From assembly GCA_021199255.1 (NCBI GenBank), contig JAJQIK010000059.1, forward strand, positions 29,503 to 93,502: DNA of 64,000 nucleotides. The letters are read 5' to 3'. This document shows, piece after piece, positions 1-64,000 of this stretch. Source of the stretch: Clostridiales bacterium. GTDB lineage: Bacteria > Bacillota > Clostridia > Lachnospirales > Lachnospiraceae. The position numbers were made by a program, and so were the translations under genes. The notes beneath the pieces are model-generated. The model worked only from the letters and a program-made list of their open reading frames with translations, searched no databases and was not told the origin of the DNA. Position 1 is the stretch's first letter; every line of letters starts with the position of its first letter.

Positions 1-797
1 CTACCTCCAGGAAACGGGCCCTGGAAAAAATCGAACTGGACGATATTCGCCCTTCCAGCAGGAAATATCCCTATATCGACTTCAGGCCGGAACGGGAAAT
101 CGGCAACGAGGTGCTGACCGTAGAGGGAATCAGCAAAACCGTAAACGGGGAAAAGATTTTGGACAATATTTCCTTTATTGTAGGGCATGACGATAAGATT
201 GCTTTTGTGGGCGGCAATGAGCTTGCCAAAACTACCCTGTTTAAAATCCTGACCGGTGAAATCGAGCCGGATGAGGGCAGCTATAAATGGGGCGTTACTA
301 CTTCTCAGGCTTATTTCCCGAAGGATAACACCGCCGAATTTGATAACGACTACACAATTACCGAATGGCTGATGGGCTTTTCTCCCGTCAAAGATGTGAC
401 CTACGTCCGCGGTTTCCTAGGACGTATGCTGTTTGCCGGTGAAGACGGTGTGAAGAAGGTGAAAATCCTCTCCGGCGGCGAGAAGGTAAGATGCCTTCTT
501 TCCAAAATGATGATCAGCGGCGCTAACTGCCTGCTCTTTGACGAGCCGACTAATCATCTGGATATGGAATCCATTACAGCTTTAAATGAAGGGATGAAGA
601 AATTCAAGGGCGTGGAGCTGTTCTCCTGCCACGACCATCAGGTGGTGCAGACCACAGCCAACCGTATTATGGAAATCCTGCCAAACGGCAGTCTGATCGA
701 TAAAATTACCACCTACGACGAATATCTTGCAAATGATGAAATGGCCCGGAAACGGACTGTTTATACCAGCACGGCAAAGGAAGAGGACGAGGATTAA
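1..797 (+). CDS. ABC-F family ATP-binding protein, C-terminal part (runs in from the left edge)
   Basis: The reading frame is open from base 3 and has no start in the window, so this is the second half of a longer ABC-F protein. These are soluble twin-cassette ATPases that act at the ribosome rather than in a membrane transporter. One cassette is visible. Its P-loop reads GGNELAKTT, so two of the usual glycines are replaced. The signature LSGGEKVR, Walker B LLFDEPTNHLD and switch His SCHDHQ follow. From memory, the YkpA/YbiT-like subgroup carries the same altered P-loop in this half, so I do not read it as decay. The protein ends in a short acidic tail. A GTG at 111 is an internal codon, not a start. 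Confidence 0.93.
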   Translation, partial: TSRKRALEKIELDDIRPSSRKYPYIDFRPEREIGNEVLTVEGISKTVNGEKILDNISFIVGHDDKIAFVGGNELAKTTLFKILTGEIEPDEGSYKWGVTTSQAYFPKDNTAEFDNDYTITEWLMGFSPVKDVTYVRGFLGRMLFAGEDGVKKVKILSGGEKVRCLLSKMMISGANCLLFDEPTNHLDMESITALNEGMKKFKGVELFSCHDHQVVQTTANRIMEILPNGSLIDKITTYDEYLANDEMARKRTVYTSTAKEEDED

Positions 798-837
798 CTC
801 CTCTCTTCTTTTTGCCCAGGAAAGGGAAGGCGGCAGC

Positions 838-1752
838 ATGAATCAGGTAGACTTACACACTCATACCAACAAATCAGACGGCAGTTACGCTCCCGTAGAA
901 TTAGTGGATTATGCCATTCAAAAGGGGCTTACCGCTGTCGCCATCACCGACCACGACACCACAGAAGGCCTGGACGAGGCGCTCGCCTACGCCGCCCTGC
1001 TTCGCCGACAGGGAAACCCATCGGTGGAGGTGATTCCGGGGATCGAATTTTCTACTGAATACGAGGGAAAAGACGTGCATATGCTGGGATTATATCTCTC
1101 CTACGACGCCCCTTCCTTTCAGAAGCAGTTAGACGTCTTCGTCGCCTCCCGTATCAACCGTAATATCCAAATGTGCGCCAGGCTACAGGAAGCCGGTATT
1201 GACATCACCTATGAAAAGCTGCTGGCGGAAAATCCGGGTTCTGTCATCACCAGGGCGCATTACGCCTCCTATCTGCAAAAGCACGGTTACGTCAAAAGCA
1301 GGCCGGAGGCTTTTCAGCGATACGTAGGCGACCATACCCGATATTTTGTCCCCAGGGAAAAGGTGACGCCCGCCCAGGCGGTACGGCTCATCCTGGAAGC
1401 CGGAGGCGTTCCGATTCTGGCACACCCTCCTCTCTATCACATGGGAAGCGAAAGGCTGGACGCATTAGTCGCCTCTTTAGCAAAGGTCGGATTAATGGGG
1501 ATTGAAGCCATTTACAGCACTTATACGAATCAAGATGAACGGGATATGCGCAGGCTGGCCGACAAATACGGGCTTCTCTTAAGCGGCGGCTCTGATTTCC
1601 ATGGCGACAATAAACCGGGACTGGATCTGGCTGTGGGATATGGCAGGCTGTTTGTACCCGAGACAATACTGGATGCGATTAAGGCAGCGCGCTCTGCCCT
1701 GCCGCCCCATTCCGCTTCGAATGGGAACGATATAAGCGAAAGGACTGACTGA
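838..1752 (+). CDS. PHP-domain metal-dependent phosphoesterase (TrpH/YciV-like)
   Basis: A 304-residue protein beginning MNQVDLHTHT. The PHP motif HTHTNKSDG sits at the very N-terminus, followed by ITDHDT, an EFSTE segment, AHPP near residue 190 and GSDFHG near residue 260, which together form the multi-metal site of PHP phosphoesterases. Family members remove phosphate from nucleotides or 3'-phosphorylated short substrates; the substrate here cannot be read from sequence. The start at 838 is preceded by GGGAAGGCGG. The longer frame opening at 727 overlaps the ABC-F gene and lacks a binding site. The HAD phosphatase follows 4 bases downstream, so the two are probably co-transcribed. Confidence 0.92.
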   Translation: MNQVDLHTHTNKSDGSYAPVELVDYAIQKGLTAVAITDHDTTEGLDEALAYAALLRRQGNPSVEVIPGIEFSTEYEGKDVHMLGLYLSYDAPSFQKQLDVFVASRINRNIQMCARLQEAGIDITYEKLLAENPGSVITRAHYASYLQKHGYVKSRPEAFQRYVGDHTRYFVPREKVTPAQAVRLILEAGGVPILAHPPLYHMGSERLDALVASLAKVGLMGIEAIYSTYTNQDERDMRRLADKYGLLLSGGSDFHGDNKPGLDLAVGYGRLFVPETILDAIKAARSALPPHSASNGNDISERTD

Positions 1753-1756
1753 TAAC

Positions 1757-2566
1757 ATGAAGCTATTATTTACCGACTTAGACGGAACGCTCCTCAACAA
1801 CGACAGCAAGGTTTCTCCGGGCACCCGGGCTTTTCTGGACGAATTTCTGGCCGCCGGCAATAAGCTGATCCTGTCCTCCGGCCGCCCGCTGCTCAGCGTC
1901 CTTGAAGTAAAGAACGACGCAGGGCTTCTTCAAAAGGGAATTTTCCTGATCTGCAACAATGGCACCCAGATTTATGACTGCGATCAGGAGCGCTCTATTG
2001 TAGAAAAAAGGCTTCCCCGCCCTTATGTCTCTTACTTACAGCAGCAGGCTCAGAAACACCATCTGCATATCCAGGCTTATCGAGATGATGCGGTGATTTC
2101 TCCCGCTGATGATAAAGAAATCAAATACTACCGCAGACGGATTCATCTTCCCTTGATCGTTTCCCCCTGCCTGACAGATGGGCTGGTAAACGATCCCCTT
2201 AAAATGCTTGCCATCAGCTTAGACGACCATGAGAAGCTGGAAGCCTTTCGCCGAAGTATTGCCGATTGGGCGGAAAACAAAATACAAATGATCTACTCCA
2301 ACGATATGTATCTGGAACTGTTCGACTGGGATTCCGGTAAAGGCAGCGCGGTACGCTTTGTCTGCGACCATCTGGGCGTACCCCTCTCCGACGCCTATGC
2401 CGCCGGAGATGCGGATAACGATATTTCCATGCTGGAAGCTGCCGGTACGGGCATCGCCATGGCAAACGCTACAGATCGGGTAAAGCGAGCCGCAGACGTC
2501 GTTACGGCGCTGGATAACGACAGGGACGGACTTGCCGATATAATGAAAAGGCTGCTCGCATCATAA
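1757..2566 (+). CDS. Cof-type HAD-IIB family sugar-phosphate phosphatase
   Basis: A 269-residue cytoplasmic phosphatase. Motif I is DLDGTLLNND at residues 6-15, motif II the SSGRP stretch near residue 40, the conserved lysine lies in GKGSAV near residue 196, and motif IV is GDADNDISML near 218. The long cap between motifs II and III is typical of the Cof/YidA group, which hydrolyse sugar phosphates and related small phosphoesters. It starts 4 bases after the PHP gene. It converges on the gene ending at 2571 with no recognisable terminator between them. Confidence 0.92.
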   Translation: MKLLFTDLDGTLLNNDSKVSPGTRAFLDEFLAAGNKLILSSGRPLLSVLEVKNDAGLLQKGIFLICNNGTQIYDCDQERSIVEKRLPRPYVSYLQQQAQKHHLHIQAYRDDAVISPADDKEIKYYRRRIHLPLIVSPCLTDGLVNDPLKMLAISLDDHEKLEAFRRSIADWAENKIQMIYSNDMYLELFDWDSGKGSAVRFVCDHLGVPLSDAYAAGDADNDISMLEAAGTGIAMANATDRVKRAADVVTALDNDRDGLADIMKRLLAS

Positions 2567-2570
2567 TGCG

Positions 2571-2828
2571 TCAGCCCTCCACAATCAGATATCTCCCGTC
2601 TCCAACGGCAAATACTTCTTCCGCCTCCAGTATCTCCTCCTGACTGGCGCCTTCCGTATCAATGCCCTCTTCCTCAAAAAATTCCCATACCTCCTTGACC
2701 GAATTGACAACCACCGCCATACATTCTTCCAAAAACTCCTCCGCCTCCTTAGGATTCTCCGCTACCGGCTCCGGATAGAGCTGCATCTGGTGATCCAGAA
2801 AACACTGTAATACCTTTTCATCAAACAT
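2571..2828 (-). CDS. Small acidic protein of unknown function
   Basis: An 85-residue protein rich in Glu, with no signal peptide or membrane segment. It has one CF near residue 9 and one CM near residue 36. I do not recognise the family. The start is preceded by AAGGAG with an 11-base spacer. It stands between the convergent HAD phosphatase and maf. Length, codon use like its neighbours and a ribosome binding site support a real gene, but nothing indicates function. Confidence 0.65.
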   Translation of the reverse strand: MFDEKVLQCFLDHQMQLYPEPVAENPKEAEEFLEECMAVVVNSVKEVWEFFEEEGIDTEGASQEEILEAEEVFAVGDGRYLIVEG

Positions 2829-2918
2829 GAACGTCGCTTCTCCTTTCTATTGCCATACACTTAGGCGTTTGTAACGATATCATGCAGGGGCGGGATATGG
2901 CGCGGGTATCCGCCGCCC

Positions 2919-3506
2919 TTACACCAGCCCCCGCTTTTTTAATTCCTGATATACCCTGCTCACGGGCAGACCCACCACATTATTATAGTCGCCGCAAATC
3001 CCCTGTATGTATGCAGCGCCAAGTCCCTGAATCGCATAGGCTCCCGCCTTATCCATGGGTTCCCCGCTGTCGACATAGCGACAGATCTCTTCCTCCGTCA
3101 TGGGATACATGGTCACGTCTGTACTCTCGCTGAAGGTCGCATACATCGCGGACAGTCCCTTATATTTCCATGCAAGGGTGACGCCCGTATATACCTGATG
3201 GCCGCCGCCCTGCAACTGCCGCAGCATCCTTACCGCGTCCTCGCGCCCTGCAGGCTTTCCCAGAATTTCTCCCCAGCAGGACACAACCGTATCCGCGCCG
3301 ATGACCGCGAAATCCTCCTTGCCCTGCTCCGTCAGTCTGGCGCACACATCCACCGCTTTCTGATAAGATAATCGTTCTACAACTTCATCTGGTTTCGTCT
3401 CGGTTATGTTCTCTTCCACCATGCTTGGCATGGTTTTAAAAGAGAGCCCCACCTGCTTTAGCAGCTCCTTTCTTCTGGGAGATGCCGACGCCAAATATAT
3501 TTTCAT
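2919..3506 (-). CDS. maf: Maf family nucleoside triphosphate pyrophosphatase
   Basis: A 195-residue Maf/Ham1-fold protein. It opens with the signature SASPRRKELL at residues 7-16 and has the conserved GADTVV near residue 69 and GKP near residue 81. Maf proteins hydrolyse dTTP, UTP or modified pyrimidine nucleotides to monophosphates in the cytoplasm and are linked to septum formation. Length is normal for the family. The start has GAGG eight bases upstream. It lies 18 bases downstream of ppk1 on the same strand and is likely the last gene of that transcript. Confidence 0.95.
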   Translation of the reverse strand: MKIYLASASPRRKELLKQVGLSFKTMPSMVEENITETKPDEVVERLSYQKAVDVCARLTEQGKEDFAVIGADTVVSCWGEILGKPAGREDAVRMLRQLQGGGHQVYTGVTLAWKYKGLSAMYATFSESTDVTMYPMTEEEICRYVDSGEPMDKAGAYAIQGLGAAYIQGICGDYNNVVGLPVSRVYQELKKRGLV

Positions 3507-3524
3507 ATCCTAATCCTCATTTCT

Positions 3525-5651
3525 TCATTCGTGATGCATTTTGGGGATAAACACTCTCTTACCGCCAATATCTGCCTCCGCCCTGGCAGCCGCCTTTGCC
3601 TCCTGACAAAAGGCAAGCTGGGCATTGTAAATTTCTTTGCCCCTTTTATCCACCTTCTCATAACTGCCGTCCGGCTGCAAAACGGAGGCCTTCACCGTAT
3701 CTCTAAGCTGACAGTCTAAGATATGCCGCAGCTTCTCCTGCAACGCGGGCTTTTCCACCGGAAATAAGATTTCCACACGGCGGTCCAGATTACGGGGCAT
3801 CCAGTCCGCGCTGGAGCAGTAATACTCCGGCTTGCCGTCGTTCTCGAAATAAAAGATTCTGGCATGTTCCAAATAATTGCCCACAATCGAGCGCACGGAA
3901 ATATTCTCGCTGACTCCGGGGATACCTACCCGCAGGCAGCAGATTCCCCGGACGATCAATTCAATTTTCACTCCCGCTGCGCTTGCTTCATACAACGCCA
4001 TGATAATACTCTTATCGCACAAGGAATTCATCTTGGCAATAATGTGTGCCGGCCTGCCCTGCAGGGCATGTTCCTTCTCCCGGCCTATCAGGCTTAAGAA
4101 TCTATCCTTTAACCAGAGTGGCGCCAGGGAAAGACGGTTCCAGCTTCTTGGCTCCGAATAGCCTGACAGCATATTAAAGACTGCCGTGGCATCTTCTCCG
4201 ATCACCTCGGAACAGGTAAACAGTCCAATATCGGTATAAAGCTTTGCCGTAGAATCATTATAATTGCCGGTTCCCAGATGTACATATCTGCGGATTCCGT
4301 TTTCTTCTTTTCTTACTACAAGTGTAATCTTGCTATGGGTCTTTAACCCTACTAACCCATAGATTACATGGCAGCCCGCCTTTTCCAGCTTCTTCGCCCA
4401 AACGATATTGTTTTCCTCATCAAACCGGGCTTTCAGCTCCACCAGCACGGAAACCTGCTTGCCGTTTTCCGCCGCCTGCTCCAAAGCGGCGATAATGGGG
4501 GAATTGCCGCTGACGCGGTACAGGGTCTGCTTGATCGCCAGCACGTCAGGATCCTTGGCGGCCTGCCGGATAAAACGCACTACCGGCTCAAAGCTCTGAT
4601 AAGGATGGTGCATGAGAATATCTCCCTCCCTGATCTTCTCAAAGACATCTGCCTCCTCCGGCAGCTCCGGCACCGTTTGGGGTTTCAGATAGCCGTGCTC
4701 CTTTAAGTGATCGAAGCCCTCCAGCCCATACATCTTAATCAGGAATGTCAGATCAAGAGGACCGTTGATCGGATAAATGTCCTCCTTCTGAATGGCCAGT
4801 TCCTCCCGCAGCAGCTTTAAAAGCCGGGTATCGATCCCTTCCTCTGTTTCCAGTCGGATAATCTGCCCCCACTGACGTTTTTTCAACTGTTTCTCAATCT
4901 CCTGCAGCAGATCTTCCGCCTCTTCCTCCTCAATGGTCAGATCCGCATTGCGCATGATACGGAAGGGGTGCGTGCAGACGATATCATAATTCAAAAAGAG
5001 CTTATGGATATTGCGCTCAATAACCTCCTCCAGAAGTATGACCCTGGTCTCGTCCTCACATGGAATAGATACGATACGGGGCAATACGCTGGGCACCTGA
5101 ACCGTGGCAAATTCCAATTCGCCTTCGCCGTTTTTCTTGGTCACCAGCGCTCCCAGATTCAGAGATTTATTCCGTATCAGCGGAAACGGCCTGGAGGAAT
5201 CCACCGCCATAGGCGTTAACACCGGATAGACATGATCCATAAAATAACGATCCACATAAGCGCCGTCCTCTTTATCCAAATCCTCATGATGTCTGATAAT
5301 ATGCAGTCCCTGATCCAGAAGCTGGGGCGTCAGGGAACGGTTATAGGTATTATATTGCTGTTCCACCAGCTTATGAGTCTCCTCATTAACCCGCGCAAGC
5401 TGCTCCTGCGCCGTCATTCCCGCAATATCCCTTTTCTTATAACCGGCATTTACCATATCCTTCAGAGAAGCCACCCTGACCATAAAAAACTCGTCCAGAT
5501 TGGACGCCGTAATACTTAAAAATTTCAGTCGTTCCAATAAAGGAATCTGTTTGTCCTTAGCTTCATTCAGCACCCGCTTGTTAAACAGCAGCCAGCTAAG
5601 CTCCCTGTTGGTATAATATTCATTTTGGGAAAAATCAATTGTGTTTGCCAT
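3525..5651 (-). CDS. ppk1: Polyphosphate kinase 1
   Basis: A 708-residue PPK1, the usual length. It polymerises the gamma-phosphate of ATP into inorganic polyphosphate. The N-terminal four-helix region contains NRELSWLLFN. The catalytic histidine lies in VHLGTGNYND, and a second phospholipase-D-like motif is in RGICCLRVG. The start at 5651 has GGAGG about ten bases upstream. It follows ppx by 38 bases. A kinase and an exopolyphosphatase in one transcript imply control of polyphosphate level by a synthesis and degradation pair. Confidence 0.97.
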   Translation of the reverse strand: MANTIDFSQNEYYTNRELSWLLFNKRVLNEAKDKQIPLLERLKFLSITASNLDEFFMVRVASLKDMVNAGYKKRDIAGMTAQEQLARVNEETHKLVEQQYNTYNRSLTPQLLDQGLHIIRHHEDLDKEDGAYVDRYFMDHVYPVLTPMAVDSSRPFPLIRNKSLNLGALVTKKNGEGELEFATVQVPSVLPRIVSIPCEDETRVILLEEVIERNIHKLFLNYDIVCTHPFRIMRNADLTIEEEEAEDLLQEIEKQLKKRQWGQIIRLETEEGIDTRLLKLLREELAIQKEDIYPINGPLDLTFLIKMYGLEGFDHLKEHGYLKPQTVPELPEEADVFEKIREGDILMHHPYQSFEPVVRFIRQAAKDPDVLAIKQTLYRVSGNSPIIAALEQAAENGKQVSVLVELKARFDEENNIVWAKKLEKAGCHVIYGLVGLKTHSKITLVVRKEENGIRRYVHLGTGNYNDSTAKLYTDIGLFTCSEVIGEDATAVFNMLSGYSEPRSWNRLSLAPLWLKDRFLSLIGREKEHALQGRPAHIIAKMNSLCDKSIIMALYEASAAGVKIELIVRGICCLRVGIPGVSENISVRSIVGNYLEHARIFYFENDGKPEYYCSSADWMPRNLDRRVEILFPVEKPALQEKLRHILDCQLRDTVKASVLQPDGSYEKVDKRGKEIYNAQLAFCQEAKAAARAEADIGGKRVFIPKMHHE

Positions 5652-5689
5652 AGCCCCTATGGCCTCCTTCTATTCTGGCTTTATTCCTG

Positions 5690-7228
5690 TTATCTGCGCT
5701 GCCGGATCACCGGCTTCACGCTGTATACTTCCTCGAAGAACTCCGCGCGCTTCGTAAATAATCCTTTTTCCAGCGTAATATCTACGGAGGAATCCACCGT
5801 AATAATCAGTTGCTCGTCTTTCAGGGTCGTCCTGACATCTTTAAATTTCTGCTTATGGCTTCTGTCCAGCCCGTTGGCAAGCTTTAAAATAGCCGTCAGC
5901 TTGGCGGTCGTCAGGTATGCCTCTTTGTCGATGGAGCCGTTCCTGCTCATCACGTCATAATAGTCAAAATCCATGTGATTGTACTTTACCACGTTGGCCA
6001 CGATCTCCCGTTCCACATGGGACAATCCGATAATCTCCGTGGACATGATAATATGGTACGAACATTCCCCCAGATTCACCAGGCTGATATATTTGCCGCA
6101 GTCATGCAGCAGCGTCGCGATCCGCAGCAGCAGCCGCTCTCTTTTGGAAAGGCCGTGCACCTTCCTCATGCTGTCGTAGATCGTCAGCGCTATCTTCTCC
6201 AAAGTCTCGCTTCTGCGCCTGCTTCCCATATAGCGCTTGCTGATATTCCGGGCGCAGGCGATAATATCCTGCTCGAAATCATGATCTTCCCTGATCATTT
6301 TATTCTTTTCCCCATATTCATATGCCATACCGTCGCACAGGCTGACTCCCGGCGCCCAGATCAGCTTCGCATCCATCATCTGCGCAATCCGATTGATTAA
6401 CATCCCCGAAATACACAGAAGCGGCACATTTTCCTCCGGCATCCCCAGCCGCTTCGCCACCTCCTGCATGGGAATCTCGCGAACTCTCTGTAAAAAGCGC
6501 CCCATGGCGGAGGCTTCGATGCTTTCCTGCTCAAGCCCCGCTACATTCTTGCCCACCACAGCGGAAATGTAATCGTCCACCACGATAATATTTTCTATTT
6601 CCCGATCCTTCAGATACAGCTTCTTAAACACCGCCAGTTGGGAACTGATCATTTCATCCAGAATCGTCTCATATTGGCCGGGGCGAATATTCAGCCTGCC
6701 GATCTGATCCTGCAAGCGAAGCACGCCCAGTCTCATATTCTGGGTGGTTACCAGCGTATCCTGGTCAAAAAGCGATAGCTGTATGCTGCCGCCGCCGATA
6801 TCCACGATGGCGGTGCCCTTTTCAATAATCCTTTGAAAAGCGTCGACTCTGGAGGCAATAGATTTATAATCCAGGAAACGCTGTTCCGAGTTGCTGAGCA
6901 CCTCGATTCTGATTCCTGTCCGCTGCGCGATCTGATCCAGGACAATCATCGTGTTCTCCGTCTCACGGATTGCGCTGGTTCCATAGGCCTTATAATCATC
7001 CGCCCGGTAGCTCTTCATAATCTCTACATAATCCCTGAGCACGCTGCACAGCTCGTCTACCCTGCCGTAGCTGATTTTCCCTGTGGCAAAGGTATCCGTA
7101 CCCAGATCAATACGATGCCGGATATGGTCGATCTCCTTAATGCCGCCCTTGGAGGATATCTCAAAGATCTTCATGGCAAGCTCATAAGAACCCACATCTA
7201 TCGCCGCAAACGTTTTCATTCCACTCAT
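5690..7228 (-). CDS. ppx: Ppx/GppA phosphatase with C-terminal HD domain
   Basis: A 512-residue protein. Residues 1-310 are the actin-fold Ppx/GppA phosphatase, with AAIDVGSYE at the N-terminus and the phosphate loop DIGGGSIQLS near residue 143. Residues from about 330 form an HD domain with LLHDCGKYIS. The family removes terminal phosphates from polyphosphate or converts pppGpp to ppGpp; position beside ppk1 favours polyphosphate. The ATG at 7228 overlaps the stop of the upstream ATPase by four bases (ATGA). A second ATG four codons later (7219) has better spacing from GGAAAGGG and may be the true start. Confidence 0.94.
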   Translation of the reverse strand: MSGMKTFAAIDVGSYELAMKIFEISSKGGIKEIDHIRHRIDLGTDTFATGKISYGRVDELCSVLRDYVEIMKSYRADDYKAYGTSAIRETENTMIVLDQIAQRTGIRIEVLSNSEQRFLDYKSIASRVDAFQRIIEKGTAIVDIGGGSIQLSLFDQDTLVTTQNMRLGVLRLQDQIGRLNIRPGQYETILDEMISSQLAVFKKLYLKDREIENIIVVDDYISAVVGKNVAGLEQESIEASAMGRFLQRVREIPMQEVAKRLGMPEENVPLLCISGMLINRIAQMMDAKLIWAPGVSLCDGMAYEYGEKNKMIREDHDFEQDIIACARNISKRYMGSRRRSETLEKIALTIYDSMRKVHGLSKRERLLLRIATLLHDCGKYISLVNLGECSYHIIMSTEIIGLSHVEREIVANVVKYNHMDFDYYDVMSRNGSIDKEAYLTTAKLTAILKLANGLDRSHKQKFKDVRTTLKDEQLIITVDSSVDITLEKGLFTKRAEFFEEVYSVKPVIRQRR

Positions 7229-8508
7229 CCCTTTCCAAGAAGATAATCAATAAACTGCTGTGCCGTCCTGCCGGACAGCCCTCCATGGGCAAGCTCCCAT
7301 TTATTGGCCTCCAGATACAATTCCTCCTCCGGCATCTCAATGCCGCAGCGTTCCGCCAGCGTCCTGACAATCTGCTGGAACTGCTTTTTATCCGGCGCGC
7401 AGAAGAAAATCGAAACGCCAAAACGATAGACCAGGGACAGCTTCTCCTGCACCGTATCTCCCGCGTGCATATCCTCCGCTCTGCGGTCTTCCTTATCGCT
7501 GTAGTTCTCCCGTACCAGATGTCTTCTGTTGGAGGTCGCGTAGATCAGCACATTTTCCGGTTTTTTCTCCAGGCCTCCCTCAATCACCGCCTTCAAATAC
7601 TTATACTCTATCTCGAAGTCCTCGAAGCTTAAATCGTCCATATAGATGATAAACTTATAATTTCGGTTCTTTATCTGGGAAATCACATCGCTTAAATCCT
7701 GAAACTGATGCTTATAGATTTCAATAATACGCAGTCCCCTGTCATAATATTCATTGGCGATCGCTTTTACACTGGAAGATTTACCGGTTCCCGCGTCTCC
7801 GAACAGCAGACAGTTATTCGCTCTTCTGCCTGCCACAAAAGCTTCCGTATTGTCGACCAGCTTCTTCTTGGGAATCTCATAGCCCACCAGATCGTCCAGA
7901 TATACATGGGCAATATTCTGAATGGGCACAATCCTTGCCCCTGTATCCTCATGCACCACGCGGAACGCTTTATGTAAACCAAATTTCCCGACTCCATACT
8001 CCTGATAGAACTCTGTCAGAGTGTCCTTCATCGCCTGGGCATTTTCATTGGCCATAAACTGCTCCGACAGATGGCAGATGCGGTCGCGGATTCGTTTGTT
8101 ATATACCTTACTGTCCTGAGAAGGGCTTTCGTAGGATAAAATCGTATAAAACTCCGGAGCCCTTAAAATTTCCACCATCTCAGTAAAATCATACTCGTAG
8201 AATTCCCTGAAAATAGTAATATCATGCAGCACCAGTCCGTTGATGCTGCCCTCCACGGCTCCCCTGATCTCACACGCCATACTGTAGCTGTTCTCGTTAT
8301 TCACTAACAGATTCGTCAGATAGCAATGCCACAGATTCCCGTAAAAGCCATGATCCGCAGCCATTTCCAGCAGACCGTGCATACAATCGTACAAAAGCGG
8401 CCTTGCGCCGCTGTCGCCGGAACGGTAATGCTCCATCAGCCAGACCATATCCTTCAATATCTTTCCATCCGCAAAATCCTTATAAACAATCAGTTCTTCT
8501 TCTCTCAT
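7225..8508 (-). CDS. DUF815-type AAA ATPase
   Basis: A 427-residue protein whose C-terminal half, after about residue 190, is a DUF815 ATPase. It has Walker A GDAGTGKSS, Walker B FIIYMDDLSF and a sensor ATSNRRH. The N-terminal half is helical and without a motif I can name. Family members are found beside polyphosphate and phosphate genes in Clostridia, but their job is not established to my knowledge. The stop overlaps the start of ppx (ATGA), so translation of the two is probably coupled. That makes a role in polyphosphate metabolism an inference worth testing. Confidence 0.9.
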   Translation of the reverse strand: MREEELIVYKDFADGKILKDMVWLMEHYRSGDSGARPLLYDCMHGLLEMAADHGFYGNLWHCYLTNLLVNNENSYSMACEIRGAVEGSINGLVLHDITIFREFYEYDFTEMVEILRAPEFYTILSYESPSQDSKVYNKRIRDRICHLSEQFMANENAQAMKDTLTEFYQEYGVGKFGLHKAFRVVHEDTGARIVPIQNIAHVYLDDLVGYEIPKKKLVDNTEAFVAGRRANNCLLFGDAGTGKSSSVKAIANEYYDRGLRIIEIYKHQFQDLSDVISQIKNRNYKFIIYMDDLSFEDFEIEYKYLKAVIEGGLEKKPENVLIYATSNRRHLVRENYSDKEDRRAEDMHAGDTVQEKLSLVYRFGVSIFFCAPDKKQFQQIVRTLAERCGIEMPEEELYLEANKWELAHGGLSGRTAQQFIDYLLGKG

Positions 8509-8567
8509 GACCTTCTAATCTCCATTCCGGAGCGTTAGCCTGTTCCCATTCAGCCTGGCTCACTTAT

Positions 8568-9695
8568 TTAGTAATTTCCCAGAATCTTCATGCTGCGCGC
8601 CTCGTCCCGCAGCCCGCGCAGCGCGTTTTTTACCGCGGCATCCGCCAGATTTCCTTCGAAATCAATGAAGAAACGGTATTCCCAATTCCGTTCTTCAATG
8701 GGGCGGCTCTCTATCTTCGTCATGTTCAGGTTATTATAAATAAAATGAGATAACATATGATATAAAGACCCGCTTTCATGGGATACCTCCAGGCAAATGC
8801 TTACCTTTTTCGCATCTTTTAAAAAGATCTTCTGGTTGGTGACAATAATGAAGCGGGTGGAGTTTGTCTCCGACTGGTTAATCCCCCGCTCCAAAATCTC
8901 AAGCCCATATATTTGAGCCGCCGCCTCGCTGGCAATCGCCACCTGACTTGCGTCTCCATCTTCGCTGACCTTGCGGGCCGCAAAAGCGTTATTCTGGATA
9001 CTGATCTGACGCCAGGCGTCATGTTCATTCAGATAACGGGCGCTCTGCATCAACGACTGGGGATGGGAATATACTGTTCTGATCTGCTCAAAATCCGTGC
9101 CCGGCAGCCCCATCAGACAGTGTTCAATCCTGATAATCTGCTCCCCCACAATATAATTCTCAAATTCCACCAGCAGATCATAAATCTCATTTACAATACC
9201 GGCGGTGGAATTTTCAATGGGCAGTACCGCGAAATCTGCGCTGCCCTCTTCAATCGCGCACATGGCGTCCCGGAAGGTATCTACGTGGAAACAATTCACC
9301 TGTTCCCCGAAATATTTCATCATCGCCATCTGGGAATAAGCGCCCTCCGCCCCTTGAAACACCACGCGGGCCTTCTCCGCCTCCAGCCTGTCCACGGCGA
9401 TAAACGGCAGCCTGCCGATACTCCCCGCTTCCGCCAGCTTATTATACTGCAGCTTGCGGCTCATGGACATGATTTGCTCGAACAATTCCTGAATCCCATG
9501 GGCGTTGAACTCATTATGGGTCAGCGCTTTGACCCTGCGCAGCTTTTCTTCCTCTCTGGTCTTATCGAATACCTTCTTTCCCGTCTCTATTTTATAATCG
9601 GCTACCTGCGCGCAGATTTCCATTCTCTCTTCATAAAGCTTCACAATCTGCTCGTCAATTCCGTCCAGTTGATTGCGTAAATCCAACAACTCCAT
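8568..9695 (-). CDS. pheA: Bifunctional chorismate mutase / prephenate dehydratase
   Basis: A 375-residue P-protein for phenylalanine synthesis. Residues 1-90 are an AroQ chorismate mutase (RNQLDGIDEQIVKLYEERM). Residues about 108-285 are the prephenate dehydratase (VVFQGAEGAYSQMA, ENSTAGIV, and TRF near 280). The remainder is the ACT regulatory domain, where the GALxxV-type motif is replaced by HESGSLYHML and the ESRP motif is intact. It stands 59 bases upstream of the DUF815 ATPase. A TATAAT at 9794-9799 is a possible -10 with no clear -35. The leader at 9715-9746 contains repeats that can form two competing short hairpins. Confidence 0.96.
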   Translation of the reverse strand: MELLDLRNQLDGIDEQIVKLYEERMEICAQVADYKIETGKKVFDKTREEEKLRRVKALTHNEFNAHGIQELFEQIMSMSRKLQYNKLAEAGSIGRLPFIAVDRLEAEKARVVFQGAEGAYSQMAMMKYFGEQVNCFHVDTFRDAMCAIEEGSADFAVLPIENSTAGIVNEIYDLLVEFENYIVGEQIIRIEHCLMGLPGTDFEQIRTVYSHPQSLMQSARYLNEHDAWRQISIQNNAFAARKVSEDGDASQVAIASEAAAQIYGLEILERGINQSETNSTRFIIVTNQKIFLKDAKKVSICLEVSHESGSLYHMLSHFIYNNLNMTKIESRPIEERNWEYRFFIDFEGNLADAAVKNALRGLRDEARSMKILGNY

Positions 9696-9817
9696 GCCCT
9701 GCTCTTCCTTTCCCGCCTGCTTTGCAGGCTTTCCGCTCCCGGCCTGCCCCGTATCTTCCCGTAAGGCTCCGGCACAGCCGACTTTAGCCGTTCATTATAT
9801 CTTACCCCAAATTTTCC

Positions 9818-9846
9818 TTGATAGCAAGCCGGATTGTCGATATAAT
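9818..9846 (+). promoter_or_regulatory. Sigma-A-type promoter for the DUF5050-like gene
   Basis: TTGATA at 9818-9823 and TATAAT at 9841-9846 are separated by 17 bases. The match to consensus is close and the position is about 95 bases before the chosen start. The region is shared with the divergent pheA. Confidence 0.7.
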
Positions 9847-9940
9847 AAGGTAGCTGATAACAGTTGAACCCTGATTGGAGACCGGTTGTCCCAGGCGGCA
9901 GCCCATTGTCCCTGATGGCAGAATAGAAATGAGGTTTGAA

Positions 9941-10975
9941 ATGACAACCAGACAGAAAAACATTTTAATTTTATCTATAACAGGCGTTATAATTATATTA
10001 CTGCTATTGCTTGTAATCTTCAGTGGGCGGATTCCGCTGAACGACGAAAATACCACAGGCAATACGCCGGGCAATCTCAATAACGGCGGATATTTCTGCG
10101 AAGCCGACGGGCGGGTGTACTTCGCCAATGCCTATGACCAATACGCGCTGTATTCCATGAATCCGGATGAGACAGACTTAAAGAAGCTGAACGACAACTC
10201 CGTCTCCTACATCAACGCGGGCGGCGATTACCTGTACTATGCCATGTCCACCAATTCCAGCGGTTCCGGGCTGGGCTACGTCCGCCAGACCTCCGGTATC
10301 TACCGCAGCAAATTAAACGGCAGCAGCGCCCTCTGCCTGGACAGATGCCATATTGTCACCATGCAGCTTTGCGGCAACTATTTATACTATGAGAAATACG
10401 ACAATACAGACGCCGTCTCCCTGGACAAAATTAAAATCAATAAGAAGGAAAAACAGACCCTTGCGGCGGAACGAATCAATCCCAACTGTTATGTGAATGG
10501 TATTATTTATTATAACGGCACAGAAGAAGACCATTATCTTCACGTACTGGACACCGCTACCGATACCTCCCAGGTATTGTGGGAGGGCGATCTCTGGAAT
10601 CCGATCTATCAGGATGGCTATCTATATTATATGGACGTAGCCAATCATTACCGGCTGTGCCGATACTCCCTGAGCGACGATGTCATCGAAATCCTGACCA
10701 ACGACCGGATTGATCTGTTTAATGTATACGACAACTACATCTACTATCAGGTCAGCTCCAAGGACGCCCCCGCCCTGAAAAGAATGTTAATCGACGGCAG
10801 CTCCCAGGAAACGGTATGCGAGGGAGTGTTCCAAAACATCAACGTTACTTCCCAGTATGTGTATTTTAACGCTTTCAATGAGGAAACCCCGGTTTATAAG
10901 ACCAGCACCTACGGTCCCGTCAACGTAACCACCTTCGACGCCGGTATGCAGGCTGCGTTGGACAATCTGGATTAA
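9941..10975 (+). CDS. Membrane-anchored DUF5050-like beta-propeller protein
   Basis: A 344-residue protein with one N-terminal membrane segment at about residues 8-30 (ILSITGVIIILLLLLVIFSG) and a large outer domain. That domain repeats a YYxxxxxxxxLYxMxxDGS-like pattern: YFANAYDQYALYSMNPDE, LYYMDVANHYRLCRYSL and similar. This is the pattern of DUF5050 and related propeller repeats found on Clostridia surface proteins; function unknown. I chose ATG 9941 because TGAGG lies six bases upstream. ATG 9929 and TTG 9875 are in frame but poorly placed. Its last four bases overlap tail-to-tail with the gene ending at 10972. Confidence 0.82.
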   Translation: MTTRQKNILILSITGVIIILLLLLVIFSGRIPLNDENTTGNTPGNLNNGGYFCEADGRVYFANAYDQYALYSMNPDETDLKKLNDNSVSYINAGGDYLYYAMSTNSSGSGLGYVRQTSGIYRSKLNGSSALCLDRCHIVTMQLCGNYLYYEKYDNTDAVSLDKIKINKKEKQTLAAERINPNCYVNGIIYYNGTEEDHYLHVLDTATDTSQVLWEGDLWNPIYQDGYLYYMDVANHYRLCRYSLSDDVIEILTNDRIDLFNVYDNYIYYQVSSKDAPALKRMLIDGSSQETVCEGVFQNINVTSQYVYFNAFNEETPVYKTSTYGPVNVTTFDAGMQAALDNLD

Positions 10976-12417
10976 TTTCCCTCCGCCAGTCTGACACATT
11001 CATACGCTCCGTTATAGCAGCCCCCGCGATTCAGCCTGTCGATGGTATCTATCATATGCCCGGTTATCTCCTGATCCCCGATAAGACTCTCTAAGGCTCT
11101 GAGGATATCCTGCTCACTCTCAAATTCCGGCGTTCCGTCGCCGAGCTCTGCCGTGTGGATTGCCCCGTAGACCTCGTGACCGCCGATATGCTTAATCATC
11201 AGCTTGGGAATCGGATAGTAAGCAAGCTCCGACGGCTTGGTGACGAGAAGGTCGCAGACCGGTATCAGAAGGTTCGTAGCATAAACAGCCTCGAAGATAT
11301 TCCTGTTGCAAACGCAGTAAATTCCGTCAATATAGGCGGTCTTCATATCCACTGTAAGTCTTTCAAGCCTGGAAAATTCGTCAAAGTATGTGACAGCACC
11401 GCCTGCAAACTCCGGGAGCTTCCTCGATACGGTATCGTATACCCCCTTATGGTCGCCAAAGTTGATGAACAGGGCGACTTTTTTCTCCCTGACATAAGGC
11501 ATCAGACAGCGTATCATATTGACGAACAGATCGACGCCTGCCCCCGCACCGCCGACGGTCATGAGGATGCGGTAAGGCTCGTTGTCCTTCAGCCTTTTTC
11601 TCCGCGCTTCATTGTCTGCTTCAAGCCCCGCAACCATTTCATGATCGACATAATGCCCCACCATCTTAAGCTCTTCTTCCTTCATTCCGTTAAGCTTTTT
11701 CTTATCGAAGCCGTTAAGGGTCTTATAACCGTAATAGGCAAAGTTCGTCTGTACCGTGTGAATGGCGCCCTCGGAGAGATGCAGCCCCATAGCCCAGTTG
11801 TCAGGGATTGCGTTCACGACATTTGTCATGCCGGAATGGACTGCGCTTTGGGAGCACCAGACATGGGTAGCAATAAACGGAATATCCTTGTCGATGTTTT
11901 TGAAGATTGGAACCAACAGCTCCGCGTTTTTCTGGTCGCCGATATTATAGGTGATTTTTTTGAAGCCCTCGCAGTTCATCGGCTCCCAGATCAGCCTGTC
12001 AAAGAGGGCGCACTTCTGACTGACGCGGGACGCAAGAGAATACAAGTCGTTCTGGTACCTGATAACCTTCGAGCCGGTTGCATCAAAGGAGGCGAGGTCA
12101 AGCCAAAGCGGGGCAAAGCCCAATGCCCTTGCACAGGAAGCCATAGCGATAGCGATTCTGTAATGCCCGAAGCCCATGCGGATATTTCCGATGATGATTG
12201 GCTTCTCCGGCATCTTGACATTCTCCTCGCCAAAGACTATGTTGCTTACGCCGATTTTTGACAGAGCAGGAATATCCTCAAACGCAATTTTGTAATCGCT
12301 GCCGGAGTCATCCCCAAATTTTTTTATAAACTTTCTTTTCTGCTTTTCAGCCTTTTTCACCTTACTTGCAGGCATTACGTTGCCGAAAATAACCGAGCTT
12401 CTATCTCTAACATTCAT
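10972..12417 (-). CDS. Unnamed GT-B-like protein of the galactoside cassette
   Basis: A 481-residue soluble protein I cannot assign by name. A glycine-rich stretch GNIRMGFGHYRIA near residue 90 resembles the first nucleotide-sugar loop of GT-B glycosyltransferases such as the MGDG synthase/GT28 group. A later TVGGAGAGVDLF near residue 290 resembles the start of the second Rossmann half. Near the C-terminus LVTKPSELAYYPIPKL matches the region where such enzymes bind the donor. The start ATG 12417 has GAGGGATCC upstream and lies inside the last codons of the alpha-galactosidase gene (11-base overlap), so expression is coupled. A glycosyltransferase or phosphorylase-like role on the imported sugar is inference. 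Confidence 0.72.
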   Translation of the reverse strand: MNVRDRSSVIFGNVMPASKVKKAEKQKRKFIKKFGDDSGSDYKIAFEDIPALSKIGVSNIVFGEENVKMPEKPIIIGNIRMGFGHYRIAIAMASCARALGFAPLWLDLASFDATGSKVIRYQNDLYSLASRVSQKCALFDRLIWEPMNCEGFKKITYNIGDQKNAELLVPIFKNIDKDIPFIATHVWCSQSAVHSGMTNVVNAIPDNWAMGLHLSEGAIHTVQTNFAYYGYKTLNGFDKKKLNGMKEEELKMVGHYVDHEMVAGLEADNEARRKRLKDNEPYRILMTVGGAGAGVDLFVNMIRCLMPYVREKKVALFINFGDHKGVYDTVSRKLPEFAGGAVTYFDEFSRLERLTVDMKTAYIDGIYCVCNRNIFEAVYATNLLIPVCDLLVTKPSELAYYPIPKLMIKHIGGHEVYGAIHTAELGDGTPEFESEQDILRALESLIGDQEITGHMIDTIDRLNRGGCYNGAYECVRLAEGN

Positions 12418-13978
12418 ATAGGATCCCTCTTTTTGCGTTATACTTAAGATTATGCTTCTCTCCGTCAAGCCTGTAGGAAATCTCAATGCAGTCTCCCGCC
12501 CTGCGGTATTCTTTGTCGGTGGCGGATCTCAGCTTTAAAGCCTTTTCAAAGAGACTCCGTTTCTCCTTGTCGTACTCAGAGACATTATCGGAGGTCATCA
12601 TCACACTTCCGAAAAGTGCGTTTATCGTGATGAGGGCTTCCTTCTGCCTGTCCGACAGATCGTTGTTCTCGTCCCTCAGGATAAACACATCGGGATCGGA
12701 ACCAAAAAGCCTTTTGTCGAAAAGCGAACGATAGATTGTGTTCTGAATGGTTGTCTTAGTCGAGATTCGTTCTCTGTGCATGAATCTCATATACCACTCG
12801 TCGTCGAATTTTAAAGACACATCCGGTCCCACTCTGAGATAATCAAAGCTGTCCGCGCTGTTCATGATCATTCCTCCGCAGCCGAGAATTATCTTGTCGG
12901 GAAGAATACTTCTTATGTGCGAATATGCCCCGGCGGCAATCTGCGCTCTGGTTTTCGTCTCGATTTTTCCCGGATTGGCTGCATACAGGAAGTCGAGTTT
13001 GAAGAAATCAAAGCCCATGTCCGAGTAAAAGCTGAGGCAGTCGTCTACATAGCGCATAGCTTCTTCGTTTTCCGAATTAAGCCCGTAAAAGCCGCTCCAA
13101 TTATTGCCCGATCGATCGTCAAAAAACCATTCGGGATGAGTCTTATACACGACGCTTTCGCTCTCCGCGGCAAAGGGCGCAAGCCAGATTCCGGCTTTCA
13201 GACCCTTTTCGTGGATTTTTTCAACGATATCGGAAAGCCCGTTGGGAAACTTTTCCGGGTCGATAGACAGCCAATCGCCGACTGCCGTTTCATATCCGTC
13301 GTCAATCTGGAACAGTTCAAAGGGCTCCCCTACGGCAGACAGATTCTCAAGAATCTTTTGCTCGTCGATATCCTCATAATAGTTGTACCACGAGGTATAG
13401 CCGAGAATATTGGGAACCGGCTTTTCTGCGAACTCCGAAAAGAAGTAATCTTTGTCGGTTGTAAAATCGAACAGGCAGATACTGCCTTTAAGCTTAAGCC
13501 CTGAAACGTCGCTTTCAAGAATGATTCTCTTATTCCTGACATCGTGGTTGATGATGAGATAGGCGTTCCTATAATTGAACGAGCCTATAAAAATGTTATC
13601 CGCATAGCTTATGTCATAGCCGTGCAGGACGCCATGCTTATAATCCTTGAACCTGCTGTCTCCATAGCCGTCAAACGCAAATCTGTCAACCAAAAACCTG
13701 GGAAGTCTCCTGATATCCTTAAGGCTTTCCCCGGCAAGAAACTCCTTCGTATCCGTCCATGACTGATAGCCGTTAACAAATATAGGCTCTTTCTTCCTGT
13801 AGGTATACGGTATTGAGATTGTCGCGGAAAGAATGGTGAGCGAAGACTTTGCCGTAACCGTAAAAGTGTTTCTCTGGCCATAGCTGCAGGCAATATCCAC
13901 CAAGCCATCGCTGCCGCTGACCGTGTGCCGTTCGCCATTTACCGAATAGGTAAGTTCAAGCTTCGTAATCCCTTCCAT
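12407..13978 (-). CDS. GH36-family alpha-galactosidase
   Basis: A 523-residue glycoside hydrolase without a signal peptide. An N-terminal beta domain of about 190 residues is followed by a TIM barrel. The barrel contains FELFQIDDGYE, AGIWLAPFAAE, the nucleophile motif FFKLDFLY and the acid/base motif GSDPDV, all typical of GH36/clan D. It should cleave terminal alpha-galactosides in the cytoplasm. It is shorter than the classical 700-plus-residue GH36 enzymes, so another alpha-linked substrate is possible. The ATG at 13978 overlaps the transporter stop as TGATG. A GTG one codon earlier is also open. Confidence 0.9.
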   Translation of the reverse strand: MEGITKLELTYSVNGERHTVSGSDGLVDIACSYGQRNTFTVTAKSSLTILSATISIPYTYRKKEPIFVNGYQSWTDTKEFLAGESLKDIRRLPRFLVDRFAFDGYGDSRFKDYKHGVLHGYDISYADNIFIGSFNYRNAYLIINHDVRNKRIILESDVSGLKLKGSICLFDFTTDKDYFFSEFAEKPVPNILGYTSWYNYYEDIDEQKILENLSAVGEPFELFQIDDGYETAVGDWLSIDPEKFPNGLSDIVEKIHEKGLKAGIWLAPFAAESESVVYKTHPEWFFDDRSGNNWSGFYGLNSENEEAMRYVDDCLSFYSDMGFDFFKLDFLYAANPGKIETKTRAQIAAGAYSHIRSILPDKIILGCGGMIMNSADSFDYLRVGPDVSLKFDDEWYMRFMHRERISTKTTIQNTIYRSLFDKRLFGSDPDVFILRDENNDLSDRQKEALITINALFGSVMMTSDNVSEYDKEKRSLFEKALKLRSATDKEYRRAGDCIEISYRLDGEKHNLKYNAKRGILYEC

Positions 13979-15393
13979 CACTCAGCGCTCCTTTCAGCGA
14001 GCTGTTTTTGACCCTCCGCGATTTCTGCGCGGACGCTCTTTTCGTTATAAAGAAGAAGCGCGCCGGCGCCCAAAAGGCAGAAGACAAGCGAGATCGCGAG
14101 GGTTATTCTGTAACCGGCGCCGGTGCTGACGACCTCGCCGGCATCGTTAGTATACTGGCCGATCGTCGCGACCGAGGTGAATATAAGCATTGCAACGCTC
14201 TGTCCCAGCTTGAAAGCAAAGGTTCTTGAAGCAAAAAACATTCCGTCGTGGTTTTCCTTCGTCTTATATTCGTCCGCCTCCGCAATATCCGCAACAATCG
14301 CCTGCGGCACTACCCCTAAAATCGACATCGGGATTCCAACCAGAACGGCGATGATTACTCCGAAGATTCCATTCGGAAGCAGGGTCTGCCTGCCCGCAAA
14401 AGTAGTGATAAAGAAGGCGAACGCAAAGAGCAGAAAGCCTGCAATGACTATCTTCTTTTTCCCAATCTTTTGGGTAATCTTGTTGACCGGTATATACAGC
14501 GCAAAGGTCACAAAGGTCATCAGGATAAAGAGAAGCATATAGTTGTCCGTCTTCAACAGATTCTCAACGTAGTAGATGAAGCCGGTGTTGAAGATGGTGA
14601 TGCCTACCCAATAGAGAAGATCCGATAGGACGAACACCCTGAACGCTCCGTTTCTGAAGGTCTTGCCGAGAGACTTGAAGGCGTTCTCGCTGACGACGGG
14701 CGCGCTGTCACGGGTATATTCCCTCTCGTCGATCAAAAATGCAGGAACCCACATACAAATCAGCGCGATCAAAGCCATAACGCCCAAGACGATTCTCGCG
14801 GAAACTATGATATCCAGTCCTGCAGCCGATGAAACAGCCTGCCAAATCATCTTGCCGGAAAAGGCGATTCCGGTACCCAGGATATAGGTAATCGAAATAA
14901 ATGTGGATATGTTCATCCTGTCAACAGGGTGCTTGCCTAAAACCGGAATCAGCGCATTATAAGGCGTACAGTAAGCCGTCATGCAAAGATAGAATAAAAG
15001 CAGCGTTACAACAAGCCAGACTGTATTGATCCACGAAATTCCGTTTATCGGACAGCAGAAAATCAGTACGGTCACAAGCGCAAACGGGAACGCCGCAATT
15101 CTTAAAAACGGAATCCTCTTGCCGAGCTTACTTGTGCAGTTATCGCTGGCAGAAGCGATCAGCGGGTCGGTGATTGCGTCGAACACTCTGCCGCTGGCGG
15201 TTATCAGCCCGATCACCGTAAGTCCGACAAATACAACGCCCTGCGTGATAAAGAGATGGCTTTGCATAACCGTATCGGTCGCATCAGGCAGATAGAAGTT
15301 GACGAGAAGATTTGTGATGATTCCCGAAAGAATCGACCATCCAAGCTGTCCCAAAGCGAAATAGACCATGATTTTCCTGGATACACGTTTCAT
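13978..15393 (-). CDS. GPH-family sugar:cation symporter (MelB-like)
   Basis: A 471-residue protein with about twelve hydrophobic segments. The N-terminus carries the GPH hallmarks FALGQLGWSI, GRVFDAITDPLI and the following cytoplasmic loop SKLGKRIPFL. MelB-type carriers import melibiose and other glycosides with Na+ or H+. It is the first gene of a tightly coupled three-gene unit with the alpha-galactosidase, so an alpha-galactoside is the likely cargo. The start has GGAGG seven bases upstream. A TATAAT about 40 bases upstream could be the -10 but no good -35 is seen. Confidence 0.93.
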   Translation of the reverse strand: MKRVSRKIMVYFALGQLGWSILSGIITNLLVNFYLPDATDTVMQSHLFITQGVVFVGLTVIGLITASGRVFDAITDPLIASASDNCTSKLGKRIPFLRIAAFPFALVTVLIFCCPINGISWINTVWLVVTLLLFYLCMTAYCTPYNALIPVLGKHPVDRMNISTFISITYILGTGIAFSGKMIWQAVSSAAGLDIIVSARIVLGVMALIALICMWVPAFLIDEREYTRDSAPVVSENAFKSLGKTFRNGAFRVFVLSDLLYWVGITIFNTGFIYYVENLLKTDNYMLLFILMTFVTFALYIPVNKITQKIGKKKIVIAGFLLFAFAFFITTFAGRQTLLPNGIFGVIIAVLVGIPMSILGVVPQAIVADIAEADEYKTKENHDGMFFASRTFAFKLGQSVAMLIFTSVATIGQYTNDAGEVVSTGAGYRITLAISLVFCLLGAGALLLYNEKSVRAEIAEGQKQLAERSAE

Positions 15394-15537
15394 ATCGTTT
15401 CCTCCGTAATGATTATTTTCACGCCCGCATTATACACGCAGGCACTTGCTTTCTGTTTCTTTCCATTTAAGATTGCCCATCTTTTCTTCTTTCTACTCAT
15501 AATCATGATTCTGTCCATTGAATCGTCTGACGCTCAT

Positions 15538-15580
15538 CAAAAAAAAACATACTGCATCCTGCCGGTCTTATACGAGTATG
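15538..15580 (-). terminator. Intrinsic terminator of the folate operon
   Basis: On the minus strand CATACT (15575-15580) pairs with AGTATG (15548-15553) and is followed by nine Ts (15539-15547). The left arm overlaps the last codons of folBK. Confidence 0.6.
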
Positions 15581-16428
15581 TGCGCTTCCCCCTGTCGCTG
15601 CACCTCCTGATAAAGCTGCAGCACGGACTGACGCAGCACCGGGTGGAACGCATAGGGCGCAATCTGGGCAAGGGGAGCCAGCACAAAATCCCGATGGTGC
15701 ATATCCTCATGGGGAATCTTTAACGCTTCCGTATACAGGACGCAGTCTTCATACAGAAGAATATCCAGATCCAAAGTCCTGGCTCCCCAGCGCACCTTGC
15801 GCTCCCTGCCGTTTTCCCGTTCTATCTCATGAATCCGTTCCAGTAACTGTTCGGGCGTATAGAGCGTATCGATGGCGATCGCGCCGTTTAAGTAATTCTC
15901 CTGCTCCACTCCGCCGTAGGGCGTCGTCAGCATCCAGTCCGAGACTTTCAGCACACGGCACTTTTCATCCCGGCGCAGGGTCTCTACCGCCCTGTTCAGA
16001 TACTCCTCCCGATTGCCCAGATTGGAGCCGCAGGACAGATAGGCCTTCTTCCACCCCCTCACCAGCCTCACGGACACAGACTCAAAAGGCAGCGGAATAG
16101 GCGCCTCCGGTTTGCGCACCTCCAGGGTGATACGCCGGATATAAGGAAATTCCAACAGCGCCGCCTCCGCGGTCTTCTGTGCCGCAGTCTCAATCAGCTT
16201 ATAAGTATGCTCTGTCAGAAAGCGCTGGAAAAACAGGCATACCTCCCCATAATTGGTAGAAAGCTCCAAAGCGTCCATTGTTCCCGCTTGTCTGAGATCC
16301 GTCTCCAGGACGGCGTTAATATAAAAATTCTGTCCCTTTTCATTTTCTTCGGCATATACGCCATGATAAGCATATATTCGAAGATTCTCTATCCGAATCT
16401 GATCTATCTCATTCATTTCCATCTCCAT
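15568..16428 (-). CDS. folK: Fused dihydroneopterin aldolase / HPPK
   Basis: A 286-residue fusion. Residues about 1-120 are dihydroneopterin aldolase (FolB: LRIYAYHGVYAEE, ETNYGE-like STNYGE). Residues about 125-280 are 6-hydroxymethyl-7,8-dihydropterin pyrophosphokinase (FolK: YLSCGSNLGNR, RWGARTLDLDIL, IPHEDMHHRDF). The protein thus carries two consecutive steps of dihydrofolate synthesis, a fusion known in Clostridia. The start is one of three close ATGs (16428, 16422, 16416). 16428 has AGGCAGGG upstream and 16416 has GGAG at six bases. It is last in folC-folE-HD-folP-folBK. Confidence 0.94.
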   Translation of the reverse strand: MEMEMNEIDQIRIENLRIYAYHGVYAEENEKGQNFYINAVLETDLRQAGTMDALELSTNYGEVCLFFQRFLTEHTYKLIETAAQKTAEAALLEFPYIRRITLEVRKPEAPIPLPFESVSVRLVRGWKKAYLSCGSNLGNREEYLNRAVETLRRDEKCRVLKVSDWMLTTPYGGVEQENYLNGAIAIDTLYTPEQLLERIHEIERENGRERKVRWGARTLDLDILLYEDCVLYTEALKIPHEDMHHRDFVLAPLAQIAPYAFHPVLRQSVLQLYQEVQRQGEAHILV

Positions 16429-16480
16429 GTCAGTGTTCCCTGCCTTTCCACAGGCTGTGGGATATCTCACGGCTGCCTTG

Positions 16481-17308
16481 TTATCCCCTATATCCGTCCC
16501 GGATTGCTTCCGCCATACGAATCGCCCGCACATTCTCTTTCACATCATGTACTCTCACAAACATAGCGCCTTTCTGTACCGCATACACCGTTGTGACCAG
16601 CGTCCCCTCCAGCCGCTCAGAAGCCGGCAGATCCAGCGTAAGCCCGATCACAGATTTCCGGCTGCATCCCAATAACAGCGGATAGCCCAGAGAATGAAGC
16701 ATTTCCATTCGGTCTATCATTTCCAGATTGTGCTCTCTGGTCTTGCCGAAGCCTATGCCCGGGTCCAGAATAATCTTATCATTTTCGATTCCCGCCTTAT
16801 TTGCGATAACAATTGTTTCTTTTAAATCCTCCAATACGTCCGTCATATAGCTATTATAATCCGGCTCCTTCCGGTTATGCATCAGACAGCAGGGCAGCCC
16901 TGCCCCGGCTATGATGTCCGCCAGAAGAGGATCGTATTTCAATCCCCAAATATCATTGATCAGATCGGCTCCGGCTTCTATCCCCGCCTGAGCCACCCTG
17001 CCCTTATAGGTGTCCAAAGAGATTGGAATGTCAAATCTTGATTTAATATTTTCAATCACCGGAATTACCCGCTCTGCTTCCTCCTCCTCCGACAACAACG
17101 TATAGCCCGGTCTGGTGGATTCTCCCCCCACATCCACAATATCCATGCCTTCCGCTATCATTTCCTCCACATGATACAAAGCCTTGTCCAGAGTATTAAA
17201 CTGACCGCCGTCCGAAAAAGAATCAGGCGTTACGTTTAAAATTCCCATGACATAGGTATGCCCCTGAACCGCAAATTCCTTCTGTCCAATTCTCATAGTT
17301 TCCCTCAT
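16481..17308 (-). CDS. folP: Dihydropteroate synthase
   Basis: A 275-residue TIM-barrel enzyme that joins 6-hydroxymethyl-dihydropterin pyrophosphate to p-aminobenzoate; it is the sulfonamide target. Visible motifs are GILNVTPDSFSDGG at about residue 22, DVGGESTRPG near 59, DTYKGRVA near 97, DPGIGFGKT near 162 and GCSRKS near 200. Length is normal. The first ATG is used, though an ATG four codons later is possible. It lies between the HD-protein gene and folBK with short gaps. Confidence 0.96.
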   Translation of the reverse strand: MRETMRIGQKEFAVQGHTYVMGILNVTPDSFSDGGQFNTLDKALYHVEEMIAEGMDIVDVGGESTRPGYTLLSEEEEAERVIPVIENIKSRFDIPISLDTYKGRVAQAGIEAGADLINDIWGLKYDPLLADIIAGAGLPCCLMHNRKEPDYNSYMTDVLEDLKETIVIANKAGIENDKIILDPGIGFGKTREHNLEMIDRMEMLHSLGYPLLLGCSRKSVIGLTLDLPASERLEGTLVTTVYAVQKGAMFVRVHDVKENVRAIRMAEAIRDGYRG

Positions 17309-17374
17309 TTCTGCGCTGCCCTTTGCGCATCAAGCAATGTTTGTGCAGGCAACGCGCAGTCACAAACCTGCCGC

Positions 17375-17857
17375 CTACCAGATCAGGCCCTGATTTTTCT
17401 TTCTGCCGTTCCAATGGCACTCCTCCGCCACAGGACAGGCATAGCAGGCTCTGCTGGCCTTGTCGGCACGGTATAAGAGCCCGTTTAAATTCCGTTCTTC
17501 CCTGACGTCTGCGTTTCTATGATTCCTGATCGCCCGAATAATAACATCCGCTTCCGTATCGTCGAACCCACATTCCGCCAGTATCCGGGGCGCCAGCTCG
17601 GCGCTGGCAAGCTCATGGGGCGTCCCGTCCTCATACTGCCGGAAGCGTCCGATATCATGTAAGAGCGCCGCCCCATAGACAAGCTCCTTCTGTAGTCCAT
17701 AGGCCTCTTCCAGATTAAGCAGCATGCCAATCCTCGCCACATCCAATAGGTGCCCTATGTTATGACGGCAGAAGCGACGATTCGCTTCTGCCCGCTCATT
17801 CTTCTCCACATAAGCTTTAAATAAATCATGATTTAATATTCTATCAATACATTCCAT
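17375..17857 (-). CDS. HD-domain protein encoded within the folate operon
   Basis: A 160-residue HD-superfamily protein. RHNIGHLLDVARIG and LLHDIGRF provide the metal-binding His-Asp pairs, and a late IRNHRN gives another His. After the HD fold comes a cysteine cluster CYACPVAEEC (C-x2-C-x5-C) near residue 140, which could hold a metal. HD proteins hydrolyse phosphomonoesters or nucleotides. Here, between folE and folP, a candidate role is dephosphorylation of dihydroneopterin phosphate, a step for which many bacteria have no assigned enzyme. That role is inference from position only. Confidence 0.85.
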   Translation of the reverse strand: MECIDRILNHDLFKAYVEKNERAEANRRFCRHNIGHLLDVARIGMLLNLEEAYGLQKELVYGAALLHDIGRFRQYEDGTPHELASAELAPRILAECGFDDTEADVIIRAIRNHRNADVREERNLNGLLYRADKASRACYACPVAEECHWNGRKKNQGLIW

Positions 17858-17876
17858 GACTCCACGCTTTCCCGGA

Positions 17877-18443
17877 TTATCGTCCCTGCCCCTTCAGCAT
17901 TTCAAAGAAATACTGCTGTAGCTGAGGCTGGTCAGTAAAGCACCCCCTGGTCGCCATGGTCACAGTCTGGCTGCCCGGCTTCTCTACGCCGCGCATGGTC
18001 ATGCACATATGCTCCGCTTCCGCCATTACCATAACCCCCTGAGGCTTTAAGTGCTCCATCACCGCCTCCGCGATCTGAGCCGTCATCTGTTCCTGTATCT
18101 GAGGCCTTCTCGCATAGACCTCCACCGTCCGCGCCAGCTTACTCAGCCCTACTACCTTCCCGTCCGGCAGGTAAGCGATATGCACTTTGCCGTAGAAGGG
18201 CATCAAATGGTGTTCACAGATAGAATAAAAGGTGATATCTTTGACCAACACAATCTCGTTGCTCTCCACCGTAAAGGTTTTCGACAGATGTACCGCCGCA
18301 TCCTCATCCATTCCTTTATAAATCTCTTCATACATACGGGCAATCCGGCTGGGCGTCTCTCTGAGCCCTTCCCTGTTTACATCCTCACCGATGCCCTCAA
18401 GCAGCAGCGTAACTGCCTGCTCAACCTTCTTCAAGTCTACCAT
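17877..18443 (-). CDS. folE: GTP cyclohydrolase I
   Basis: A 188-residue FolE that opens the folate pathway by converting GTP to dihydroneopterin triphosphate. Visible are the zinc and active-site residues in [13 protein letters not shown] near residue 110, the helix segment [13 protein letters not shown], and [12 protein letters not shown] with the third zinc ligand cysteine. Length is normal for the short bacterial form. Its start lies inside the end of folC (23-base overlap), so the two are translationally coupled. Confidence 0.97.
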
Positions 18444-19752
18444 GAGAATCTCTCCTGATCGTATCTCTATGTTCTACCACATCTATCAATTCTCCCAGAT
18501 AAGAGAGAGAACCGAAAGCAATAATCACCGTATCCTGATCCAGCCCGGCTAACAGATAGGCGATCTCTACCGCCTCCTGCACACTGTCGGCAACGGTCAC
18601 ACTGTCATGATACTCCCTGACCGTCTGCGCCAGGTCATAGGCGTGCAGGGCGCGCTCTCCGGCAGGGGGCGTCACCGTAATAATATGCTCCGCCAGCCCG
18701 CAGGTATTACGGATTATTTTTTCATATTCCTTATCCCTCAACACTCCCATTATATAAATGATTCGCCTGTTTGTAAAATAAAACCTGATGCTTTGCGCTA
18801 ATTTGATGGAAGCGTCCTCGTTATGGGCGCCGTCGGCTATAAAAAGGGGCTTCTTGCCGATTACCTCGAATCTTCCCCGCCACTTCGTCTCCGCCAGCCC
18901 CCTGCGCAGCTTATCTTCAGGAACCGGATATCCCAGCCTTCCCAGCGCCATAATCGTCTCCACTGCCGTCACGGCGTTTTCAATTTGGAATTGCCCCAGC
19001 ATCGTGATCTCCAGATTCTTATACCTATCGTAACTGAAACGCTGTTTCGTTACGCCGTATTTCACATTCTTAGCCCTGCCCGCATCTGCGGTAAAAAACT
19101 TCGCCTTCCGCAGAAGCGCCGCCTGCCGCAGCACCTTCATGACCTCCGGGGACTGTTTGGAGGATATTACATAACATCCGTCTTTTATAATGCCCGACTT
19201 GGCGATCGCTATCTGCTGCTGGGAATCTCCCAAAATTCCCATATGATCCATGCTAATCGATGTAAAAACAGCCGCTATGGTAGTCGTCACCACATTGGTA
19301 GCGTCCAGGGCTCCTCCAAGCCCCGTTTCCAGTACCACAAGATCACACCGTTTATCCAGAAAAAATAAAAACGCGACCGCCGTTTCTATTTCAAAAAGCG
19401 TAGGGTGGGGAAATCCCTCTTTTGCCATGGCTTCCGCCGCCTTTTGCGCCTGTTCCAAATATTTACACAGCCCTGTCTGCGTAATCATTCTGCCGCCTAT
19501 CTGAAACCGCTCCCGATAATCGCGTATCACAGGCGAAAGATATCTGCCCACTTGATATCCCGCCGTCTGTAAGACGGTGGAGACATAGGCCAGCACCGAG
19601 CCCTTGCCGTTGGTGCCCGCAATATGCACGAATTTCAGTTGATCCTGAGGATTGCCAAGGCGCGCGCACAGTTCCCGCACAGTTTCCAGCCCCATGACGC
19701 TGCCATACTGCTGCAGCTCCTCCACATATTCCATGGCCTCTCTGTAATTCAT
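18421..19752 (-). CDS. folC: Folylpolyglutamate synthase / dihydrofolate synthase
   Basis: A 443-residue Mur-ligase-type enzyme that adds glutamate to dihydropteroate and folates. The ATP loop is [11 protein letters not shown] near residue 45, the substrate motif [17 protein letters not shown] is near 135, and DGAHNEDA lies in the C-terminal domain. The start ATG 19752 follows a run of GGGGGGGAGTGGG. The frame opening seven codons earlier has no binding site. It is the first gene of the folate operon and diverges from the CmpB-like gene 84 bases away. Confidence 0.95.
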
Positions 19753-19836
19753 ATACCCACTCCCCCCCTGCACTGAGAACTTGTTTTTCCGCTACGGCAG
19801 CGCATAAAATTTCTGCAATCTGTTAATCCTTATCCT

Positions 19837-20250
19837 ATGAGAAAATTTATTCACAACTTCATGCACTGTGGGCTGTTGGGCTGGCTTCTGGAAATCGGCT
19901 TTACCGCCTTCCACTCATTCCGTAAACGGGATTTCCGGCTTTCCGGCGCTACCTCCTTATGGATGTTCCCGATTTACGGGCTTGCCGCCTTTCTTGCGCC
20001 CGTCAGCCGCGCAATGCGAAACTGTAACCTGATATGCCGCGGCCTGGTCTATACCGGTATCATCTTTGCCGGAGAATTTGTAACCGGCAAATGGCTGAGC
20101 AGACGGGAGCTGTGTCCCTGGGACTATGGACGCTCCAAGTGGAATCTGTCAAATGTGATCCGGCTGGATTATGCCCCCTGTTGGTTTGCCGCCGGCCTCC
20201 TGTTCGAACACCTGCTGCGGGAAAACGACGAATCCCTCCGTCCGGACTGA
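19837..20250 (+). CDS. Small CmpB-type putative ABC-transporter membrane protein
   Basis: A 137-residue membrane protein with three or four hydrophobic segments. The motifs GWLLEI at residues 15-20, WMFPIYGLAAFL, GEFVTGKWLSRR and CPWDYGRSKWN match the family annotated as putative ABC-transporter type IV membrane proteins (CmpB). The transport function of that family is not proven. It stands alone between the divergent folate operon and a convergent PH-domain gene. No strong ribosome binding site is seen before the ATG. Confidence 0.8.
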   Translation: MRKFIHNFMHCGLLGWLLEIGFTAFHSFRKRDFRLSGATSLWMFPIYGLAAFLAPVSRAMRNCNLICRGLVYTGIIFAGEFVTGKWLSRRELCPWDYGRSKWNLSNVIRLDYAPCWFAAGLLFEHLLRENDESLRPD

Positions 20251-20308
20251 AGCTCTGCCCCGCCCTGCCGGAAAAACGCTGCCCCGACGCCCTTAACAAC
20301 AGATGCCC

Positions 20309-20803
20309 CTATGGTTCTTCCAAATCGTCCGCGCCGATATTCAGCGTATTCAGCGTGCGGCGTTTCCTGCGGGCTTCCTCGGAGGTTTGCAGAATATAAT
20401 TCTTGACCTCTCTGGCATGCCTGATATGCTCCAGATAAAGCTGGGGATGGGTATTGTCGCCGGTATAGCACGCCACGGTGCCCAGACCGAAAATGCGCTC
20501 CACTAAGCTGATTTTCAATTCCACATCCTGCACTTTATATAAATAACAGTCGTTTTCAACTGTATTGAGCAACCCCGTGTCAATGGTAATCACCTGCTCG
20601 TTAACGGTATACTTTGTAAAGGTAAAGGGCAGGCCAAAGAACAGCCAGCGCTTTCTTTCCACATATTCCCCGCGCCCTTCCTCCGTCTGCTGCAGGGCTT
20701 CCTTTCCCGCTTCGTCCCCCACGCCTTTCCTCTGCGTATCCGCACATTGCCCTTGACTTTCCCTTGTCTGTTCCTGTACTTCTCTGTTTCCTTCTTCCAT
20801 CAT
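20309..20803 (-). CDS. Bacterial PH-domain protein
   Basis: A 164-residue protein. The first 45 residues are charged and low in complexity. The rest, from KYTVNEQVITIDTGLL through VQDVELKISLVERIFGLGTV, matches the bacterial PH (YdbS/bPH2) pattern, in which a membrane-proximal beta fold is encoded without its usual transmembrane segments. It ends in a basic helix and an acidic tail. The start has GGGAGG five bases upstream. Function unknown. Confidence 0.78.
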   Translation of the reverse strand: MMEEGNREVQEQTRESQGQCADTQRKGVGDEAGKEALQQTEEGRGEYVERKRWLFFGLPFTFTKYTVNEQVITIDTGLLNTVENDCYLYKVQDVELKISLVERIFGLGTVACYTGDNTHPQLYLEHIRHAREVKNYILQTSEEARRKRRTLNTLNIGADDLEEP

Positions 20804-20965
20804 AGAATCCTCCCTTGCAATCCTCTCAGGCAGAATCTGCCGCGTCCGGTTTCCATTTTCCTGCCCTCTGTATGCCGTTCACCTTCTATCCACTATAACA
20901 TACCCCTCTTTTTTCCACAATGCGAAGAGCCAAAAAAACTACCCGGAAAACTCTCCGGCGCTGTC

Positions 20966-20994
20966 TTGAAACCCCTCCCTCTTTGTGATATGAT
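20966..20994 (+). promoter_or_regulatory. Sigma-A-type promoter for the nitroreductase gene
   Basis: TTGAAA (20966-20971) and TATGAT (20989-20994) are spaced by 17 bases, 54 bases before the start codon. It may also serve pyrBI by read-through. Confidence 0.65.
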
Positions 20995-21047
20995 ATACAA
21001 AATGTAGTTGGGGAACTGATAAGAGATACAGAATAGGAGGTATTTTC

Positions 21048-21590
21048 ATGACAGCACAAGATTGTATTCTGGGACGCAGAAGTATCCGCAGGTTTAAAGC
21101 AGACCCCGTATCCCATGAACTGTTGGAACGGATCGTTGAAACCGCGTCTTACGCGCCCAGTTGGAAGCATACACAGATCACACGCTATATTGCCGTTGAG
21201 GGCGCTTTAAAGGAACAAATTGCCAGGGAAGCCACCTCGATCTATCCCGGCAACGGCAATATCATCGCCAACGCCCCTGTCCTGATCGCAGTGACGATCG
21301 TCAAGAACCGCAGCGGTTTCGAGCGCGACGGTTCCTTCAGCACTCCCAAGGGCGACCGCTGGCAGATGTACGATGCGGGAATCGCATCTCAGACCTTCTG
21401 CCTGGCAGCGTATGAACAGGGACTGGGCACTGTGATTCTGGGACTCTTTGACCAGGACAAAATCGAAAAGATGCTGCAGCTTCCGGAAGACCGGGAATTA
21501 GCCGCATTGATTCCCATCGGTTATCCCGATGAAACACCCGTCGCTCCCAGACGGAAATCTGTAGGGGATTTATTAACCTACCAATCATGA
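21048..21590 (+). CDS. Nitroreductase-family FMN oxidoreductase
   Basis: A 180-residue flavoprotein of the nitroreductase fold. The FMN phosphate-binding start RRSIRRFK is at residues 8-15, the PSWKHTQ segment near residue 36 and the GLGTVILG loop near residue 125. Such enzymes transfer electrons from NAD(P)H to quinones, nitro compounds or dehalogenation substrates; the natural substrate is not evident. The start is preceded by AGGAGG. Its stop is only six bases before the hairpin that precedes pyrB. Confidence 0.9.
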
Positions 21591-21596
21591 TAATAG

Positions 21597-21629
21597 AAAT
21601 AGAAGAGATTTTGTCTCTTCTATTTTTTT
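21597..21629 (+). terminator. Intrinsic terminator between the nitroreductase gene and pyrB (possible attenuator)
   Basis: A perfect 12-bp stem AAATAGAAGAGA / TCTCTTCTATTT with a five-base loop is followed by TTTT. It ends one base before the pyrB ribosome binding site, leaving no room for a separate promoter downstream of it. Confidence 0.8.
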
Positions 21630-21648
21630 GAAAGGAGTCTGTAAGCTT

Positions 21649-22566
21649 ATGCGACACTTAATGAATCCTCTTGATTTTACCGTAGAGGAACTGGATCGGC
21701 TCTTCGATCTGGCCAACGATATTGAACAAAACCGTGATAAATATGCCCACGCGTGCGAGGGTAAAAAGCTGGCCACCTGCTTTTATGAGCCAAGCACCCG
21801 TACCCGGCTCAGCTTCGAGGCCGCCATGCTGAATTTAGGCGGGCAGGTCTTAGGCTTCTCCGACGCCGGCTCTTCTTCCGCCGCCAAAGGGGAAAGCGTA
21901 TCCGACACAATCCGCATTATCTCCTGCTACGCGGATATCTGCGCCATGCGCCATCCCAAGGAGGGCGCTCCCATGGTGGCTGCCGGCTGTTCCCACATTC
22001 CGGTGATTAACGCGGGGGACGGCGGGCACCAGCACCCCACCCAGACCCTGACAGACCTGCTGACAATCCGTTCCCTGAAGGGTCGTCTGGGAGATTTTAC
22101 AATCGGCCTTTGCGGCGACCTGAAGTTCGGCAGGACAGTCCATTCTCTTATCAACGCCCTGATCCGCTATCCCAATATTCATTTTATCTTTATCTCTCCG
22201 CCGGAGCTGCGGGTACCGGATTATATCACCGATATGCTCACGGAACGGGGCATTTCCTTTGAAGAGGTGATCCGGCTGGAGGATTGTATGCCTCAGTTGG
22301 ATTTACTGTACATGACCAGAGTACAGAAGGAGCGCTTCTTTAATGAAGAGGACTATGTACGTCTGAAGGATTTCTATATTTTGAACAAAGCAAAACTGGA
22401 ATCGGCCAAAACGGATATGCTGATTCTGCACCCCCTGCCCCGGGTCAATGAGATTTCCGTAGAGGTAGACGACGACCCTCGGGCTGTTTATTTCCAGCAG
22501 GCGCAATACGGCGTCTATGTGAGGATGGCTCTGATCCTTACCCTTCTGGAAATCGACGTAAAATAA
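21649..22566 (+). CDS. pyrB: Aspartate carbamoyltransferase catalytic subunit
   Basis: A 305-residue catalytic chain that condenses carbamoyl phosphate and aspartate in pyrimidine synthesis. The carbamoyl-phosphate motif is [13 protein letters not shown] near residue 44. [19 protein letters not shown] and [10 protein letters not shown] mark the rest of the active site. The start ATG 21649 lies 11 bases after AAAGGAG; a TTG at 21628 sits inside the terminator T-run and is unlikely. It is followed by pyrI after 33 bases, giving the PyrB-PyrI holoenzyme type rather than the PyrR-associated unregulated trimer. Confidence 0.97.
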
Positions 22567-22599
22567 CAAGCGCTCTCTGATCAGAAAGGACATGATACT

Positions 22600-23046
22600 A
22601 TGCTAAACGTAGGAAAAATTGAAGAAGGCTTCGTCTTAGATCATATCGAAGCCGGTAAAAGTCTCTCTATCTATCACCACTTACAGTTGGATAAGCTGGA
22701 CTGTACTGTCGCCATCATTAAGAATGCCCGCAGCAACAAGATGGGGAAAAAAGACATTCTGAAAGTAGAATGTGACATCAATACCTTAGATCTGGATATT
22801 CTGGCATTTATCGATCATAATATCACCGTCAATGTCATCAAAGACGGGGAAATCGTAGATAAAAAGGAACTGGTGCTTCCCAAAGAAATCCGAAACGTAA
22901 TCAAATGCAGGAATCCCCGCTGTATTACCTCCATCGAGCAGGAGCTTCCGCACATCTTTGTGCTGGCGGACGAGGCAAAGGAAATCTACCGCTGCAAATA
23001 TTGTGAGGAAAAGGCAAGCCAGTCAGCCGTTTCCTGGAAAGCATAG
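22600..23046 (+). CDS. pyrI: Aspartate carbamoyltransferase regulatory subunit
   Basis: A 148-residue regulatory chain. The N-terminal nucleotide-binding domain (GFVLDHIEAGKSL) binds CTP/ATP in studied enzymes. The C-terminal zinc domain has four cysteines in CRNPRC and CKYC. It assembles with PyrB for feedback control. The start has AGAAAGGAC upstream. Its stop codon lies in the left arm of a terminator shared with the convergent HD-GYP gene. Confidence 0.97.
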   Translation: MLNVGKIEEGFVLDHIEAGKSLSIYHHLQLDKLDCTVAIIKNARSNKMGKKDILKVECDINTLDLDILAFIDHNITVNVIKDGEIVDKKELVLPKEIRNVIKCRNPRCITSIEQELPHIFVLADEAKEIYRCKYCEEKASQSAVSWKA

Positions 23047-23080
23047 GAAAGAAGCCCGGCTTCCTTCCTATGCTTCTTTT
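23041..23080. terminator. Shared terminator between convergent pyrI and the HD-GYP gene
   Basis: GCATAGGAAaGAAGC (23041-23055) pairs with GCTTCcTTCCTATGC (23059-23073) with one mismatch, and CTTCTTTT follows on the plus strand. The arms include the ends of both genes. Confidence 0.75.
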
Positions 23081-24144
23081 CGGTTTTCCCGGGCAACCGC
23101 TTCGAACTCAGCCCTTGCCATGGCCAGACATTCTATCAGCTTGGGGGAAAATACCCCGCACTCGCCTTTGACCATCATCCGATACGCCTCGTCTGTAGTA
23201 TACGCGCTCTTATAACATCTTTCACTGACCAGCGCGTCATAGACGTCGGCTACCGAGACAATCTGCGCAGATATGGGAATCTCTTCTCCCTTCAGCCCAT
23301 CCGGATACCCCCGTCCGTCATACCGTTCATGATGGTGGCGGCAGATCTCATAGCTTACTTTTCCGTAATCTCCCTTTTGAATATCCGCTATCATATTGAT
23401 AATTTCACAGCCTCTGGTCGTATGGGACTTCATGATTTCAAATTCCTCTTCCGTCAATCGTCCCGGCTTTAAAAGAATAGCGTCGGAGATGGCGATCTTA
23501 CCCACATCATGCAGCGCTGACGCGGAGGTGATCACACTGATGGCGTGATCGTCCAAATGATATTCCGGATAAGTCCTTGCCACATGTTTCGCTATAATAT
23601 TCGTAAAGGTCTTAACGCGTTTTACATGGTCGCCGGATTCCAGGTTGCGGAACTCCACCACGTTGCTCATCGTATCGATGATGCGGTCATTCATGTTCTG
23701 TAATTCTTCCGCCTGCTTGCGCAGCACCTTCGTCTGCAATTCTACCATCTCTTCCAGATGGCGCTTATTATAGTAAAGTTCGATTACATTCCTGGTACGC
23801 TGCTTCACTATAAAAGCGTCAAAAGGCTTGCGGATAATATCGCTGACTCCCATCTGGTAGGCTTTTCGTTCCATCTGGGTTGTGGCCTCGCCGGTAATCA
23901 GCAGAACCGGAATACTGTTGAGCCATTTCTGCTTCTTCATCTCTTCCAGCACCGCCATACCGTCCATAACCGGCATTACCACATCCAAAAGCACCACTGA
24001 TATTTCGTCCTGCTTCGCGGCGATGATACTGACCGCTTCTCTGCCGTCCGCCGCCTGGAGCGTATTACATTCCCGGAACATCTCACATAAGATCTCCCGG
24101 TTAATATCTACATCATCTACTATTAATATTGTCGGTTTTTTCAT
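23068..24144 (-). CDS. Response regulator with HD-GYP domain
   Basis: A 358-residue two-domain regulator. Residues 1-120 are a receiver domain with the acidic pair DDVD, phospho-acceptor Asp in VVLLDVVMP and lysine in IRKPFD. After a coiled-coil linker (about 125-170), the HD-GYP domain has ALHDVGKIAI, HHERYDGRGYPDGL and VADVYDAL. HD-GYP proteins usually hydrolyse cyclic di-GMP. No histidine kinase lies nearby. ATG 24144 has GAGG seven bases upstream; an ATG four codons earlier has none. Confidence 0.93.
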   Translation of the reverse strand: MKKPTILIVDDVDINREILCEMFRECNTLQAADGREAVSIIAAKQDEISVVLLDVVMPVMDGMAVLEEMKKQKWLNSIPVLLITGEATTQMERKAYQMGVSDIIRKPFDAFIVKQRTRNVIELYYNKRHLEEMVELQTKVLRKQAEELQNMNDRIIDTMSNVVEFRNLESGDHVKRVKTFTNIIAKHVARTYPEYHLDDHAISVITSASALHDVGKIAISDAILLKPGRLTEEEFEIMKSHTTRGCEIINMIADIQKGDYGKVSYEICRHHHERYDGRGYPDGLKGEEIPISAQIVSVADVYDALVSERCYKSAYTTDEAYRMMVKGECGVFSPKLIECLAMARAEFEAVARENRKEA

Positions 24145-24183
24145 GTTTTCCCTCATTCTGCACTATTATCACGGCATCTCATA

Positions 24184-24261
24184 CTAATTGGCAAACAGTA
24201 CGATTCTCTCACCTTTCTTTTTAATCGTAACGCTGTTGACGACAGTTCTGCCTGCTGCCAT
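24184..24261 (-). CDS. Possible 25-residue ORF upstream of the HD-GYP gene
   Basis: A tiny frame MAAGRTVVNSVTIKKKGERI followed by VLFAN. The start has GGAG six bases upstream in the context AATGGAGATTATTATG, the same string that precedes the cytidylate-kinase-like gene at 43959. It ends 39 bases before the HD-GYP start. It could be a small protein, an upstream peptide affecting the next gene, or chance. No homology is recognised. Confidence 0.3.
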   Translation of the reverse strand: MAAGRTVVNSVTIKKKGERIVLFAN

Positions 24262-24446
24262 AATAATCTCCATTTTTCGGATACTTTTTTCCTCCACATT
24301 ATACTCTACTTGCCAGTCCACCGTCAATCCGACAGATTAGGCTGCTGCCATGACAGGATACCCTGCAATCATATCATAAAAAGCCGACGCTTTCCTCCTG
24401 TAAATATTTTGTTTCAAAATAAATACAATAATATTGCGAAAAACAC

Positions 24447-24474
24447 TGGACATTTCATGATGGAATGTTATAAT
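24447..24474 (+). promoter_or_regulatory. grcA promoter with an internal 19-bp dyad (putative operator)
   Basis: TGGACA (24447-24452) and TATAAT (24469-24474) are spaced by 16 bases. The spacer and part of the -35 form the inverted repeat ACATTTCATGATGGAATGT (24450-24468) with nine-base arms and one mismatch, ideally placed for a repressor. A second inverted repeat TATTTTGtttCAAAATA lies at 24405-24421. The rest of the stretch from 24262 to 24446 shows nothing further. Confidence 0.65.
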
Positions 24475-24530
24475 AATTATAACAGTAATGATTACTATTA
24501 TTAAATAAACAAAATATAGGAGGTGTTCTT

Positions 24531-24770
24531 ATGACACAAAACGCACAGGTAAACAACTTAGTAAATCTTTTAGACGGCTATGCAGCCAAGGGCGGGCACC
24601 ACTTAAACGTCAATGTTTTAAACAGAGATACGCTCTTAGACGCCCAGAAGCATCCTGAGAATTATCCTCAGTTGACAATCCGTGTATCCGGCTACGCCGT
24701 AAACTTTATTAAACTGACGCCAGAACAGCAGGCGGACGTTATCAGCCGTACCTTCCACGAAAGCGTATAA
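24531..24770 (+). CDS. grcA: GrcA-like autonomous glycyl radical protein
   Basis: A 79-residue protein equal to the C-terminal glycyl-radical domain of pyruvate formate-lyase. [10 protein letters not shown] is at residues 21-30 and the radical motif RVSGYAV at 51-57, with Gly54 as the radical site. Proteins of this kind (YfiD/GrcA in E. coli) replace the oxygen-cleaved C-terminus of pyruvate formate-lyase. This form lacks the extra N-terminal region of the E. coli protein. A strong AGGAGG precedes the start. It is monocistronic, between its own promoter and a strong terminator, and no formate-lyase gene lies in the window. Confidence 0.9.
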
Positions 24771-24836
24771 CGCCTGATCAGGCGCGCCGCTTAAGCGTAC
24801 CCTCAGAGAAATGCCAGTGCGCATCCGCACAGAGAA

Positions 24837-24874
24837 AAAGGACCGCGGGATATTTCCCGCGATCCTTTCTTTTC
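24837..24874 (+). terminator. Intrinsic terminator downstream of grcA
   Basis: AAGGAcCGCGGGA / TTCCCGCGaTCCTT forms a GC-rich hairpin ending in TTCTTTTC. It lies about 65 bases after the grcA stop and 40 bases before the convergent pnp stop, so it may serve both. Confidence 0.8.
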
Positions 24875-24914
24875 TTTGCTCCGCTATCTGAGGCGGATTT
24901 TGTTGGCAGGGAGC

Positions 24915-27005
24915 TTACACCTGCGCAACATCCTTCATGGAAAAGCTGATTCTTCCCATCTTATCTTTCCCCAGGCAGACTACCGTTACTTTGTCGCCCA
25001 GCGTCAGAACATCTTCTACGCGATTAATTCTCTCTTTCGCAATCTTGGAGATATGAACCATGCCCTCTTTGCCCGGCGCAAACTCAATGAAAGCGCCGAA
25101 CTCCTTGATGCTGACCACAGTACCCTGGAAGATCTGGCCCTCCTCAAAGTCTGTGACGATGGTTTTCACCATTTCCACCGCCTTGTCCATCATCTCTCTG
25201 TCCGTACCGCACACAGATACCTGTCCGTCGTCCGTAATATCAATTTTCACGCCCGTCCGTGCAATAATCTCATTGATGGTCTTGCCTCTCTGTCCTACCA
25301 CATCGCCGATCTTCTCCGGGTCAATTTGCAGGGAAATAATCTTAGGCGCATACTTGCCTACCTCTTTACGGGGCGCTGCGATGGCGGGTACCATACAGTT
25401 AGCCATAATATATTCCCTTGCCTCGCGGCATCTTGCGATCGCGCCTTCCACAATCGGTCTTGTCAGGCCATGAATCTTAATATCCATCTGAATGGCGGTA
25501 ATACCGTCATGGGTTCCCGTCACCTTAAAATCCATATCGCCAAAGAAATCTTCCAAGCCCTGAATATCTGTCAGCAATACGAAATCCTCATCTGTATCTC
25601 CGGTTACCAGGCCGCAGGAAATACCTGCCACCATTTTTTTGATCGGCACGCCAGCCGCCATCAGGGACATACAGGAAGCGCAGGTAGACGCCATAGAAGT
25701 AGAACCGTTGGATTCAAAGGTCTCCGATACGGTACGGATCGCATAAGGAAACTCTTCCTCGCTGGGCAGTACCGGAAGGAGCGCCCTCTCAGCCAGCGCG
25801 CCGTGTCCGATCTCTCTTCGTCCCGGTCCACGGCTGACCTTCGTCTCTCCTACAGAGTAGGAAGGGAAATTATAATGATGCATATATCTCTTGCTGGTAA
25901 TATTCTCATCTAATCCGTCTACTCTCTGAGACTCGGATAAAGGCGCAAGGGTACATACATTACAGATCTGTGTCTGTCCTCTGGTAAACATCGCGGAACC
26001 ATGTACTCTGGGAATAATGTCAACCTCTGCGGCCAGCGGTCTGATCTGATCCAGTGCGCGGCCGTCCGGACGCTTATGATCCTTTAAGATCATCTTGCGC
26101 ACCGTCTTCTTCTGATACTGATAAACAGCCTCGCCCAGCACCGCCAGATACTCTTCCCTGTCAGCGAACGCTCCTTCCAGCTTAGCGGTTATATTTTTGA
26201 TATTCTCCTCCCGCACCTGCTTCTCATCTGTAAAGACCGCCGTCTCCATCTCCTCAGGCGTTACGATCTTCTTCATATCCTCGAACATCTGCGCCGGTAT
26301 CGCGCAGCTCTCATAGGTATGCTTCGGTTTGCCGACTTCAGCCACGATCTGGTTGATGAACTCTATAATCGTCTGGTTTATTTCATGCGCCTTGTAAATC
26401 GCTTCAATCACTTTAGGCTCCGGCACTTCATTAGCGCCCGCCTCAATCATGATAACCTTCTGGGCTGTGGAAGCGACCGTCATTTTCAGATCTCCCTTAT
26501 CCCACTGTTCCTGGGACGGATTCACGATCAACTCACCGTCGATCATACCCATCTGGGTCATAGCGCAGGGACCGTCAAAGGGAATATCGGAAATACAGGT
26601 TGCAATCGCCGTGCCCAGCATGGCTACCAGCTCGGGACGGCACGCCGGATCTACGCTCATAACCATATTATTTAAGGTCACGTCATTGCGGTAATCCTTG
26701 GGGAACAATGGTCTCATAGGCCTATCAATCACACGGCTTGTAAGCACCGCATTTTCAGACGCCTTGCCCTCTCTCTTGTTAAAGCCGCCCGGAATCTTTC
26801 CTACCGAATATAATTTTTCTTCATACTCTACGCTGCAGGGGAAGAAATCAATCCCGTCCCTGGGCTTGTCAGACGCTGTAGCCGTAGACAATACGGTAGT
26901 TTCACCATATTGCATAAACGCACAGCCGTTAGCCTGTTTGCCTACTCTGCCGATGTCCACGCGAAGGGTACGTCCGGCCAGCTCCATTGTGTAAGTCTTG
27001 TACAT
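24915..27005 (-). CDS. pnp: Polynucleotide phosphorylase
   Basis: A 696-residue 3'-5' phosphorolytic exoribonuclease. Two RNase PH domains carry FFPCSVEYEE, the FNKREG stretch (about residue 72), GRREIGHGALAERAL and SNGSTSMA. A KH domain (IGDVVGQRGKTINEI, about 560) and an S1 domain ending at the C-terminus follow. The start ATG 27005 has AAGGAG upstream. It lies downstream of rpsO, as in many bacteria, with 327 bases of strongly structured sequence between them that may control its expression. Confidence 0.98.
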   Translation of the reverse strand: MYKTYTMELAGRTLRVDIGRVGKQANGCAFMQYGETTVLSTATASDKPRDGIDFFPCSVEYEEKLYSVGKIPGGFNKREGKASENAVLTSRVIDRPMRPLFPKDYRNDVTLNNMVMSVDPACRPELVAMLGTAIATCISDIPFDGPCAMTQMGMIDGELIVNPSQEQWDKGDLKMTVASTAQKVIMIEAGANEVPEPKVIEAIYKAHEINQTIIEFINQIVAEVGKPKHTYESCAIPAQMFEDMKKIVTPEEMETAVFTDEKQVREENIKNITAKLEGAFADREEYLAVLGEAVYQYQKKTVRKMILKDHKRPDGRALDQIRPLAAEVDIIPRVHGSAMFTRGQTQICNVCTLAPLSESQRVDGLDENITSKRYMHHYNFPSYSVGETKVSRGPGRREIGHGALAERALLPVLPSEEEFPYAIRTVSETFESNGSTSMASTCASCMSLMAAGVPIKKMVAGISCGLVTGDTDEDFVLLTDIQGLEDFFGDMDFKVTGTHDGITAIQMDIKIHGLTRPIVEGAIARCREAREYIMANCMVPAIAAPRKEVGKYAPKIISLQIDPEKIGDVVGQRGKTINEIIARTGVKIDITDDGQVSVCGTDREMMDKAVEMVKTIVTDFEEGQIFQGTVVSIKEFGAFIEFAPGKEGMVHISKIAKERINRVEDVLTLGDKVTVVCLGKDKMGRISFSMKDVAQV

Positions 27006-27076
27006 AATCTTCTCTCCTTTTCCTTCCGTTTCCTTCTGCTGTCTGTGACAGAACAAAAGGAAAACATTATTTATGG

Positions 27077-27279
27077 CATCATAATTTATTATGATGTGTT
27101 GAAGGCAGAAGACGCCGAAACTACAAATATATACACAGTCCGGCTGTATCCATATTTGTGGTCTCGGATGCCTCTTCTACCTGTCACAACCTGTTTTACG
27201 ATTTTCGCGGCGTCCATGCAGACCCGGAACTCCGCCCAAACAGACGGAGATTTTCCCAGCCAAAGCATGACCGCGAAAA
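27077..27279 (-). promoter_or_regulatory. Three consecutive RNA hairpins between rpsO and pnp
   Basis: This fills most of the 333-base gap. Hairpin 1 (27202-27279) has TTTTCGCGG/CCGCGAAAA, CATGC/GCATG and an inner CTCCG/CGGAG. Hairpin 2 (27104-27181) has GGTAGAAGA/TCTTCTGCC, CCGA/TCGG, ACAAATAT/ATATTTGT and an apical ACAG/CTGT. Hairpin 3 (27077-27096) is CATCATAATTTATTATGATG. None is followed by a T-run, so they are not ordinary terminators. By analogy with the RNase III-cleaved pnp leader of E. coli they are candidates for processing and autoregulation. Confidence 0.7.
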
Positions 27280-27332
27280 AAGGCGGGTAAGGTTAATACA
27301 GCCCAGCCTTACGTCCGCCAATGGTTTTGAAC

Positions 27333-27599
27333 CTATTTTCTTAATCCTAATCTCTCGATTAATGCACGATATCTCTCGATATCCTTATCCTTCAGATATG
27401 CAAGCAGACCACGCCGCTGACCAACCATTTTCAGAAGGCCTCTTCTGGAATGATGATCCTTAGGGTTGTTCTTCAAATGCTCGGTGAGCTCCTGGATTCT
27501 TGCCGTCAGGACTGCCACCTGCACCTCAGGTGAACCGGTATCACCGGGTGTTCTTGCATATTCGTTGATAATTGCCGTTTTCTTTTCCTTAGAAATCAT
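27333..27599 (-). CDS. rpsO: 30S ribosomal protein S15
   Basis: An 88-residue S15, the standard length, which binds the 16S central domain early in assembly. It begins [15 protein letters not shown] and has the conserved [12 protein letters not shown] and [19 protein letters not shown]. The start ATG 27599 follows AAAGGAG; the longer frame opening at 27725 includes leader sequence only. It precedes pnp on the same strand. Confidence 0.98.
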
Positions 27600-27744
27600 T
27601 GTCTTCTCCTTTCTCTGCGGACAGCCTTCCTGATTGCCGCCCTGAAACCGCCGGATACCAGGAACGGGTTGGAGACCTCCCTGCTCTGGGTATCGGCTAA
27701 AACTCATACTCTGACATTCTATCATATGGGAAGTTCTTTTTCAA
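27600..27744 (-). promoter_or_regulatory. rpsO promoter and structured leader
   Basis: Minus-strand TTGAAA (27739-27744) and TAGAAT (27716-27721) are spaced by 17 bases. The resulting leader of about 110 bases can form a long hairpin in which CCGATACC (27689-27696) pairs with GGTATCCGG (27651-27659, one bulge), enclosing GGAG/CTCC. S15 represses its own mRNA through leader structures in several phyla; a role here is inference. Confidence 0.55.
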
Positions 27745-27813
27745 GCATTTATAGGGATTTATGCGGCAAATATTTTCAATCCTTCCGCAAAATCATTTTT
27801 TTAGCGGATATGA

Positions 27814-27843
27814 TTGACAAAGCGCTTTTTTTACGGATATATT
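27814..27843 (+). promoter_or_regulatory. Candidate promoter for the cytidylate-kinase-like gene
   Basis: TTGACA (27814-27819) and TATATT (27838-27843) are spaced by 18 bases, about 115 bases before the start at 27958. The stretch between rpsO and this gene (27745-27957) holds nothing else I can support. Confidence 0.5.
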
Positions 27844-27957
27844 ACAGATAAGAATACTGTTTTAGCGGCGTGTCTGCGTTGGCGACGCCAGCCCAGAGCC
27901 GGAAACAGGTTGCGCAATGACTGAAATGGCCAGAGTAGGAAAGGAGACGTGATCGTT

Positions 27958-28605
27958 ATGAAAAACTATGTTATCACAATCGCCAGAGGATACGGCAGCG
28001 GCGGCAGCCACATTGCCAAGAGGCTGTCGAAGGACTTGAATATTCCCTGCTATGACGAGGAAATTCTTCAGATGGCCGCCGATTTAAGCGGCATCAACGA
28101 ACGCTTTTTTTATGAAGCCAACGAAAGGATTCATAAGGGCGCCATCACTATTAATTCCTCCAAGGGTGTCTATAACGGTACGCTCTATCACGTAGATGAT
28201 AAGGAATTCTTATCCGATGAAAATTTATTTAATTATCAGGCCGCCGTTATCAAGAATCTTGCGATGGACGGCAGTACCTCCTGCATTATTGTGGGAAAGG
28301 CCGCCAACTATGTCCTGCGCAGCCTGAAAAATGTTGTCAAAGTCAATATTCAGGCACCTATGGAGCACTGCGTATTCAACATTATGGACAGACTGCAGAA
28401 GGACGAAGCTTCCGCGAAAGATATGATCAAAAAAATGAATAAATACCGGAGCGATTACTACAAATACTATACCGGAAGGAAATGGCTTGATCCGGCGGAA
28501 TACGACCTATCCATCAATACCGGCGCACTAGGGGAGGATTACGCCGCAAAGCTGATCCTGCAGCTTGTCAGGGACAAAGGCTTCCTGGACGATTCCTCCC
28601 ATTAA
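27958..28605 (+). CDS. Cytidylate-kinase-like P-loop protein
   Basis: A 215-residue protein of the AAA_26 cytidylate-kinase-like family. It opens ITIARGYGSGGSHIAKRL, a P-loop variant that ends GSGGSHI instead of GxxGxGKS/T. The later CIIVGKAANYVL and YYKYYTGRKWLDPAEYDLS segments are shared with the paralogue at 43369-43959. True Cmk function is doubtful and the substrate is unknown. ATG 27958 is 11 bases after GGAG; a GTG at 27949 is too close to it. The last four bases overlap tail-to-tail with the NlpC/P60 gene. Confidence 0.85.
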   Translation: MKNYVITIARGYGSGGSHIAKRLSKDLNIPCYDEEILQMAADLSGINERFFYEANERIHKGAITINSSKGVYNGTLYHVDDKEFLSDENLFNYQAAVIKNLAMDGSTSCIIVGKAANYVLRSLKNVVKVNIQAPMEHCVFNIMDRLQKDEASAKDMIKKMNKYRSDYYKYYTGRKWLDPAEYDLSINTGALGEDYAAKLILQLVRDKGFLDDSSH

Positions 28606-29834
28606 TCATAAAGCACCCTGACCGCCTTGACCGGCGTTCTGTAGGACACATTGGAAATGCGGATGCCGGTCTTAGGGCTGCTGGCGTGGATCACCTGTCC
28701 GCCGCCGATATAAATCGCCACATGGTTAATGGTTTTTCCATTGCCATAAAAGATCAGATCTCCCGGCTGGGCTTCCGATACCGTAATGACAGTACCGCTG
28801 TTCGCCTGCGCCCTGGAAGAATGGGGCAGGCTGACGCCGTATTTCTTAAAAATACTCATAACGAATCCGGAACAGTCGGCTCCGTTGGTCAGGCTGGTAC
28901 CGCCCCAGACATAGGGATTGCCCAGAAATTCCTTCGCATACTGACACAAATCTACGCGCACATCGGATACGCCCTGCCCATACAGCAGCTCCGTCATGGT
29001 AATCGCCGTGCCCAGCTTGGAGCTTATCTCCACATATTCCGCAGAAACATATACTTCCTCGTCGTCCAGGCCGACCTTGACCCAGTCCCCCTCTACTTCT
29101 ATCACCTCCAGTTCCTCTCCGTTGGGAACCATGGTAATGACTTCCGAATCCGTATTGGCTTCCGCCCTGACCTTCAGGCTGTCCGTGGTAACCACCGCCA
29201 TAGTAGCTGCCAGCTCCTGAGCCCGGCGTTTTGCCTGAATACCGGTCAACAGATATTCCCGGCTCACATAGCCTTCTACTTCGCCGGATTGGATATGTGC
29301 CCAAAATTCATCTGAATCAATGACCTCGCAGGCCGCGTTCTTGGGAAGCTTGCCAACCAGTTTCCCATCCTCCGCCGCCACAGCGCGGACATTGAGATTA
29401 CCGCTCTCCACATTGGCGATTCCCAGGTTGGTGTATCCCCAGTTGGCGTTTTTAGCCTTTTCATAAGCTTCCGCGTATTCCTGTTCAGTCTTCGTACATT
29501 CCAGGATTTCACCGGAACCGACAGCCGCGCTGCTTAGAATATCGCTAAGCGTATCGCCGCCCGATTCCTCTGCGCCCCCATTCCCGATCAGGGCGGAGCC
29601 CGCAGACATCTCGTCTAACAGTGTCTGCAGCGTATTTTCCGAAACAGCCTGCGCTTCCTCCCCGTCATCGTCCGAAGATGACGTTTCCGTGATTTCCGTG
29701 TTATTTGCCGGACTACTATCCGCCGTCTGCTCCACTGCCGCAGCCAGATTTGACAGCGGCGCGGCCTTTACCGTAAAGGCTGCCGTAAGCAGCAGACATC
29801 CCGCCAATAAACACAAGATTTCCCGTCTCTTCAT
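28602..29834 (-). CDS. Secreted NlpC/P60 peptidoglycan hydrolase with two SH3 domains
   Basis: A 410-residue exported protein. Residues 1-26 are a signal peptide (KRREILCLLAGCLLL... VKA). A Ser/Thr- and acid-rich linker follows, then bacterial SH3 domains at about 135-190 and 215-270. The C-terminal NlpC/P60 domain has catalytic Cys in NGADCSGFVMS, His in INHVAIYIGGG and a third polar residue in HASSPKTG. Such enzymes cut the stem peptide of peptidoglycan. The start has GAGAGGA upstream. It is monocistronic behind a consensus promoter. Confidence 0.94.
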   Translation of the reverse strand: MKRREILCLLAGCLLLTAAFTVKAAPLSNLAAAVEQTADSSPANNTEITETSSSDDDGEEAQAVSENTLQTLLDEMSAGSALIGNGGAEESGGDTLSDILSSAAVGSGEILECTKTEQEYAEAYEKAKNANWGYTNLGIANVESGNLNVRAVAAEDGKLVGKLPKNAACEVIDSDEFWAHIQSGEVEGYVSREYLLTGIQAKRRAQELAATMAVVTTDSLKVRAEANTDSEVITMVPNGEELEVIEVEGDWVKVGLDDEEVYVSAEYVEISSKLGTAITMTELLYGQGVSDVRVDLCQYAKEFLGNPYVWGGTSLTNGADCSGFVMSIFKKYGVSLPHSSRAQANSGTVITVSEAQPGDLIFYGNGKTINHVAIYIGGGQVIHASSPKTGIRISNVSYRTPVKAVRVLYD

Positions 29835-29872
29835 GATTTCTATTCCTCTCTTGTAGTTTTCTTTACAAGTTT

Positions 29873-29889
29873 GTAATATTTCCGTAACA
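29873..29889 (-). promoter_or_regulatory. Candidate WalR-like box in the NlpC/P60 leader
   Basis: On the minus strand TGTTAC-GGAAA-TATTAC matches the WalR consensus (TGTWAH-N5-TGTWAH) at 11 of 12 positions. WalR controls cell-wall hydrolases in Firmicutes. It lies just downstream of the predicted transcription start. Confidence 0.35.
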
Positions 29890-29901
29890 TTTACGAAGGA
29901 C

Positions 29902-29930
29902 ATTATAACAAGTTCCCTCCGCCCTGTCAA
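29902..29930 (-). promoter_or_regulatory. Perfect-consensus sigma-A promoter of the NlpC/P60 gene
   Basis: TTGACA (29925-29930) and TATAAT (29902-29907) are exact consensus hexamers with the optimal 17-base spacer, 68 bases before the start codon. Confidence 0.85.
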
Positions 29931-29998
29931 TCCAATCCGCTTTTTTCCTATCATTACCACAAATCTGACAAAAGACGGAAGCTGCTTTGCAAATGCCT

Positions 29999-30033
29999 TA
30001 AAAAAAGAGATATCCGCCGATATCTCTTTTTAA
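29999..30033 (-). terminator. Intrinsic terminator of the Na/Pi cotransporter gene
   Basis: AAAAAGAGATATC / GATATCTCTTTTT with a four-base loop, running into a T-tract on the minus strand 13 bases after the stop. Confidence 0.85.
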
Positions 30034-30045
30034 TAACACATGATA

Positions 30046-31680
30046 TTAATCCTGTTCGCCATAGGTATTGGCAAACGCTATATTTGTAGCGTGATCCCCC
30101 ACTCGTTCCAGGCCGGATACGATCTCGGAGAACAGAGCGCCTGCCTCCGGGGAACATTCGTTGCGGGCAAGTCTTTCTATGTGCTTCTGCTGCAGCTCCT
30201 TCTCCTTCTCGTCGATGGCTTCCTCCAAATGCCTGATATCCTCCATGTGATCCTCCGTGCTTTTCACGAACATTTCAAAGGAAAACCGCAGAATGGTATT
30301 GACCATATCCGACATCTCCCCCAGCTCTCTCTGGGCTTCTTTGGAAAAGCCAACCCCGGTCTCAATTCTCCGGACAGCCGAATCCGCGATATTCTCCGCA
30401 TGGTCGCCGATTCGTTCAATATCGTTCACCACATGGAACAGGGCGCCGATGCTCTTCAAATCCTCGATAGGCAGATTCGTCTGATTGATTTTCACCAGAT
30501 AATTGGTAATCGCATGGCTCAGGAAGTCGATATTCTTCTCTACCTCATAGACATCGTCGATTTCCTCCTTGTCCAGCGTAATCAACGCATTCAGGGCGCG
30601 GTTTAAGTTCTCATAGGCAAGCTGCGCCATACGGTCTAATTCCTTGATTACTTCCACTACCGCTGTGGCCGGATTGAGCACCACCTTGTCGCCGATATAT
30701 TTCAACTGATAGCTGTCCCGGTAGCCCACCTTCTTATCATCGCCGGGTACCACCAGATAGGTCAGCTTAACGATTCCCTTAATAAAGGGCATCATGATAA
30801 TGACCTGGAAAATCTTAATGGACATATGCGCATAAGCCACAACGCGTCCCGGATTGTTGCCGGCTATGGCGGTAAGCGCCGCCACAACCTGATCCACCCC
30901 AACCAAAAAGATCAGATATACAATCACCGTACCGATTACGTTAAAAATCAAATGAATCGCCGCCGCCCTCTTGGCGTCCTTTTTCCCATTCAGGGAAGCC
31001 AGTACCGCCGAGGTACAGGCGCCGATATTACAGCCTAAAATAATGAACATACAGATATCCATGCCCATCAGATTCTGATTGGCCAGCAGCACCATGATAC
31101 TGACCGTAACGGAAGAACTCTGTATCACCGCCGTCAGCACAGTGCCCAGAAGTACCGCCAGAACCGGCGATTGCAGGGAAGCGAACATATGTAACACCGC
31201 AGCGGAATCCTTCATGCCCGACATGGCGCTGGACATGGTGCTCAGACCCATAAATAATACGCCGAAGCCTATAATAACCTCTCCGATCCGGGCAACCATC
31301 TGCTTTTTACAAAACATCACCAACAGCACGCCCACCAGCAGAATAACCGGAGCCGCCTTTTCCAGCTTAAAGGAAACGAGGAGCGCCGTTACCGTAGTTC
31401 CTATATTCGCGCCGAAGATAACGCCCGCCGCCTGGGTCAGGTTCATCAGCCCGGAATTGACAAAGCTGACTACCATAACGGTGCATGCCGAGGAAGACTG
31501 AATTGCAGCCGTGAAAAATATTCCTACCAAAATACCCGTAAAACGATTGGTTGTCAACCGTTCCAGGATTCCTCTCAGCTTCGCGCCGGCAACCTTCTCA
31601 ATACTGTCGCTCATGATGCGCATGCCATACAGGAACAGTCCCAGGCCGCCGGCCATGGAAAGAATGATTGATAGATTCAT
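30046..31680 (-). CDS. Na+/phosphate cotransporter with PhoU-like tail
   Basis: A 544-residue protein. The first 310 residues hold about nine membrane segments with the duplicated NptA/PhoU-linked motif: GILVGIFFTAAIQSSSACTVM and LLGTVLTAVIQSSSVTVS. From about residue 340 the soluble part has two PhoU-like helical repeats (VVNDIERIGDHAENIA, VSGLERVGDHATNIA). It should import phosphate with sodium, with the tail sensing or gating. The start ATG 31680 has AAGG five bases upstream. The polyphosphate genes elsewhere in the window give it a possible partner pathway. Confidence 0.94.
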   Translation of the reverse strand: MNLSIILSMAGGLGLFLYGMRIMSDSIEKVAGAKLRGILERLTTNRFTGILVGIFFTAAIQSSSACTVMVVSFVNSGLMNLTQAAGVIFGANIGTTVTALLVSFKLEKAAPVILLVGVLLVMFCKKQMVARIGEVIIGFGVLFMGLSTMSSAMSGMKDSAAVLHMFASLQSPVLAVLLGTVLTAVIQSSSVTVSIMVLLANQNLMGMDICMFIILGCNIGACTSAVLASLNGKKDAKRAAAIHLIFNVIGTVIVYLIFLVGVDQVVAALTAIAGNNPGRVVAYAHMSIKIFQVIIMMPFIKGIVKLTYLVVPGDDKKVGYRDSYQLKYIGDKVVLNPATAVVEVIKELDRMAQLAYENLNRALNALITLDKEEIDDVYEVEKNIDFLSHAITNYLVKINQTNLPIEDLKSIGALFHVVNDIERIGDHAENIADSAVRRIETGVGFSKEAQRELGEMSDMVNTILRFSFEMFVKSTEDHMEDIRHLEEAIDEKEKELQQKHIERLARNECSPEAGALFSEIVSGLERVGDHATNIAFANTYGEQD

Positions 31681-31735
31681 CTTAGCCTTATTTCCTTCCT
31701 TTGTACTTATTCCCTCAAAAACACCACACAAGTCT

Positions 31736-31764
31736 ATTCTAATGTAAATAATTTGTACTTACAA
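31736..31764 (-). promoter_or_regulatory. Promoter of the Na/Pi cotransporter gene
   Basis: TTGTAA (31759-31764) and TAGAAT (31736-31741) are spaced by 17 bases on the minus strand. The -35 is part of the short palindrome TTGTAAGTACAA. Confidence 0.6.
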
Positions 31765-31768
31765 GCCC

Positions 31769-32701
31769 TTATCTGAAAAATTCGTCAAGATTCGTAAAGG
31801 TTCTTCCGGCGTCAAGATCCTCCCGCATCTGCGCCTGCAAAGCCTCCAGCCCGTCAAATTTCATCTCCGGCCTGCGGAACGCCAGCAGCCGCAGGGTAAT
31901 CTCCCTGCCGTATAGATCTCCCTCAAAATCGTACAGATAGGTTTCCGCTCCCACAAGACGCCGGTCGCTCACAGTGGGTTTACAGCCTATATTCGTAATG
32001 CCGCGGTATACCCGCTCTCCCAGCAGTACCTGCGAATAGTAGACGCCTCTGGGCGGCAGAAGCTTATCCTGATCCGGCAGCAGATTCGCCGTGGGCATTC
32101 CCATCCTGCGCCCCAGCTCCCTGCCGTGCTCCACTCTGCCGCTGATACTGTAGGGTGTGCCCAGCATCTTAGCGGCCGCTTCCATTCTGCCTGCCCGAAC
32201 CGCTTCCCTGATTCTGGTGGAGCTTACCTCCCGGCCGTCCATTTTGACCTTATCAATCAGCTCGACCTGATAATGGTAAGTGTCCGCGTATTGCTGCAGC
32301 AGACGGTAATTGCCCATGCCCCGCCGTCCGAAGGACAGGTCGCTTCCCGCGCAAATATAAGCCGTCCGCATCTGTTCTGCCAGATACCGTTCCACGAAAT
32401 CCACCGGTTCCGTGGCCGCCGTGTCCCGATTGAGCGGAAACTCAATTAACACATCGACCCCCATCTGCTCAAAGATTTCCCGTTTCTCCCTCCGGGTGGT
32501 CAGCTCCTTCTCTTCCCCGCCGAAAAAGGCGGACGCCGACCCGTCAAAGGTAAAAACCGTGGCCAGCCGCCCTTCCGCTTTCTGCTGGATAATCTTGTGA
32601 ATCAGCTTCTGATGTCCCAGATGAATCCCGTCAAATTTGCCGATGGCAACCGCGCTGGCGCTTTCCAGCCGAAATTCCGTTGTATTTTCTATCAGATACA
32701 T
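31769..32701 (-). CDS. ribF: Bifunctional riboflavin kinase / FAD synthetase
   Basis: A 310-residue RibF. The N-terminal FMN adenylyltransferase domain has VAIGKFDGIHLGHQKLI and SSTRIREAVRAG. The C-terminal riboflavin kinase domain has GMPTANLLP and GVYYSQVLLG. It turns riboflavin into FMN and FAD. It is the last gene of the rimP-to-ribF operon, 33 bases after truB, as in Bacillus. The start has AGGGC upstream; the longer frame at 32734 overlaps the spacer. Confidence 0.97.
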   Translation of the reverse strand: MYLIENTTEFRLESASAVAIGKFDGIHLGHQKLIHKIIQQKAEGRLATVFTFDGSASAFFGGEEKELTTRREKREIFEQMGVDVLIEFPLNRDTAATEPVDFVERYLAEQMRTAYICAGSDLSFGRRGMGNYRLLQQYADTYHYQVELIDKVKMDGREVSSTRIREAVRAGRMEAAAKMLGTPYSISGRVEHGRELGRRMGMPTANLLPDQDKLLPPRGVYYSQVLLGERVYRGITNIGCKPTVSDRRLVGAETYLYDFEGDLYGREITLRLLAFRRPEMKFDGLEALQAQMREDLDAGRTFTNLDEFFR

Positions 32702-32734
32702 AAACTGCCCTTCTTCGCCTGCAAAATTCTGCAA

Positions 32735-33679
32735 TCATTGGTATTGGGGAAATATTTTCACCGGCTTAAACCGGTTTTCCCGCCCGCAATAGCTGTAAAT
32801 ACCATAAAACCTTCCGTCCTGGTCATACACCCGAACCTGTCCGCCGTCCCCGTATATCTCCGCGCCGCCCTGATGGGCTTCCTGTCTTTCTCCCGCAAGC
32901 TGCTTTAAGCCGAAGCAGTTTCCGTTTCTGACCAGCTTTACCCCGCTCTCAGCCACCGTTACCCCCTGCATATGCGGGAACGCGGCGTCGGGCGGTATAA
33001 TAACACTTGCTATTTTATCCTCATGCGCCAATCGCTCCAATTCTTCCAGCGTCAGAGCTTCCTCTACCCGGAAGCGTCCGACCCTGCTGCGGACAAGGGA
33101 CTGCATGGCGCCGCCGCAGGAGAGCTTACCGCCGATATCATGGCACAAGGTTCTGATATAAGTGCCCTTAGAGCATACGACGCGAAACTCCACCACGGGC
33201 AATTCCAGCCGCAGAATCTCGATTTCCCGGATTTCTACGGGTCTTGGCTTACGCTCCACTTCTTTTCCCTCTCTGGCAAGCTCATAAAGCTTCCTGCCGT
33301 TCACCTTTAAGGCTGAGTACATAGGAGGAATCTGCCCATAGGCTCCCACAAAATCCATCACAGCCCTGCTCACCTGCTCCTTCGTCAACGCGGCAAGCTG
33401 TTCCGGGGAAGCCTGCGATAACACCTGTCCTGATAAATCCTGGGTATCTGTGACCACGCCCAACCGCAGACAGGCAATATATTCCTTATCCCAATCCGCC
33501 AGCATATCGCATAATTTAGTGCCCGAACCCAAACATACAGGAAGCACTCCCACCGCATCCGGATCAAGCGTTCCTGTATGTCCGATTTTCTTCTGTTTAC
33601 AGATTCCCCGAAGCCTGGCTACCACGTCATGGGAGGTATAGCCCGCTTCCTTATATACATTAATCATTCCGTGATACAT
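32735..33679 (-). CDS. truB: tRNA pseudouridine(55) synthase
   Basis: A 314-residue TruB that makes pseudouridine 55 in the tRNA T-loop. The catalytic Asp is in HTGTLDPDAVGVL near residue 42. KVNGRKLYELAREG and SKGTYIRTLCHDIG follow, and a C-terminal PUA-like domain ends the protein. ATG 33679 has GGAG seven bases upstream; an ATG four codons later is also possible. Confidence 0.97.
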   Translation of the reverse strand: MYHGMINVYKEAGYTSHDVVARLRGICKQKKIGHTGTLDPDAVGVLPVCLGSGTKLCDMLADWDKEYIACLRLGVVTDTQDLSGQVLSQASPEQLAALTKEQVSRAVMDFVGAYGQIPPMYSALKVNGRKLYELAREGKEVERKPRPVEIREIEILRLELPVVEFRVVCSKGTYIRTLCHDIGGKLSCGGAMQSLVRSRVGRFRVEEALTLEELERLAHEDKIASVIIPPDAAFPHMQGVTVAESGVKLVRNGNCFGLKQLAGERQEAHQGGAEIYGDGGQVRVYDQDGRFYGIYSYCGRENRFKPVKIFPQYQ

Positions 33680-33760
33680 AAGCCGCTCCTGTTGTTCCTG
33701 TCTCTGCGCATCTTTGTTTCCCATATCCTGACGCCGCAGGGAACCGGGATTCGCGTCTCT

Positions 33761-34723
33761 TTATCCTTCGTCCTTCTGCAGCTTCAGTTGCTCTTCGACC
33801 TCCAGGGACAGATTATTGATATTGTCGTGGTAGGTGCCGTTCATCGTACAGCCTGCCGCTCTCACATGCCCGCCGCCGCCGAATTTCACGGCCACCGCAG
33901 CCACATCTACCTTTCCCTTGGAACGCATACTGACTTTATATTCCAGCGTTCCCGTTTCATACATAAAAAGCGCACATTCCACACCGTTTACGCTTAAAAG
34001 CTGGTTTACAATGCCGTCTAAATCCCCTGGCTCTACCTGATAAAAAGCCATCATACGGCGGCTGACCACGCTGACAATGCATCTGTCGTCCAAAAAGCGC
34101 ATGCTTTCCAAGACCGCCCTGCCCATAATCTGGGTCTGCACATAGGTCTTTTCATAAAAGGTCTTCTCAATCAGCTCCGAAAAATCAAAGCCATAGGAAA
34201 TCAGCTCCGCCGCTATCTGCAAAGTGCGGGGCGACGTATTGGAATATTTAAATACGCCGGTGTCGTGAATCAGGCCGATATAGACCGCCATGGCTATCTC
34301 CCTGTCAATCCGGGCAGGATCCAGCAGCTCATAGAGCAGTTCCGCCGTGGAGCTTCTCTGGGGTTCAATCACATTGATGTCCCCGCAGCCGGTATTACTG
34401 ATATGATGGTCAATGTTGATCTTTTTACGCGCCCTCTCATAAATCGGCAGCGCGCCTCCTAATCGTTCATCATTACTGTCCAGCGCAAAATACGCGTCGT
34501 ATACCATATCGGTTTGAAAATCCGATTGAATGTCTTCAATATGGCTGATACAGTCAAAAACAGGGGCTGGCTTTTCCAGATAAATATCAATCCGGGCCTG
34601 GGGTAATTCTTTCTGCAGATAAAGGTATAATCCCATCACAGACCCAACGCAGTCTCCGTCGGGTCTTACATGGCCGCTGATCGCTATCGTCTTTGCATCC
34701 CTTACTTCATCAATGATTCTCAT
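33761..34723 (-). CDS. nrnA: DHH/DHHA1 oligoribonuclease / pAp phosphatase
   Basis: A 320-residue NrnA-type enzyme. The DHH domain shows SGHVRPDGDCVGSVMG, ALDSNDE and DHHISNTG; the DHHA1 domain carries GGGGHVRAAGC. Homologues degrade RNA dinucleotides and dephosphorylate pAp. The ATG overlaps the rbfA stop by four bases. Its place between rbfA and truB is usual for Firmicutes. Confidence 0.95.
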   Translation of the reverse strand: MRIIDEVRDAKTIAISGHVRPDGDCVGSVMGLYLYLQKELPQARIDIYLEKPAPVFDCISHIEDIQSDFQTDMVYDAYFALDSNDERLGGALPIYERARKKINIDHHISNTGCGDINVIEPQRSSTAELLYELLDPARIDREIAMAVYIGLIHDTGVFKYSNTSPRTLQIAAELISYGFDFSELIEKTFYEKTYVQTQIMGRAVLESMRFLDDRCIVSVVSRRMMAFYQVEPGDLDGIVNQLLSVNGVECALFMYETGTLEYKVSMRSKGKVDVAAVAVKFGGGGHVRAAGCTMNGTYHDNINNLSLEVEEQLKLQKDEG

Positions 34724-35103
34724 TTCTGCTCTCCCTCCTCCGAGGGCTTTTCATTCTTATTGACTTCCTCTATCAATCTGGACATATTCACGCCATAGGC
34801 AATCGATTGATCCATAATAAAAGTGATTTCCGGCGTATTGCGCAGATTAATCGTCCGCGCCAGCCGGCTGCGGATATAGCCCTCCGCGCTCTTAAGGCCT
34901 GCCAGCGTATCGGCCTGCGCCGTTTCGTCGCCCAGCACGCTGATCCACGCTTTACAGGTCTTTAAATCAGGAGCAACCTCTACCGCCACTACAGAAGTCA
35001 TGGGGGCGATTCTCGGATCCTTAATCTCTCCCCGGATCACCTCCGCCAGCACCTTCTGTACCTCGCCATTGATCCGGGTATTTTTTACGCTGTTTTTTCT
35101 CAT
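34720..35103 (-). CDS. rbfA: Ribosome-binding factor A
   Basis: A 127-residue single-KH-fold protein needed for late 30S maturation. Family features are the N-terminal RINGEVQKVLAEVIRGEIKDPRI and SVVAVEVAPDLKTCKAWISVLG, then LRNTPEITFIMDQSI. Its stop overlaps the nrnA start (ATGA), and it lies 43 bases after infB. Confidence 0.96.
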   Translation of the reverse strand: MRKNSVKNTRINGEVQKVLAEVIRGEIKDPRIAPMTSVVAVEVAPDLKTCKAWISVLGDETAQADTLAGLKSAEGYIRSRLARTINLRNTPEITFIMDQSIAYGVNMSRLIEEVNKNEKPSEEGEQK

Positions 35104-35146
35104 AACCTATAATCCTTCTTCTTATTTCCTTAGATACTCCGGCCTA

Positions 35147-37921
35147 TCATGTCCTTGGCACCTCTACCATAATATAGGCTTCCACAATATCCAGCTCCTG
35201 CATCTTATCAAAGCCCTCAAAGACAAGACCACATTCATAGCCCGCCTTAACCTCTTTGACGTCGTCTTTAAATCTCTTTAAGGAAGCCAGCTCGCCCTCG
35301 TAAATCTGCTCTCCGTCCCTGCTGATACGAATCTTGCAGTCTCTGCGGAATTCGCCGTCCGTCACATAAGCCCCGGCAATGTTACCGATGGCGGAGGCCT
35401 TAAAGATCTGGCGTACTTCCGCATGGCCGATAACTTTTTCCTCAAAAATCGGATCCAGCATACCCTTCATAGCGGCCTCGATATCCTCGATTGCCTGATA
35501 GATCACCTTGTACAGTCTCACGTCCACGCCCTCGCGCTCCGCGATGGCCTTGGCCGTTGCGTCCGGCCTGACGTTAAAGCCGATAATAATGGCGGAGGAA
35601 GCGGAAGCAAGAGATACATCGGATTCATTAATGGCTCCCACGCCGCCGTGAATACATTTCACAACCACTTCCTCATTGGAAAGCTTCATCAGGCTCTGCT
35701 TGACGGCTTCCACGCTGCCCTGTACGTCCGCCTTCACAATCAGATTCAGTTCCTTAAGGTTGCCTTCCTGAATCTGGCTGAACAGATCGTCCAGAGACAT
35801 TCTTGTCTTAGTATCCGCCAGCATCTCTTCTTTATGCTGCGCCAGATAAGTGTCCGCGTAAGATTTCGCGCTCTTATCGTTCTCATGGACAATAAACACT
35901 TCTCCCGCGCTGGGCACGTCGGAAAGTCCCAGAATTTCTACCGGCGTGGAGGGCTTCGCTTCCTTCACCCGCCTGCCCTTATCGTCTATCATGGCTCTTA
36001 CCTTGCCGTGGCTTGCCCCTGCGGAGATAAAATCGCCCACATGCAGCGTACCCTTCTGTACCAGGACCGTAGCCACAGGGCCGCGTCCCTTGTCTAACTG
36101 TGCCTCGATCACCAGACCCCGCGCATTTCTGTCAGGATTCGCCTTAAGCTCCATAATCTCCGCCGTTAAGAGAATCGTTTCCAACAGTGTGTCGATTCCC
36201 TCCCCTGTCTTGGCGGATACCGGAACGAACTCTGTAGAACCGCCCCAGTCTACCGGAATCAGCTCATACTCTGTCATCTCCTGCTTTACACGGTCGATAT
36301 TGGCATTGGGTTTATCTATTTTGTTGACCGCTACAATAATCTCAATGCCTGCTGCCTTGGCATGGTTAATCGCTTCTATCGTCTGGGGCATTACGCCGTC
36401 GTCCGCCGCCACTACCAATACCGCGATATCCGTAGAATTGGCGCCGCGCATACGCATTGCCGTAAACGCCTCGTGTCCCGGCGTATCTAAGAAAGTAATG
36501 CTCTGTTCCCTGGCCGTTACAGTGTATGCGCCGATGGCCTGCGTGATGCCGCCCGCTTCCTTATCCGTCACATTGGTCTTACGGATAGCGTCTAACAGAG
36601 AGGTTTTGCCATGGTCTACATGCCCCATGACGCAGATAACAGGAGGTCTTGCAACCATAACGGCCGCGTCTTCTTCTTCCTCCTTCAGGAGTTCTTCGAT
36701 AACGTCTACCTTAACCGCTTTCTCACAGATAATTTCATATTCAATAGCAATATTCTCCGCGTCCTCAAAGGTAATCTCTGAATTTAAGGTCACAATCTTA
36801 CCCTGCAGGAATAATTTCTTAATAATCGCCGAGGGCTGAATCTTCATTTGATCTGCCAGTTCCTTGATGGTCAGGGTTTCCGGAATGGTAATGACCTTAA
36901 TCTGCTCTTCCGCAGCCTCTTCCGCCTTCTTCTCCGGTTTGATAAATCTGCCCGCCTTGTTACGGTTCTTCATCGCCATCTCGTCGTCTTCATAGATCAG
37001 ATCTTTCTTGGAGCGTTTGTCTCTCTCCTGATTTGCCCTGCGCTTTTCATCATCTCGATGCTTCTCCATCTCCGTTCTGGGCGTTTCAGGCGCAAAGTCC
37101 CTGGGAGCGTTATTTTTGCGGAATCGATTTTCCTGCCCGCCATTTCCTCTCTGAGCGCGTTCATTATTTCCACCGCTGCGACTGCCAGGCGCAGCGCTGC
37201 TGCCGCCCTTACGCAGCCCCTGATTATTATTATAAGCCGGTTTCCCCTGGCTCTCATGTCTGCGATTATCTCCTGCACTGACTGTCCTCTCCTGTCCCGA
37301 CGTCTGTTTATGATTCTGTGCTGCGGCCGCTTCCTTTTCTCTTCTCTGCTGCTCCAGCCTCCGCTCCTGCTGCTGTTTCTGGCGCACCTCATAGGGCTCC
37401 GCGGTTACCGGAATCGGCTTCTGTGTGGGGCGGATAATCTTATGGGGTACATTCTGTGACTGCACCGGACGTCCGCCGCCCGACGGCCTTCCGTTATTGC
37501 CCCGGTTTGCATTGACGCCGCTGCCCTGATTGGAGCGCTGCCCGGACATTTTGGAATTATGGGGATTGCTGACGAAAATAATCTTTTTCTTCTTCGGCGT
37601 CTCCTCTCTGGCGCTGTCTCCTTTGGCGCTGTCTCTTCTAGCGCTTTCCTGCCTGGGCGCCTCTTCTTTGGTGCTTTCCTGTCTGATTGTCTCAGTCTTT
37701 TTCGTCTCTTCTTTCACTTCTGTCTTAATTTCCTCAGCTTTCGGCTCTTTTTCTTTAACGGCGCTCCCGCCAAACTCCCGGCGCACCAGTTCGATCTCTT
37801 CCTCACCGATGGAGCTCTGGGCCGCTTTTACCTCATATCCTTTATCCTGCAAAAAAGCAATCAGTTCCTTGCTTTGCTTCTCTAACTCTTTTGCCAGCTC
37901 ATGTACCTTCATTTTCACCAT
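35147..37921 (-). CDS. infB: Translation initiation factor IF-2
   Basis: A 924-residue GTPase that brings initiator tRNA to the 30S subunit. Residues 1-50 form an IF2_N helical module. About 60-330 is a charged, Asn/Gly/Arg-rich low-complexity linker with repeats such as [14 protein letters not shown] second IF2_N follows ([20 protein letters not shown]), then the G domain with [20 protein letters not shown] and NKID, and the C-terminal domains. The start ATG 37921 has GGAGG eight bases upstream. Confidence 0.98.
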
Positions 37922-37936
37922 GCTCACTACCTCCAA

Positions 37937-38254
37937 CTATTTCGAATCTAATAAATGCTTCTGTATCGAATCTGCGAATCCCCCGTCTGTCACCGCAAGA
38001 GTGGTTCTCTCTTCTTTTCCCATGGCGTGCCCCAGCACTTCCTTCGTACCGTAGCAGGCGCAGGGTACCTGATAGAATTCACACATATTACTATATTTCT
38101 TTCTGGTGTTATCCGAAGCGTCCTCCGCTATGATAACCAGATATGCTTTGCCGCTCTTAACAGCCTGTTGTGTCGCAAATCCGCCGCTGACAACATTTCG
38201 GGAACGGGTGGCAAGCCCCAGCATGGATAATACCTTATCTTTACTGTTATTCAT
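37937..38254 (-). CDS. ylxQ: L7Ae-family RNA-binding protein YlxQ
   Basis: A 105-residue L7Ae/L30e-fold protein. Visible features are the start LSMLGLATRSRNVVSGG and VIIAEDASDNTRKKY. Members bind kink-turn RNA; the target of YlxQ is not settled. The start has GGAGG six bases upstream and overlaps the end of ylxR by eight bases. The gene sits before infB as in Bacillus. Confidence 0.92.
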   Translation of the reverse strand: MNNSKDKVLSMLGLATRSRNVVSGGFATQQAVKSGKAYLVIIAEDASDNTRKKYSNMCEFYQVPCACYGTKEVLGHAMGKEERTTLAVTDGGFADSIQKHLLDSK

Positions 38255-38519
38255 ACCCGCCCTCCTCGAACTCCCTTTCCAGATTCTCATATACTTCATC
38301 GGGAATACTCATCTTAAAGGAACGCTCCAGTCCTTTGTTTTTCCTTGCCCTGGCCAGACATTCCTTATGCATGCAAAGATAAGCCCCTCTGCCATTCTTC
38401 TTACCGGTCATATCTAAGGCGATAAATCCCTCCGCGCTCTTTAATACGCGCATCATATCCTTTTTATTCTTCATTTCACCGCAGCCAACGCATTGGCGCA
38501 TGGATATTTTCTTTGCCAA
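38247..38519 (-). CDS. rnpM: YlxR/RnpM RNA-binding protein
   Basis: A 90-residue DUF448 protein with the motif RQCVGCGEMK at residues 7-16 and GRGAYLC near 44. In Bacillus the homologue has been reported to bind and modulate RNase P RNA. It lies between nusA and ylxQ and is translationally coupled to ylxQ by overlap. Length is typical. Confidence 0.92.
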   Translation of the reverse strand: MAKKISMRQCVGCGEMKNKKDMMRVLKSAEGFIALDMTGKKNGRGAYLCMHKECLARARKNKGLERSFKMSIPDEVYENLEREFEEGGYE

Positions 38520-38553
38520 ATCGTTCCTCCATTCCGAAGCGCCCGGCTATCGC

Positions 38554-39798
38554 CTATGCCTGCTCCTGTGAAGCCTCTACGTTCTCGTCCGTATCTTCCT
38601 CGTACTTCTCTTCCATGTACTCCTCTTCCACGTACTCCTCGCCGCCGCTTCCTTCCGGCAGTTCCTCCGGGTATTCCTCGTCATAGCTTCCTTCCTCGTA
38701 CTCGTACCCTTCTTCGTACTCCTCGTCGTCATAGATATAATCTTCATAACGGAAGCCGGGAGCGTCCTTGGCCTGCGTCTCGCTCTTAATATCAATCTTA
38801 TATCCTGTCAGCCTGGCCGCCAGTCTGGCATTCTGCCCCTCCTTGCCGATGGCAAGCGACAACTGGTAATCCGGCACGACCACCTTCGCCGTTTTCTCGT
38901 CAGGATCCGCAAATACCGCCACGATCTTAGCGGGAGACAGGGCGTTCTGAATCAGGTTGCCGGGATTTTCGTCCCAGTTGACAATATCGATCTTTTCGCC
39001 GCAGAGCTCATCCACAATAGAATTGACTCTGGCGCCGTTAATACCTACGCAGGCTCCCACCGCGTCCACGTTGGGATTGTTGGAACGAACCGCAATCTTG
39101 GTTCTGCTGCCCGCTTCCCTGGCAATACTCATAATCTCTACCGTACCGTCCTTGATCTCCGTTACCTCGGCCTCGAACAGTCTCTTTACCAGTTCGGGAT
39201 GGGTACGGCTGACCAGAATCCTGGGTCCCTTAGGCGTATTCCTGACCTCAAGGATATATACCTTGATTCTCTCCGTGGGCTTAAAATTCTCGCCCTTTAC
39301 CTGCTCGCTCTCATTTAAGAGCGCGTCCGCCTTGCCCAGATTTATGGAAATATTTCTGCCCACATATCTTTGCACGATACCCGTTACCACATCTTTTTCC
39401 TTCTCAAAGTACTGATTGTAAATAACGCTTCTCTCTTCCTCACGAATCTTCTGTAAAATCACATTCTTGGCGTTCTGCGTGGCAATACGCCCAAATTCCC
39501 TGGACTTGATCTCTACATGGAGCATATCTCCCAGTTGTGCTTTTGCGGAAATCTGCCGGGCGTCCTCCAGGGAGATCTGAAGCACATCGTCTTCTACCTC
39601 TTCTACCACTTCCTTCTCCGCGTAGCACAGGAAATCACAGGTATCTCTGTCAATCTCCACCTTCACATTGTCGGCTTTCCCGAAATGATTCTTGCAGGCT
39701 GTAATCAAAGAGTTCTCAATAGCCTCGAAAAGAGTATCCTTGCTGATCTCCTTCTCTTTCTCTAAGATATCCAGCGCCTCCATTAATTCCTTATTCAT
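38554..39798 (-). CDS. nusA: Transcription factor NusA
   Basis: A 414-residue NusA acting in pausing, termination and antitermination. The N-terminal polymerase-binding domain is residues 1-125, an S1 domain lies at about 130-200, and two KH domains follow (GACVGINGARVNSIV, LAIGKEGQNARLAARLTG) to about 345. The last 65 residues are an unusual Glu/Asp/Tyr-rich tail. The start is at the first Met of MNKELMEALDILEKEKE, and rimP ends 45 bases upstream. Confidence 0.97.
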   Translation of the reverse strand: MNKELMEALDILEKEKEISKDTLFEAIENSLITACKNHFGKADNVKVEIDRDTCDFLCYAEKEVVEEVEDDVLQISLEDARQISAKAQLGDMLHVEIKSREFGRIATQNAKNVILQKIREEERSVIYNQYFEKEKDVVTGIVQRYVGRNISINLGKADALLNESEQVKGENFKPTERIKVYILEVRNTPKGPRILVSRTHPELVKRLFEAEVTEIKDGTVEIMSIAREAGSRTKIAVRSNNPNVDAVGACVGINGARVNSIVDELCGEKIDIVNWDENPGNLIQNALSPAKIVAVFADPDEKTAKVVVPDYQLSLAIGKEGQNARLAARLTGYKIDIKSETQAKDAPGFRYEDYIYDDEEYEEGYEYEEGSYDEEYPEELPEGSGGEEYVEEEYMEEKYEEDTDENVEASQEQA

Positions 39799-39843
39799 TT
39801 TCCGTTATCCTCCTATGTTTACCTTAATTTATCTGAAAATTTA

Positions 39844-40308
39844 TTAAAAATCCAACGCAAGCCTGATCAGCGCGATATCCGTCCTGGACAATACCCGCTC
39901 CCCCGAATCGGCCTCTATGGTAACGGTACTCTTGTCATACGCTTTCAGAATACCGGAAAATTCCTTCTGCTTCTCAATGGGCTTATAGGTTCTGATTTCC
40001 ACTTCCGCCCCCAGACTTTTCTCCAGATGTCTGTCCTTTTTCAGCGCCCTGCCCAGTCCCGGACTGCTTACCTCCAGAATGTAGGCGTCCGCAATATAAT
40101 CCTCCGCATCCAGCGCATCTGACAAAGCGCGGCTGACATTCTCGCAGTCCACAATATTCACGCCCTCCGGCTTGTCAATATAAGCCCGCAGATACCAGTC
40201 GCTTCCCTCTTTGACATATTCCACATCATAAATTTCTACTCCGAACTGCGCCGCGATAGGCTGCAGCAGGCTCTCCGTTCTGGCTTCGTAAGTCTCCTTT
40301 TTTGACAT
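39844..40308 (-). CDS. rimP: Ribosome maturation factor RimP
   Basis: A 154-residue two-domain RimP for 30S assembly. Family features are YDVEYVKEGSDWYLRAYIDKPEGV and YILEVSSPGLGRALKKDRH. It is first in the nusA-infB operon. The start has GGAGGCGGAA upstream. About 30 bases before the start is a hairpin, and about 90 bases before it a promoter. Confidence 0.96.
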   Translation of the reverse strand: MSKKETYEARTESLLQPIAAQFGVEIYDVEYVKEGSDWYLRAYIDKPEGVNIVDCENVSRALSDALDAEDYIADAYILEVSSPGLGRALKKDRHLEKSLGAEVEIRTYKPIEKQKEFSGILKAYDKSTVTIEADSGERVLSRTDIALIRLALDF

Positions 40309-40336
40309 TTCCGCCTCCGTCCTCTTTCTTTCACAG

Positions 40337-40364
40337 AAAAGAGTGGACTCGCAAGTCCACTCTT
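40337..40364 (-). promoter_or_regulatory. Terminator-like hairpin in the rimP-nusA-infB leader
   Basis: A perfect 12-bp stem AAAGAGTGGACT / AGTCCACTCTTT with a four-base loop, followed by TCTG on the minus strand. It lies between the rimP promoter and its start codon, so it can act as an attenuator. Alternatively it terminates read-through from upstream. Confidence 0.65.
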
Positions 40365-40394
40365 TATCTCAGTAACTATCTGTATTACATATTT

Positions 40395-40423
40395 ATATTA
40401 GCACTCTTTACAGGCATTTGCAA
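40395..40423 (-). promoter_or_regulatory. Promoter of the rimP-nusA-infB operon
   Basis: TTGCAA (40418-40423) and TAATAT (40395-40400) with a 17-base spacer on the minus strand, predicting a leader of about 80 bases. Confidence 0.55.
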
Positions 40424-40494
40424 GCCCCTTTTACCAAATATCGGTTCTCCATCACTTTCCCTGAGGTTTTAAGAGATTCTGTTTGCCCGCAGGC

Positions 40495-40533
40495 AGAAAA
40501 AAAGTATTGAAAACGCAACGTCTTCAATACTTT
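40495..40533 (-). terminator. Terminator of the tRNA-Glu transcript
   Basis: AAAGTATTGAA (40523-40533 on the minus strand) pairs with TTCAATACTTT (40501-40511), followed by TTTT. It lies about 30 bases past the tRNA 3' end. Confidence 0.85.
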
Positions 40534-40561
40534 CAGGGTTGGGCTGTCTTATAACAGTCAA

Positions 40562-40633
40562 CAGCTTGTAGGGGAATCGAACCCCTGTTTCCGCCGTGAG
40601 AGGGCGGCGTCTTAACCGCTTGACCAACAAGCC
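40562..40633 (-). tRNA. tRNA-Glu (anticodon CUC)
   Basis: A 72-base cloverleaf on the minus strand. The acceptor GGCTTGT pairs with ACAAGCT, the D-arm is GTC..AAGCGGTTAAGAC, and the anticodon stem CCGCC/GGCGG closes a loop CTCTCAC with anticodon CTC. The T-arm is AGGGG TTCGATT CCCCT. The 3' CCA is not encoded. The first acceptor pair is G1-U72 rather than the usual G-C. A promoter-like TTGCAT-N17-TAAGAT lies at 40653-40681, flanked by CACTTGC/GCAAGTG, and a terminator follows. Confidence 0.93.
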
Positions 40634-40652
40634 ATCTGTTTGGCACTTGCTT

Positions 40653-40681
40653 ATCTTATTATATTTCAAGAAAGAATGCAA
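40653..40681 (-). promoter_or_regulatory. Candidate promoter of tRNA-Glu
   Basis: TTGCAT (40676-40681) and TAAGAT (40653-40658) are spaced by 17 bases. The pair is enclosed by the inverted repeat CACTTGC (40644-40650) / GCAAGTG (40678-40684). Confidence 0.45.
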
Positions 40682-40744
40682 GTGTTTTTTACAAAAATTT
40701 TTGCATTTATGCAAAGTTTTTACAAAGACCATCAAAACGCGAAA

Positions 40745-40772
40745 ACGGAAAGAAAAACCGCTTTTCCCGCAT
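40745..40772 (-). terminator. Probable terminator of the amino-acid ABC transporter operon
   Basis: On the minus strand CGGGAAAAG and CTTTCCG pair with one bulge around CGGTTTTT, followed by TTTTCG, just after the ATPase stop codon. Confidence 0.5.
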
Positions 40773-40775
40773 GCG

Positions 40776-41510
40776 CTACAGCACCTTGCTCAAAAAATCA
40801 ATGGTTCTGGCTTCCTTGGGGTGATTGATAACCTCGTCCGGCGTGCCTTCCTCCACAATATAACCGCCTTCCATAAAGATAACGCGGCTTGCCACTTCTC
40901 TGGCAAATCCAATCTCATGAGTTACCACGATCATGGTCATACCTTCCCTTGCCAGTTCCTTCATAACTGCCAGAACTTCCCCCACCATCTCAGGATCCAA
41001 GGCGCTTGTGGGTTCGTCGAACAGCAAAATATTCGGATTCATTTCAAGGGCTCTGGCGATTGCCACACGCTGCTTCTGTCCGCCGGACAACTGGCTCGGA
41101 TATGCTTCCGCCTTATCGGCTAATCCTACGCGTTCCAGCAGCTTCATCGCATTATCCTTCGCTTCCGCCTTGGACAACAGCTTAAGGTGCACCGGCGCCA
41201 GGGTCATATTTTTCAATACGGTCAGGTGGTTAAACAGATTAAAGTGCTGGAAAACCATACCGATATTTTCCCGTACCTTATTAATATCCGTATGCTTATC
41301 CGTAACATCTTTTCCCTCGATCACAATATGGCCGGAGGTAGCCGTCTCCAGTTGATTCAGGCATCGAAGCAGGGTAGACTTGCCGCTTCCGGAGGGACCC
41401 AGCAATACTACCACCTCGCCCTCTGAGACGTCCAGACTGATATCCTTTAATACTTCCAGAGAACCGAAATTTTTCTTTAGATTGCGAACGGAAATCTTAT
41501 TATCTGCCAC
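40776..41510 (-). CDS. Polar amino-acid ABC transporter, ATP-binding protein
   Basis: A 244-residue ATPase of the GlnQ/HisP type. It has Walker [12 protein letters not shown], signature [15 protein letters not shown], Walker [15 protein letters not shown] and switch His VVTHE. I place the start at GTG 41510 because AGGAGG lies seven bases upstream; the frame opens six codons earlier at a TTG. The start overlaps the permease stop by 11 bases, so translation is coupled. Confidence 0.95.
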
Positions 41511-42168
41511 GATTAATCCTCCTCTCAAGCTTCTTGGACACTTTGCTCAGGGTAATAATGACAATCATATACATCACGCCGATAATTGCCCAGGTCTGCA
41601 AATTTTTAAAGGTGTTGCCCATAATCGTCTTACCCACATTGGTCAGCTCCGGGAACCCGATGACGGAAAGAATAGAGGTATCCTTCAGGGTAATGATAAA
41701 CTGATTGATAATAGAAGGAATCATGGTACGGATTGCCTGGGGAATCACCACCAGCCGCATGGACGCGCCATAAGAAAGCCCCAGGCTTCTGCCCGCTTCC
41801 ATCTGTCCCCTGTCCACGCTCTGAATACCCGCCCTGATAATCTCAGCCATATATGCGCCGCAGTTCATGGATAAGGCGATGGTACCCGCCTGCAGCGCGT
41901 TCAGCCTGAAACCGGTAAACCCGATTCCCTGAATCCCTGCCGGTACACCGAAATAAATAAAATATGCCAATACGATCAGAGGCACGCCCCGCACCGCGTC
42001 TACATAAACGGTACCGATACAATTAAGCGCCCTGTTGTGACCCACGTTCATTAAGCCGAATACCATACCGATCACCATCGCAAACACCAGGGAAAGCAAG
42101 GTCAATAAAAGCGTCTGGCCGAGGGCTCTTAGAAGCATCGTTCCATATGTCTGAATGATCATTACCAT
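41500..42168 (-). CDS. Polar amino-acid ABC transporter, permease
   Basis: A 222-residue permease of the HisMQ type with about five membrane segments. The N-terminus has [12 protein letters not shown] and the coupling-helix region reads [22 protein letters not shown], typical of this family. Only one permease gene is present, so a homodimer is expected. It lies 149 bases after the binding-protein gene, with a strong hairpin in the gap. Confidence 0.95.
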
Positions 42169-42253
42169 AATACTGTCTCCAATTCCTAACTGATGACCGA
42201 ACCGCCGGAATATTAATATTCCGCGCGATCCGTTTATCCGCTCTGAGAATCCA

Positions 42254-42307
42254 GGGCAGCGGTTCCTGCGCGCCAGAATTGCACAACGCGCTAAGATGCC
42301 GCTGCCC
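42254..42307 (-). promoter_or_regulatory. Intercistronic hairpin between binding protein and permease genes
   Basis: GGGCAGCGG (42299-42307) pairs perfectly with CCGCTGCCC (42254-42262) on the minus strand, with a further GCGC/GCGC pairing inside. There is no T-run. Such hairpins protect the upstream message and let the binding protein be made in excess. Confidence 0.65.
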
Positions 42308-42317
42308 GGACTGTTTC

Positions 42318-43184
42318 TTAGTTGCCTAAATAGGTGGCAAGAATCTCATCATACTTGCCGTTTGCTTTGATATTGGCAAGACCTGCGTTGAACATATCCA
42401 GAAGCTCCTGGTTGCTCTCGTTCATAATAGCGAAGCCATAAGGAGCGCCTTCACTTTCCATTCCCTCAGGAATCACAAGGGCAAGGCCGCCTGTTTTAAT
42501 GGAATCAGCCATAATCGGCGTATCCTCTACACAGGCTGCGGAGTTGCCAAGAATAACATCCTGATACATAGTCGGTGAATCCTCGAAAACAGTTACGGTA
42601 AAGCCGTATTCATCTTTTAAGCTGTTGGCAAAGTCAGCGCCTGCCGTACCGTTCTTAACCGCTACGTTTTTGCCTTCCAGATCGGCATAACCTGTGATAT
42701 CGCTTCCTTCCGGAAGGACAAAGGTCTGTGTTGCGTCGTAATAACCGTCAGAAAAGATCCAGCCGGAATCAATTCTCTCCTGCTTAATCGTAGCGCCTGC
42801 AATCAAGCCGTCCGCCTGGCCTGCCTGAACTGCCGCTACTGCCGCATCCCAGCCGAGGCTCTGCAACTCATAGGCAAATCCCTGATCCTCAGCGATAGCT
42901 GCCAGCACGTCCACGTCGATACCCACGAAATCGCCGTTTTCATCTGTAAACTCGAAAGGACGGAAAACCGTATCCGTTGCGATAATCCACACCTTGTCGT
43001 CTGTAGAAGCGGTATCCTCTGCCTCCGCCGTCTCTGTTTCCTCTGCAGCTTCCTCCTCTGCAGCTTCTTCCTCTACGGTTTCTGCCGCCTCCTGCGTCGT
43101 TGTTGTTTCCGCTGTATCGGAACCGCAGGCAACCATGGAAAACGCCATACAGCCGATGAGGGACATTGCTAATAATTTTTTCAT
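42318..43184 (-). CDS. Polar amino-acid ABC transporter, substrate-binding lipoprotein
   Basis: A 288-residue lipoprotein. The signal peptide MKKLLAMSLIGCMAFSMVAC ends in a lipobox with the acylated Cys at residue 20. A 45-residue Thr/Glu/Ala linker follows. The SBP_bac_3 domain shows FRPFEFTDENGDFVGIDVDV, ATIKQERI and GYADLEGKNVAVKNGTAGAD. The substrate class is polar or charged amino acid; which one is not evident. ATG 43184 has GAGAGGA upstream. It heads the operon. Confidence 0.95.
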   Translation of the reverse strand: MKKLLAMSLIGCMAFSMVACGSDTAETTTTQEAAETVEEEAAEEEAAEETETAEAEDTASTDDKVWIIATDTVFRPFEFTDENGDFVGIDVDVLAAIAEDQGFAYELQSLGWDAAVAAVQAGQADGLIAGATIKQERIDSGWIFSDGYYDATQTFVLPEGSDITGYADLEGKNVAVKNGTAGADFANSLKDEYGFTVTVFEDSPTMYQDVILGNSAACVEDTPIMADSIKTGGLALVIPEGMESEGAPYGFAIMNESNQELLDMFNAGLANIKANGKYDEILATYLGN

Positions 43185-43227
43185 AATAAATCCTCTCCTC
43201 TTTCCGGGCCTTAGCCCTATTAACACA

Positions 43228-43263
43228 AAAGACGGTGTATCTGTCGTCCGTTACACCGTCTTT
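43228..43263 (-). promoter_or_regulatory. Terminator-like leader hairpin of the amino-acid transporter operon
   Basis: AAAGACGGTGTA / TACACCGTCTTT, a perfect 12-bp stem with a 12-base loop, followed by TGTG on the minus strand. It lies between promoter and start codon. No T-box sequence is visible. Confidence 0.65.
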
Positions 43264-43278
43264 GATGCTTCTTATGTT

Positions 43279-43307
43279 AGTATAGATATTTTTACAGGTC
43301 TTGTCAA
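43279..43307 (-). promoter_or_regulatory. Promoter of the amino-acid transporter operon
   Basis: TTGACA (43302-43307) and TATACT (43279-43284) with a 17-base spacer. Confidence 0.75.
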
Positions 43308-43368
43308 GATAAATTGTATCTTTGTATACATGTTCACATTAAAACGCAGCAACCGCCGCCAATTCCTC

Positions 43369-43959
43369 TTACAATGTCCCTGCAGTACGCAGGATCAGTT
43401 CTACCGCCTGATCGATTCCCAGCGTCTCCGTATTTAGAGTAAGATCATAATTTCTGGCGTCTCCATAGACCTGCCCGGTATAATACTCGCAATATTTCTT
43501 ACGCGCCTTATCCACGGCACGCACGTCTCCCGCCACCTGATCCGCAGGCACCTGATCCATCATGGCGGTCATACGCTTCACCCGCCATTCAAAACCCGCA
43601 TGGATAAAGACTCTCAGGCAATGGTCAAACTCCCGCAAAATATAATCTCCATTGCGCCCCACGATCACGCAGCTTTCCCGGTTGGCCAGCTCCCGGATCG
43701 CATCTCTTTGCGCCTGCCAGATTTCTTCCTCCAGGGGTCTGTTATAGAAATCAAAAAGGCTCTGGGCGAAACCGAAATTCTTCGGCACTCTCTCGTCCCA
43801 TTTGCGCACCTGTTCCGGTTCCAGATTCTTACTTGCCACAGCGGTCTTTAAAATAATATCCTTATCGTAATATTCCAGTCCCAGCTCTTTTGCAACTCTT
43901 CTTCCTACCTCGCCGCCACCGGCGCCGAACTCCCGTCCGATTGTAATGATTTTCCTCAT
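43369..43959 (-). CDS. Cytidylate-kinase-like P-loop protein
   Basis: A 196-residue AAA_26 protein. It begins KIITIGREFGAGGGEVGRRV, the family's variant P-loop, and continues CVIVGRNGDYILRE and the C-terminal YYTGQVYGDARNYDLTLNT. The same layout is seen in the gene at 27958-28605. The start ATG 43959 has GGAG six bases upstream; the frame opens four codons earlier. It lies 35 bases downstream of polC and could be co-transcribed. Substrate unknown. Confidence 0.87.
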   Translation of the reverse strand: MRKIITIGREFGAGGGEVGRRVAKELGLEYYDKDIILKTAVASKNLEPEQVRKWDERVPKNFGFAQSLFDFYNRPLEEEIWQAQRDAIRELANRESCVIVGRNGDYILREFDHCLRVFIHAGFEWRVKRMTAMMDQVPADQVAGDVRAVDKARKKYCEYYTGQVYGDARNYDLTLNTETLGIDQAVELILRTAGTL

Positions 43960-43994
43960 AATAATCTCCATTTCTGAGCAATTTACTGTGTCAT

Positions 43995-46900
43995 TTAGAC
44001 GCCCACAAAGTCAAACAGGCTGATCTGATTGGATTCGGGCAGATTGCCAAGCAGCCCTAAATCGCTCATCAGGTCTACAATGGTTTTGGACGCCTTTGTC
44101 CGCTGCCTGAAGTCGTCTTTGCTTAAGAAAGGCCCGTCCTTAGCGGCCTCCACAATGGCGTCCGCCGCCTTTTCACCCAATCCGTCAATACTGTTCAGGG
44201 AGGGCATCAGTTTGCCGTCCACCACCTGAAACAGCCTGGACTGCGCTGTAAAGATATCGATCGGTACAAATTCAAAGCCTCTGGCATACATTTCCTGCAC
44301 CAGCTTCATATCCCGATAGGAATCCTGCTCTTTCTTAGACAGGGTATCGCTTCTGCGCTTATAATCCGCCATTACGTTTTCCAGATGTCTCTGCCCCTGG
44401 CACATCAGTTCATAGGAAAAGCCGGAAGCCCGGATACTGAAAAACGCGGCATAATAGGCAAGCGGATAATTTACCTTGCAGTAGGCAATGCGCCATGCCA
44501 TCATAACATAGGCCGCCGCATGCGCTTTCGGGAACATATACTTGATCTTCTTGCAGGACCAGATATACCATTCCGGAACCCCCGCTCCCAGCATGGTTTC
44601 CTCCCATTCCGGCTTCAAGCCCTTTCCCTTCCGCACGCTTTCCATGATGGTAAAGGAAAGCGCCGGATCAACGCCCATCTGAATCAGATAGATCATAATA
44701 TCATCTCGGCAGCAGATGGCGGTGGAAATGGTCGCCTTGCCCTCTTCGATCAGGGTCTGGGCATTGCCCAGCCACACGTCGGTTCCATGAGCCAGCCCTG
44801 CGATACGCACCAAATCCGTAAAGCATTTCGGTTTGGCGTCTATCACCATCTGCATGGCAAAATCCGTACCAAATTCCGGAATCCCAAGGCAGCCCAGCTT
44901 ACAGCCCCCGATCTGATCCGGCGTAATCCCCAGCGCCTGAGTGGACTGAAACAGGCTCATCACCTGCTTATCGTCCAGCGGAATCGTAACCGGGTCGATG
45001 CCCGTCATATCCTGTAGCATACGGATCATGGTAGGATCATCGTGTCCCAGAATATCCAGCTTCAGCAGATTGTGGTCGATGGAATGATAATCAAAGTGCG
45101 TGGTAATGGTATCCGTGGTCATATCATTGGCCGGATGCTGCACCGGGGTAAAGGAATTAATGTCTTCGCCCACCGGAAGCACCACGATACCGCCCGGATG
45201 CTGCCCCGTACTCCTGCGGACTCCCGTGCACCCCGCCACAATACGGTTAATCTCTGAGATTCGTTTATGCACTCCCCGCTCTTCATAATAATTCTTCACA
45301 TAACCGAAAGCGGTCTTATCCGCCAGCGTTCCAATGGTGCCGGCGCGGAAGGTCTGCCCGTGGCCAAAGATTACCTCCGTATATTTATGGGCTTTACTCT
45401 GGTATTCGCCGGAGAAATTCAGGTCGATATCCGGCTCCTTATCTCCCTTAAAGCCCAGAAAGGTTTCAAAAGGAATATCAAACCCTTCTTTTCTAAGCGG
45501 TTCGCCGCAAACCGGGCAGTTTTTGTCCGGCATATCGCAGCCGGCGCCGCCGCTGTACGCTTTCACCTCTTCTGAATCAAAATCATAATAATGACAGTTC
45601 GGGCACAGATAATGGGGGCTCAGGGAATTTACTTCCGTAATTCCCGCCATGTTCGCCACAAAGGAGCTTCCAACCGATCCTCTTGAGCCTACCAGATATC
45701 CGTCTTCCACAGACTTCCACACCAGCTTCTGCGCGATGATATACATCACCGCAAAGCCGTTGGATATAATGGAGTGTAATTCCCGTTCCAGACGTTCCTC
45801 CACAATCGGCGGCAGCTTCTCGCCGTAAAGCTCATGCGCCCTGTTATAGCAAATATCTGTCAACTGCCTGTCGCTGTCCGCAATCACCGGAGGACACTTA
45901 TCGGGACGCACGGGGGACATGGATTCTATCATATCCGCAATCAGATTGGTGTTGGTAATCACCACCTCCTGCGCCTTATCGCTGCCCAGATATTCAAATT
46001 CCTTCAGCATTTCCTCCGTAGTCCGAAGATAAAGCGGCGCCTGATGATCTGCGTCCGGGAAGCCCTGCCCCGCCATGATAATACGCCTATAAATCTCGTC
46101 CTCCGGATTGAGGAAATGAACGTCGCAGGTAGCCACCACCGGTTTGTGGAATTGCTCTCCCAGCTTTACGATCCTGCGGTTCATCTCCATAATATCTTCC
46201 ATGGACTGAATATTCGGAATCTTATCGGACTCTATCATAAATTGGTTGTTTCCCAGCGGCTGAATCTCCAGATAATCATAGAAACGCACCAGTCTGGCAA
46301 TTTCCTCATCTGCCTTCTGTTCCAGTAACGCCCGATATAATTCTCCGGCCTCACAGGCGCTTCCCAGAATCAGCCCTTCCCGATACTGGTTCAGCAGGCT
46401 CTTGGGAATACGGGGTCGTCTGGCAAAATAGGTCAGGTGGGAGGCGGATACCAGCCGGTACAGATTCATGCGCCCCACATTATTCTTAGCCAGAATAATA
46501 GCGTGATAAGTGGGCAGCTTCTTAATCACAGCCGGACTGGACTTCCCCTTCTCATTGATCTGCCTTAGCGTGGTAATGCCGTCCTTCTCCATCATTCCGA
46601 TCAGCTTCACGAAGATTTCCGCGGTCGCCTCCGCGTCGTCCACGGCGCGATGATGATTTTCCAGCGACACGCCCAGGGTTTTCGCCACAGCGTCCAGCGT
46701 ATGCTTCGCCTGGGCGGGCAGCATGACTCTGGAAATTCCCAGCGTGTCAATATAGGTAAAATCAGATGCAAGCCCCTGTCTGCGGCAGTTTTCCATCAGA
46801 AAGCCCATGTCAAAATGAGCGTTGTGCGCCGCCAGCATACAACCATCGCAAAACCGCAGAAACTGCGGCAATATGGTCTCAATTGTATCCGCGTCTACCA

Positions 46901-48551
46901 CCATTGCGTCCGTTATGCCCGTCAGCTTCTCTATCTCAAAGGGTATGGGAACGTCCGGGTTCACAAAGGCGGAAAACCTGTCTGCAATCTTCCCCTCCGA
47001 CACCTTTACCGCGCCAATCTCTATAATCCGGTTTTCCACCGGAGAAAAGCCCGTGGTCTCCAGATCAAACACCACAAAGTCCTGCTGAAAATCCTGCCCC
47101 TGCTCATTAGTGGCAATCTCCTGTAAATCATCTACCAGATAAGCCTCTACGCCGTAAATCACCTTAAAGAAATCCTGCTTATCGGGCTCCGGGTCACCGG
47201 CTTCCTTACGTCTGGCCTTTTCCGCCTTCCAGAGATCCTCCCACACATGATTTGCGTCCGGGAAGGACTGCACCACGCCGTGATCCGTGATGGCGATAGC
47301 GGGATGTCCCCATTGATAAGCGCGCTTCACAATATCCTTCGCCTCAGATACTCCGTCCATATCGCTCATCTTCGTATGACAGTGAAGCTCTACGCGTTTG
47401 CGGACGCTGTTGTCCATACGGGAGGTAGTAAAGTCAGGAATCTTCTTCACCCCCACAAGAGAACCGATGGTCAGCTCATGGTCAAACTTATCCATCATCG
47501 TCAGTCCTTTGATTTTTACAAAAGCACCCGGCCTCATATGTTCCGTTATTTCCGCCACCTGATCATTGTGGACAAACAGTTTAATGGTCATGGTATCCGT
47601 ATAATCGGTCACATCATAAATCAGAATCGTTCTCTCGTTTTTGATCTCTCTCTGATCCATTTTGAGGATTCTGCCGCGCACCACCACTTCTCCCAGTTCG
47701 CCCAGAATCTCCTCCATGGGCATGGCTTCCTCTTCAAAATCCCTGCCATATAATACGTCAGGATTATCGGAACGCCTCAAGGCGCGCCTGTCCTGCCTGT
47801 CGCTGCCACTTCCCCGGTCGCCCTTCCTGCCCGGCGCAGGAACGGATATCGTTCTGTTGGTATGCAAGCCTCCCGTCCCTTTGCTGACCGTGCCGGAAGC
47901 CCCCCGGCCTTCCCCGCTGTCCGCTTCTCCTGCGGCGTATGCGGAACGGATACTCTCAGAACCGTCGGCTGCGCTGTCCGCCCTTGCGGAAATTTCCGCC
48001 GCCTGCATGGCCAGCCTGCGTTCGTCCTCTTCCCTGCTGTTTCCTTCCGCCCGCTCCTTATAAGCCGTTACAATCTCCACCGGCATATTGCAGCGCTCGC
48101 TATAGATCTTCTCCAGAATCCGAATCAGTTCTTCAGCCTTTCCTTTGCCAAGCACCGTATCCTCTAAGGTCAGCAGCAGCCGGTTTCCCTGAAAAGAAAG
48201 ATCCGCCTTTTTAAACAGATTATATTCTATCGGCGAATACTCCCGCAGCTCCAGCAGGATACTTTCCCGATAGACCGCCATCAGCTTTTCCGGATTGTAT
48301 TGGGCGGACAGCGTGAAATGCTCATAGAACTTGACCGTTATAGATGCGTTGGGGAAAAACTGCCGCTTGATTTCCCTCTCCGCCTTGTAAATATCTTCCT
48401 TTTGAATCAGACGTTCGGAAGCCAGATAAACCCGCAAAAAATCCTTGCGCTTCGTAGCGGTCACCTTCTCCACCGTAACCTGCTCAAACAGATCCTTCAG
48501 GCCCGTATCCAGTTTTAAGGTTGGAAACACATCAAAAAACCGCTTTCCCAT
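43995..48551 (-). CDS. polC: DNA polymerase III alpha subunit, PolC type
   Basis: A 1518-residue replicative polymerase with built-in proofreading. An N-terminal region is followed by a low-complexity, Ser/Gly/Arg-rich insert at about 175-265 and an OB domain. A PHP domain (VELHCHTKMSDMDGV) is interrupted by a DEDD exonuclease (FVVFDLETTGFSP). The polymerase core has PDIDLNFSGEYQ and a Cys4 zinc motif (CPNC...CPVC). The C-terminus ends QISLFDFVGV, a clamp-binding motif. It is somewhat longer than the Bacillus protein because of the insert. ATG 48551 is used; the binding site is weak. Confidence 0.98.
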   Translation of the reverse strand: MGKRFFDVFPTLKLDTGLKDLFEQVTVEKVTATKRKDFLRVYLASERLIQKEDIYKAEREIKRQFFPNASITVKFYEHFTLSAQYNPEKLMAVYRESILLELREYSPIEYNLFKKADLSFQGNRLLLTLEDTVLGKGKAEELIRILEKIYSERCNMPVEIVTAYKERAEGNSREEDERRLAMQAAEISARADSAADGSESIRSAYAAGEADSGEGRGASGTVSKGTGGLHTNRTISVPAPGRKGDRGSGSDRQDRRALRRSDNPDVLYGRDFEEEAMPMEEILGELGEVVVRGRILKMDQREIKNERTILIYDVTDYTDTMTIKLFVHNDQVAEITEHMRPGAFVKIKGLTMMDKFDHELTIGSLVGVKKIPDFTTSRMDNSVRKRVELHCHTKMSDMDGVSEAKDIVKRAYQWGHPAIAITDHGVVQSFPDANHVWEDLWKAEKARRKEAGDPEPDKQDFFKVIYGVEAYLVDDLQEIATNEQGQDFQQDFVVFDLETTGFSPVENRIIEIGAVKVSEGKIADRFSAFVNPDVPIPFEIEKLTGITDAMVVDADTIETILPQFLRFCDGCMLAAHNAHFDMGFLMENCRRQGLASDFTYIDTLGISRVMLPAQAKHTLDAVAKTLGVSLENHHRAVDDAEATAEIFVKLIGMMEKDGITTLRQINEKGKSSPAVIKKLPTYHAIILAKNNVGRMNLYRLVSASHLTYFARRPRIPKSLLNQYREGLILGSACEAGELYRALLEQKADEEIARLVRFYDYLEIQPLGNNQFMIESDKIPNIQSMEDIMEMNRRIVKLGEQFHKPVVATCDVHFLNPEDEIYRRIIMAGQGFPDADHQAPLYLRTTEEMLKEFEYLGSDKAQEVVITNTNLIADMIESMSPVRPDKCPPVIADSDRQLTDICYNRAHELYGEKLPPIVEERLERELHSIISNGFAVMYIIAQKLVWKSVEDGYLVGSRGSVGSSFVANMAGITEVNSLSPHYLCPNCHYYDFDSEEVKAYSGGAGCDMPDKNCPVCGEPLRKEGFDIPFETFLGFKGDKEPDIDLNFSGEYQSKAHKYTEVIFGHGQTFRAGTIGTLADKTAFGYVKNYYEERGVHKRISEINRIVAGCTGVRRSTGQHPGGIVVLPVGEDINSFTPVQHPANDMTTDTITTHFDYHSIDHNLLKLDILGHDDPTMIRMLQDMTGIDPVTIPLDDKQVMSLFQSTQALGITPDQIGGCKLGCLGIPEFGTDFAMQMVIDAKPKCFTDLVRIAGLAHGTDVWLGNAQTLIEEGKATISTAICCRDDIMIYLIQMGVDPALSFTIMESVRKGKGLKPEWEETMLGAGVPEWYIWSCKKIKYMFPKAHAAAYVMMAWRIAYCKVNYPLAYYAAFFSIRASGFSYELMCQGQRHLENVMADYKRRSDTLSKKEQDSYRDMKLVQEMYARGFEFVPIDIFTAQSRLFQVVDGKLMPSLNSIDGLGEKAADAIVEAAKDGPFLSKDDFRQRTKASKTIVDLMSDLGLLGNLPESNQISLFDFVGV

Positions 48552-48608
48552 CAATCATCATGCCTTTCCCGCAGCCCGCCTCATGCTTCCGGCAGGCAAG
48601 CTCTCCCG

Positions 48609-49664
48609 TCACTCGCCCCAGTGCAATAATTCTTCCCGCAGGGTATCTAACAGTTGTTCCTCCGGTACCTTCTTCACAATCTCGCCGCGCTTGATCAACA
48701 ATCCTTCTCCCATACCTCCGGCAATGCCGATATCCGCTTCCTTCGCCTCTCCCGGCCCGTTGACCGCACAGCCCATCACGGCCACCTTGATATCTAAGGG
48801 AATATCCGCCACCATGGCTTCTACCTGATTGGCAAGGCCGATCAGGTCAATGCGAGTTCTGCCGCAGGTAGGGCAGGATACCACCTCGATACCGCCTTTC
48901 CGCAGTCCCAGCGTGCGCAAAATCAGCTTCGCGGATTTAATCTCTTCCACCGGATCGCCTGTTAAAGACACGCGGATCGTATCGCCGATGCCCTGATTCA
49001 GAATAATCCCCAAGCCTACGGCGGATTTAATATTGCCGCTCTGCACCGTACCCGATTCCGTGATGCCCACGTGCAGCGGATACTCTGTTTGCTCCGCCAG
49101 TAACTGATGGGCGCGTACACACATCATCACATCAGAGGATTTGATGCTGATCACCAGATGATCGTACCCCAGATCCTCGATCATCTTCACCTTATCCAAA
49201 GCGCTCTCCACAATGCCTTCCGCGGTCACGCCATGATATTTCTCTACCAGCTCCCGTTCCAGCGAGCCGCTGTTGACGCCCACGCGGATGGGAATATTCC
49301 GCTCTCTGGCAACGCCTACCACTGCCGCCACCTTTTCACGGCTTCCGATATTGCCCGGATTAATACGGATTTTATCGGCTCCGTTCTCCATGGCGGCGAT
49401 GGCCATTTTATAATCAAAATGAATATCCGCCACCAGCGGAATATGAATCTGCTTCTTAATTTGGCCGATCGCCTGCGCCGCCTCCAGGGTGGGAACCGTA
49501 CAGCGGATAATCTCACAGCCCGCCTGTTCCAGCCTGAGAATCTGAGCTACGGTGGCCTCCACGTCCTCTGTCCTGGTATTGGTCATAGACTGGATCAGAA
49601 TAGGATTTCCCCCGCCGATGACTTTCTCTCCAATGGCAACGGTTCTGGTATGATCACGATGCAT
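48609..49664 (-). CDS. ispG: (E)-4-hydroxy-3-methylbut-2-enyl-diphosphate synthase
   Basis: A 351-residue [4Fe-4S] enzyme of the DXP isoprenoid pathway. The TIM barrel has MTNTRTEDVEATVAQI and DIHFDYKMA. The cluster cysteines lie in SCPTCGRTRIDL and MGCAVNGPGEA near the C-terminus. Together with dxr, cdsA and uppS in this cluster it links isoprenoid supply to lipid carrier synthesis. On the minus strand a TATAAT (49731-49736) and the hairpin TTCCTGTG/CACAGGAA (49681-49700) lie in its leader. Confidence 0.97.
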   Translation of the reverse strand: MHRDHTRTVAIGEKVIGGGNPILIQSMTNTRTEDVEATVAQILRLEQAGCEIIRCTVPTLEAAQAIGQIKKQIHIPLVADIHFDYKMAIAAMENGADKIRINPGNIGSREKVAAVVGVARERNIPIRVGVNSGSLERELVEKYHGVTAEGIVESALDKVKMIEDLGYDHLVISIKSSDVMMCVRAHQLLAEQTEYPLHVGITESGTVQSGNIKSAVGLGIILNQGIGDTIRVSLTGDPVEEIKSAKLILRTLGLRKGGIEVVSCPTCGRTRIDLIGLANQVEAMVADIPLDIKVAVMGCAVNGPGEAKEADIGIAGGMGEGLLIKRGEIVKKVPEEQLLDTLREELLHWGE

Positions 49665-49765
49665 AATAACCCTCTTTCCATTCCTGTGTCGGCACAGGAA
49701 CGCTGTCTGTCAAAATTTTATCATGAAATGATTATACATGAAATCCATGAAAAAGTACACTGAAA

Positions 49766-50641
49766 CTACCATAGTCCCCCGGATTTCTTTTCTGTCAAAA
49801 AGACGCTCCTCTCTATATGCCGCAGGAACCGTGGTCTGATCCGAATATCCTTCCATTTGCCGTGTTTTCCGCGCCCCTTTAAGTCTCTCATGACGTCCTC
49901 CGCCACCTGATAACGCTCCTCCGGCTCCTCCTGCATACACCTGCGGAGTATTTTTTCCCAATCGCCCCTTACCAGAGGCGCGTAGCTTACTATGGGAAGC
50001 CCCGCATAAGGCGGATAGGCGGGATCTGCCCCTGTCAGCACATAATACATCACTCTGCCAAAGGCGTACAGATCGCTTCTCTCATCCGCAGTCCGCAGCC
50101 TTCCCGCCTCCGGCCTCTGCTCCGGCGCGGTATAGCCCTGGCTGAACGCCCCTTTTTCCGCTATGCCCCCTGTATAATTTCGGAAAAATGCCGCGCCGAA
50201 ATCCACCAGCCTGAGACTGCCGTCGGGACACACCATGATATTTTCCGGCTTCAAATCCTGATAAATAACAGGTGGTTTTCTTGTATGAAGATACTGTAAA
50301 AGCCCCAGTAATTGTTCCGCCCATCGTTCCGCCTGTTCTTCCGGTACCAGCCCGTTTCTCTGAAGATAACGGCGCAGGCTTATCCCCGGTATATATTCCA
50401 TGACCAGATACCATGCGCCGTCCCACAGCAGATCGTACACCACAGGCAGCATCGGATGCCGGAGCTTTTGCAGGAAACCTGCCTCCCGCAGGAGCTCTTC
50501 TCCCGCCGCTTCCCCCTCTCCCCATACCCGCTTGATAGCCGCCGGTCTTCCCAGCGCCTTATCCCAGGCCAGATACACGCGTCCCTCTCCTCCCTCCCCA
50601 AGCAGATTCCGCAAAGTATACTTTCCAATATTCTTTTTCAC
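49766..50641 (-). CDS. Soluble Hanks-type Ser/Thr protein kinase
   Basis: A 291-residue kinase domain with no membrane segment or PASTA repeats. The glycine loop is GEGGEGRVYLAWD, the ATP lysine is in AAIKRVW, the catalytic loop is YQDLKPENIM and the metal loop LVDFGAAF; APEQ ends the activation segment. The HRD His-Arg are replaced by Tyr-Gln, but Asp, Asn and DFG are intact, so activity is expected. The C-terminal tail of about 35 residues is basic. It follows the PP2C gene by 19 bases, giving a kinase-phosphatase pair. Confidence 0.93.
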   Translation of the reverse strand: MKKNIGKYTLRNLLGEGGEGRVYLAWDKALGRPAAIKRVWGEGEAAGEELLREAGFLQKLRHPMLPVVYDLLWDGAWYLVMEYIPGISLRRYLQRNGLVPEEQAERWAEQLLGLLQYLHTRKPPVIYQDLKPENIMVCPDGSLRLVDFGAAFFRNYTGGIAEKGAFSQGYTAPEQRPEAGRLRTADERSDLYAFGRVMYYVLTGADPAYPPYAGLPIVSYAPLVRGDWEKILRRCMQEEPEERYQVAEDVMRDLKGRGKHGKWKDIRIRPRFLRHIERSVFLTEKKSGGLW

Positions 50642-50660
50642 ACTATCCTCCCTTACTATA

Positions 50661-51497
50661 CTAAGGCAGCGCTTTGATGCAGATTGCAGAAAGATTATCC
50701 TTCCCGCCCCTTTTCATGCAAGTCTCCCCTATTTCCCGCAGCCTGCGCTCCATCTGAGCCTCTTCCCTTAACTGTCCCGGTTCCAGGGCGTCCCCCAGTT
50801 CCCGCTCTCCGATGCCCTGACAGAATCCGTCGCTGCACAGCAAAAATACCTCTTGCGCTTTTACAGTTCCCATGGAATAATCCGGCCTGTAATAACCGAA
50901 GGTTCCCACACACTTCGTCAATCTGTTGCGCCCCGCGATATGATCTCTGGTCATACATTCCACAGCGCTCCTTCTCCCCTCATGGCCGCTCCTTTTCCCT
51001 TTCCTTCCCTGTACATACCGTTCCTTCCGGCTGAGATTGCTCTGCTCTTTCCAGGGGAAAGGAACCCTCTCTTTCCGGCGGCTCTTCTTCCTGCCTGTCC
51101 GATAAATTCTGCTGTCCCCCAGATGCCACAACAAATAAGTATTCTCCCACAGGACGAGCGCAGACATGGTAGTCCCCAGCTCCACCCCCTCCCTTCTCCC
51201 ATACTGCTGTAGCTGTTCCTGGACATAATAGACCATTCTGTCAAGAGATCGGCGGATCACCCAATAGGGCTTCTTTTTCTGCAAAGCCCGGAGCAGAGAT
51301 TCATAAAACCACTCCACCAGTCTCTCTGTCAGATAACCGCTGGCAATCTCTCCCCGCTCCAACCCTCCCATACCGTCGCAGACCGCCGCCATCAGAACTC
51401 TGCCGCGTCTGGTCATCACCTGCTGCACAAACAGGGAATCCTGATTGCAGGAAGCCGCATTGCCCCGATTCCAATAGACTGCCGTAAGATAATGCAT
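50661..51497 (-). CDS. PP2C-family Ser/Thr phosphatase
   Basis: A 278-residue PPM phosphatase. Metal-binding motifs are NQDSLFV at the N-terminus, VCDGMGGLERGE, LLCSDGFCQGI and GGKDNLSAI at the C-terminus. Between residues about 140 and 185 lies a Lys/Arg-rich insert (RKKSRRKERV...) not usual in the family. It probably reverses the adjacent kinase. The start ATG 51497 has AAGGG close upstream. A TATAAT at 51537-51542 could be the -10. Confidence 0.92.
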   Translation of the reverse strand: MHYLTAVYWNRGNAASCNQDSLFVQQVMTRRGRVLMAAVCDGMGGLERGEIASGYLTERLVEWFYESLLRALQKKKPYWVIRRSLDRMVYYVQEQLQQYGRREGVELGTTMSALVLWENTYLLWHLGDSRIYRTGRKKSRRKERVPFPWKEQSNLSRKERYVQGRKGKRSGHEGRRSAVECMTRDHIAGRNRLTKCVGTFGYYRPDYSMGTVKAQEVFLLCSDGFCQGIGERELGDALEPGQLREEAQMERRLREIGETCMKRGGKDNLSAICIKALP

Positions 51498-51570
51498 AAC
51501 CCTTAAAACGCCCCTTTCTGTAACATTTATTATGAAATTATAGTGAAACCTGTTCATCACGCTACCGGCA

Positions 51571-51701
51571 TTGTGCAAATGACATCACCATAAACAGACC
51601 CTTTGGAAACGTCGGCACTTGGCGAGGTCTTTTCGAGCCTAGTACCGTTACGTTGGAAACGGAGCGAAAGCGCGTCTGTGTTGGTGATGCCATTTGTACA
51701 A
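51571..51701. repeat. 131-bp structured intergenic element with 20-bp inverted ends
   Basis: The ends TTGTGCAAATGACATCACCA (51571-51590) and TGGTGATGCCATTTGTACAA (51682-51701) pair at 18 of 20 positions. Inside, ACAGAC/GTCTGT and AACGT/ACGTT enclose CGG/CCG, ACT/AGT and GGC/GCC with tandem G-A mismatches, and there is a GC-GAAA-GC tetraloop. It has no coding frame. The rest of the 391-base gap (51498-51888) has AT-rich sequence and short hairpins (GCGGGAAACCCGC at 51790-51802; GGATTCC/GGAATCC at 51813-51831). Confidence 0.7.
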
Positions 51702-51874
51702 TTTCACAGCCACGAACGGAATTTAATATTACATAACGATTGTTATTTATAAAATTGTTATGAATCATACTTCCAATATCTGGAATACTGCGGGAAACCC
51801 GCGGATATCTGCGGATTCCTGAATGGAATCCGATGAGATCAGTATAGAGCATCAGGCGCTTCCTGGCAAGCCCC

Positions 51875-51901
51875 AAAAAGCCGGTACGTTACCGTACCAG
51901 C
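51875..51901 (-). terminator. Intrinsic terminator of the rseP operon
   Basis: GCTGGTACG / CGTACCGGC with loop GTAA, followed by TTTTT on the minus strand. The left arm includes the last codons of rseP. Confidence 0.85.
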
Positions 51902-52989
51902 TTCATAATATCGTTATACATCACAAATACCATAAACAACATGAGCACCACCAGTCCGACGAAATGCACCATTCCTTCTTTTTCCGGCGGAATGGGCTTG
52001 CCCCTCACCACTTCTATCAGCATAAAGACCAGCCTGCCTCCATCTAATGCCGGAAACGGCAGTAAATTCAGAATCCCCAGATTGACAGACAGCAGAACCA
52101 CAATTTCCAGCATGGTAAGAATCGCAGAAGAAGTCCCGTAATTCTCCTCCGCCTGGTCATAGCTCTCTCCCACAAACTGGGCGATACCAATGGGGCCGGA
52201 CACATCGTCTCTGGACACCTGTCCCCGGAGCATCATACCGAGACTCTTATAGGTTAGCTTAACCCAATACTCCACCTCATAAAATCCATATTGAAAAACC
52301 TGCAGCGGGTTACACTCCAAGTATTCGCCGCCGTTGGTAATCCCCATATAATAACGCTGATCCGTTTCACTGTACTTGGGCGTCACATACGCCACGCCCT
52401 TTTCCCCGTCTCTTTCATAGTGAATTTCTAACGTTTCCCCGTTATTCAGGGAAGAAATCAGCATGACCTCCCTGTAAAAATGAATCCTTTCATGACCGAT
52501 ACGGGTAATCACGTCGCCCTCCTGCAGCCCCGCCTCCAAAGCGGCCGAATCCTCCGTTACCGTGCCTACCGTGGGAAGATCCGCTCCTGTAAAGGCAATC
52601 AGAACCAGCGCAACCAAAAAGGCAAGAATGAAATTAAAGAAGGGACCCGCAAACACTGTGGCAATCCGCGCCCAGACGCCGGCCTCCGTAAAGGTGGTTC
52701 CGGAGCTCCCCATGCCGCCCGCAGCATCTCCTAAGCTGCCCGCCTGTTCTCCGGCGTTTCTGGATTCCATGCCATCCTCTCCATCGAACATACAGGCTCC
52801 GCCTATGGGAAGAAGCTTTAAAGAATACTTCGTCCCGCCCTTCTCATAGGAAAACAAAGTCGGCCCCATTCCCACCGAAAATTCGACGACCCGGATGCCG
52901 TTTCTCCTGCCAATCAGGAAATGTCCGAACTCGTGGGAAATAACCACTACGCCAAAGATAATTAAAAATAAAATAATCGTCCTGATCAA
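51889..52989 (-). CDS. rseP: Site-2 protease RseP (M50 zinc metalloprotease)
   Basis: A 366-residue membrane protease. The zinc motif HEFGH is in the first membrane segment at residues 19-23. A PDZ domain lies at about 160-230, and the second active-site motif NLLPFPALDGGRL comes near residue 305, before the last membrane segments. It cuts substrates within the membrane, for example anti-sigma factors or signal-peptide remnants. A loop at about 75-95 is Gly/Ser-rich. It ends the pyrH-to-rseP run. Confidence 0.96.
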   Translation of the reverse strand: MIRTIILFLIIFGVVVISHEFGHFLIGRRNGIRVVEFSVGMGPTLFSYEKGGTKYSLKLLPIGGACMFDGEDGMESRNAGEQAGSLGDAAGGMGSSGTTFTEAGVWARIATVFAGPFFNFILAFLVALVLIAFTGADLPTVGTVTEDSAALEAGLQEGDVITRIGHERIHFYREVMLISSLNNGETLEIHYERDGEKGVAYVTPKYSETDQRYYMGITNGGEYLECNPLQVFQYGFYEVEYWVKLTYKSLGMMLRGQVSRDDVSGPIGIAQFVGESYDQAEENYGTSSAILTMLEIVVLLSVNLGILNLLPFPALDGGRLVFMLIEVVRGKPIPPEKEGMVHFVGLVVLMLFMVFVMYNDIMKLVR

Positions 52990-53019
52990 AATACTCCTCC
53001 ATGCCGAAGCGGGGCGCGC

Positions 53020-54168
53020 CTACGCTCCAAACTTCTGTTTCATATACTCATAGGTCGCCGCCTCAGTCTCCAGAATCTGCTCCACTGTGGGCTGCTCCAC
53101 AATAGTATGCGCTTCCATCGCCGCCTCGATCATTTCCGGAATTTGCAGGAAGCTGATTTTTCTCTGTAAAAACAGAGCCACCGCTTTCTCATTGGCCGCG
53201 TTAAAAACTGTGGGCAGGGAACCGCCCCCCTGCGCCGCCCGATAAGCCAGAGTCAAACCGCGGAAGGTCTCCCTGTCCGGCTCCTCAAAGGTCAACTGTT
53301 TTAGCTGAAAGAAATCCACCCTGCCGTTATCCATAGGTCTTCTGTCCGGATAAAACAGCGCGTACTGAATCGGCAGCTTCATATCGGGCACACCTAACTG
53401 CGCCATAATCCCGCCGTCCACATACTCTACCGCGGAGTGAATAATGCTCTGGGGATGGATTAAAACCTGAATTTGTTCCAGTTCTACGCCAAACAGCCAT
53501 TTGGCTTCCATCACCTCCAGTCCCTTATTACACAGCGTGGCGGAATCGATGGTAACCTTCTTTCCCATAGACCAGTTCGGATGCTTCAAAGCGTCCTCCA
53601 GCGTAATCTGTTCCAATTCCCTGCGGGTTTTTCCTCGAAAGGGACCTCCCGACGCCGTCAGCAGGATTTTGCTGACGCGCTCTCTCCGCTCTCCGTTCAG
53701 GGATTGGAAAATTGCGCTGTGTTCGCTGTCCACCGGCAGGATCGATACTCCCCTTTCCGCCGCCAGCGGCATAATAATATGCCCTGCCGTCACCAGAGTC
53801 TCCTTGTTGGCAAGGGCAATGTCTTTTCCCTGTTCAATGGCGGCAATCGTCGGTCTGATACCAATCATTCCCACGATCCCGGTCACCAGCACTTCCATCT
53901 CCTCCGCCGTAGATACCTCCAGCAGACCTTCCATACCGCATACGACCTTAACCGGCAAATCCGCCAGCCTCGTACGCAGATCTTCCGCCGCTTCCTCCGT
54001 CCACATGGCTGCCACCCGCGGATGAAATTCCCTGGCCTGCCGCTCCATCAGATCTACGTTAGAGCCCGCCGCCAGAGATACTACCTGCAAATCCTTTTCT
54101 TTTCTCACAATATCCAGCGTCTGAGTTCCGATAGACCCGGTGGAACCCAGTATACCAATCTTTTTCAT
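53020..54168 (-). CDS. dxr: 1-deoxy-D-xylulose 5-phosphate reductoisomerase
   Basis: A 382-residue enzyme that makes MEP from DXP, the target of fosmidomycin. The NADPH loop is LGSTGSIGTQTLDI at residues 6-19. LANKETLVTAG, LLTASGGPFRG and HPNWSMGKKVTIDSATLCNKGLE (split over residues about 197-220) are standard. It sits 30 bases before rseP and 41 after cdsA. Confidence 0.97.
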   Translation of the reverse strand: MKKIGILGSTGSIGTQTLDIVRKEKDLQVVSLAAGSNVDLMERQAREFHPRVAAMWTEEAAEDLRTRLADLPVKVVCGMEGLLEVSTAEEMEVLVTGIVGMIGIRPTIAAIEQGKDIALANKETLVTAGHIIMPLAAERGVSILPVDSEHSAIFQSLNGERRERVSKILLTASGGPFRGKTRRELEQITLEDALKHPNWSMGKKVTIDSATLCNKGLEVMEAKWLFGVELEQIQVLIHPQSIIHSAVEYVDGGIMAQLGVPDMKLPIQYALFYPDRRPMDNGRVDFFQLKQLTFEEPDRETFRGLTLAYRAAQGGGSLPTVFNAANEKAVALFLQRKISFLQIPEMIEAAMEAHTIVEQPTVEQILETEAATYEYMKQKFGA

Positions 54169-54209
54169 TGCAATCTGTTCCCTTTCCTGCTTTCCTTCTC
54201 TTTCGCCGC

Positions 54210-55067
54210 CTATCCGCCTATCAGTACCAGGCCAATAAAAATCAACGGAGAGGCGATGATTACGCTGTCAAACCGATCCATAATGCCGCCATGCCCCGGA
54301 ATCAGCTTCCCGTAATCCTTAATTCCATGATCTCTTTTAATAGCGGACGCTGCCAAATCCCCCACCATGGATACCAGCGCGCCCACCGCGCCCAAAACTG
54401 CCGCCAGGGCAAGCGGAAGGGTATCGTCCGTGTAGCGGTTTATCACAAAGTAAGTATACAAAACAAACAAAAGCGCTGCGCCGGCCACGCCGCCCACCGC
54501 GCCCTCCACAGATTTCTTGGGGCTGAGTCTGGGGGTCATCTTATGCTTCCCGATCAGGACGCCCACCGCATAGGCGCAGGTATCGCTCCCCCAGGAGCAG
54601 AGAAAGACAAACCATACCAGATAGACGCCCTGGGTAAATCCCTCGCGGATCAGGTAAATAAAGGACAACAGCACCGGCCCATAGAGATACGCAAACATAG
54701 ACGCAAAAATCTGATTGGCACGATAGCGCGGGAACGTAAACACGTAAAGGAATAACAAAAGCAGCATGGTCAGGACAATCGCCGCCATTACAATAAAGGC
54801 TATCGTATTAATCGGTTTTTCGCCTTTTTTTAAATAAAATACTGTAAACAGTGACACATAATACAACGCCGTCATAAGAAGTCCGCCGATTTCAGGCGCA
54901 CTCCATTTCCGATTCTCCGCGCACACGCCGCAGGCCTTTGTCAGTTCTCTAAAGGCAAGCATGGATATCACGCACAGTACGGCTGCCAGAACAATCCCCC
55001 CGGACATAATCGTCGCCAGCGCAATGAGCACCAGAAGTATACCGCTTATCAATCTCGTACGGAACAT
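54210..55067 (-). CDS. cdsA: Phosphatidate cytidylyltransferase
   Basis: A 285-residue integral membrane enzyme with about eight hydrophobic segments. It converts phosphatidate and CTP to CDP-diacylglycerol. The signature runs through SWGSDTCAYAVGVLIGKHK, RLSPKKSVEGAVGG and GDLAASAIKRDHGIKDYG. It directly abuts the uppS stop without a gap. Confidence 0.96.
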   Translation of the reverse strand: MFRTRLISGILLVLIALATIMSGGIVLAAVLCVISMLAFRELTKACGVCAENRKWSAPEIGGLLMTALYYVSLFTVFYLKKGEKPINTIAFIVMAAIVLTMLLLLFLYVFTFPRYRANQIFASMFAYLYGPVLLSFIYLIREGFTQGVYLVWFVFLCSWGSDTCAYAVGVLIGKHKMTPRLSPKKSVEGAVGGVAGAALLFVLYTYFVINRYTDDTLPLALAAVLGAVGALVSMVGDLAASAIKRDHGIKDYGKLIPGHGGIMDRFDSVIIASPLIFIGLVLIGG

Positions 55068-55793
55068 TTAATCCTCCACTTCCTTCACCAGACCATACCG
55101 TCTGTCTCTTTTATTATATGCCTCTACCGCTTTTTCTAATTCTTCTTTTGAAAAATCAGGCCACGCCACCGGTGTAAAATAAAATTCCGTATAGGCAAGC
55201 TGCCATAACAGAAAATTGGAAATCCGCTGCTCGTTGCAGGTGCGGATCAGCAGATCCGGCTCCGGCAGTCCATGGGTATCCAAGGCGTCGCCGATCATCT
55301 GTTCCGTGATTTCCTCCGCTTTCACGCCGCCCTCGGCCGCAGACGCGGCTATTGTCCGCACCGCGCGGACAATCTCATCTCTGCCGCCATAGTTAATCGC
55401 AATCTGAAAATGCAGCCCGGTATTTTCCTTCGTAGCCTCCTCCAACTGCGCGATGCGCAATCGGATATCCTCGTCCAGCCTGGTTTTATCCCCTATCACA
55501 CGCACGCACATATTATTCTTCGCCGCCGTTTTCAGACAGGTCTTCATATAATTGCGAAGAAGCCCCATCAACGCGTCCACTTCCTCCTTAGGCCTGTTCC
55601 AATTCTCCGTGCTGAAAGCATATACGGTCAAATACTGGATACCCATGCGATAGGCCTCCTCGCAAATTACCTCCACGGTCTTGGCTCCCTGTACATGCCC
55701 GTAATTGCGCGGCATGCCTTTGCTCTTAGCCCATCTTCCGTTGCCGTCTAAGATAATCGCCACATGATTCGGAATTTTATTCTCCTCTTCCAT
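55068..55793 (-). CDS. uppS: Undecaprenyl diphosphate synthase
   Basis: A 241-residue cis-prenyltransferase that makes the C55 carrier for peptidoglycan. It has AIILDGNGRWAKSKGMPR with the catalytic Asp, VYAFSTENWNRP and the C-terminal RTCNEQRISNFLLWQ. ATG 55793 follows GAGGGGG; the frame opens 28 codons earlier. The gap to frr (55794-55978) holds the frr terminator and a second hairpin CGCTCC/GGAGCG at about 55837-55856. Confidence 0.97.
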   Translation of the reverse strand: MEEENKIPNHVAIILDGNGRWAKSKGMPRNYGHVQGAKTVEVICEEAYRMGIQYLTVYAFSTENWNRPKEEVDALMGLLRNYMKTCLKTAAKNNMCVRVIGDKTRLDEDIRLRIAQLEEATKENTGLHFQIAINYGGRDEIVRAVRTIAASAAEGGVKAEEITEQMIGDALDTHGLPEPDLLIRTCNEQRISNFLLWQLAYTEFYFTPVAWPDFSKEELEKAVEAYNKRDRRYGLVKEVED

Positions 55794-55886
55794 CGCTGAT
55801 TGTTCCCCCTCTCTTTTCGGTGCGCCGTCCTTTGAACGCTCCCAAACATGGAGCGAAACATCGACGCGCCGACACACAAATATCAG

Positions 55887-55926
55887 AAAAAAGGGGACAA
55901 CAAAACAGAATGTTCTGTAAGCCCCT
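55887..55926 (-). terminator. Terminator downstream of frr
   Basis: AGGGG (minus strand) pairs with CCCC around an inner ACAGAA/TTCTGT hairpin, followed by TTTTTT. Confidence 0.7.
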
Positions 55927-55978
55927 CTCTTTTTATGCTGTCTGTTACCATACCTCTTTGGAAAAACCGCAGAAACGC

Positions 55979-56533
55979 CTATACCGTAAGAATCTCTTTG
56001 GTCTTCTGTTCCACCAGCTTATCAATCTCTTTAATAAAACGGTCTGTCAGCTTCTGTAACTCTTCCTCTAATTCCTTAATATGATCCTCAGAAACTTCGT
56101 CGGTCTTAGCAAGCTTCTTGAAAGCGTCGTTGCCGTCGCGTCTCGTATTACGGATGGCAACCTTATTTTCCTCGCCGCGCTTCTTCACATCTTTCACCAG
56201 CTCTTTACGGCGTTCTTCTGTCAGTTCCGGAAATACCAGACGGATCAGACTGCCGTCGTTGCTTGGATTAATCCCCACGTCAGACGTCATAATTGCTTTC
56301 TCGATTTCTTTAATCAGGCTCTTCTCCCATGGCGCGATCTGAATCACGCGGGGTTCCGGCACTGTAATATTGCCCACCTGCTGAATAGGGGTAGGCGTCC
56401 CGTAATAATCCACCCGAATCTTGTCAAGCACATGAGGGTTCGCGCGTCCCGCACGGATCGCTCCCAAATCCGCCTCTAAGAAATCATAAGACTTCTGCAT
56501 TTTCTCTTCATAAGGTTTTAATCTTGCATCCAT
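55979..56533 (-). CDS. frr: Ribosome recycling factor
   Basis: A 184-residue RRF, the normal length, which splits post-termination ribosomes with EF-G. Family features are [30 protein letters not shown] and [11 protein letters not shown]. It follows pyrH by 69 bases and is separated from uppS by a terminator. Confidence 0.98.
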
Positions 56534-56602
56534 TCCACAGTCCTCCCGTTATCTTTCTTAATCCTTCACAGAGATTTGCGCCCTTACAGGCCGGCTGTAT
56601 CG

Positions 56603-57304
56603 TCATACGATCACTTTCGTACCGTTAAAATTGCCCCGAACGGTATTCACAATACTATTCTCTTCATTTAATCCAAATACCCACATGGGCATCTTATTAT
56701 CCCTTGCCAAAATAGAGGCCGTCATATCCACCACCTGAAGATTCCTGTCTATCACTTCCTGAATGGTCACCTCATCATATTTTCTGGCCTGCGGGTCTGT
56801 CCTGGGATCGGCATCATAAACGCCGTCCACCGCCTTGGCCAGCAGAATCACATCTGCGTCCACCTCGACGGCTCGAAGCACAACCCCCGTATCCGTGGAA
56901 AAATAGGGATGCCCGGTTCCGCCCGCAAAGAATACCACCATATTTCTCTCAAAATATTTATTGGCTCTGTCCTTGGAAAAAAGCTTCGTGAAAGAACCAC
57001 ATTCAAAGGGCGTCAGAATACTGGTCATCATGCCCACCGACCGAAAAATCTCGGAGACATATATACAATTCATAATCGTAGCCAGCATACCGATCTGATC
57101 CGCCTTGGTTCTGTCAATATTCTCGCTGGAACGCCCGCGCCAGAAATTGCCGCCGCCGATCACAATACCAACCTGTATGCCGTCCTCTACAAGCTGCTTC
57201 ACCTGCATAGCCACACCGCGCACGGTTTCTTCATCAAATCCGGTCTTCTTATCGCCCGCTAAGGCTTCTCCGCTTAACTTCAACAGTATACGTCGCATTT
57301 TCAT
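56603..57304 (-). CDS. pyrH: UMP kinase
   Basis: A 233-residue hexameric UMP kinase of the amino-acid-kinase fold. Motifs are LLKLSGEALAG at residues 6-16, VIGGGNFWRGR, FAGGTGHPYFSTDT and the DGVYDADPRTDP stretch. ATG 57304 has AAGG seven bases upstream; a second ATG lies two codons later. It feeds UTP/CTP synthesis, downstream of the pyrBI step encoded at 21.6-23.0 kb. Confidence 0.97.
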   Translation of the reverse strand: MKMRRILLKLSGEALAGDKKTGFDEETVRGVAMQVKQLVEDGIQVGIVIGGGNFWRGRSSENIDRTKADQIGMLATIMNCIYVSEIFRSVGMMTSILTPFECGSFTKLFSKDRANKYFERNMVVFFAGGTGHPYFSTDTGVVLRAVEVDADVILLAKAVDGVYDADPRTDPQARKYDEVTIQEVIDRNLQVVDMTASILARDNKMPMWVFGLNEENSIVNTVRGNFNGTKVIV

Positions 57305-57377
57305 TCTCTTGCCTTTCTCCTGCAAAGCAGCTTATTCGGTATCCGCTCCGTACTCCTTCGGACACTCGTTCGTTATC

Positions 57378-58394
57378 TTATTTTTTCTTTTTAAATTCCT
57401 CGAAGAAGGAGGTCGGATTTACATCTGCATAGCACTGGGAACACATACCTTCAATTACCGCGCCGTTGTTAATCTGTACGGATTTGGATTTAATGTTGCC
57501 CATAACGATTGCCGTCGTATCTAAAATCACAGGCCCCTGCACGTCGATATCGCCCTTAACCGCGCCCGCAACCACCGCGCTGGTAGCCGTAATATTGCCG
57601 ATTACCACGGAGCTTTGTCCGATCTTGACGCTTCCCAAGCTGTTAACCTCTCCTGTAATCTTGGCGCCCTCCGCGTAAATCTCCGCCGCTTTGGAATTAC
57701 CCTGAATAGAACCTGTAATATTTAACTTCCCTAAAATGTCCAGATTGCCGTTGACGGTACCGATCAGCTCCATAGAGCCCTCAGAAATAATATCGCCCGT
57801 TATCGTCATACCTTCCGTTACAACTGCTGTCTCATCCACTGCTACTCGATTAGTCTGTACATCCATTTTTTTCTCTTCCCTTTCCTCATTTTGGATTGTA
57901 GTTCTATCTTCCTCAGGCGCTTCCACCTCCTGCGGCGCTATCGCGGATTCCTGTTCCGCCGTCGTATCCGCCGACGGTTCGACAGCCGGTTCCGGCTCCG
58001 CGGGCTTCGGCTCCCATACGGGAATCTCTTCCATCTCCGGCAGAATCTCTTCGTCCACAGGCTCCTCAAGGCTTCCGGTATCCGCAGGCATAAGAGGCTC
58101 CTGCGGCAATTCCGGCTCCTGCGGCAGCTCCGGCTCCTCCGGCGGCTCTATTTTCATATCATCTAATTTATCCAGCATACTGCTTAAGTCAAAGGCTTCC
58201 ATCGGCTCCGCCGCCGGTATTTCCTTCCCGGCCTCCGCGCCCTCACCCATTCCGGCTCCCGCCGACAGGGCATCCGCCAAAGCGCCCTCCGGCATATGCG
58301 CGTCGCCCGCCAGAGCCGCGTTCAGCTCTTCTTCCGGCATCAGCTCGTTCACCGCCTGGGATAAGTCTTCCTTCAAATCTGAGAAAAAACCCAT
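57378..58394 (-). CDS. Bactofilin-family protein with acidic N-terminal region
   Basis: A 338-residue protein. Residues 1-190 are Glu/Pro-rich and contain tandem ELPQEP repeats near residue 90. Residues about 200-320 form a bactofilin domain of short beta-helix repeats (GDIISEGSMELIGTVNGNLD, GDIDVQGPVILDTTAIVMGN). Bactofilins polymerise into cytoskeletal filaments that recruit wall enzymes. The C-terminus has CSQC and a basic end. The adjacent polysaccharide deacetylase is a plausible partner. Confidence 0.9.
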   Translation of the reverse strand: MGFFSDLKEDLSQAVNELMPEEELNAALAGDAHMPEGALADALSAGAGMGEGAEAGKEIPAAEPMEAFDLSSMLDKLDDMKIEPPEEPELPQEPELPQEPLMPADTGSLEEPVDEEILPEMEEIPVWEPKPAEPEPAVEPSADTTAEQESAIAPQEVEAPEEDRTTIQNEEREEKKMDVQTNRVAVDETAVVTEGMTITGDIISEGSMELIGTVNGNLDILGKLNITGSIQGNSKAAEIYAEGAKITGEVNSLGSVKIGQSSVVIGNITATSAVVAGAVKGDIDVQGPVILDTTAIVMGNIKSKSVQINNGAVIEGMCSQCYADVNPTSFFEEFKKKK

Positions 58395-58413
58395 TCTCTA
58401 TATCCTCCATTCT

Positions 58414-59361
58414 TTAGTCATTGCTTATATGATGAATCGGCTCCGTATCATCTGTAATCGGAACGATCTTCGTATCTTCCATCGCCTGAATCGCCTCAAT
58501 CAGCATCGGCAGAGCTTCCACCGTAGAATCCTTGTCGGAAGCGTCATGCATCAGGATCATTGCATGGTCAAAGCTCTCCAGATTCCCCATACAGTTCTGC
58601 ACGATATCCGCAGGGCTGATATAATCGCTGGCAGCGTCCCCGGAAGAAATATTCCAGTCAAAATACGTCATATCCTGTTCATCTAAAAAGGCAATCAGGT
58701 CATGCATATCCACACTGCTGACCGTATTGCTGCTGCCGCCCGGAAACCTGTAATACCTGCACCACACCCCCGTAGTGTCATACAAAAACTCCTGCAGCTT
58801 ACGCATATCCGCCGAAAAGCTGTCAATGGACTGATAAATCTCATGATATATATGGCTATAGGAATGCATGGCCAAGGTATGTCCTTCCTCTACAATCCTA
58901 TTATATAACGCCTGATATTCTTCTTCCTCTTTCCCTACGACAAAGAAAGTCGCCTTCACATCGTACTCAGCCAGTATATCTAAAATCCTGCCCGTATTAC
59001 TGCTGGGGCCGTCGTCAAAGGTTAAATAAACCTTACGAGATGTCTCTTCCTCCTCTGATAAATCGTTCTGCCAGACCTCCGTATCCTGACCGGCCTCCTC
59101 TACCGCGGAAGCCGTATACGCTTCCGAACGCTCTGAGGAAACGCTATTGTCCGGAGCATCAGTCTGGTCGATCACCGTTATTACCTCTATCTGAGTACGT
59201 AAATCACGCAATTCCTTCGTCACAAAATATAACCTGGCTCCCAGTATGATACACAGGATCAACAGAAGCAGTATCGTAGAAAGCGGAACGATGATAATCA
59301 GCTTCTTAAACAGCCGGATACGTCTGCGCCTGGATTCCAGTTCAGCATCATTCCCCGCCAT
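58414..59361 (-). CDS. Membrane-anchored polysaccharide deacetylase (NodB domain)
   Basis: A 315-residue protein with one membrane segment at about 20-45, a linker, and a NodB domain from about residue 115. Motif 1 is LTFDDGPSSNTG with the metal and base Asp, motif 2 is AMHSYSH with two His, and motif 3 is YRFPGGSSN. The family removes acetyl groups from peptidoglycan or chitin-like sugars outside the membrane. I place the start at ATG 59361 (GGAG nine bases upstream); 59367 is two codons earlier but too close to the site. Confidence 0.92.
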   Translation of the reverse strand: MAGNDAELESRRRRIRLFKKLIIIVPLSTILLLLILCIILGARLYFVTKELRDLRTQIEVITVIDQTDAPDNSVSSERSEAYTASAVEEAGQDTEVWQNDLSEEEETSRKVYLTFDDGPSSNTGRILDILAEYDVKATFFVVGKEEEEYQALYNRIVEEGHTLAMHSYSHIYHEIYQSIDSFSADMRKLQEFLYDTTGVWCRYYRFPGGSSNTVSSVDMHDLIAFLDEQDMTYFDWNISSGDAASDYISPADIVQNCMGNLESFDHAMILMHDASDKDSTVEALPMLIEAIQAMEDTKIVPITDDTEPIHHISND

Positions 59362-59470
59362 TTTCATCGACTCCTTATTCCATATATCCAAAATACATTA
59401 TTCTTCTATACTATATCACATCTAATGGATTACGGAAAGAAATTTTATAAAAAAAGAAAAAGAAAATCTA

Positions 59471-60271
59471 TCACGCCCCGTCTGTTTTCTCCTCCTCCAG
59501 CTCCGCAACACATTGATAAAGCCCGGTGTTTTCAAGGCGCGCGGGATCAATCCCAAACAGCCCGGCCAGGTATCCTCTGGTAAAAACTTCTTCCGGCGTC
59601 CCGAAGCGCTCTACCCCCTCCCTTCCGATACACAAAATCCGGTCGGAAATCCGCTTCGCCAGCTCCAGCTCATGCAGGGACATAATCACAGACAGCCGTT
59701 CTTCCTTCGCCAGACGCTGCAGCGTCGCCAGAAATTCTAATTTATATCGGATATCCAGATAGGAAGTGGGCTCATCCAGCAGAATAATCTCCGGCTGCTG
59801 ACAGAGCGCCCTCGCCAACAGCACCCTTTGCTTTTGCCCGTCGCTGATTTTGTTGTAATCCCTGCCCCTTAATTCTGACACGTATGTCATTTCCATGGAC
59901 TTTTCCACGATGTCCCAGTCCTCGCCGGACAAAAGGCCAAATCTGCCGGTGTAGGGATATCTGCCGCTTGCCACCACCTCTTCACAGGGCATCATTTCCG
60001 TGTACAGCTTATCCGTAAATACCACCGCCATTCTTTGCGCCAGCTCCCGCCCGCTCAATCCGGCCAGCTCCTGATTTTCCAGAAAAACGCGCCCGCCTAA
60101 GGGGGGAAGCTGCCTTGCAATACTCTTCAGCAGCGTAGATTTTCCCGCGCCGTTGGGACCGATCAGGGTCAAAATCTCTCCCCTGTTTACCCCCACGGTC
60201 ACCCCCTGCAATACCGGTTTGCCCTGATAGCCCGCAGAAAACTGTTCCATGCGGAAATAATAATCTGACAT
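59471..60271 (-). CDS. Iron-complex type ABC transporter, ATP-binding protein
   Basis: A 266-residue FecE/BtuD-type ATPase. It has Walker A GPNGAGKSTLLKS, signature ISDGQKQRVLLARAL, Walker B IILLDEPTSYLD and switch His SLHE. It is the third gene of a binding-protein, permease, ATPase operon, and its start abuts the permease stop with a one-base overlap. The cargo is a chelated metal, heme or cobalamin; the Fur-like site upstream of the operon favours iron. Confidence 0.94.
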   Translation of the reverse strand: MSDYYFRMEQFSAGYQGKPVLQGVTVGVNRGEILTLIGPNGAGKSTLLKSIARQLPPLGGRVFLENQELAGLSGRELAQRMAVVFTDKLYTEMMPCEEVVASGRYPYTGRFGLLSGEDWDIVEKSMEMTYVSELRGRDYNKISDGQKQRVLLARALCQQPEIILLDEPTSYLDIRYKLEFLATLQRLAKEERLSVIMSLHELELAKRISDRILCIGREGVERFGTPEEVFTRGYLAGLFGIDPARLENTGLYQCVAELEEEKTDGA

Positions 60272-61308
60272 TATCCAGCCCCTCCCTTTTTCCTGCGCAG
60301 CATGACGGCAATCACCACCGGCGCGCCGAACACGGCGGTCACCGTGCTGATACTAAGCTCCGTGGGCGCGAATAAAGTTCTGGCCAGCAGATCGCAGAAC
60401 AGGCAGAACACACCGCCGCCCAGAAAGCACGCCGGAATCATTATGAGGGGTTTGACCGTGCCGAATAATTGCCTGACCAGATGGGGCACCGCAATCCCCA
60501 CAAAGGAAACCGGCCCCGCGAACGCGGTAATACATGCCGCCAAAAGGCTGGATAGCAAAACCAGCATGACCCGCAGCAGGGGCAGGTGAATCCCCATGCT
60601 CACTGCATAGCCCTCTCCCATCTGATAGGCTCCGATAGGCTTGGCCAGCCACAGAATCATAACCACAGCAGCCAGTACCACGCCGCCCATAACAGCCACA
60701 TTATTCCATGTGACGCCGGAAAAGCTCCCCTTCGACCAGTTGTGAAGATTCACAATGTCCGCGTCCTGGGCGAAGGTTACCACCAGATCCGTGACAGCGG
60801 AGCAGATATAGCCGATCATCACGCCGCTGACAATCAGCATAGACATACTGTTTACCTTAGCCGACACAATCAGCACAAAGCCCATGGACACAAAGGCGCC
60901 CACAAATGCCGCCGCAATCATGGTTCCTGAACTTACGCTGACCCGGTTTCCCAACAGGAACACCATCACCAGCGCTACCGCCAGCTTGGCCCCGGAAGAA
61001 ATCCCCAGCACAAAAGGCCCCGCGATGGGATTATGGAAAAAAGTCTGCAACAGATATCCCGACAGCCCCAGGGCTCCTCCCAAAACAGCCGCCGCAATGG
61101 CTCTCGGCATACGAATCTGCCAGAGGATATTCTCATAGACCGCTTCTATCTTCAGCCCTCTCAGGCTGCGAAGAATATCCGCAAGCGGTATCCGGATACT
61201 GCCGATGCCGAAATTGCACGCCAGTAAAACCAGAAGCAATATAACCAAAAGGCCAAACGCCGCGATATATCTGCCCCTCCTTCTCCCGTATTCCTCTTTC
61301 ATCTTCAT
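60271..61308 (-). CDS. Iron-complex type ABC transporter, permease (FecCD family)
   Basis: A 345-residue permease with about ten membrane segments. The family motif RMPRAIAAAVLGGALGLSGYLLQ is at about residues 65-87 (split), with NPIAGPFVLGISSGAKLA and the coupling region AGPVSFVGIAVPHLVR. One permease gene implies a homodimer. It lies 31 bases after the binding-protein gene. Confidence 0.95.
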   Translation of the reverse strand: MKMKEEYGRRRGRYIAAFGLLVILLLVLLACNFGIGSIRIPLADILRSLRGLKIEAVYENILWQIRMPRAIAAAVLGGALGLSGYLLQTFFHNPIAGPFVLGISSGAKLAVALVMVFLLGNRVSVSSGTMIAAAFVGAFVSMGFVLIVSAKVNSMSMLIVSGVMIGYICSAVTDLVVTFAQDADIVNLHNWSKGSFSGVTWNNVAVMGGVVLAAVVMILWLAKPIGAYQMGEGYAVSMGIHLPLLRVMLVLLSSLLAACITAFAGPVSFVGIAVPHLVRQLFGTVKPLIMIPACFLGGGVFCLFCDLLARTLFAPTELSISTVTAVFGAPVVIAVMLRRKKGGAG

Positions 61309-61339
61309 TCCTCCCCGTCTCCGGCTATCCCCGCCCTGC

Positions 61340-62614
61340 TCATCTCACCGGATACAGATACTGCATCTGCCCTTCCTCGTCCCCGCCGCTTAGCATCTCG
61401 TGGATATCCCCAATCAGGCCGCCAATGGACATGGACTCCTGATACAGATTCTGCGTGGTACAGTAGACATGCTCCTCCTGTACAGCCTTAAAATCCGCCA
61501 GCAGGCTGCACTTGGCATACAGTTCCTCCAGACTGTGGATTTCCCCGTCTATGGCGCTGTTGTAGATCATGTAATCCGCGTCTAATGCAGTGGCGTAAAA
61601 TTCCTCCATCTGCATTGTCATGGAGGAGGAATTACTTTCCTCATCTCCCAGCTCCTGATAAATATAAGTTCCCCCGGCCAATTCAATCATTTTCGGCACA
61701 TAATCCGACGTCCTGCGTACATTGACCGCACCGGTATTGGTAATATAGAAAAAGGCAACCGAAGGACGTTCCTCCTCCTGCCCTGCCGCGATCTCCTGCT
61801 CTATCTCAGACAAAATCCGCTCCTGAGCCGCAAAGATTTCCTCAGCTTCCTCTTCCTTTCCCAACAAAGCGCCGTAAAGCCTGATCCATTCCACCCGCCC
61901 CAGCGGGTGATTCTCGTAGCTGGAATGATCTACCAGAACCGGAATATCAAAGGACATCAGATTCTCCTGCACCTCAGGGGTATGGTAAATCATCGTATTC
62001 TCCACCGCCAGTTCGCATCCCTCCGAAAGAATCAGTTCATAATCCGGCGCGCTGTATTTACCGGCATACAAAATAGCCCCCTCTTCCATGGCCGTCCGCG
62101 CTTCCTCAATATACCAGCCGTCCGTATCGGTACCGGAAAGCCGGATATGGTCTAAACCGTCCAGCGCACGGAACATATCCATGACAGCGGACGCCACCAG
62201 ATAGATTCGCTCGACAGGCTGACGGAGCACCATAAGCTTCTCCGCTTCATCTGTTCCCATATCCGCCGGCAGTATGATTTCCGCCAGCAAGTCTTCGTCC
62301 GTCGCCTCCGCCAGCTCCTCCGGCGCTACCAGATAACAGGAGCCGTCAGATATGGTAATCAAGGTGCAGCCGTTGCTGTAGCGGTCCAGGGTAAATTCCT
62401 GCGCATAGGACAAATCCACTCTTTCAGGCGCAGACCATTCCACCGCTGCCCCACTCTGGAAAAGGCTGTCCGTCCCAGCCGGAGCTTCCTGAGCAGTCTC
62501 CCGCCCGCCGCAGCCGAAAAGAAACAGAAGCAGGCATCCCATCAGGATGCCCACCGTTACTTTTTTATCATTATTTTTCCTTACGCTATCCGCTCCCATT
62601 ATCCCGTATGCCAT
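61340..62614 (-). CDS. Iron-complex type ABC transporter, substrate-binding lipoprotein
   Basis: A 424-residue lipoprotein. A basic N-terminus is followed by VGILMGCLLLFLFGCGG with the lipobox Cys at about residue 35. The rest has the bilobed TroA-like fold of periplasmic-binding-protein family 2: IRLSGTDTDGWYIEEARTAM and VDHSSYENHPLGRVEWIRL. It is longer than the usual 300-350 residues. ATG 62614 has AAGGA seven bases upstream; an ATG five codons later is possible. Confidence 0.9.
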   Translation of the reverse strand: MAYGIMGADSVRKNNDKKVTVGILMGCLLLFLFGCGGRETAQEAPAGTDSLFQSGAAVEWSAPERVDLSYAQEFTLDRYSNGCTLITISDGSCYLVAPEELAEATDEDLLAEIILPADMGTDEAEKLMVLRQPVERIYLVASAVMDMFRALDGLDHIRLSGTDTDGWYIEEARTAMEEGAILYAGKYSAPDYELILSEGCELAVENTMIYHTPEVQENLMSFDIPVLVDHSSYENHPLGRVEWIRLYGALLGKEEEAEEIFAAQERILSEIEQEIAAGQEEERPSVAFFYITNTGAVNVRRTSDYVPKMIELAGGTYIYQELGDEESNSSSMTMQMEEFYATALDADYMIYNSAIDGEIHSLEELYAKCSLLADFKAVQEEHVYCTTQNLYQESMSIGGLIGDIHEMLSGGDEEGQMQYLYPVR

Positions 62615-62627
62615 CTTTCATCCTTAG

Positions 62628-62642
62628 TCATAATCATTATTA
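62628..62642. promoter_or_regulatory. Candidate Fur box of the iron-complex ABC operon
   Basis: TCATAATCATTATTA matches the Bacillus Fur/PerR 7-1-7 box (TGATAATNATTATCA) at 12 of 14 scored positions. It lies across the predicted transcription start of the operon, where a bound repressor would block transcription. Confidence 0.6.
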
Positions 62643-62670
62643 TTGTAATAGAAATGAAAGAGGGATACAA
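62642..62670 (-). promoter_or_regulatory. Promoter of the iron-complex ABC operon
   Basis: TTGTAT (62665-62670) and TACAAT (62642-62647) are spaced by 17 bases on the minus strand, 28 bases before the start codon. Confidence 0.55.
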
Positions 62671-62703
62671 GTGGTATTTTCTACAGGCTACCTTCCCACA
62701 CAA

Positions 62704-62740
62704 AAAAACAGAGCTGTCGCTTCTGCAACAGCTCGTTTTT
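62704..62740. terminator. Bidirectional hairpin at the edge of the AT-rich region
   Basis: GAGCTGT / ACAGCTC (62711-62733) has a run of As before it and GTTTTT after it, so it can terminate in either direction. It separates the iron-uptake operon from the AT-rich stretch. Confidence 0.6.
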
Positions 62741-62754
62741 GCTCTTTTTATAAA

Positions 62755-62919
62755 ATGATAATAGAACATGCAGAAGATACAGAGTTGTTTGACTGGATGC
62801 GAAGATATATCAGTAGTAATACTGTGAAATCTTGTGAGGATGACGGGGTTTTCAAAGAAAGATTGAAGGTGATTATATATATATGGTTAGTGTTAATATT
62901 CAAGTATGCAGATACTTAA
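62755..62919 (+). CDS. Possible 54-residue ORF, perhaps the remnant of a longer gene
   Basis: The frame starts MIIEHAEDTELFDWMRRYI and ends with a hydrophobic stretch VIIYIWLVLIF before KYADT. No ribosome binding site precedes the ATG, and the frame continues open upstream through the hairpin without a plausible start. Its stop TAA overlaps the ribosome binding site of the next gene, which suggests it was or is translated ahead of it. Not recognised. It could be the tail of a degraded membrane protein. Confidence 0.3.
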   Translation: MIIEHAEDTELFDWMRRYISSNTVKSCEDDGVFKERLKVIIYIWLVLIFKYADT

Positions 62920-62930
62920 GGAGATGTCCT

Positions 62931-63065
62931 TTGAAAAACAAGAGTAATGATAACACGTCCAATTTGATAAAGATGAAGTCAGATATACTATTAACGGACA
63001 CAGATGGCAAACCAATTGAAGTAAAGGTAATTCAGCCAGAATATATTTCAGATATATTTTCATAA
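62931..63065 (+). CDS. 44-residue peptide of an unrecognised family (copy 1)
   Basis: The start is a TTG placed seven bases after a perfect AAGGAG (62918-62923); no ATG fits. The peptide is soluble-looking and without Cys. The core from residue 13 reads IKMKSDILLTDTDGKPIEVK, followed by VIQPEYISDIFS to the C-terminus. Residues 13-43 align without gaps to residues 9-39 of the peptide encoded on the other strand at 63078-63242, with 17 of 31 identical. A match of this kind between two tiny frames is strong evidence that both are genes. Function unknown: signal peptide, bacteriocin-like product, antitoxin or small regulator are all open. Confidence 0.65.
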   Translation: MKNKSNDNTSNLIKMKSDILLTDTDGKPIEVKVIQPEYISDIFS

Positions 63066-63068
63066 AAG

Positions 63069-63093
63069 TGGAGACGGTTATTTATCGTCTCCA
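63069..63093 (-). terminator. Hairpin between the two convergent peptide genes
   Basis: TGGAGACG / CGTCTCCA, an 8-bp stem with a nine-base loop. On the minus strand ACTTTTATG follows, so it can end the membrane-protein operon. Its arm overlaps the last codons of the minus-strand peptide. Confidence 0.5.
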
Positions 63094-63242
63094 GTAAGTA
63101 TTTGAGAATTATTAGGATGAAAATTGAATGTTTCTGTAATGTATTCCGGTTGTGGTACATTTACTTGAATGGGATTCCCATTGCTATCAGTTAAAGTGGT
63201 ATTTGTATTCATCTTGATAATATCATCATTCTCAGTTGACAT
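63078..63242 (-). CDS. 54-residue peptide of an unrecognised family (copy 2)
   Basis: The ATG 63242 has GGAGG eight bases upstream and lies inside the end of the membrane-protein gene (11-base overlap), so it should be made together with that protein. The shared core IKMNTNTTLTDSNGNPIQVN continues VPQPEYITETF. An extra polar tail of about 15 residues (ending LTGDDK) is absent from the plus-strand copy. There is no Cys, no signal peptide and no membrane segment. Not recognised. Tight coupling suggests a partner or target of the membrane protein. Confidence 0.75.
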   Translation of the reverse strand: MSTENDDIIKMNTNTTLTDSNGNPIQVNVPQPEYITETFNFHPNNSQILTGDDK

Positions 63243-63819
63243 TGATTTCACCTCCTTGCACATGAATTTGCTGTACAGTATTATTTATATATTTTGATTC
63301 ATAATAATCTATAGATATATTAATTGCAAATGCAATAAATGTTATAACAAATGTTACTGTAATTGTTTTTATCATTCGGTTATGTCGTTTGCTTTTGATA
63401 ATATTCAAATTCCTATTTTTGATTGCATCATTTATAAACCTTTGAGCCATTATGCTTTCTAGTAACTCCATTGCCTCCTCTTTTTTGTCAGGAGAAACTT
63501 GATTTAATATGGTAGTGTTTTGGAGTGCAATATCTTTTATGGGAAAAGTAGGACGCTTATATCCTGAATATGCATTTATAAACATAGCTATACAAACCAT
63601 AAACATTATCGTATCTATCACACAGAAAATAAAATAGATAATTGTATACCAGCCCAGCGTATAATTCTTAAATTGTGTCCAAAGAATGATTAAAGCACTT
63701 CCAATAATGGTTAAAAATGTAATGCAAGTAGTAATTTTATTGTTAAGGGTATCGTTAAGTTCTGTTTCCTTATAATAAAGTTCCTTATATTCTTCTAATA
63801 AATTAATGTGTATCACCAC
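63232..63819 (-). CDS. Three-TM membrane protein of an AT-rich accessory locus
   Basis: A 195-residue protein of AT-rich codon use unlike the rest of the window. An N-terminal charged helix (EEYKELYYKETELNDTLNNK) precedes two membrane segments at about 29-49 and 57-84. A cytoplasmic helical part with EEAMELLESIMAQRFINDAI follows, and a third segment lies at about 150-171 with a short tail ending GGEINVN. The plan of a helix followed by a TM pair recalls SLATT-type predicted effector membrane proteins, but I cannot confirm that. The start is a GTG with a poor binding site; the promoter is close upstream. It is followed by the overlapping peptide gene. Confidence 0.75.
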   Translation of the reverse strand: MVIHINLLEEYKELYYKETELNDTLNNKITTCITFLTIIGSALIILWTQFKNYTLGWYTIIYFIFCVIDTIMFMVCIAMFINAYSGYKRPTFPIKDIALQNTTILNQVSPDKKEEAMELLESIMAQRFINDAIKNRNLNIIKSKRHNRMIKTITVTFVITFIAFAINISIDYYESKYINNTVQQIHVQGGEINVN

Positions 63820-63842
63820 TTTCTTTAGTACATCTTCTGTTG

Positions 63843-63871
63843 ATTATAAGATAATAATTAGAAATTGTATA
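63843..63871 (-). promoter_or_regulatory. Candidate promoter of the membrane protein and peptide operon
   Basis: TATACA (63866-63871) and TATAAT (63843-63848) are spaced by 17 bases, with a short leader of about 17 bases. From 63872 to the window end the sequence is AT-rich and I see no gene. Confidence 0.45.
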
Positions 63872-64000
63872 GAGGAACATATGTTTTGATAACAAAAATT
63901 AAATAATGGTAAGATATTTCTACAAGTACTCAAAATAAACTAAACTGCTGTTTAATGGATTAATTGGGTATATTATTTTGAGAAGTTTCAAGAAGTTTGA

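Follow-up and report, generated by a model that had tools for sequence, protein, structure and literature searches.

Near the end of the 64,000-nt stretch of Lachnospiraceae DNA that we analyzed (referred to, in its whole length, as the window), two tiny genes for related peptides face each other next to a gene for a membrane protein, which raises the question of what such a pair is kept for. The preliminary description had called them two homologous genes in convergent orientation, and their open reading frames, their starts, their ribosome binding sites (AAGGAG-7-TTG for pepB and GGAGG-8-ATG for pepA) and the 17 identities between the aligned products in a 31-column core (pepB residues 13-43) are all as stated there; the two stop codons lie 12 nt apart (Table 1). 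A pepA query against the window's own genome at E ≤ 1 returned only pepA itself and pepB, the latter at 5e-7. Over 40 aligned codons the two products are 47% identical, with a pS of 0.67 and a pN of 0.30, and thus it is the protein rather than the DNA that has been kept between the copies, in line with the earlier claim. The peptides carry net charges of 0 to -7, have no common cysteine and show no recognizable leader. The predicted model of pepA (mean pLDDT 72.1, pTM 0.28) has almost no secondary structure assigned, and family-profile searches gave pepA and pepB no significant match to a known toxin, antitoxin or other family.

The product of the neighboring gene was modelled over 191 aa (mean pLDDT 74.5, built from 4 sequences), with long helices at residues 3-44, 52-80 and 106-185 that we read as three probable membrane-spanning helices. 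Foldseek matched this fold to nothing in PDB or BFVD at E ≤ 0.001, and neither a significant family match nor a nuclease domain was found in Pfam and PADLOC; the only matches are sub-threshold, to a PADLOC 2TM effector (E 0.067) and to Pfam 8xMP (E 0.29). Copies of the protein are 64% identical in G060 and L040 and about 31-32% identical in L041, three of the loci described below.

Table 1. Features of the peptide module in the window and cargo proteins at phage loci that carry the zinc-ribbon gene
Feature	Locus	Coordinates	Strand	Remarks
pepB	window	62931..63065	+	44 aa from TTG; the peptide family's second copy
Hairpin	window	63069..63093 (about)		between both stop codons; stable on both strands
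pepA	window	63078..63242	-	54 aa, ATG start; after the membrane gene and overlapping it
Membrane protein	window	63232..63819	-	195 aa from GTG; ends 11 nt inside pepA
Promoter-like site TATACA-17-TATAAT	window	63843..63871	-	5' of the membrane gene; weak
GmrSD_N/NsnA protein	L097			between both tape-measure halves
DUF3990/PDC-M13 protein	L098			between both halves
PemK-like protein	L099			between both halves; just above the Pfam cut-off
AAA15/NsnB-type ATPase	L103			between both halves
NsnB-type ATPase	L114			between both halves
AbiU/AIPR, NsnB, NsnC	L092			near the zinc-ribbon gene; both halves not in view
Type IIG restriction-modification	L105			near the zinc-ribbon gene; both halves not in view
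Type I methyltransferase, AriA-like proteins	L093			near the zinc-ribbon gene; both halves not in view
GmrSD/NsnA-like	L090			near the zinc-ribbon gene; both halves not in view

The convergent pair together with the membrane gene is present in the window and at four more loci: in a congeneric genome (G060, locus L036), in a genome of another family (G820, locus L054), and on two IMG/VR phage contigs, L040 (109 kb) and L041 (127 kb), which were retrieved with the membrane protein as query and both carry the convergent small pair downstream; the L040 phage is also represented by a second contig, L087. Each of the four loci holds homologous A and B copies. Of the 77 genomes searched in the genus, two have the pair, namely G060 and that of the window (G000), and in a class sample it occurs in 3 of 391 (G000, G060 and G820). 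The earlier statements that the pair is kept in two copies and lies beside a membrane protein are borne out, both peptides being real, the convergent pair recurring in four further loci and the peptides being tied there to the membrane gene. The search over Clostridia genomes that had been proposed did return relatives, so that a lack of any further homologue, named beforehand as the sign of chance similarity, does not apply.

In four of these five loci, pepA comes directly after the membrane gene, which overlaps it in the window and in L040. The fifth is G060, in which the order is zinc-ribbon gene, membrane gene, transposase gene and pepA facing pepB, the whole adjoining a tape-measure-like fragment. 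The ORF that separates the membrane gene from pepA there (L036 7030-8148, - strand) encodes a 372-aa transposase-like protein and has, by eye, a short repeat at both ends. At the G820 locus, the membrane gene is reduced to its last part, which runs in frame into pepA, pepA and pepB overlap by 65 nt at their 3' ends, and another cargo gene is carried, whose 744-aa product has no Pfam, PADLOC or PHROGs match. In G341, a genome with no match to the membrane gene, a 98-aa ORF carries a single copy of the peptide motif at its C-terminus; this ORF likely sits in a mobile element. The same stretch of G341 also encodes an 861-aa protein (L037 11538-14123, + strand) that reads like a NACHT/STAND-type NTPase with pentapeptide repeats.

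Pairing was assessed by scoring 1,309 convergent small-ORF pairs from 35 sources (the whole window, L036, L037, L040, L041, L054, L088 and the 28 zinc-ribbon loci described below). The five module pairs rank first, with scores of 102 for the window (z 15.1), 82 for G060 (z 13.1), 78 for L040 (z 11.3), 63 for G820 (z 12.0) and 56 for L041 (z 7.6); L096 repeats L041 in this scoring. Among the 120 ways of pairing A with B peptides across the loci, the own-locus pairing has the best sum, 377 (mean 241; no other reaches 377), these being sums of raw scores that are dominated by the two most divergent loci, L041 and G820. The own-locus partner is the best one for 5/5 B peptides and for 3/5 A peptides, the A peptides of G060 and L040 scoring 87 and 84 against the window's B and 82 and 78 against their own. 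Judged by their sequences, pepA and pepB tend to vary together within a locus. Among the window, G060 and L040, pN/pS is 0.38-0.53 for pepA, 0.50-0.62 for pepB and 0.19-0.34 for the membrane gene, and against the distant L041 it is 0.67-0.70 for the membrane gene, all of these values being rough because silent sites are near saturation. For both peptides the ratio thus lies below 1, a value near 1 having been announced as the mark of chance similarity or of a recent duplication without selection.

Searches were also made across larger samples. With pepA as query, 6 of 299 genomes of the family matched at E ≤ 0.01; the matches in G203, G206, G271 and G294 were rejected because the sequence there is unrelated or broken in frame, in two cases inside rRNA dimethyltransferase-like genes. 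The profile search of the genus gave matches in 43 of 77 genomes at E ≤ 1, from which G000, G060 and G341 were kept, the rest having E ≥ 0.0115; that of the class sample gave 79 of 391 at E ≤ 0.05, with only G000, G060 and G820 below 1e-11 and the next match at 1.4e-4. The membrane profile matched in 2 of 397 genomes of a family sample and in 5 of 391 of the class sample, including G743 and G532 (weak and in long frames), and the membrane search in the genus matched in 5 of 77 genomes, including G309, G315 and G347, the G309 match lying inside an ABC-transporter-like ORF and being rejected. When genome contigs were scanned with a peptide pattern, one relative, L035 (a G060 contig), was found among at least 589 stretches listed. 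None of 600 stretches was confirmed in the viral contigs, a scan that is insensitive, since L040 and L041 are present there yet were missed. L046 and L048 were discarded as chance matches. In phage and plasmid collections, the peptides had no convincing match, the best being at E 0.8, and the membrane protein had none.

The phage contigs show where the module resides. On L040 and L041, it lies between the two halves of the tape-measure gene, antisense inside a group I-like intron. The first exon of L040 matches the tape-measure family phrog_4211 at profile positions 580-942, and the second exon of another contig, L088, matches it at positions 975-1615; the second half in L040 has no tape-measure profile match of its own and was assigned by BLAST to that of L041. 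With boundaries set by comparison, the introns measure 2,188 nt (L040), 3,103 nt (L041) and 573 nt (L088), the last one, found by its core pattern, being at the same site and empty of the cassette. In all three, exon 1 ends with T, the intron ends with G and the junction is in frame. A P1 helix with a U.G pair at the 5' splice site can be drawn with 7 bp in L040, 7 bp in L041 (where a rival candidate of 8 bp scores above the accepted one) and 6 bp in L088, and beside it a P10 of 11 bp in L040, of 6 bp in L041 and, only with the first exon base skipped, of 8 bp in L088. We use the name "group I-like" because Rfam gave no group I intron match in L040 or L041, sub-threshold rows being taken as chance, and because L040 alone beats all its shuffles in a blind P1/P10 scan of 15 loci.

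The intron-core pattern gave 14 stretches, of which eight (L118-L121 and L123-L126) were set aside as chance matches in unrelated genes. The same core follows a similar exon 1 end in L122 and L127, with other genes after it. We observed that genes of L122 (10586-10996, - strand) and of the G820 locus (L054 8234-8638, + strand) are alike at their ends (..KRQIGFVGQVD / ..RRKIGFVGQVEG), the similar-ending genes being seen within L122 8757-10996 and L054 8234-8638; judging from these sequences, another small gene family appears to accompany these loci. Endonuclease-like genes were also observed: L040 9686-10780 (- strand), in or beside the tape-measure gene and with an HNH match, and L041 7751-9043 (- strand), which lacks a Pfam match but, from its sequence, looks like the gene of an HNH homing endonuclease that interrupts the tape-measure gene a second time.

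The zinc-ribbon gene that opens the cassette, taken as an IMG/VR probe, yielded 28 loci. An ORF resembling the second tape-measure half is found in 21 of them, and both halves are found in 16, in all of which the zinc-ribbon match lies between them; at most 14 of the 16 are distinct, because they include the L041 contig and the near-identical pairs L101/L102 and L109/L110. Note that the assignment of the halves used BLAST linkage in two rounds, in which two reference names went unmatched and false links may be included, that the halves of L104 lie on the zinc-ribbon gene's own strand, and that the zinc-ribbon match of L114 spans just 22 residues. Five loci (L097, L098, L099, L103 and L114) carry defence- or toxin-like cargo between both halves, and further proteins of this kind lie near the zinc-ribbon gene elsewhere (Table 1). 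The cargo proteins were hand-picked, and PADLOC matches were obtained for 8/10 in one set and 3/10 in another; a 61-aa ORF of L106 and a second protein of L103 had no Pfam match. At the 3' end of the L040 intron, a predicted sigma-70-type promoter with 12/12 matches is aimed into the cassette, and G820 has a promoter with 11/12. Scores of at least 11 were reached in 5 of 19 zinc-ribbon loci versus 1.0% of 400 control stretches, in a scan in which several loci are not above their shuffles and 2 are worse than almost all of them, the start of L098 was assumed, and L090 and L091 are one sequence type.

In the window itself, the promoter-like site upstream of the membrane gene belongs to a scan that gave 9 sites versus 9.2 expected in shuffles, i.e., not above chance. 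The hairpin between the stop codons folds with -16.2 kcal/mol on the + strand (z -5.3) and -12.2 on the - strand (z -4.7), and comparable hairpins occur in L040, L036 and L041, folded there on the + strand only. It is absent from the terminators called by a consensus scan, which called none in L040 either; it lies at the shared 3' end of both genes and may be a bidirectional terminator. The contig stops at the window's end, leaving 181 bases visible past the membrane ORF. We saw no tape-measure gene or intron in the window genome, and a query with the G060 tape-measure fragment against G000, run without a positive control, came back empty; the window cassette could be either a relic or a copy that has been domesticated. 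Directly 5' of pepB, a 51-aa stretch (62766-62919, + strand) matches only itself in the genome and is possibly a remnant of another gene. To the left of the pair lies an ordinary ABC transporter set of the iron type (59471-62614: ATPase, FecCD permease and periplasmic-binding protein), for which Pfam matches cover the permease and the periplasmic-binding protein.

Our preferred reading, to which we give a probability of about 0.4, is that the module is a phage cargo cassette, moron-like, that combines a membrane effector with two inhibitor peptides. Its location in phages is well supported by the contigs compared; its function is what we infer. The cassette would run from the zinc-ribbon gene through variable cargo and the membrane protein to pepA facing pepB. 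The membrane protein would be the effector, arresting growth or blocking phages; pepA, made from the same message via the overlapping genes, would bind and restrain it, and pepB would offer the same binding surface from the other strand. Because its strand is that of the late tail and tape-measure genes in the phages, pepB could supply the inhibitor during lytic growth. Effector plus immunity is suggested by the position in the slot, by pepA overlapping the membrane gene, by the tendency of the related peptides to co-vary, and by the peptides found without an intact membrane gene, the motif in G820 and G341 being as expected of an immunity function. Four roles had been guessed at for the peptides. 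Immunity factor or toxin-antitoxin part fits best, because the pair occupies a phage cargo position in which other loci have defence- or toxin-like genes and because the motif persists without an intact membrane gene; signal and modified-peptide precursor found no support, and the phage origin of the pair had not been foreseen.

Going further, the tape-measure intron of this group of large phages might be a standing slot for antisense defence cargo, with the membrane gene, pepA and pepB as one occupant, and pepB might be a lytic-phase antidote tying immunity to virion production, a proposal that is doubtful as a whole. If it were true, an essential structural gene would hide a cargo slot, with the interruption spliced from the tail message and the other strand left free for expression in the prophage. 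Phages would thus have a means of carrying defence-like genes that leaves the tail gene intact, and the slot would be a place to seek new systems. The convergent, partly co-varying pair would then be an unusual design, in which one binding surface is encoded on both strands and served by two transcription programmes.

Peptides that outlive the membrane gene can also mean a different target. They would then inhibit another host or rival-phage protein, e.g., a defence enzyme, with the membrane protein a mere neighbor. This reading would accommodate G820, where both peptides stand beside a truncated membrane gene and the cargo gene is another one, and G341, where the motif is the tail of an ORF in a likely mobile element and the membrane gene has no match; we hold it to be unlikely, however, the membrane gene being directly before pepA in four of five loci and overlapping it in two. 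Similarly unlikely, in our view, is superinfection exclusion, by which the membrane protein would keep related phages from entering or from injecting their genomes, with the peptides as its subunits or specificity factors. The membrane protein is indeed carried by phages within the tape-measure gene, and known membrane proteins meet the tape-measure protein in acting at genome injection (SNIPE, PMC13190303, and Ltp-type lipoproteins, PMC3952083), but exclusion leaves unexplained both the two diverged peptide copies on opposite strands and the peptides that occur without the membrane gene. We consider it very improbable that the pair is a decaying, functionless duplication: the window copy lacks phage context, G060 is split by the transposase gene and the G820 membrane gene is truncated, yet five divergent loci retain the convergent pair and pN/pS is below 1, with silent sites near saturation. 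Least tenable is a secreted signal or modified-peptide precursor, suggested earlier and in keeping with the small size, since the peptides have charges of 0 to -7, no shared cysteine and no recognized leader, and no modifying enzyme, exporter or receptor was recognized nearby in the ORF lists, some of whose ORFs were profile-scanned.

The cassette of effector and inhibitor peptides that we favor has partial counterparts among known systems. Like toxin-antitoxin and effector-immunity pairs, it has a small acidic peptide gene after, and overlapping, a possible effector gene, but it differs from them in its two homologous peptides on opposite strands and in matching no family. With the 2TM and 8xMP defence effectors it shares a small protein with few long membrane-type helices; unlike in those systems, the matches are sub-threshold and no sensor or nucleotide cyclase was seen. 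Prophage morons are extra genes with their own promoter, inserted among structural genes. The predicted promoters of L040 and G820 would be in keeping with this arrangement, whereas the cassette lies inside a structural gene, in an intron and on the opposite strand. SNIPE is a membrane-bound defence nuclease that meets tape-measure proteins (PMC13190303); in both cases a membrane-located protein of phage biology is connected with tape-measure proteins, but no nuclease domain was found here and the link is one of genetic location, not of interaction. Defence cargo inside a tape-measure intron was not recognized among the open-licence papers listed. Tape-measure genes with intron-associated homing endonucleases are known, e.g., in ICP1 (PMC10448857), and the likeness is close in that the gene comes in two halves with a mobile passenger between them, the message being spliced in the ICP1 type, and in that endonuclease genes also lie in or beside the tape-measure gene of L041 and L040. 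The passenger described here differs from that of ICP1: the place of an endonuclease is taken by an antisense operon that encodes a zinc-ribbon protein, a membrane protein and the two peptides, and at other loci by defence-like genes.
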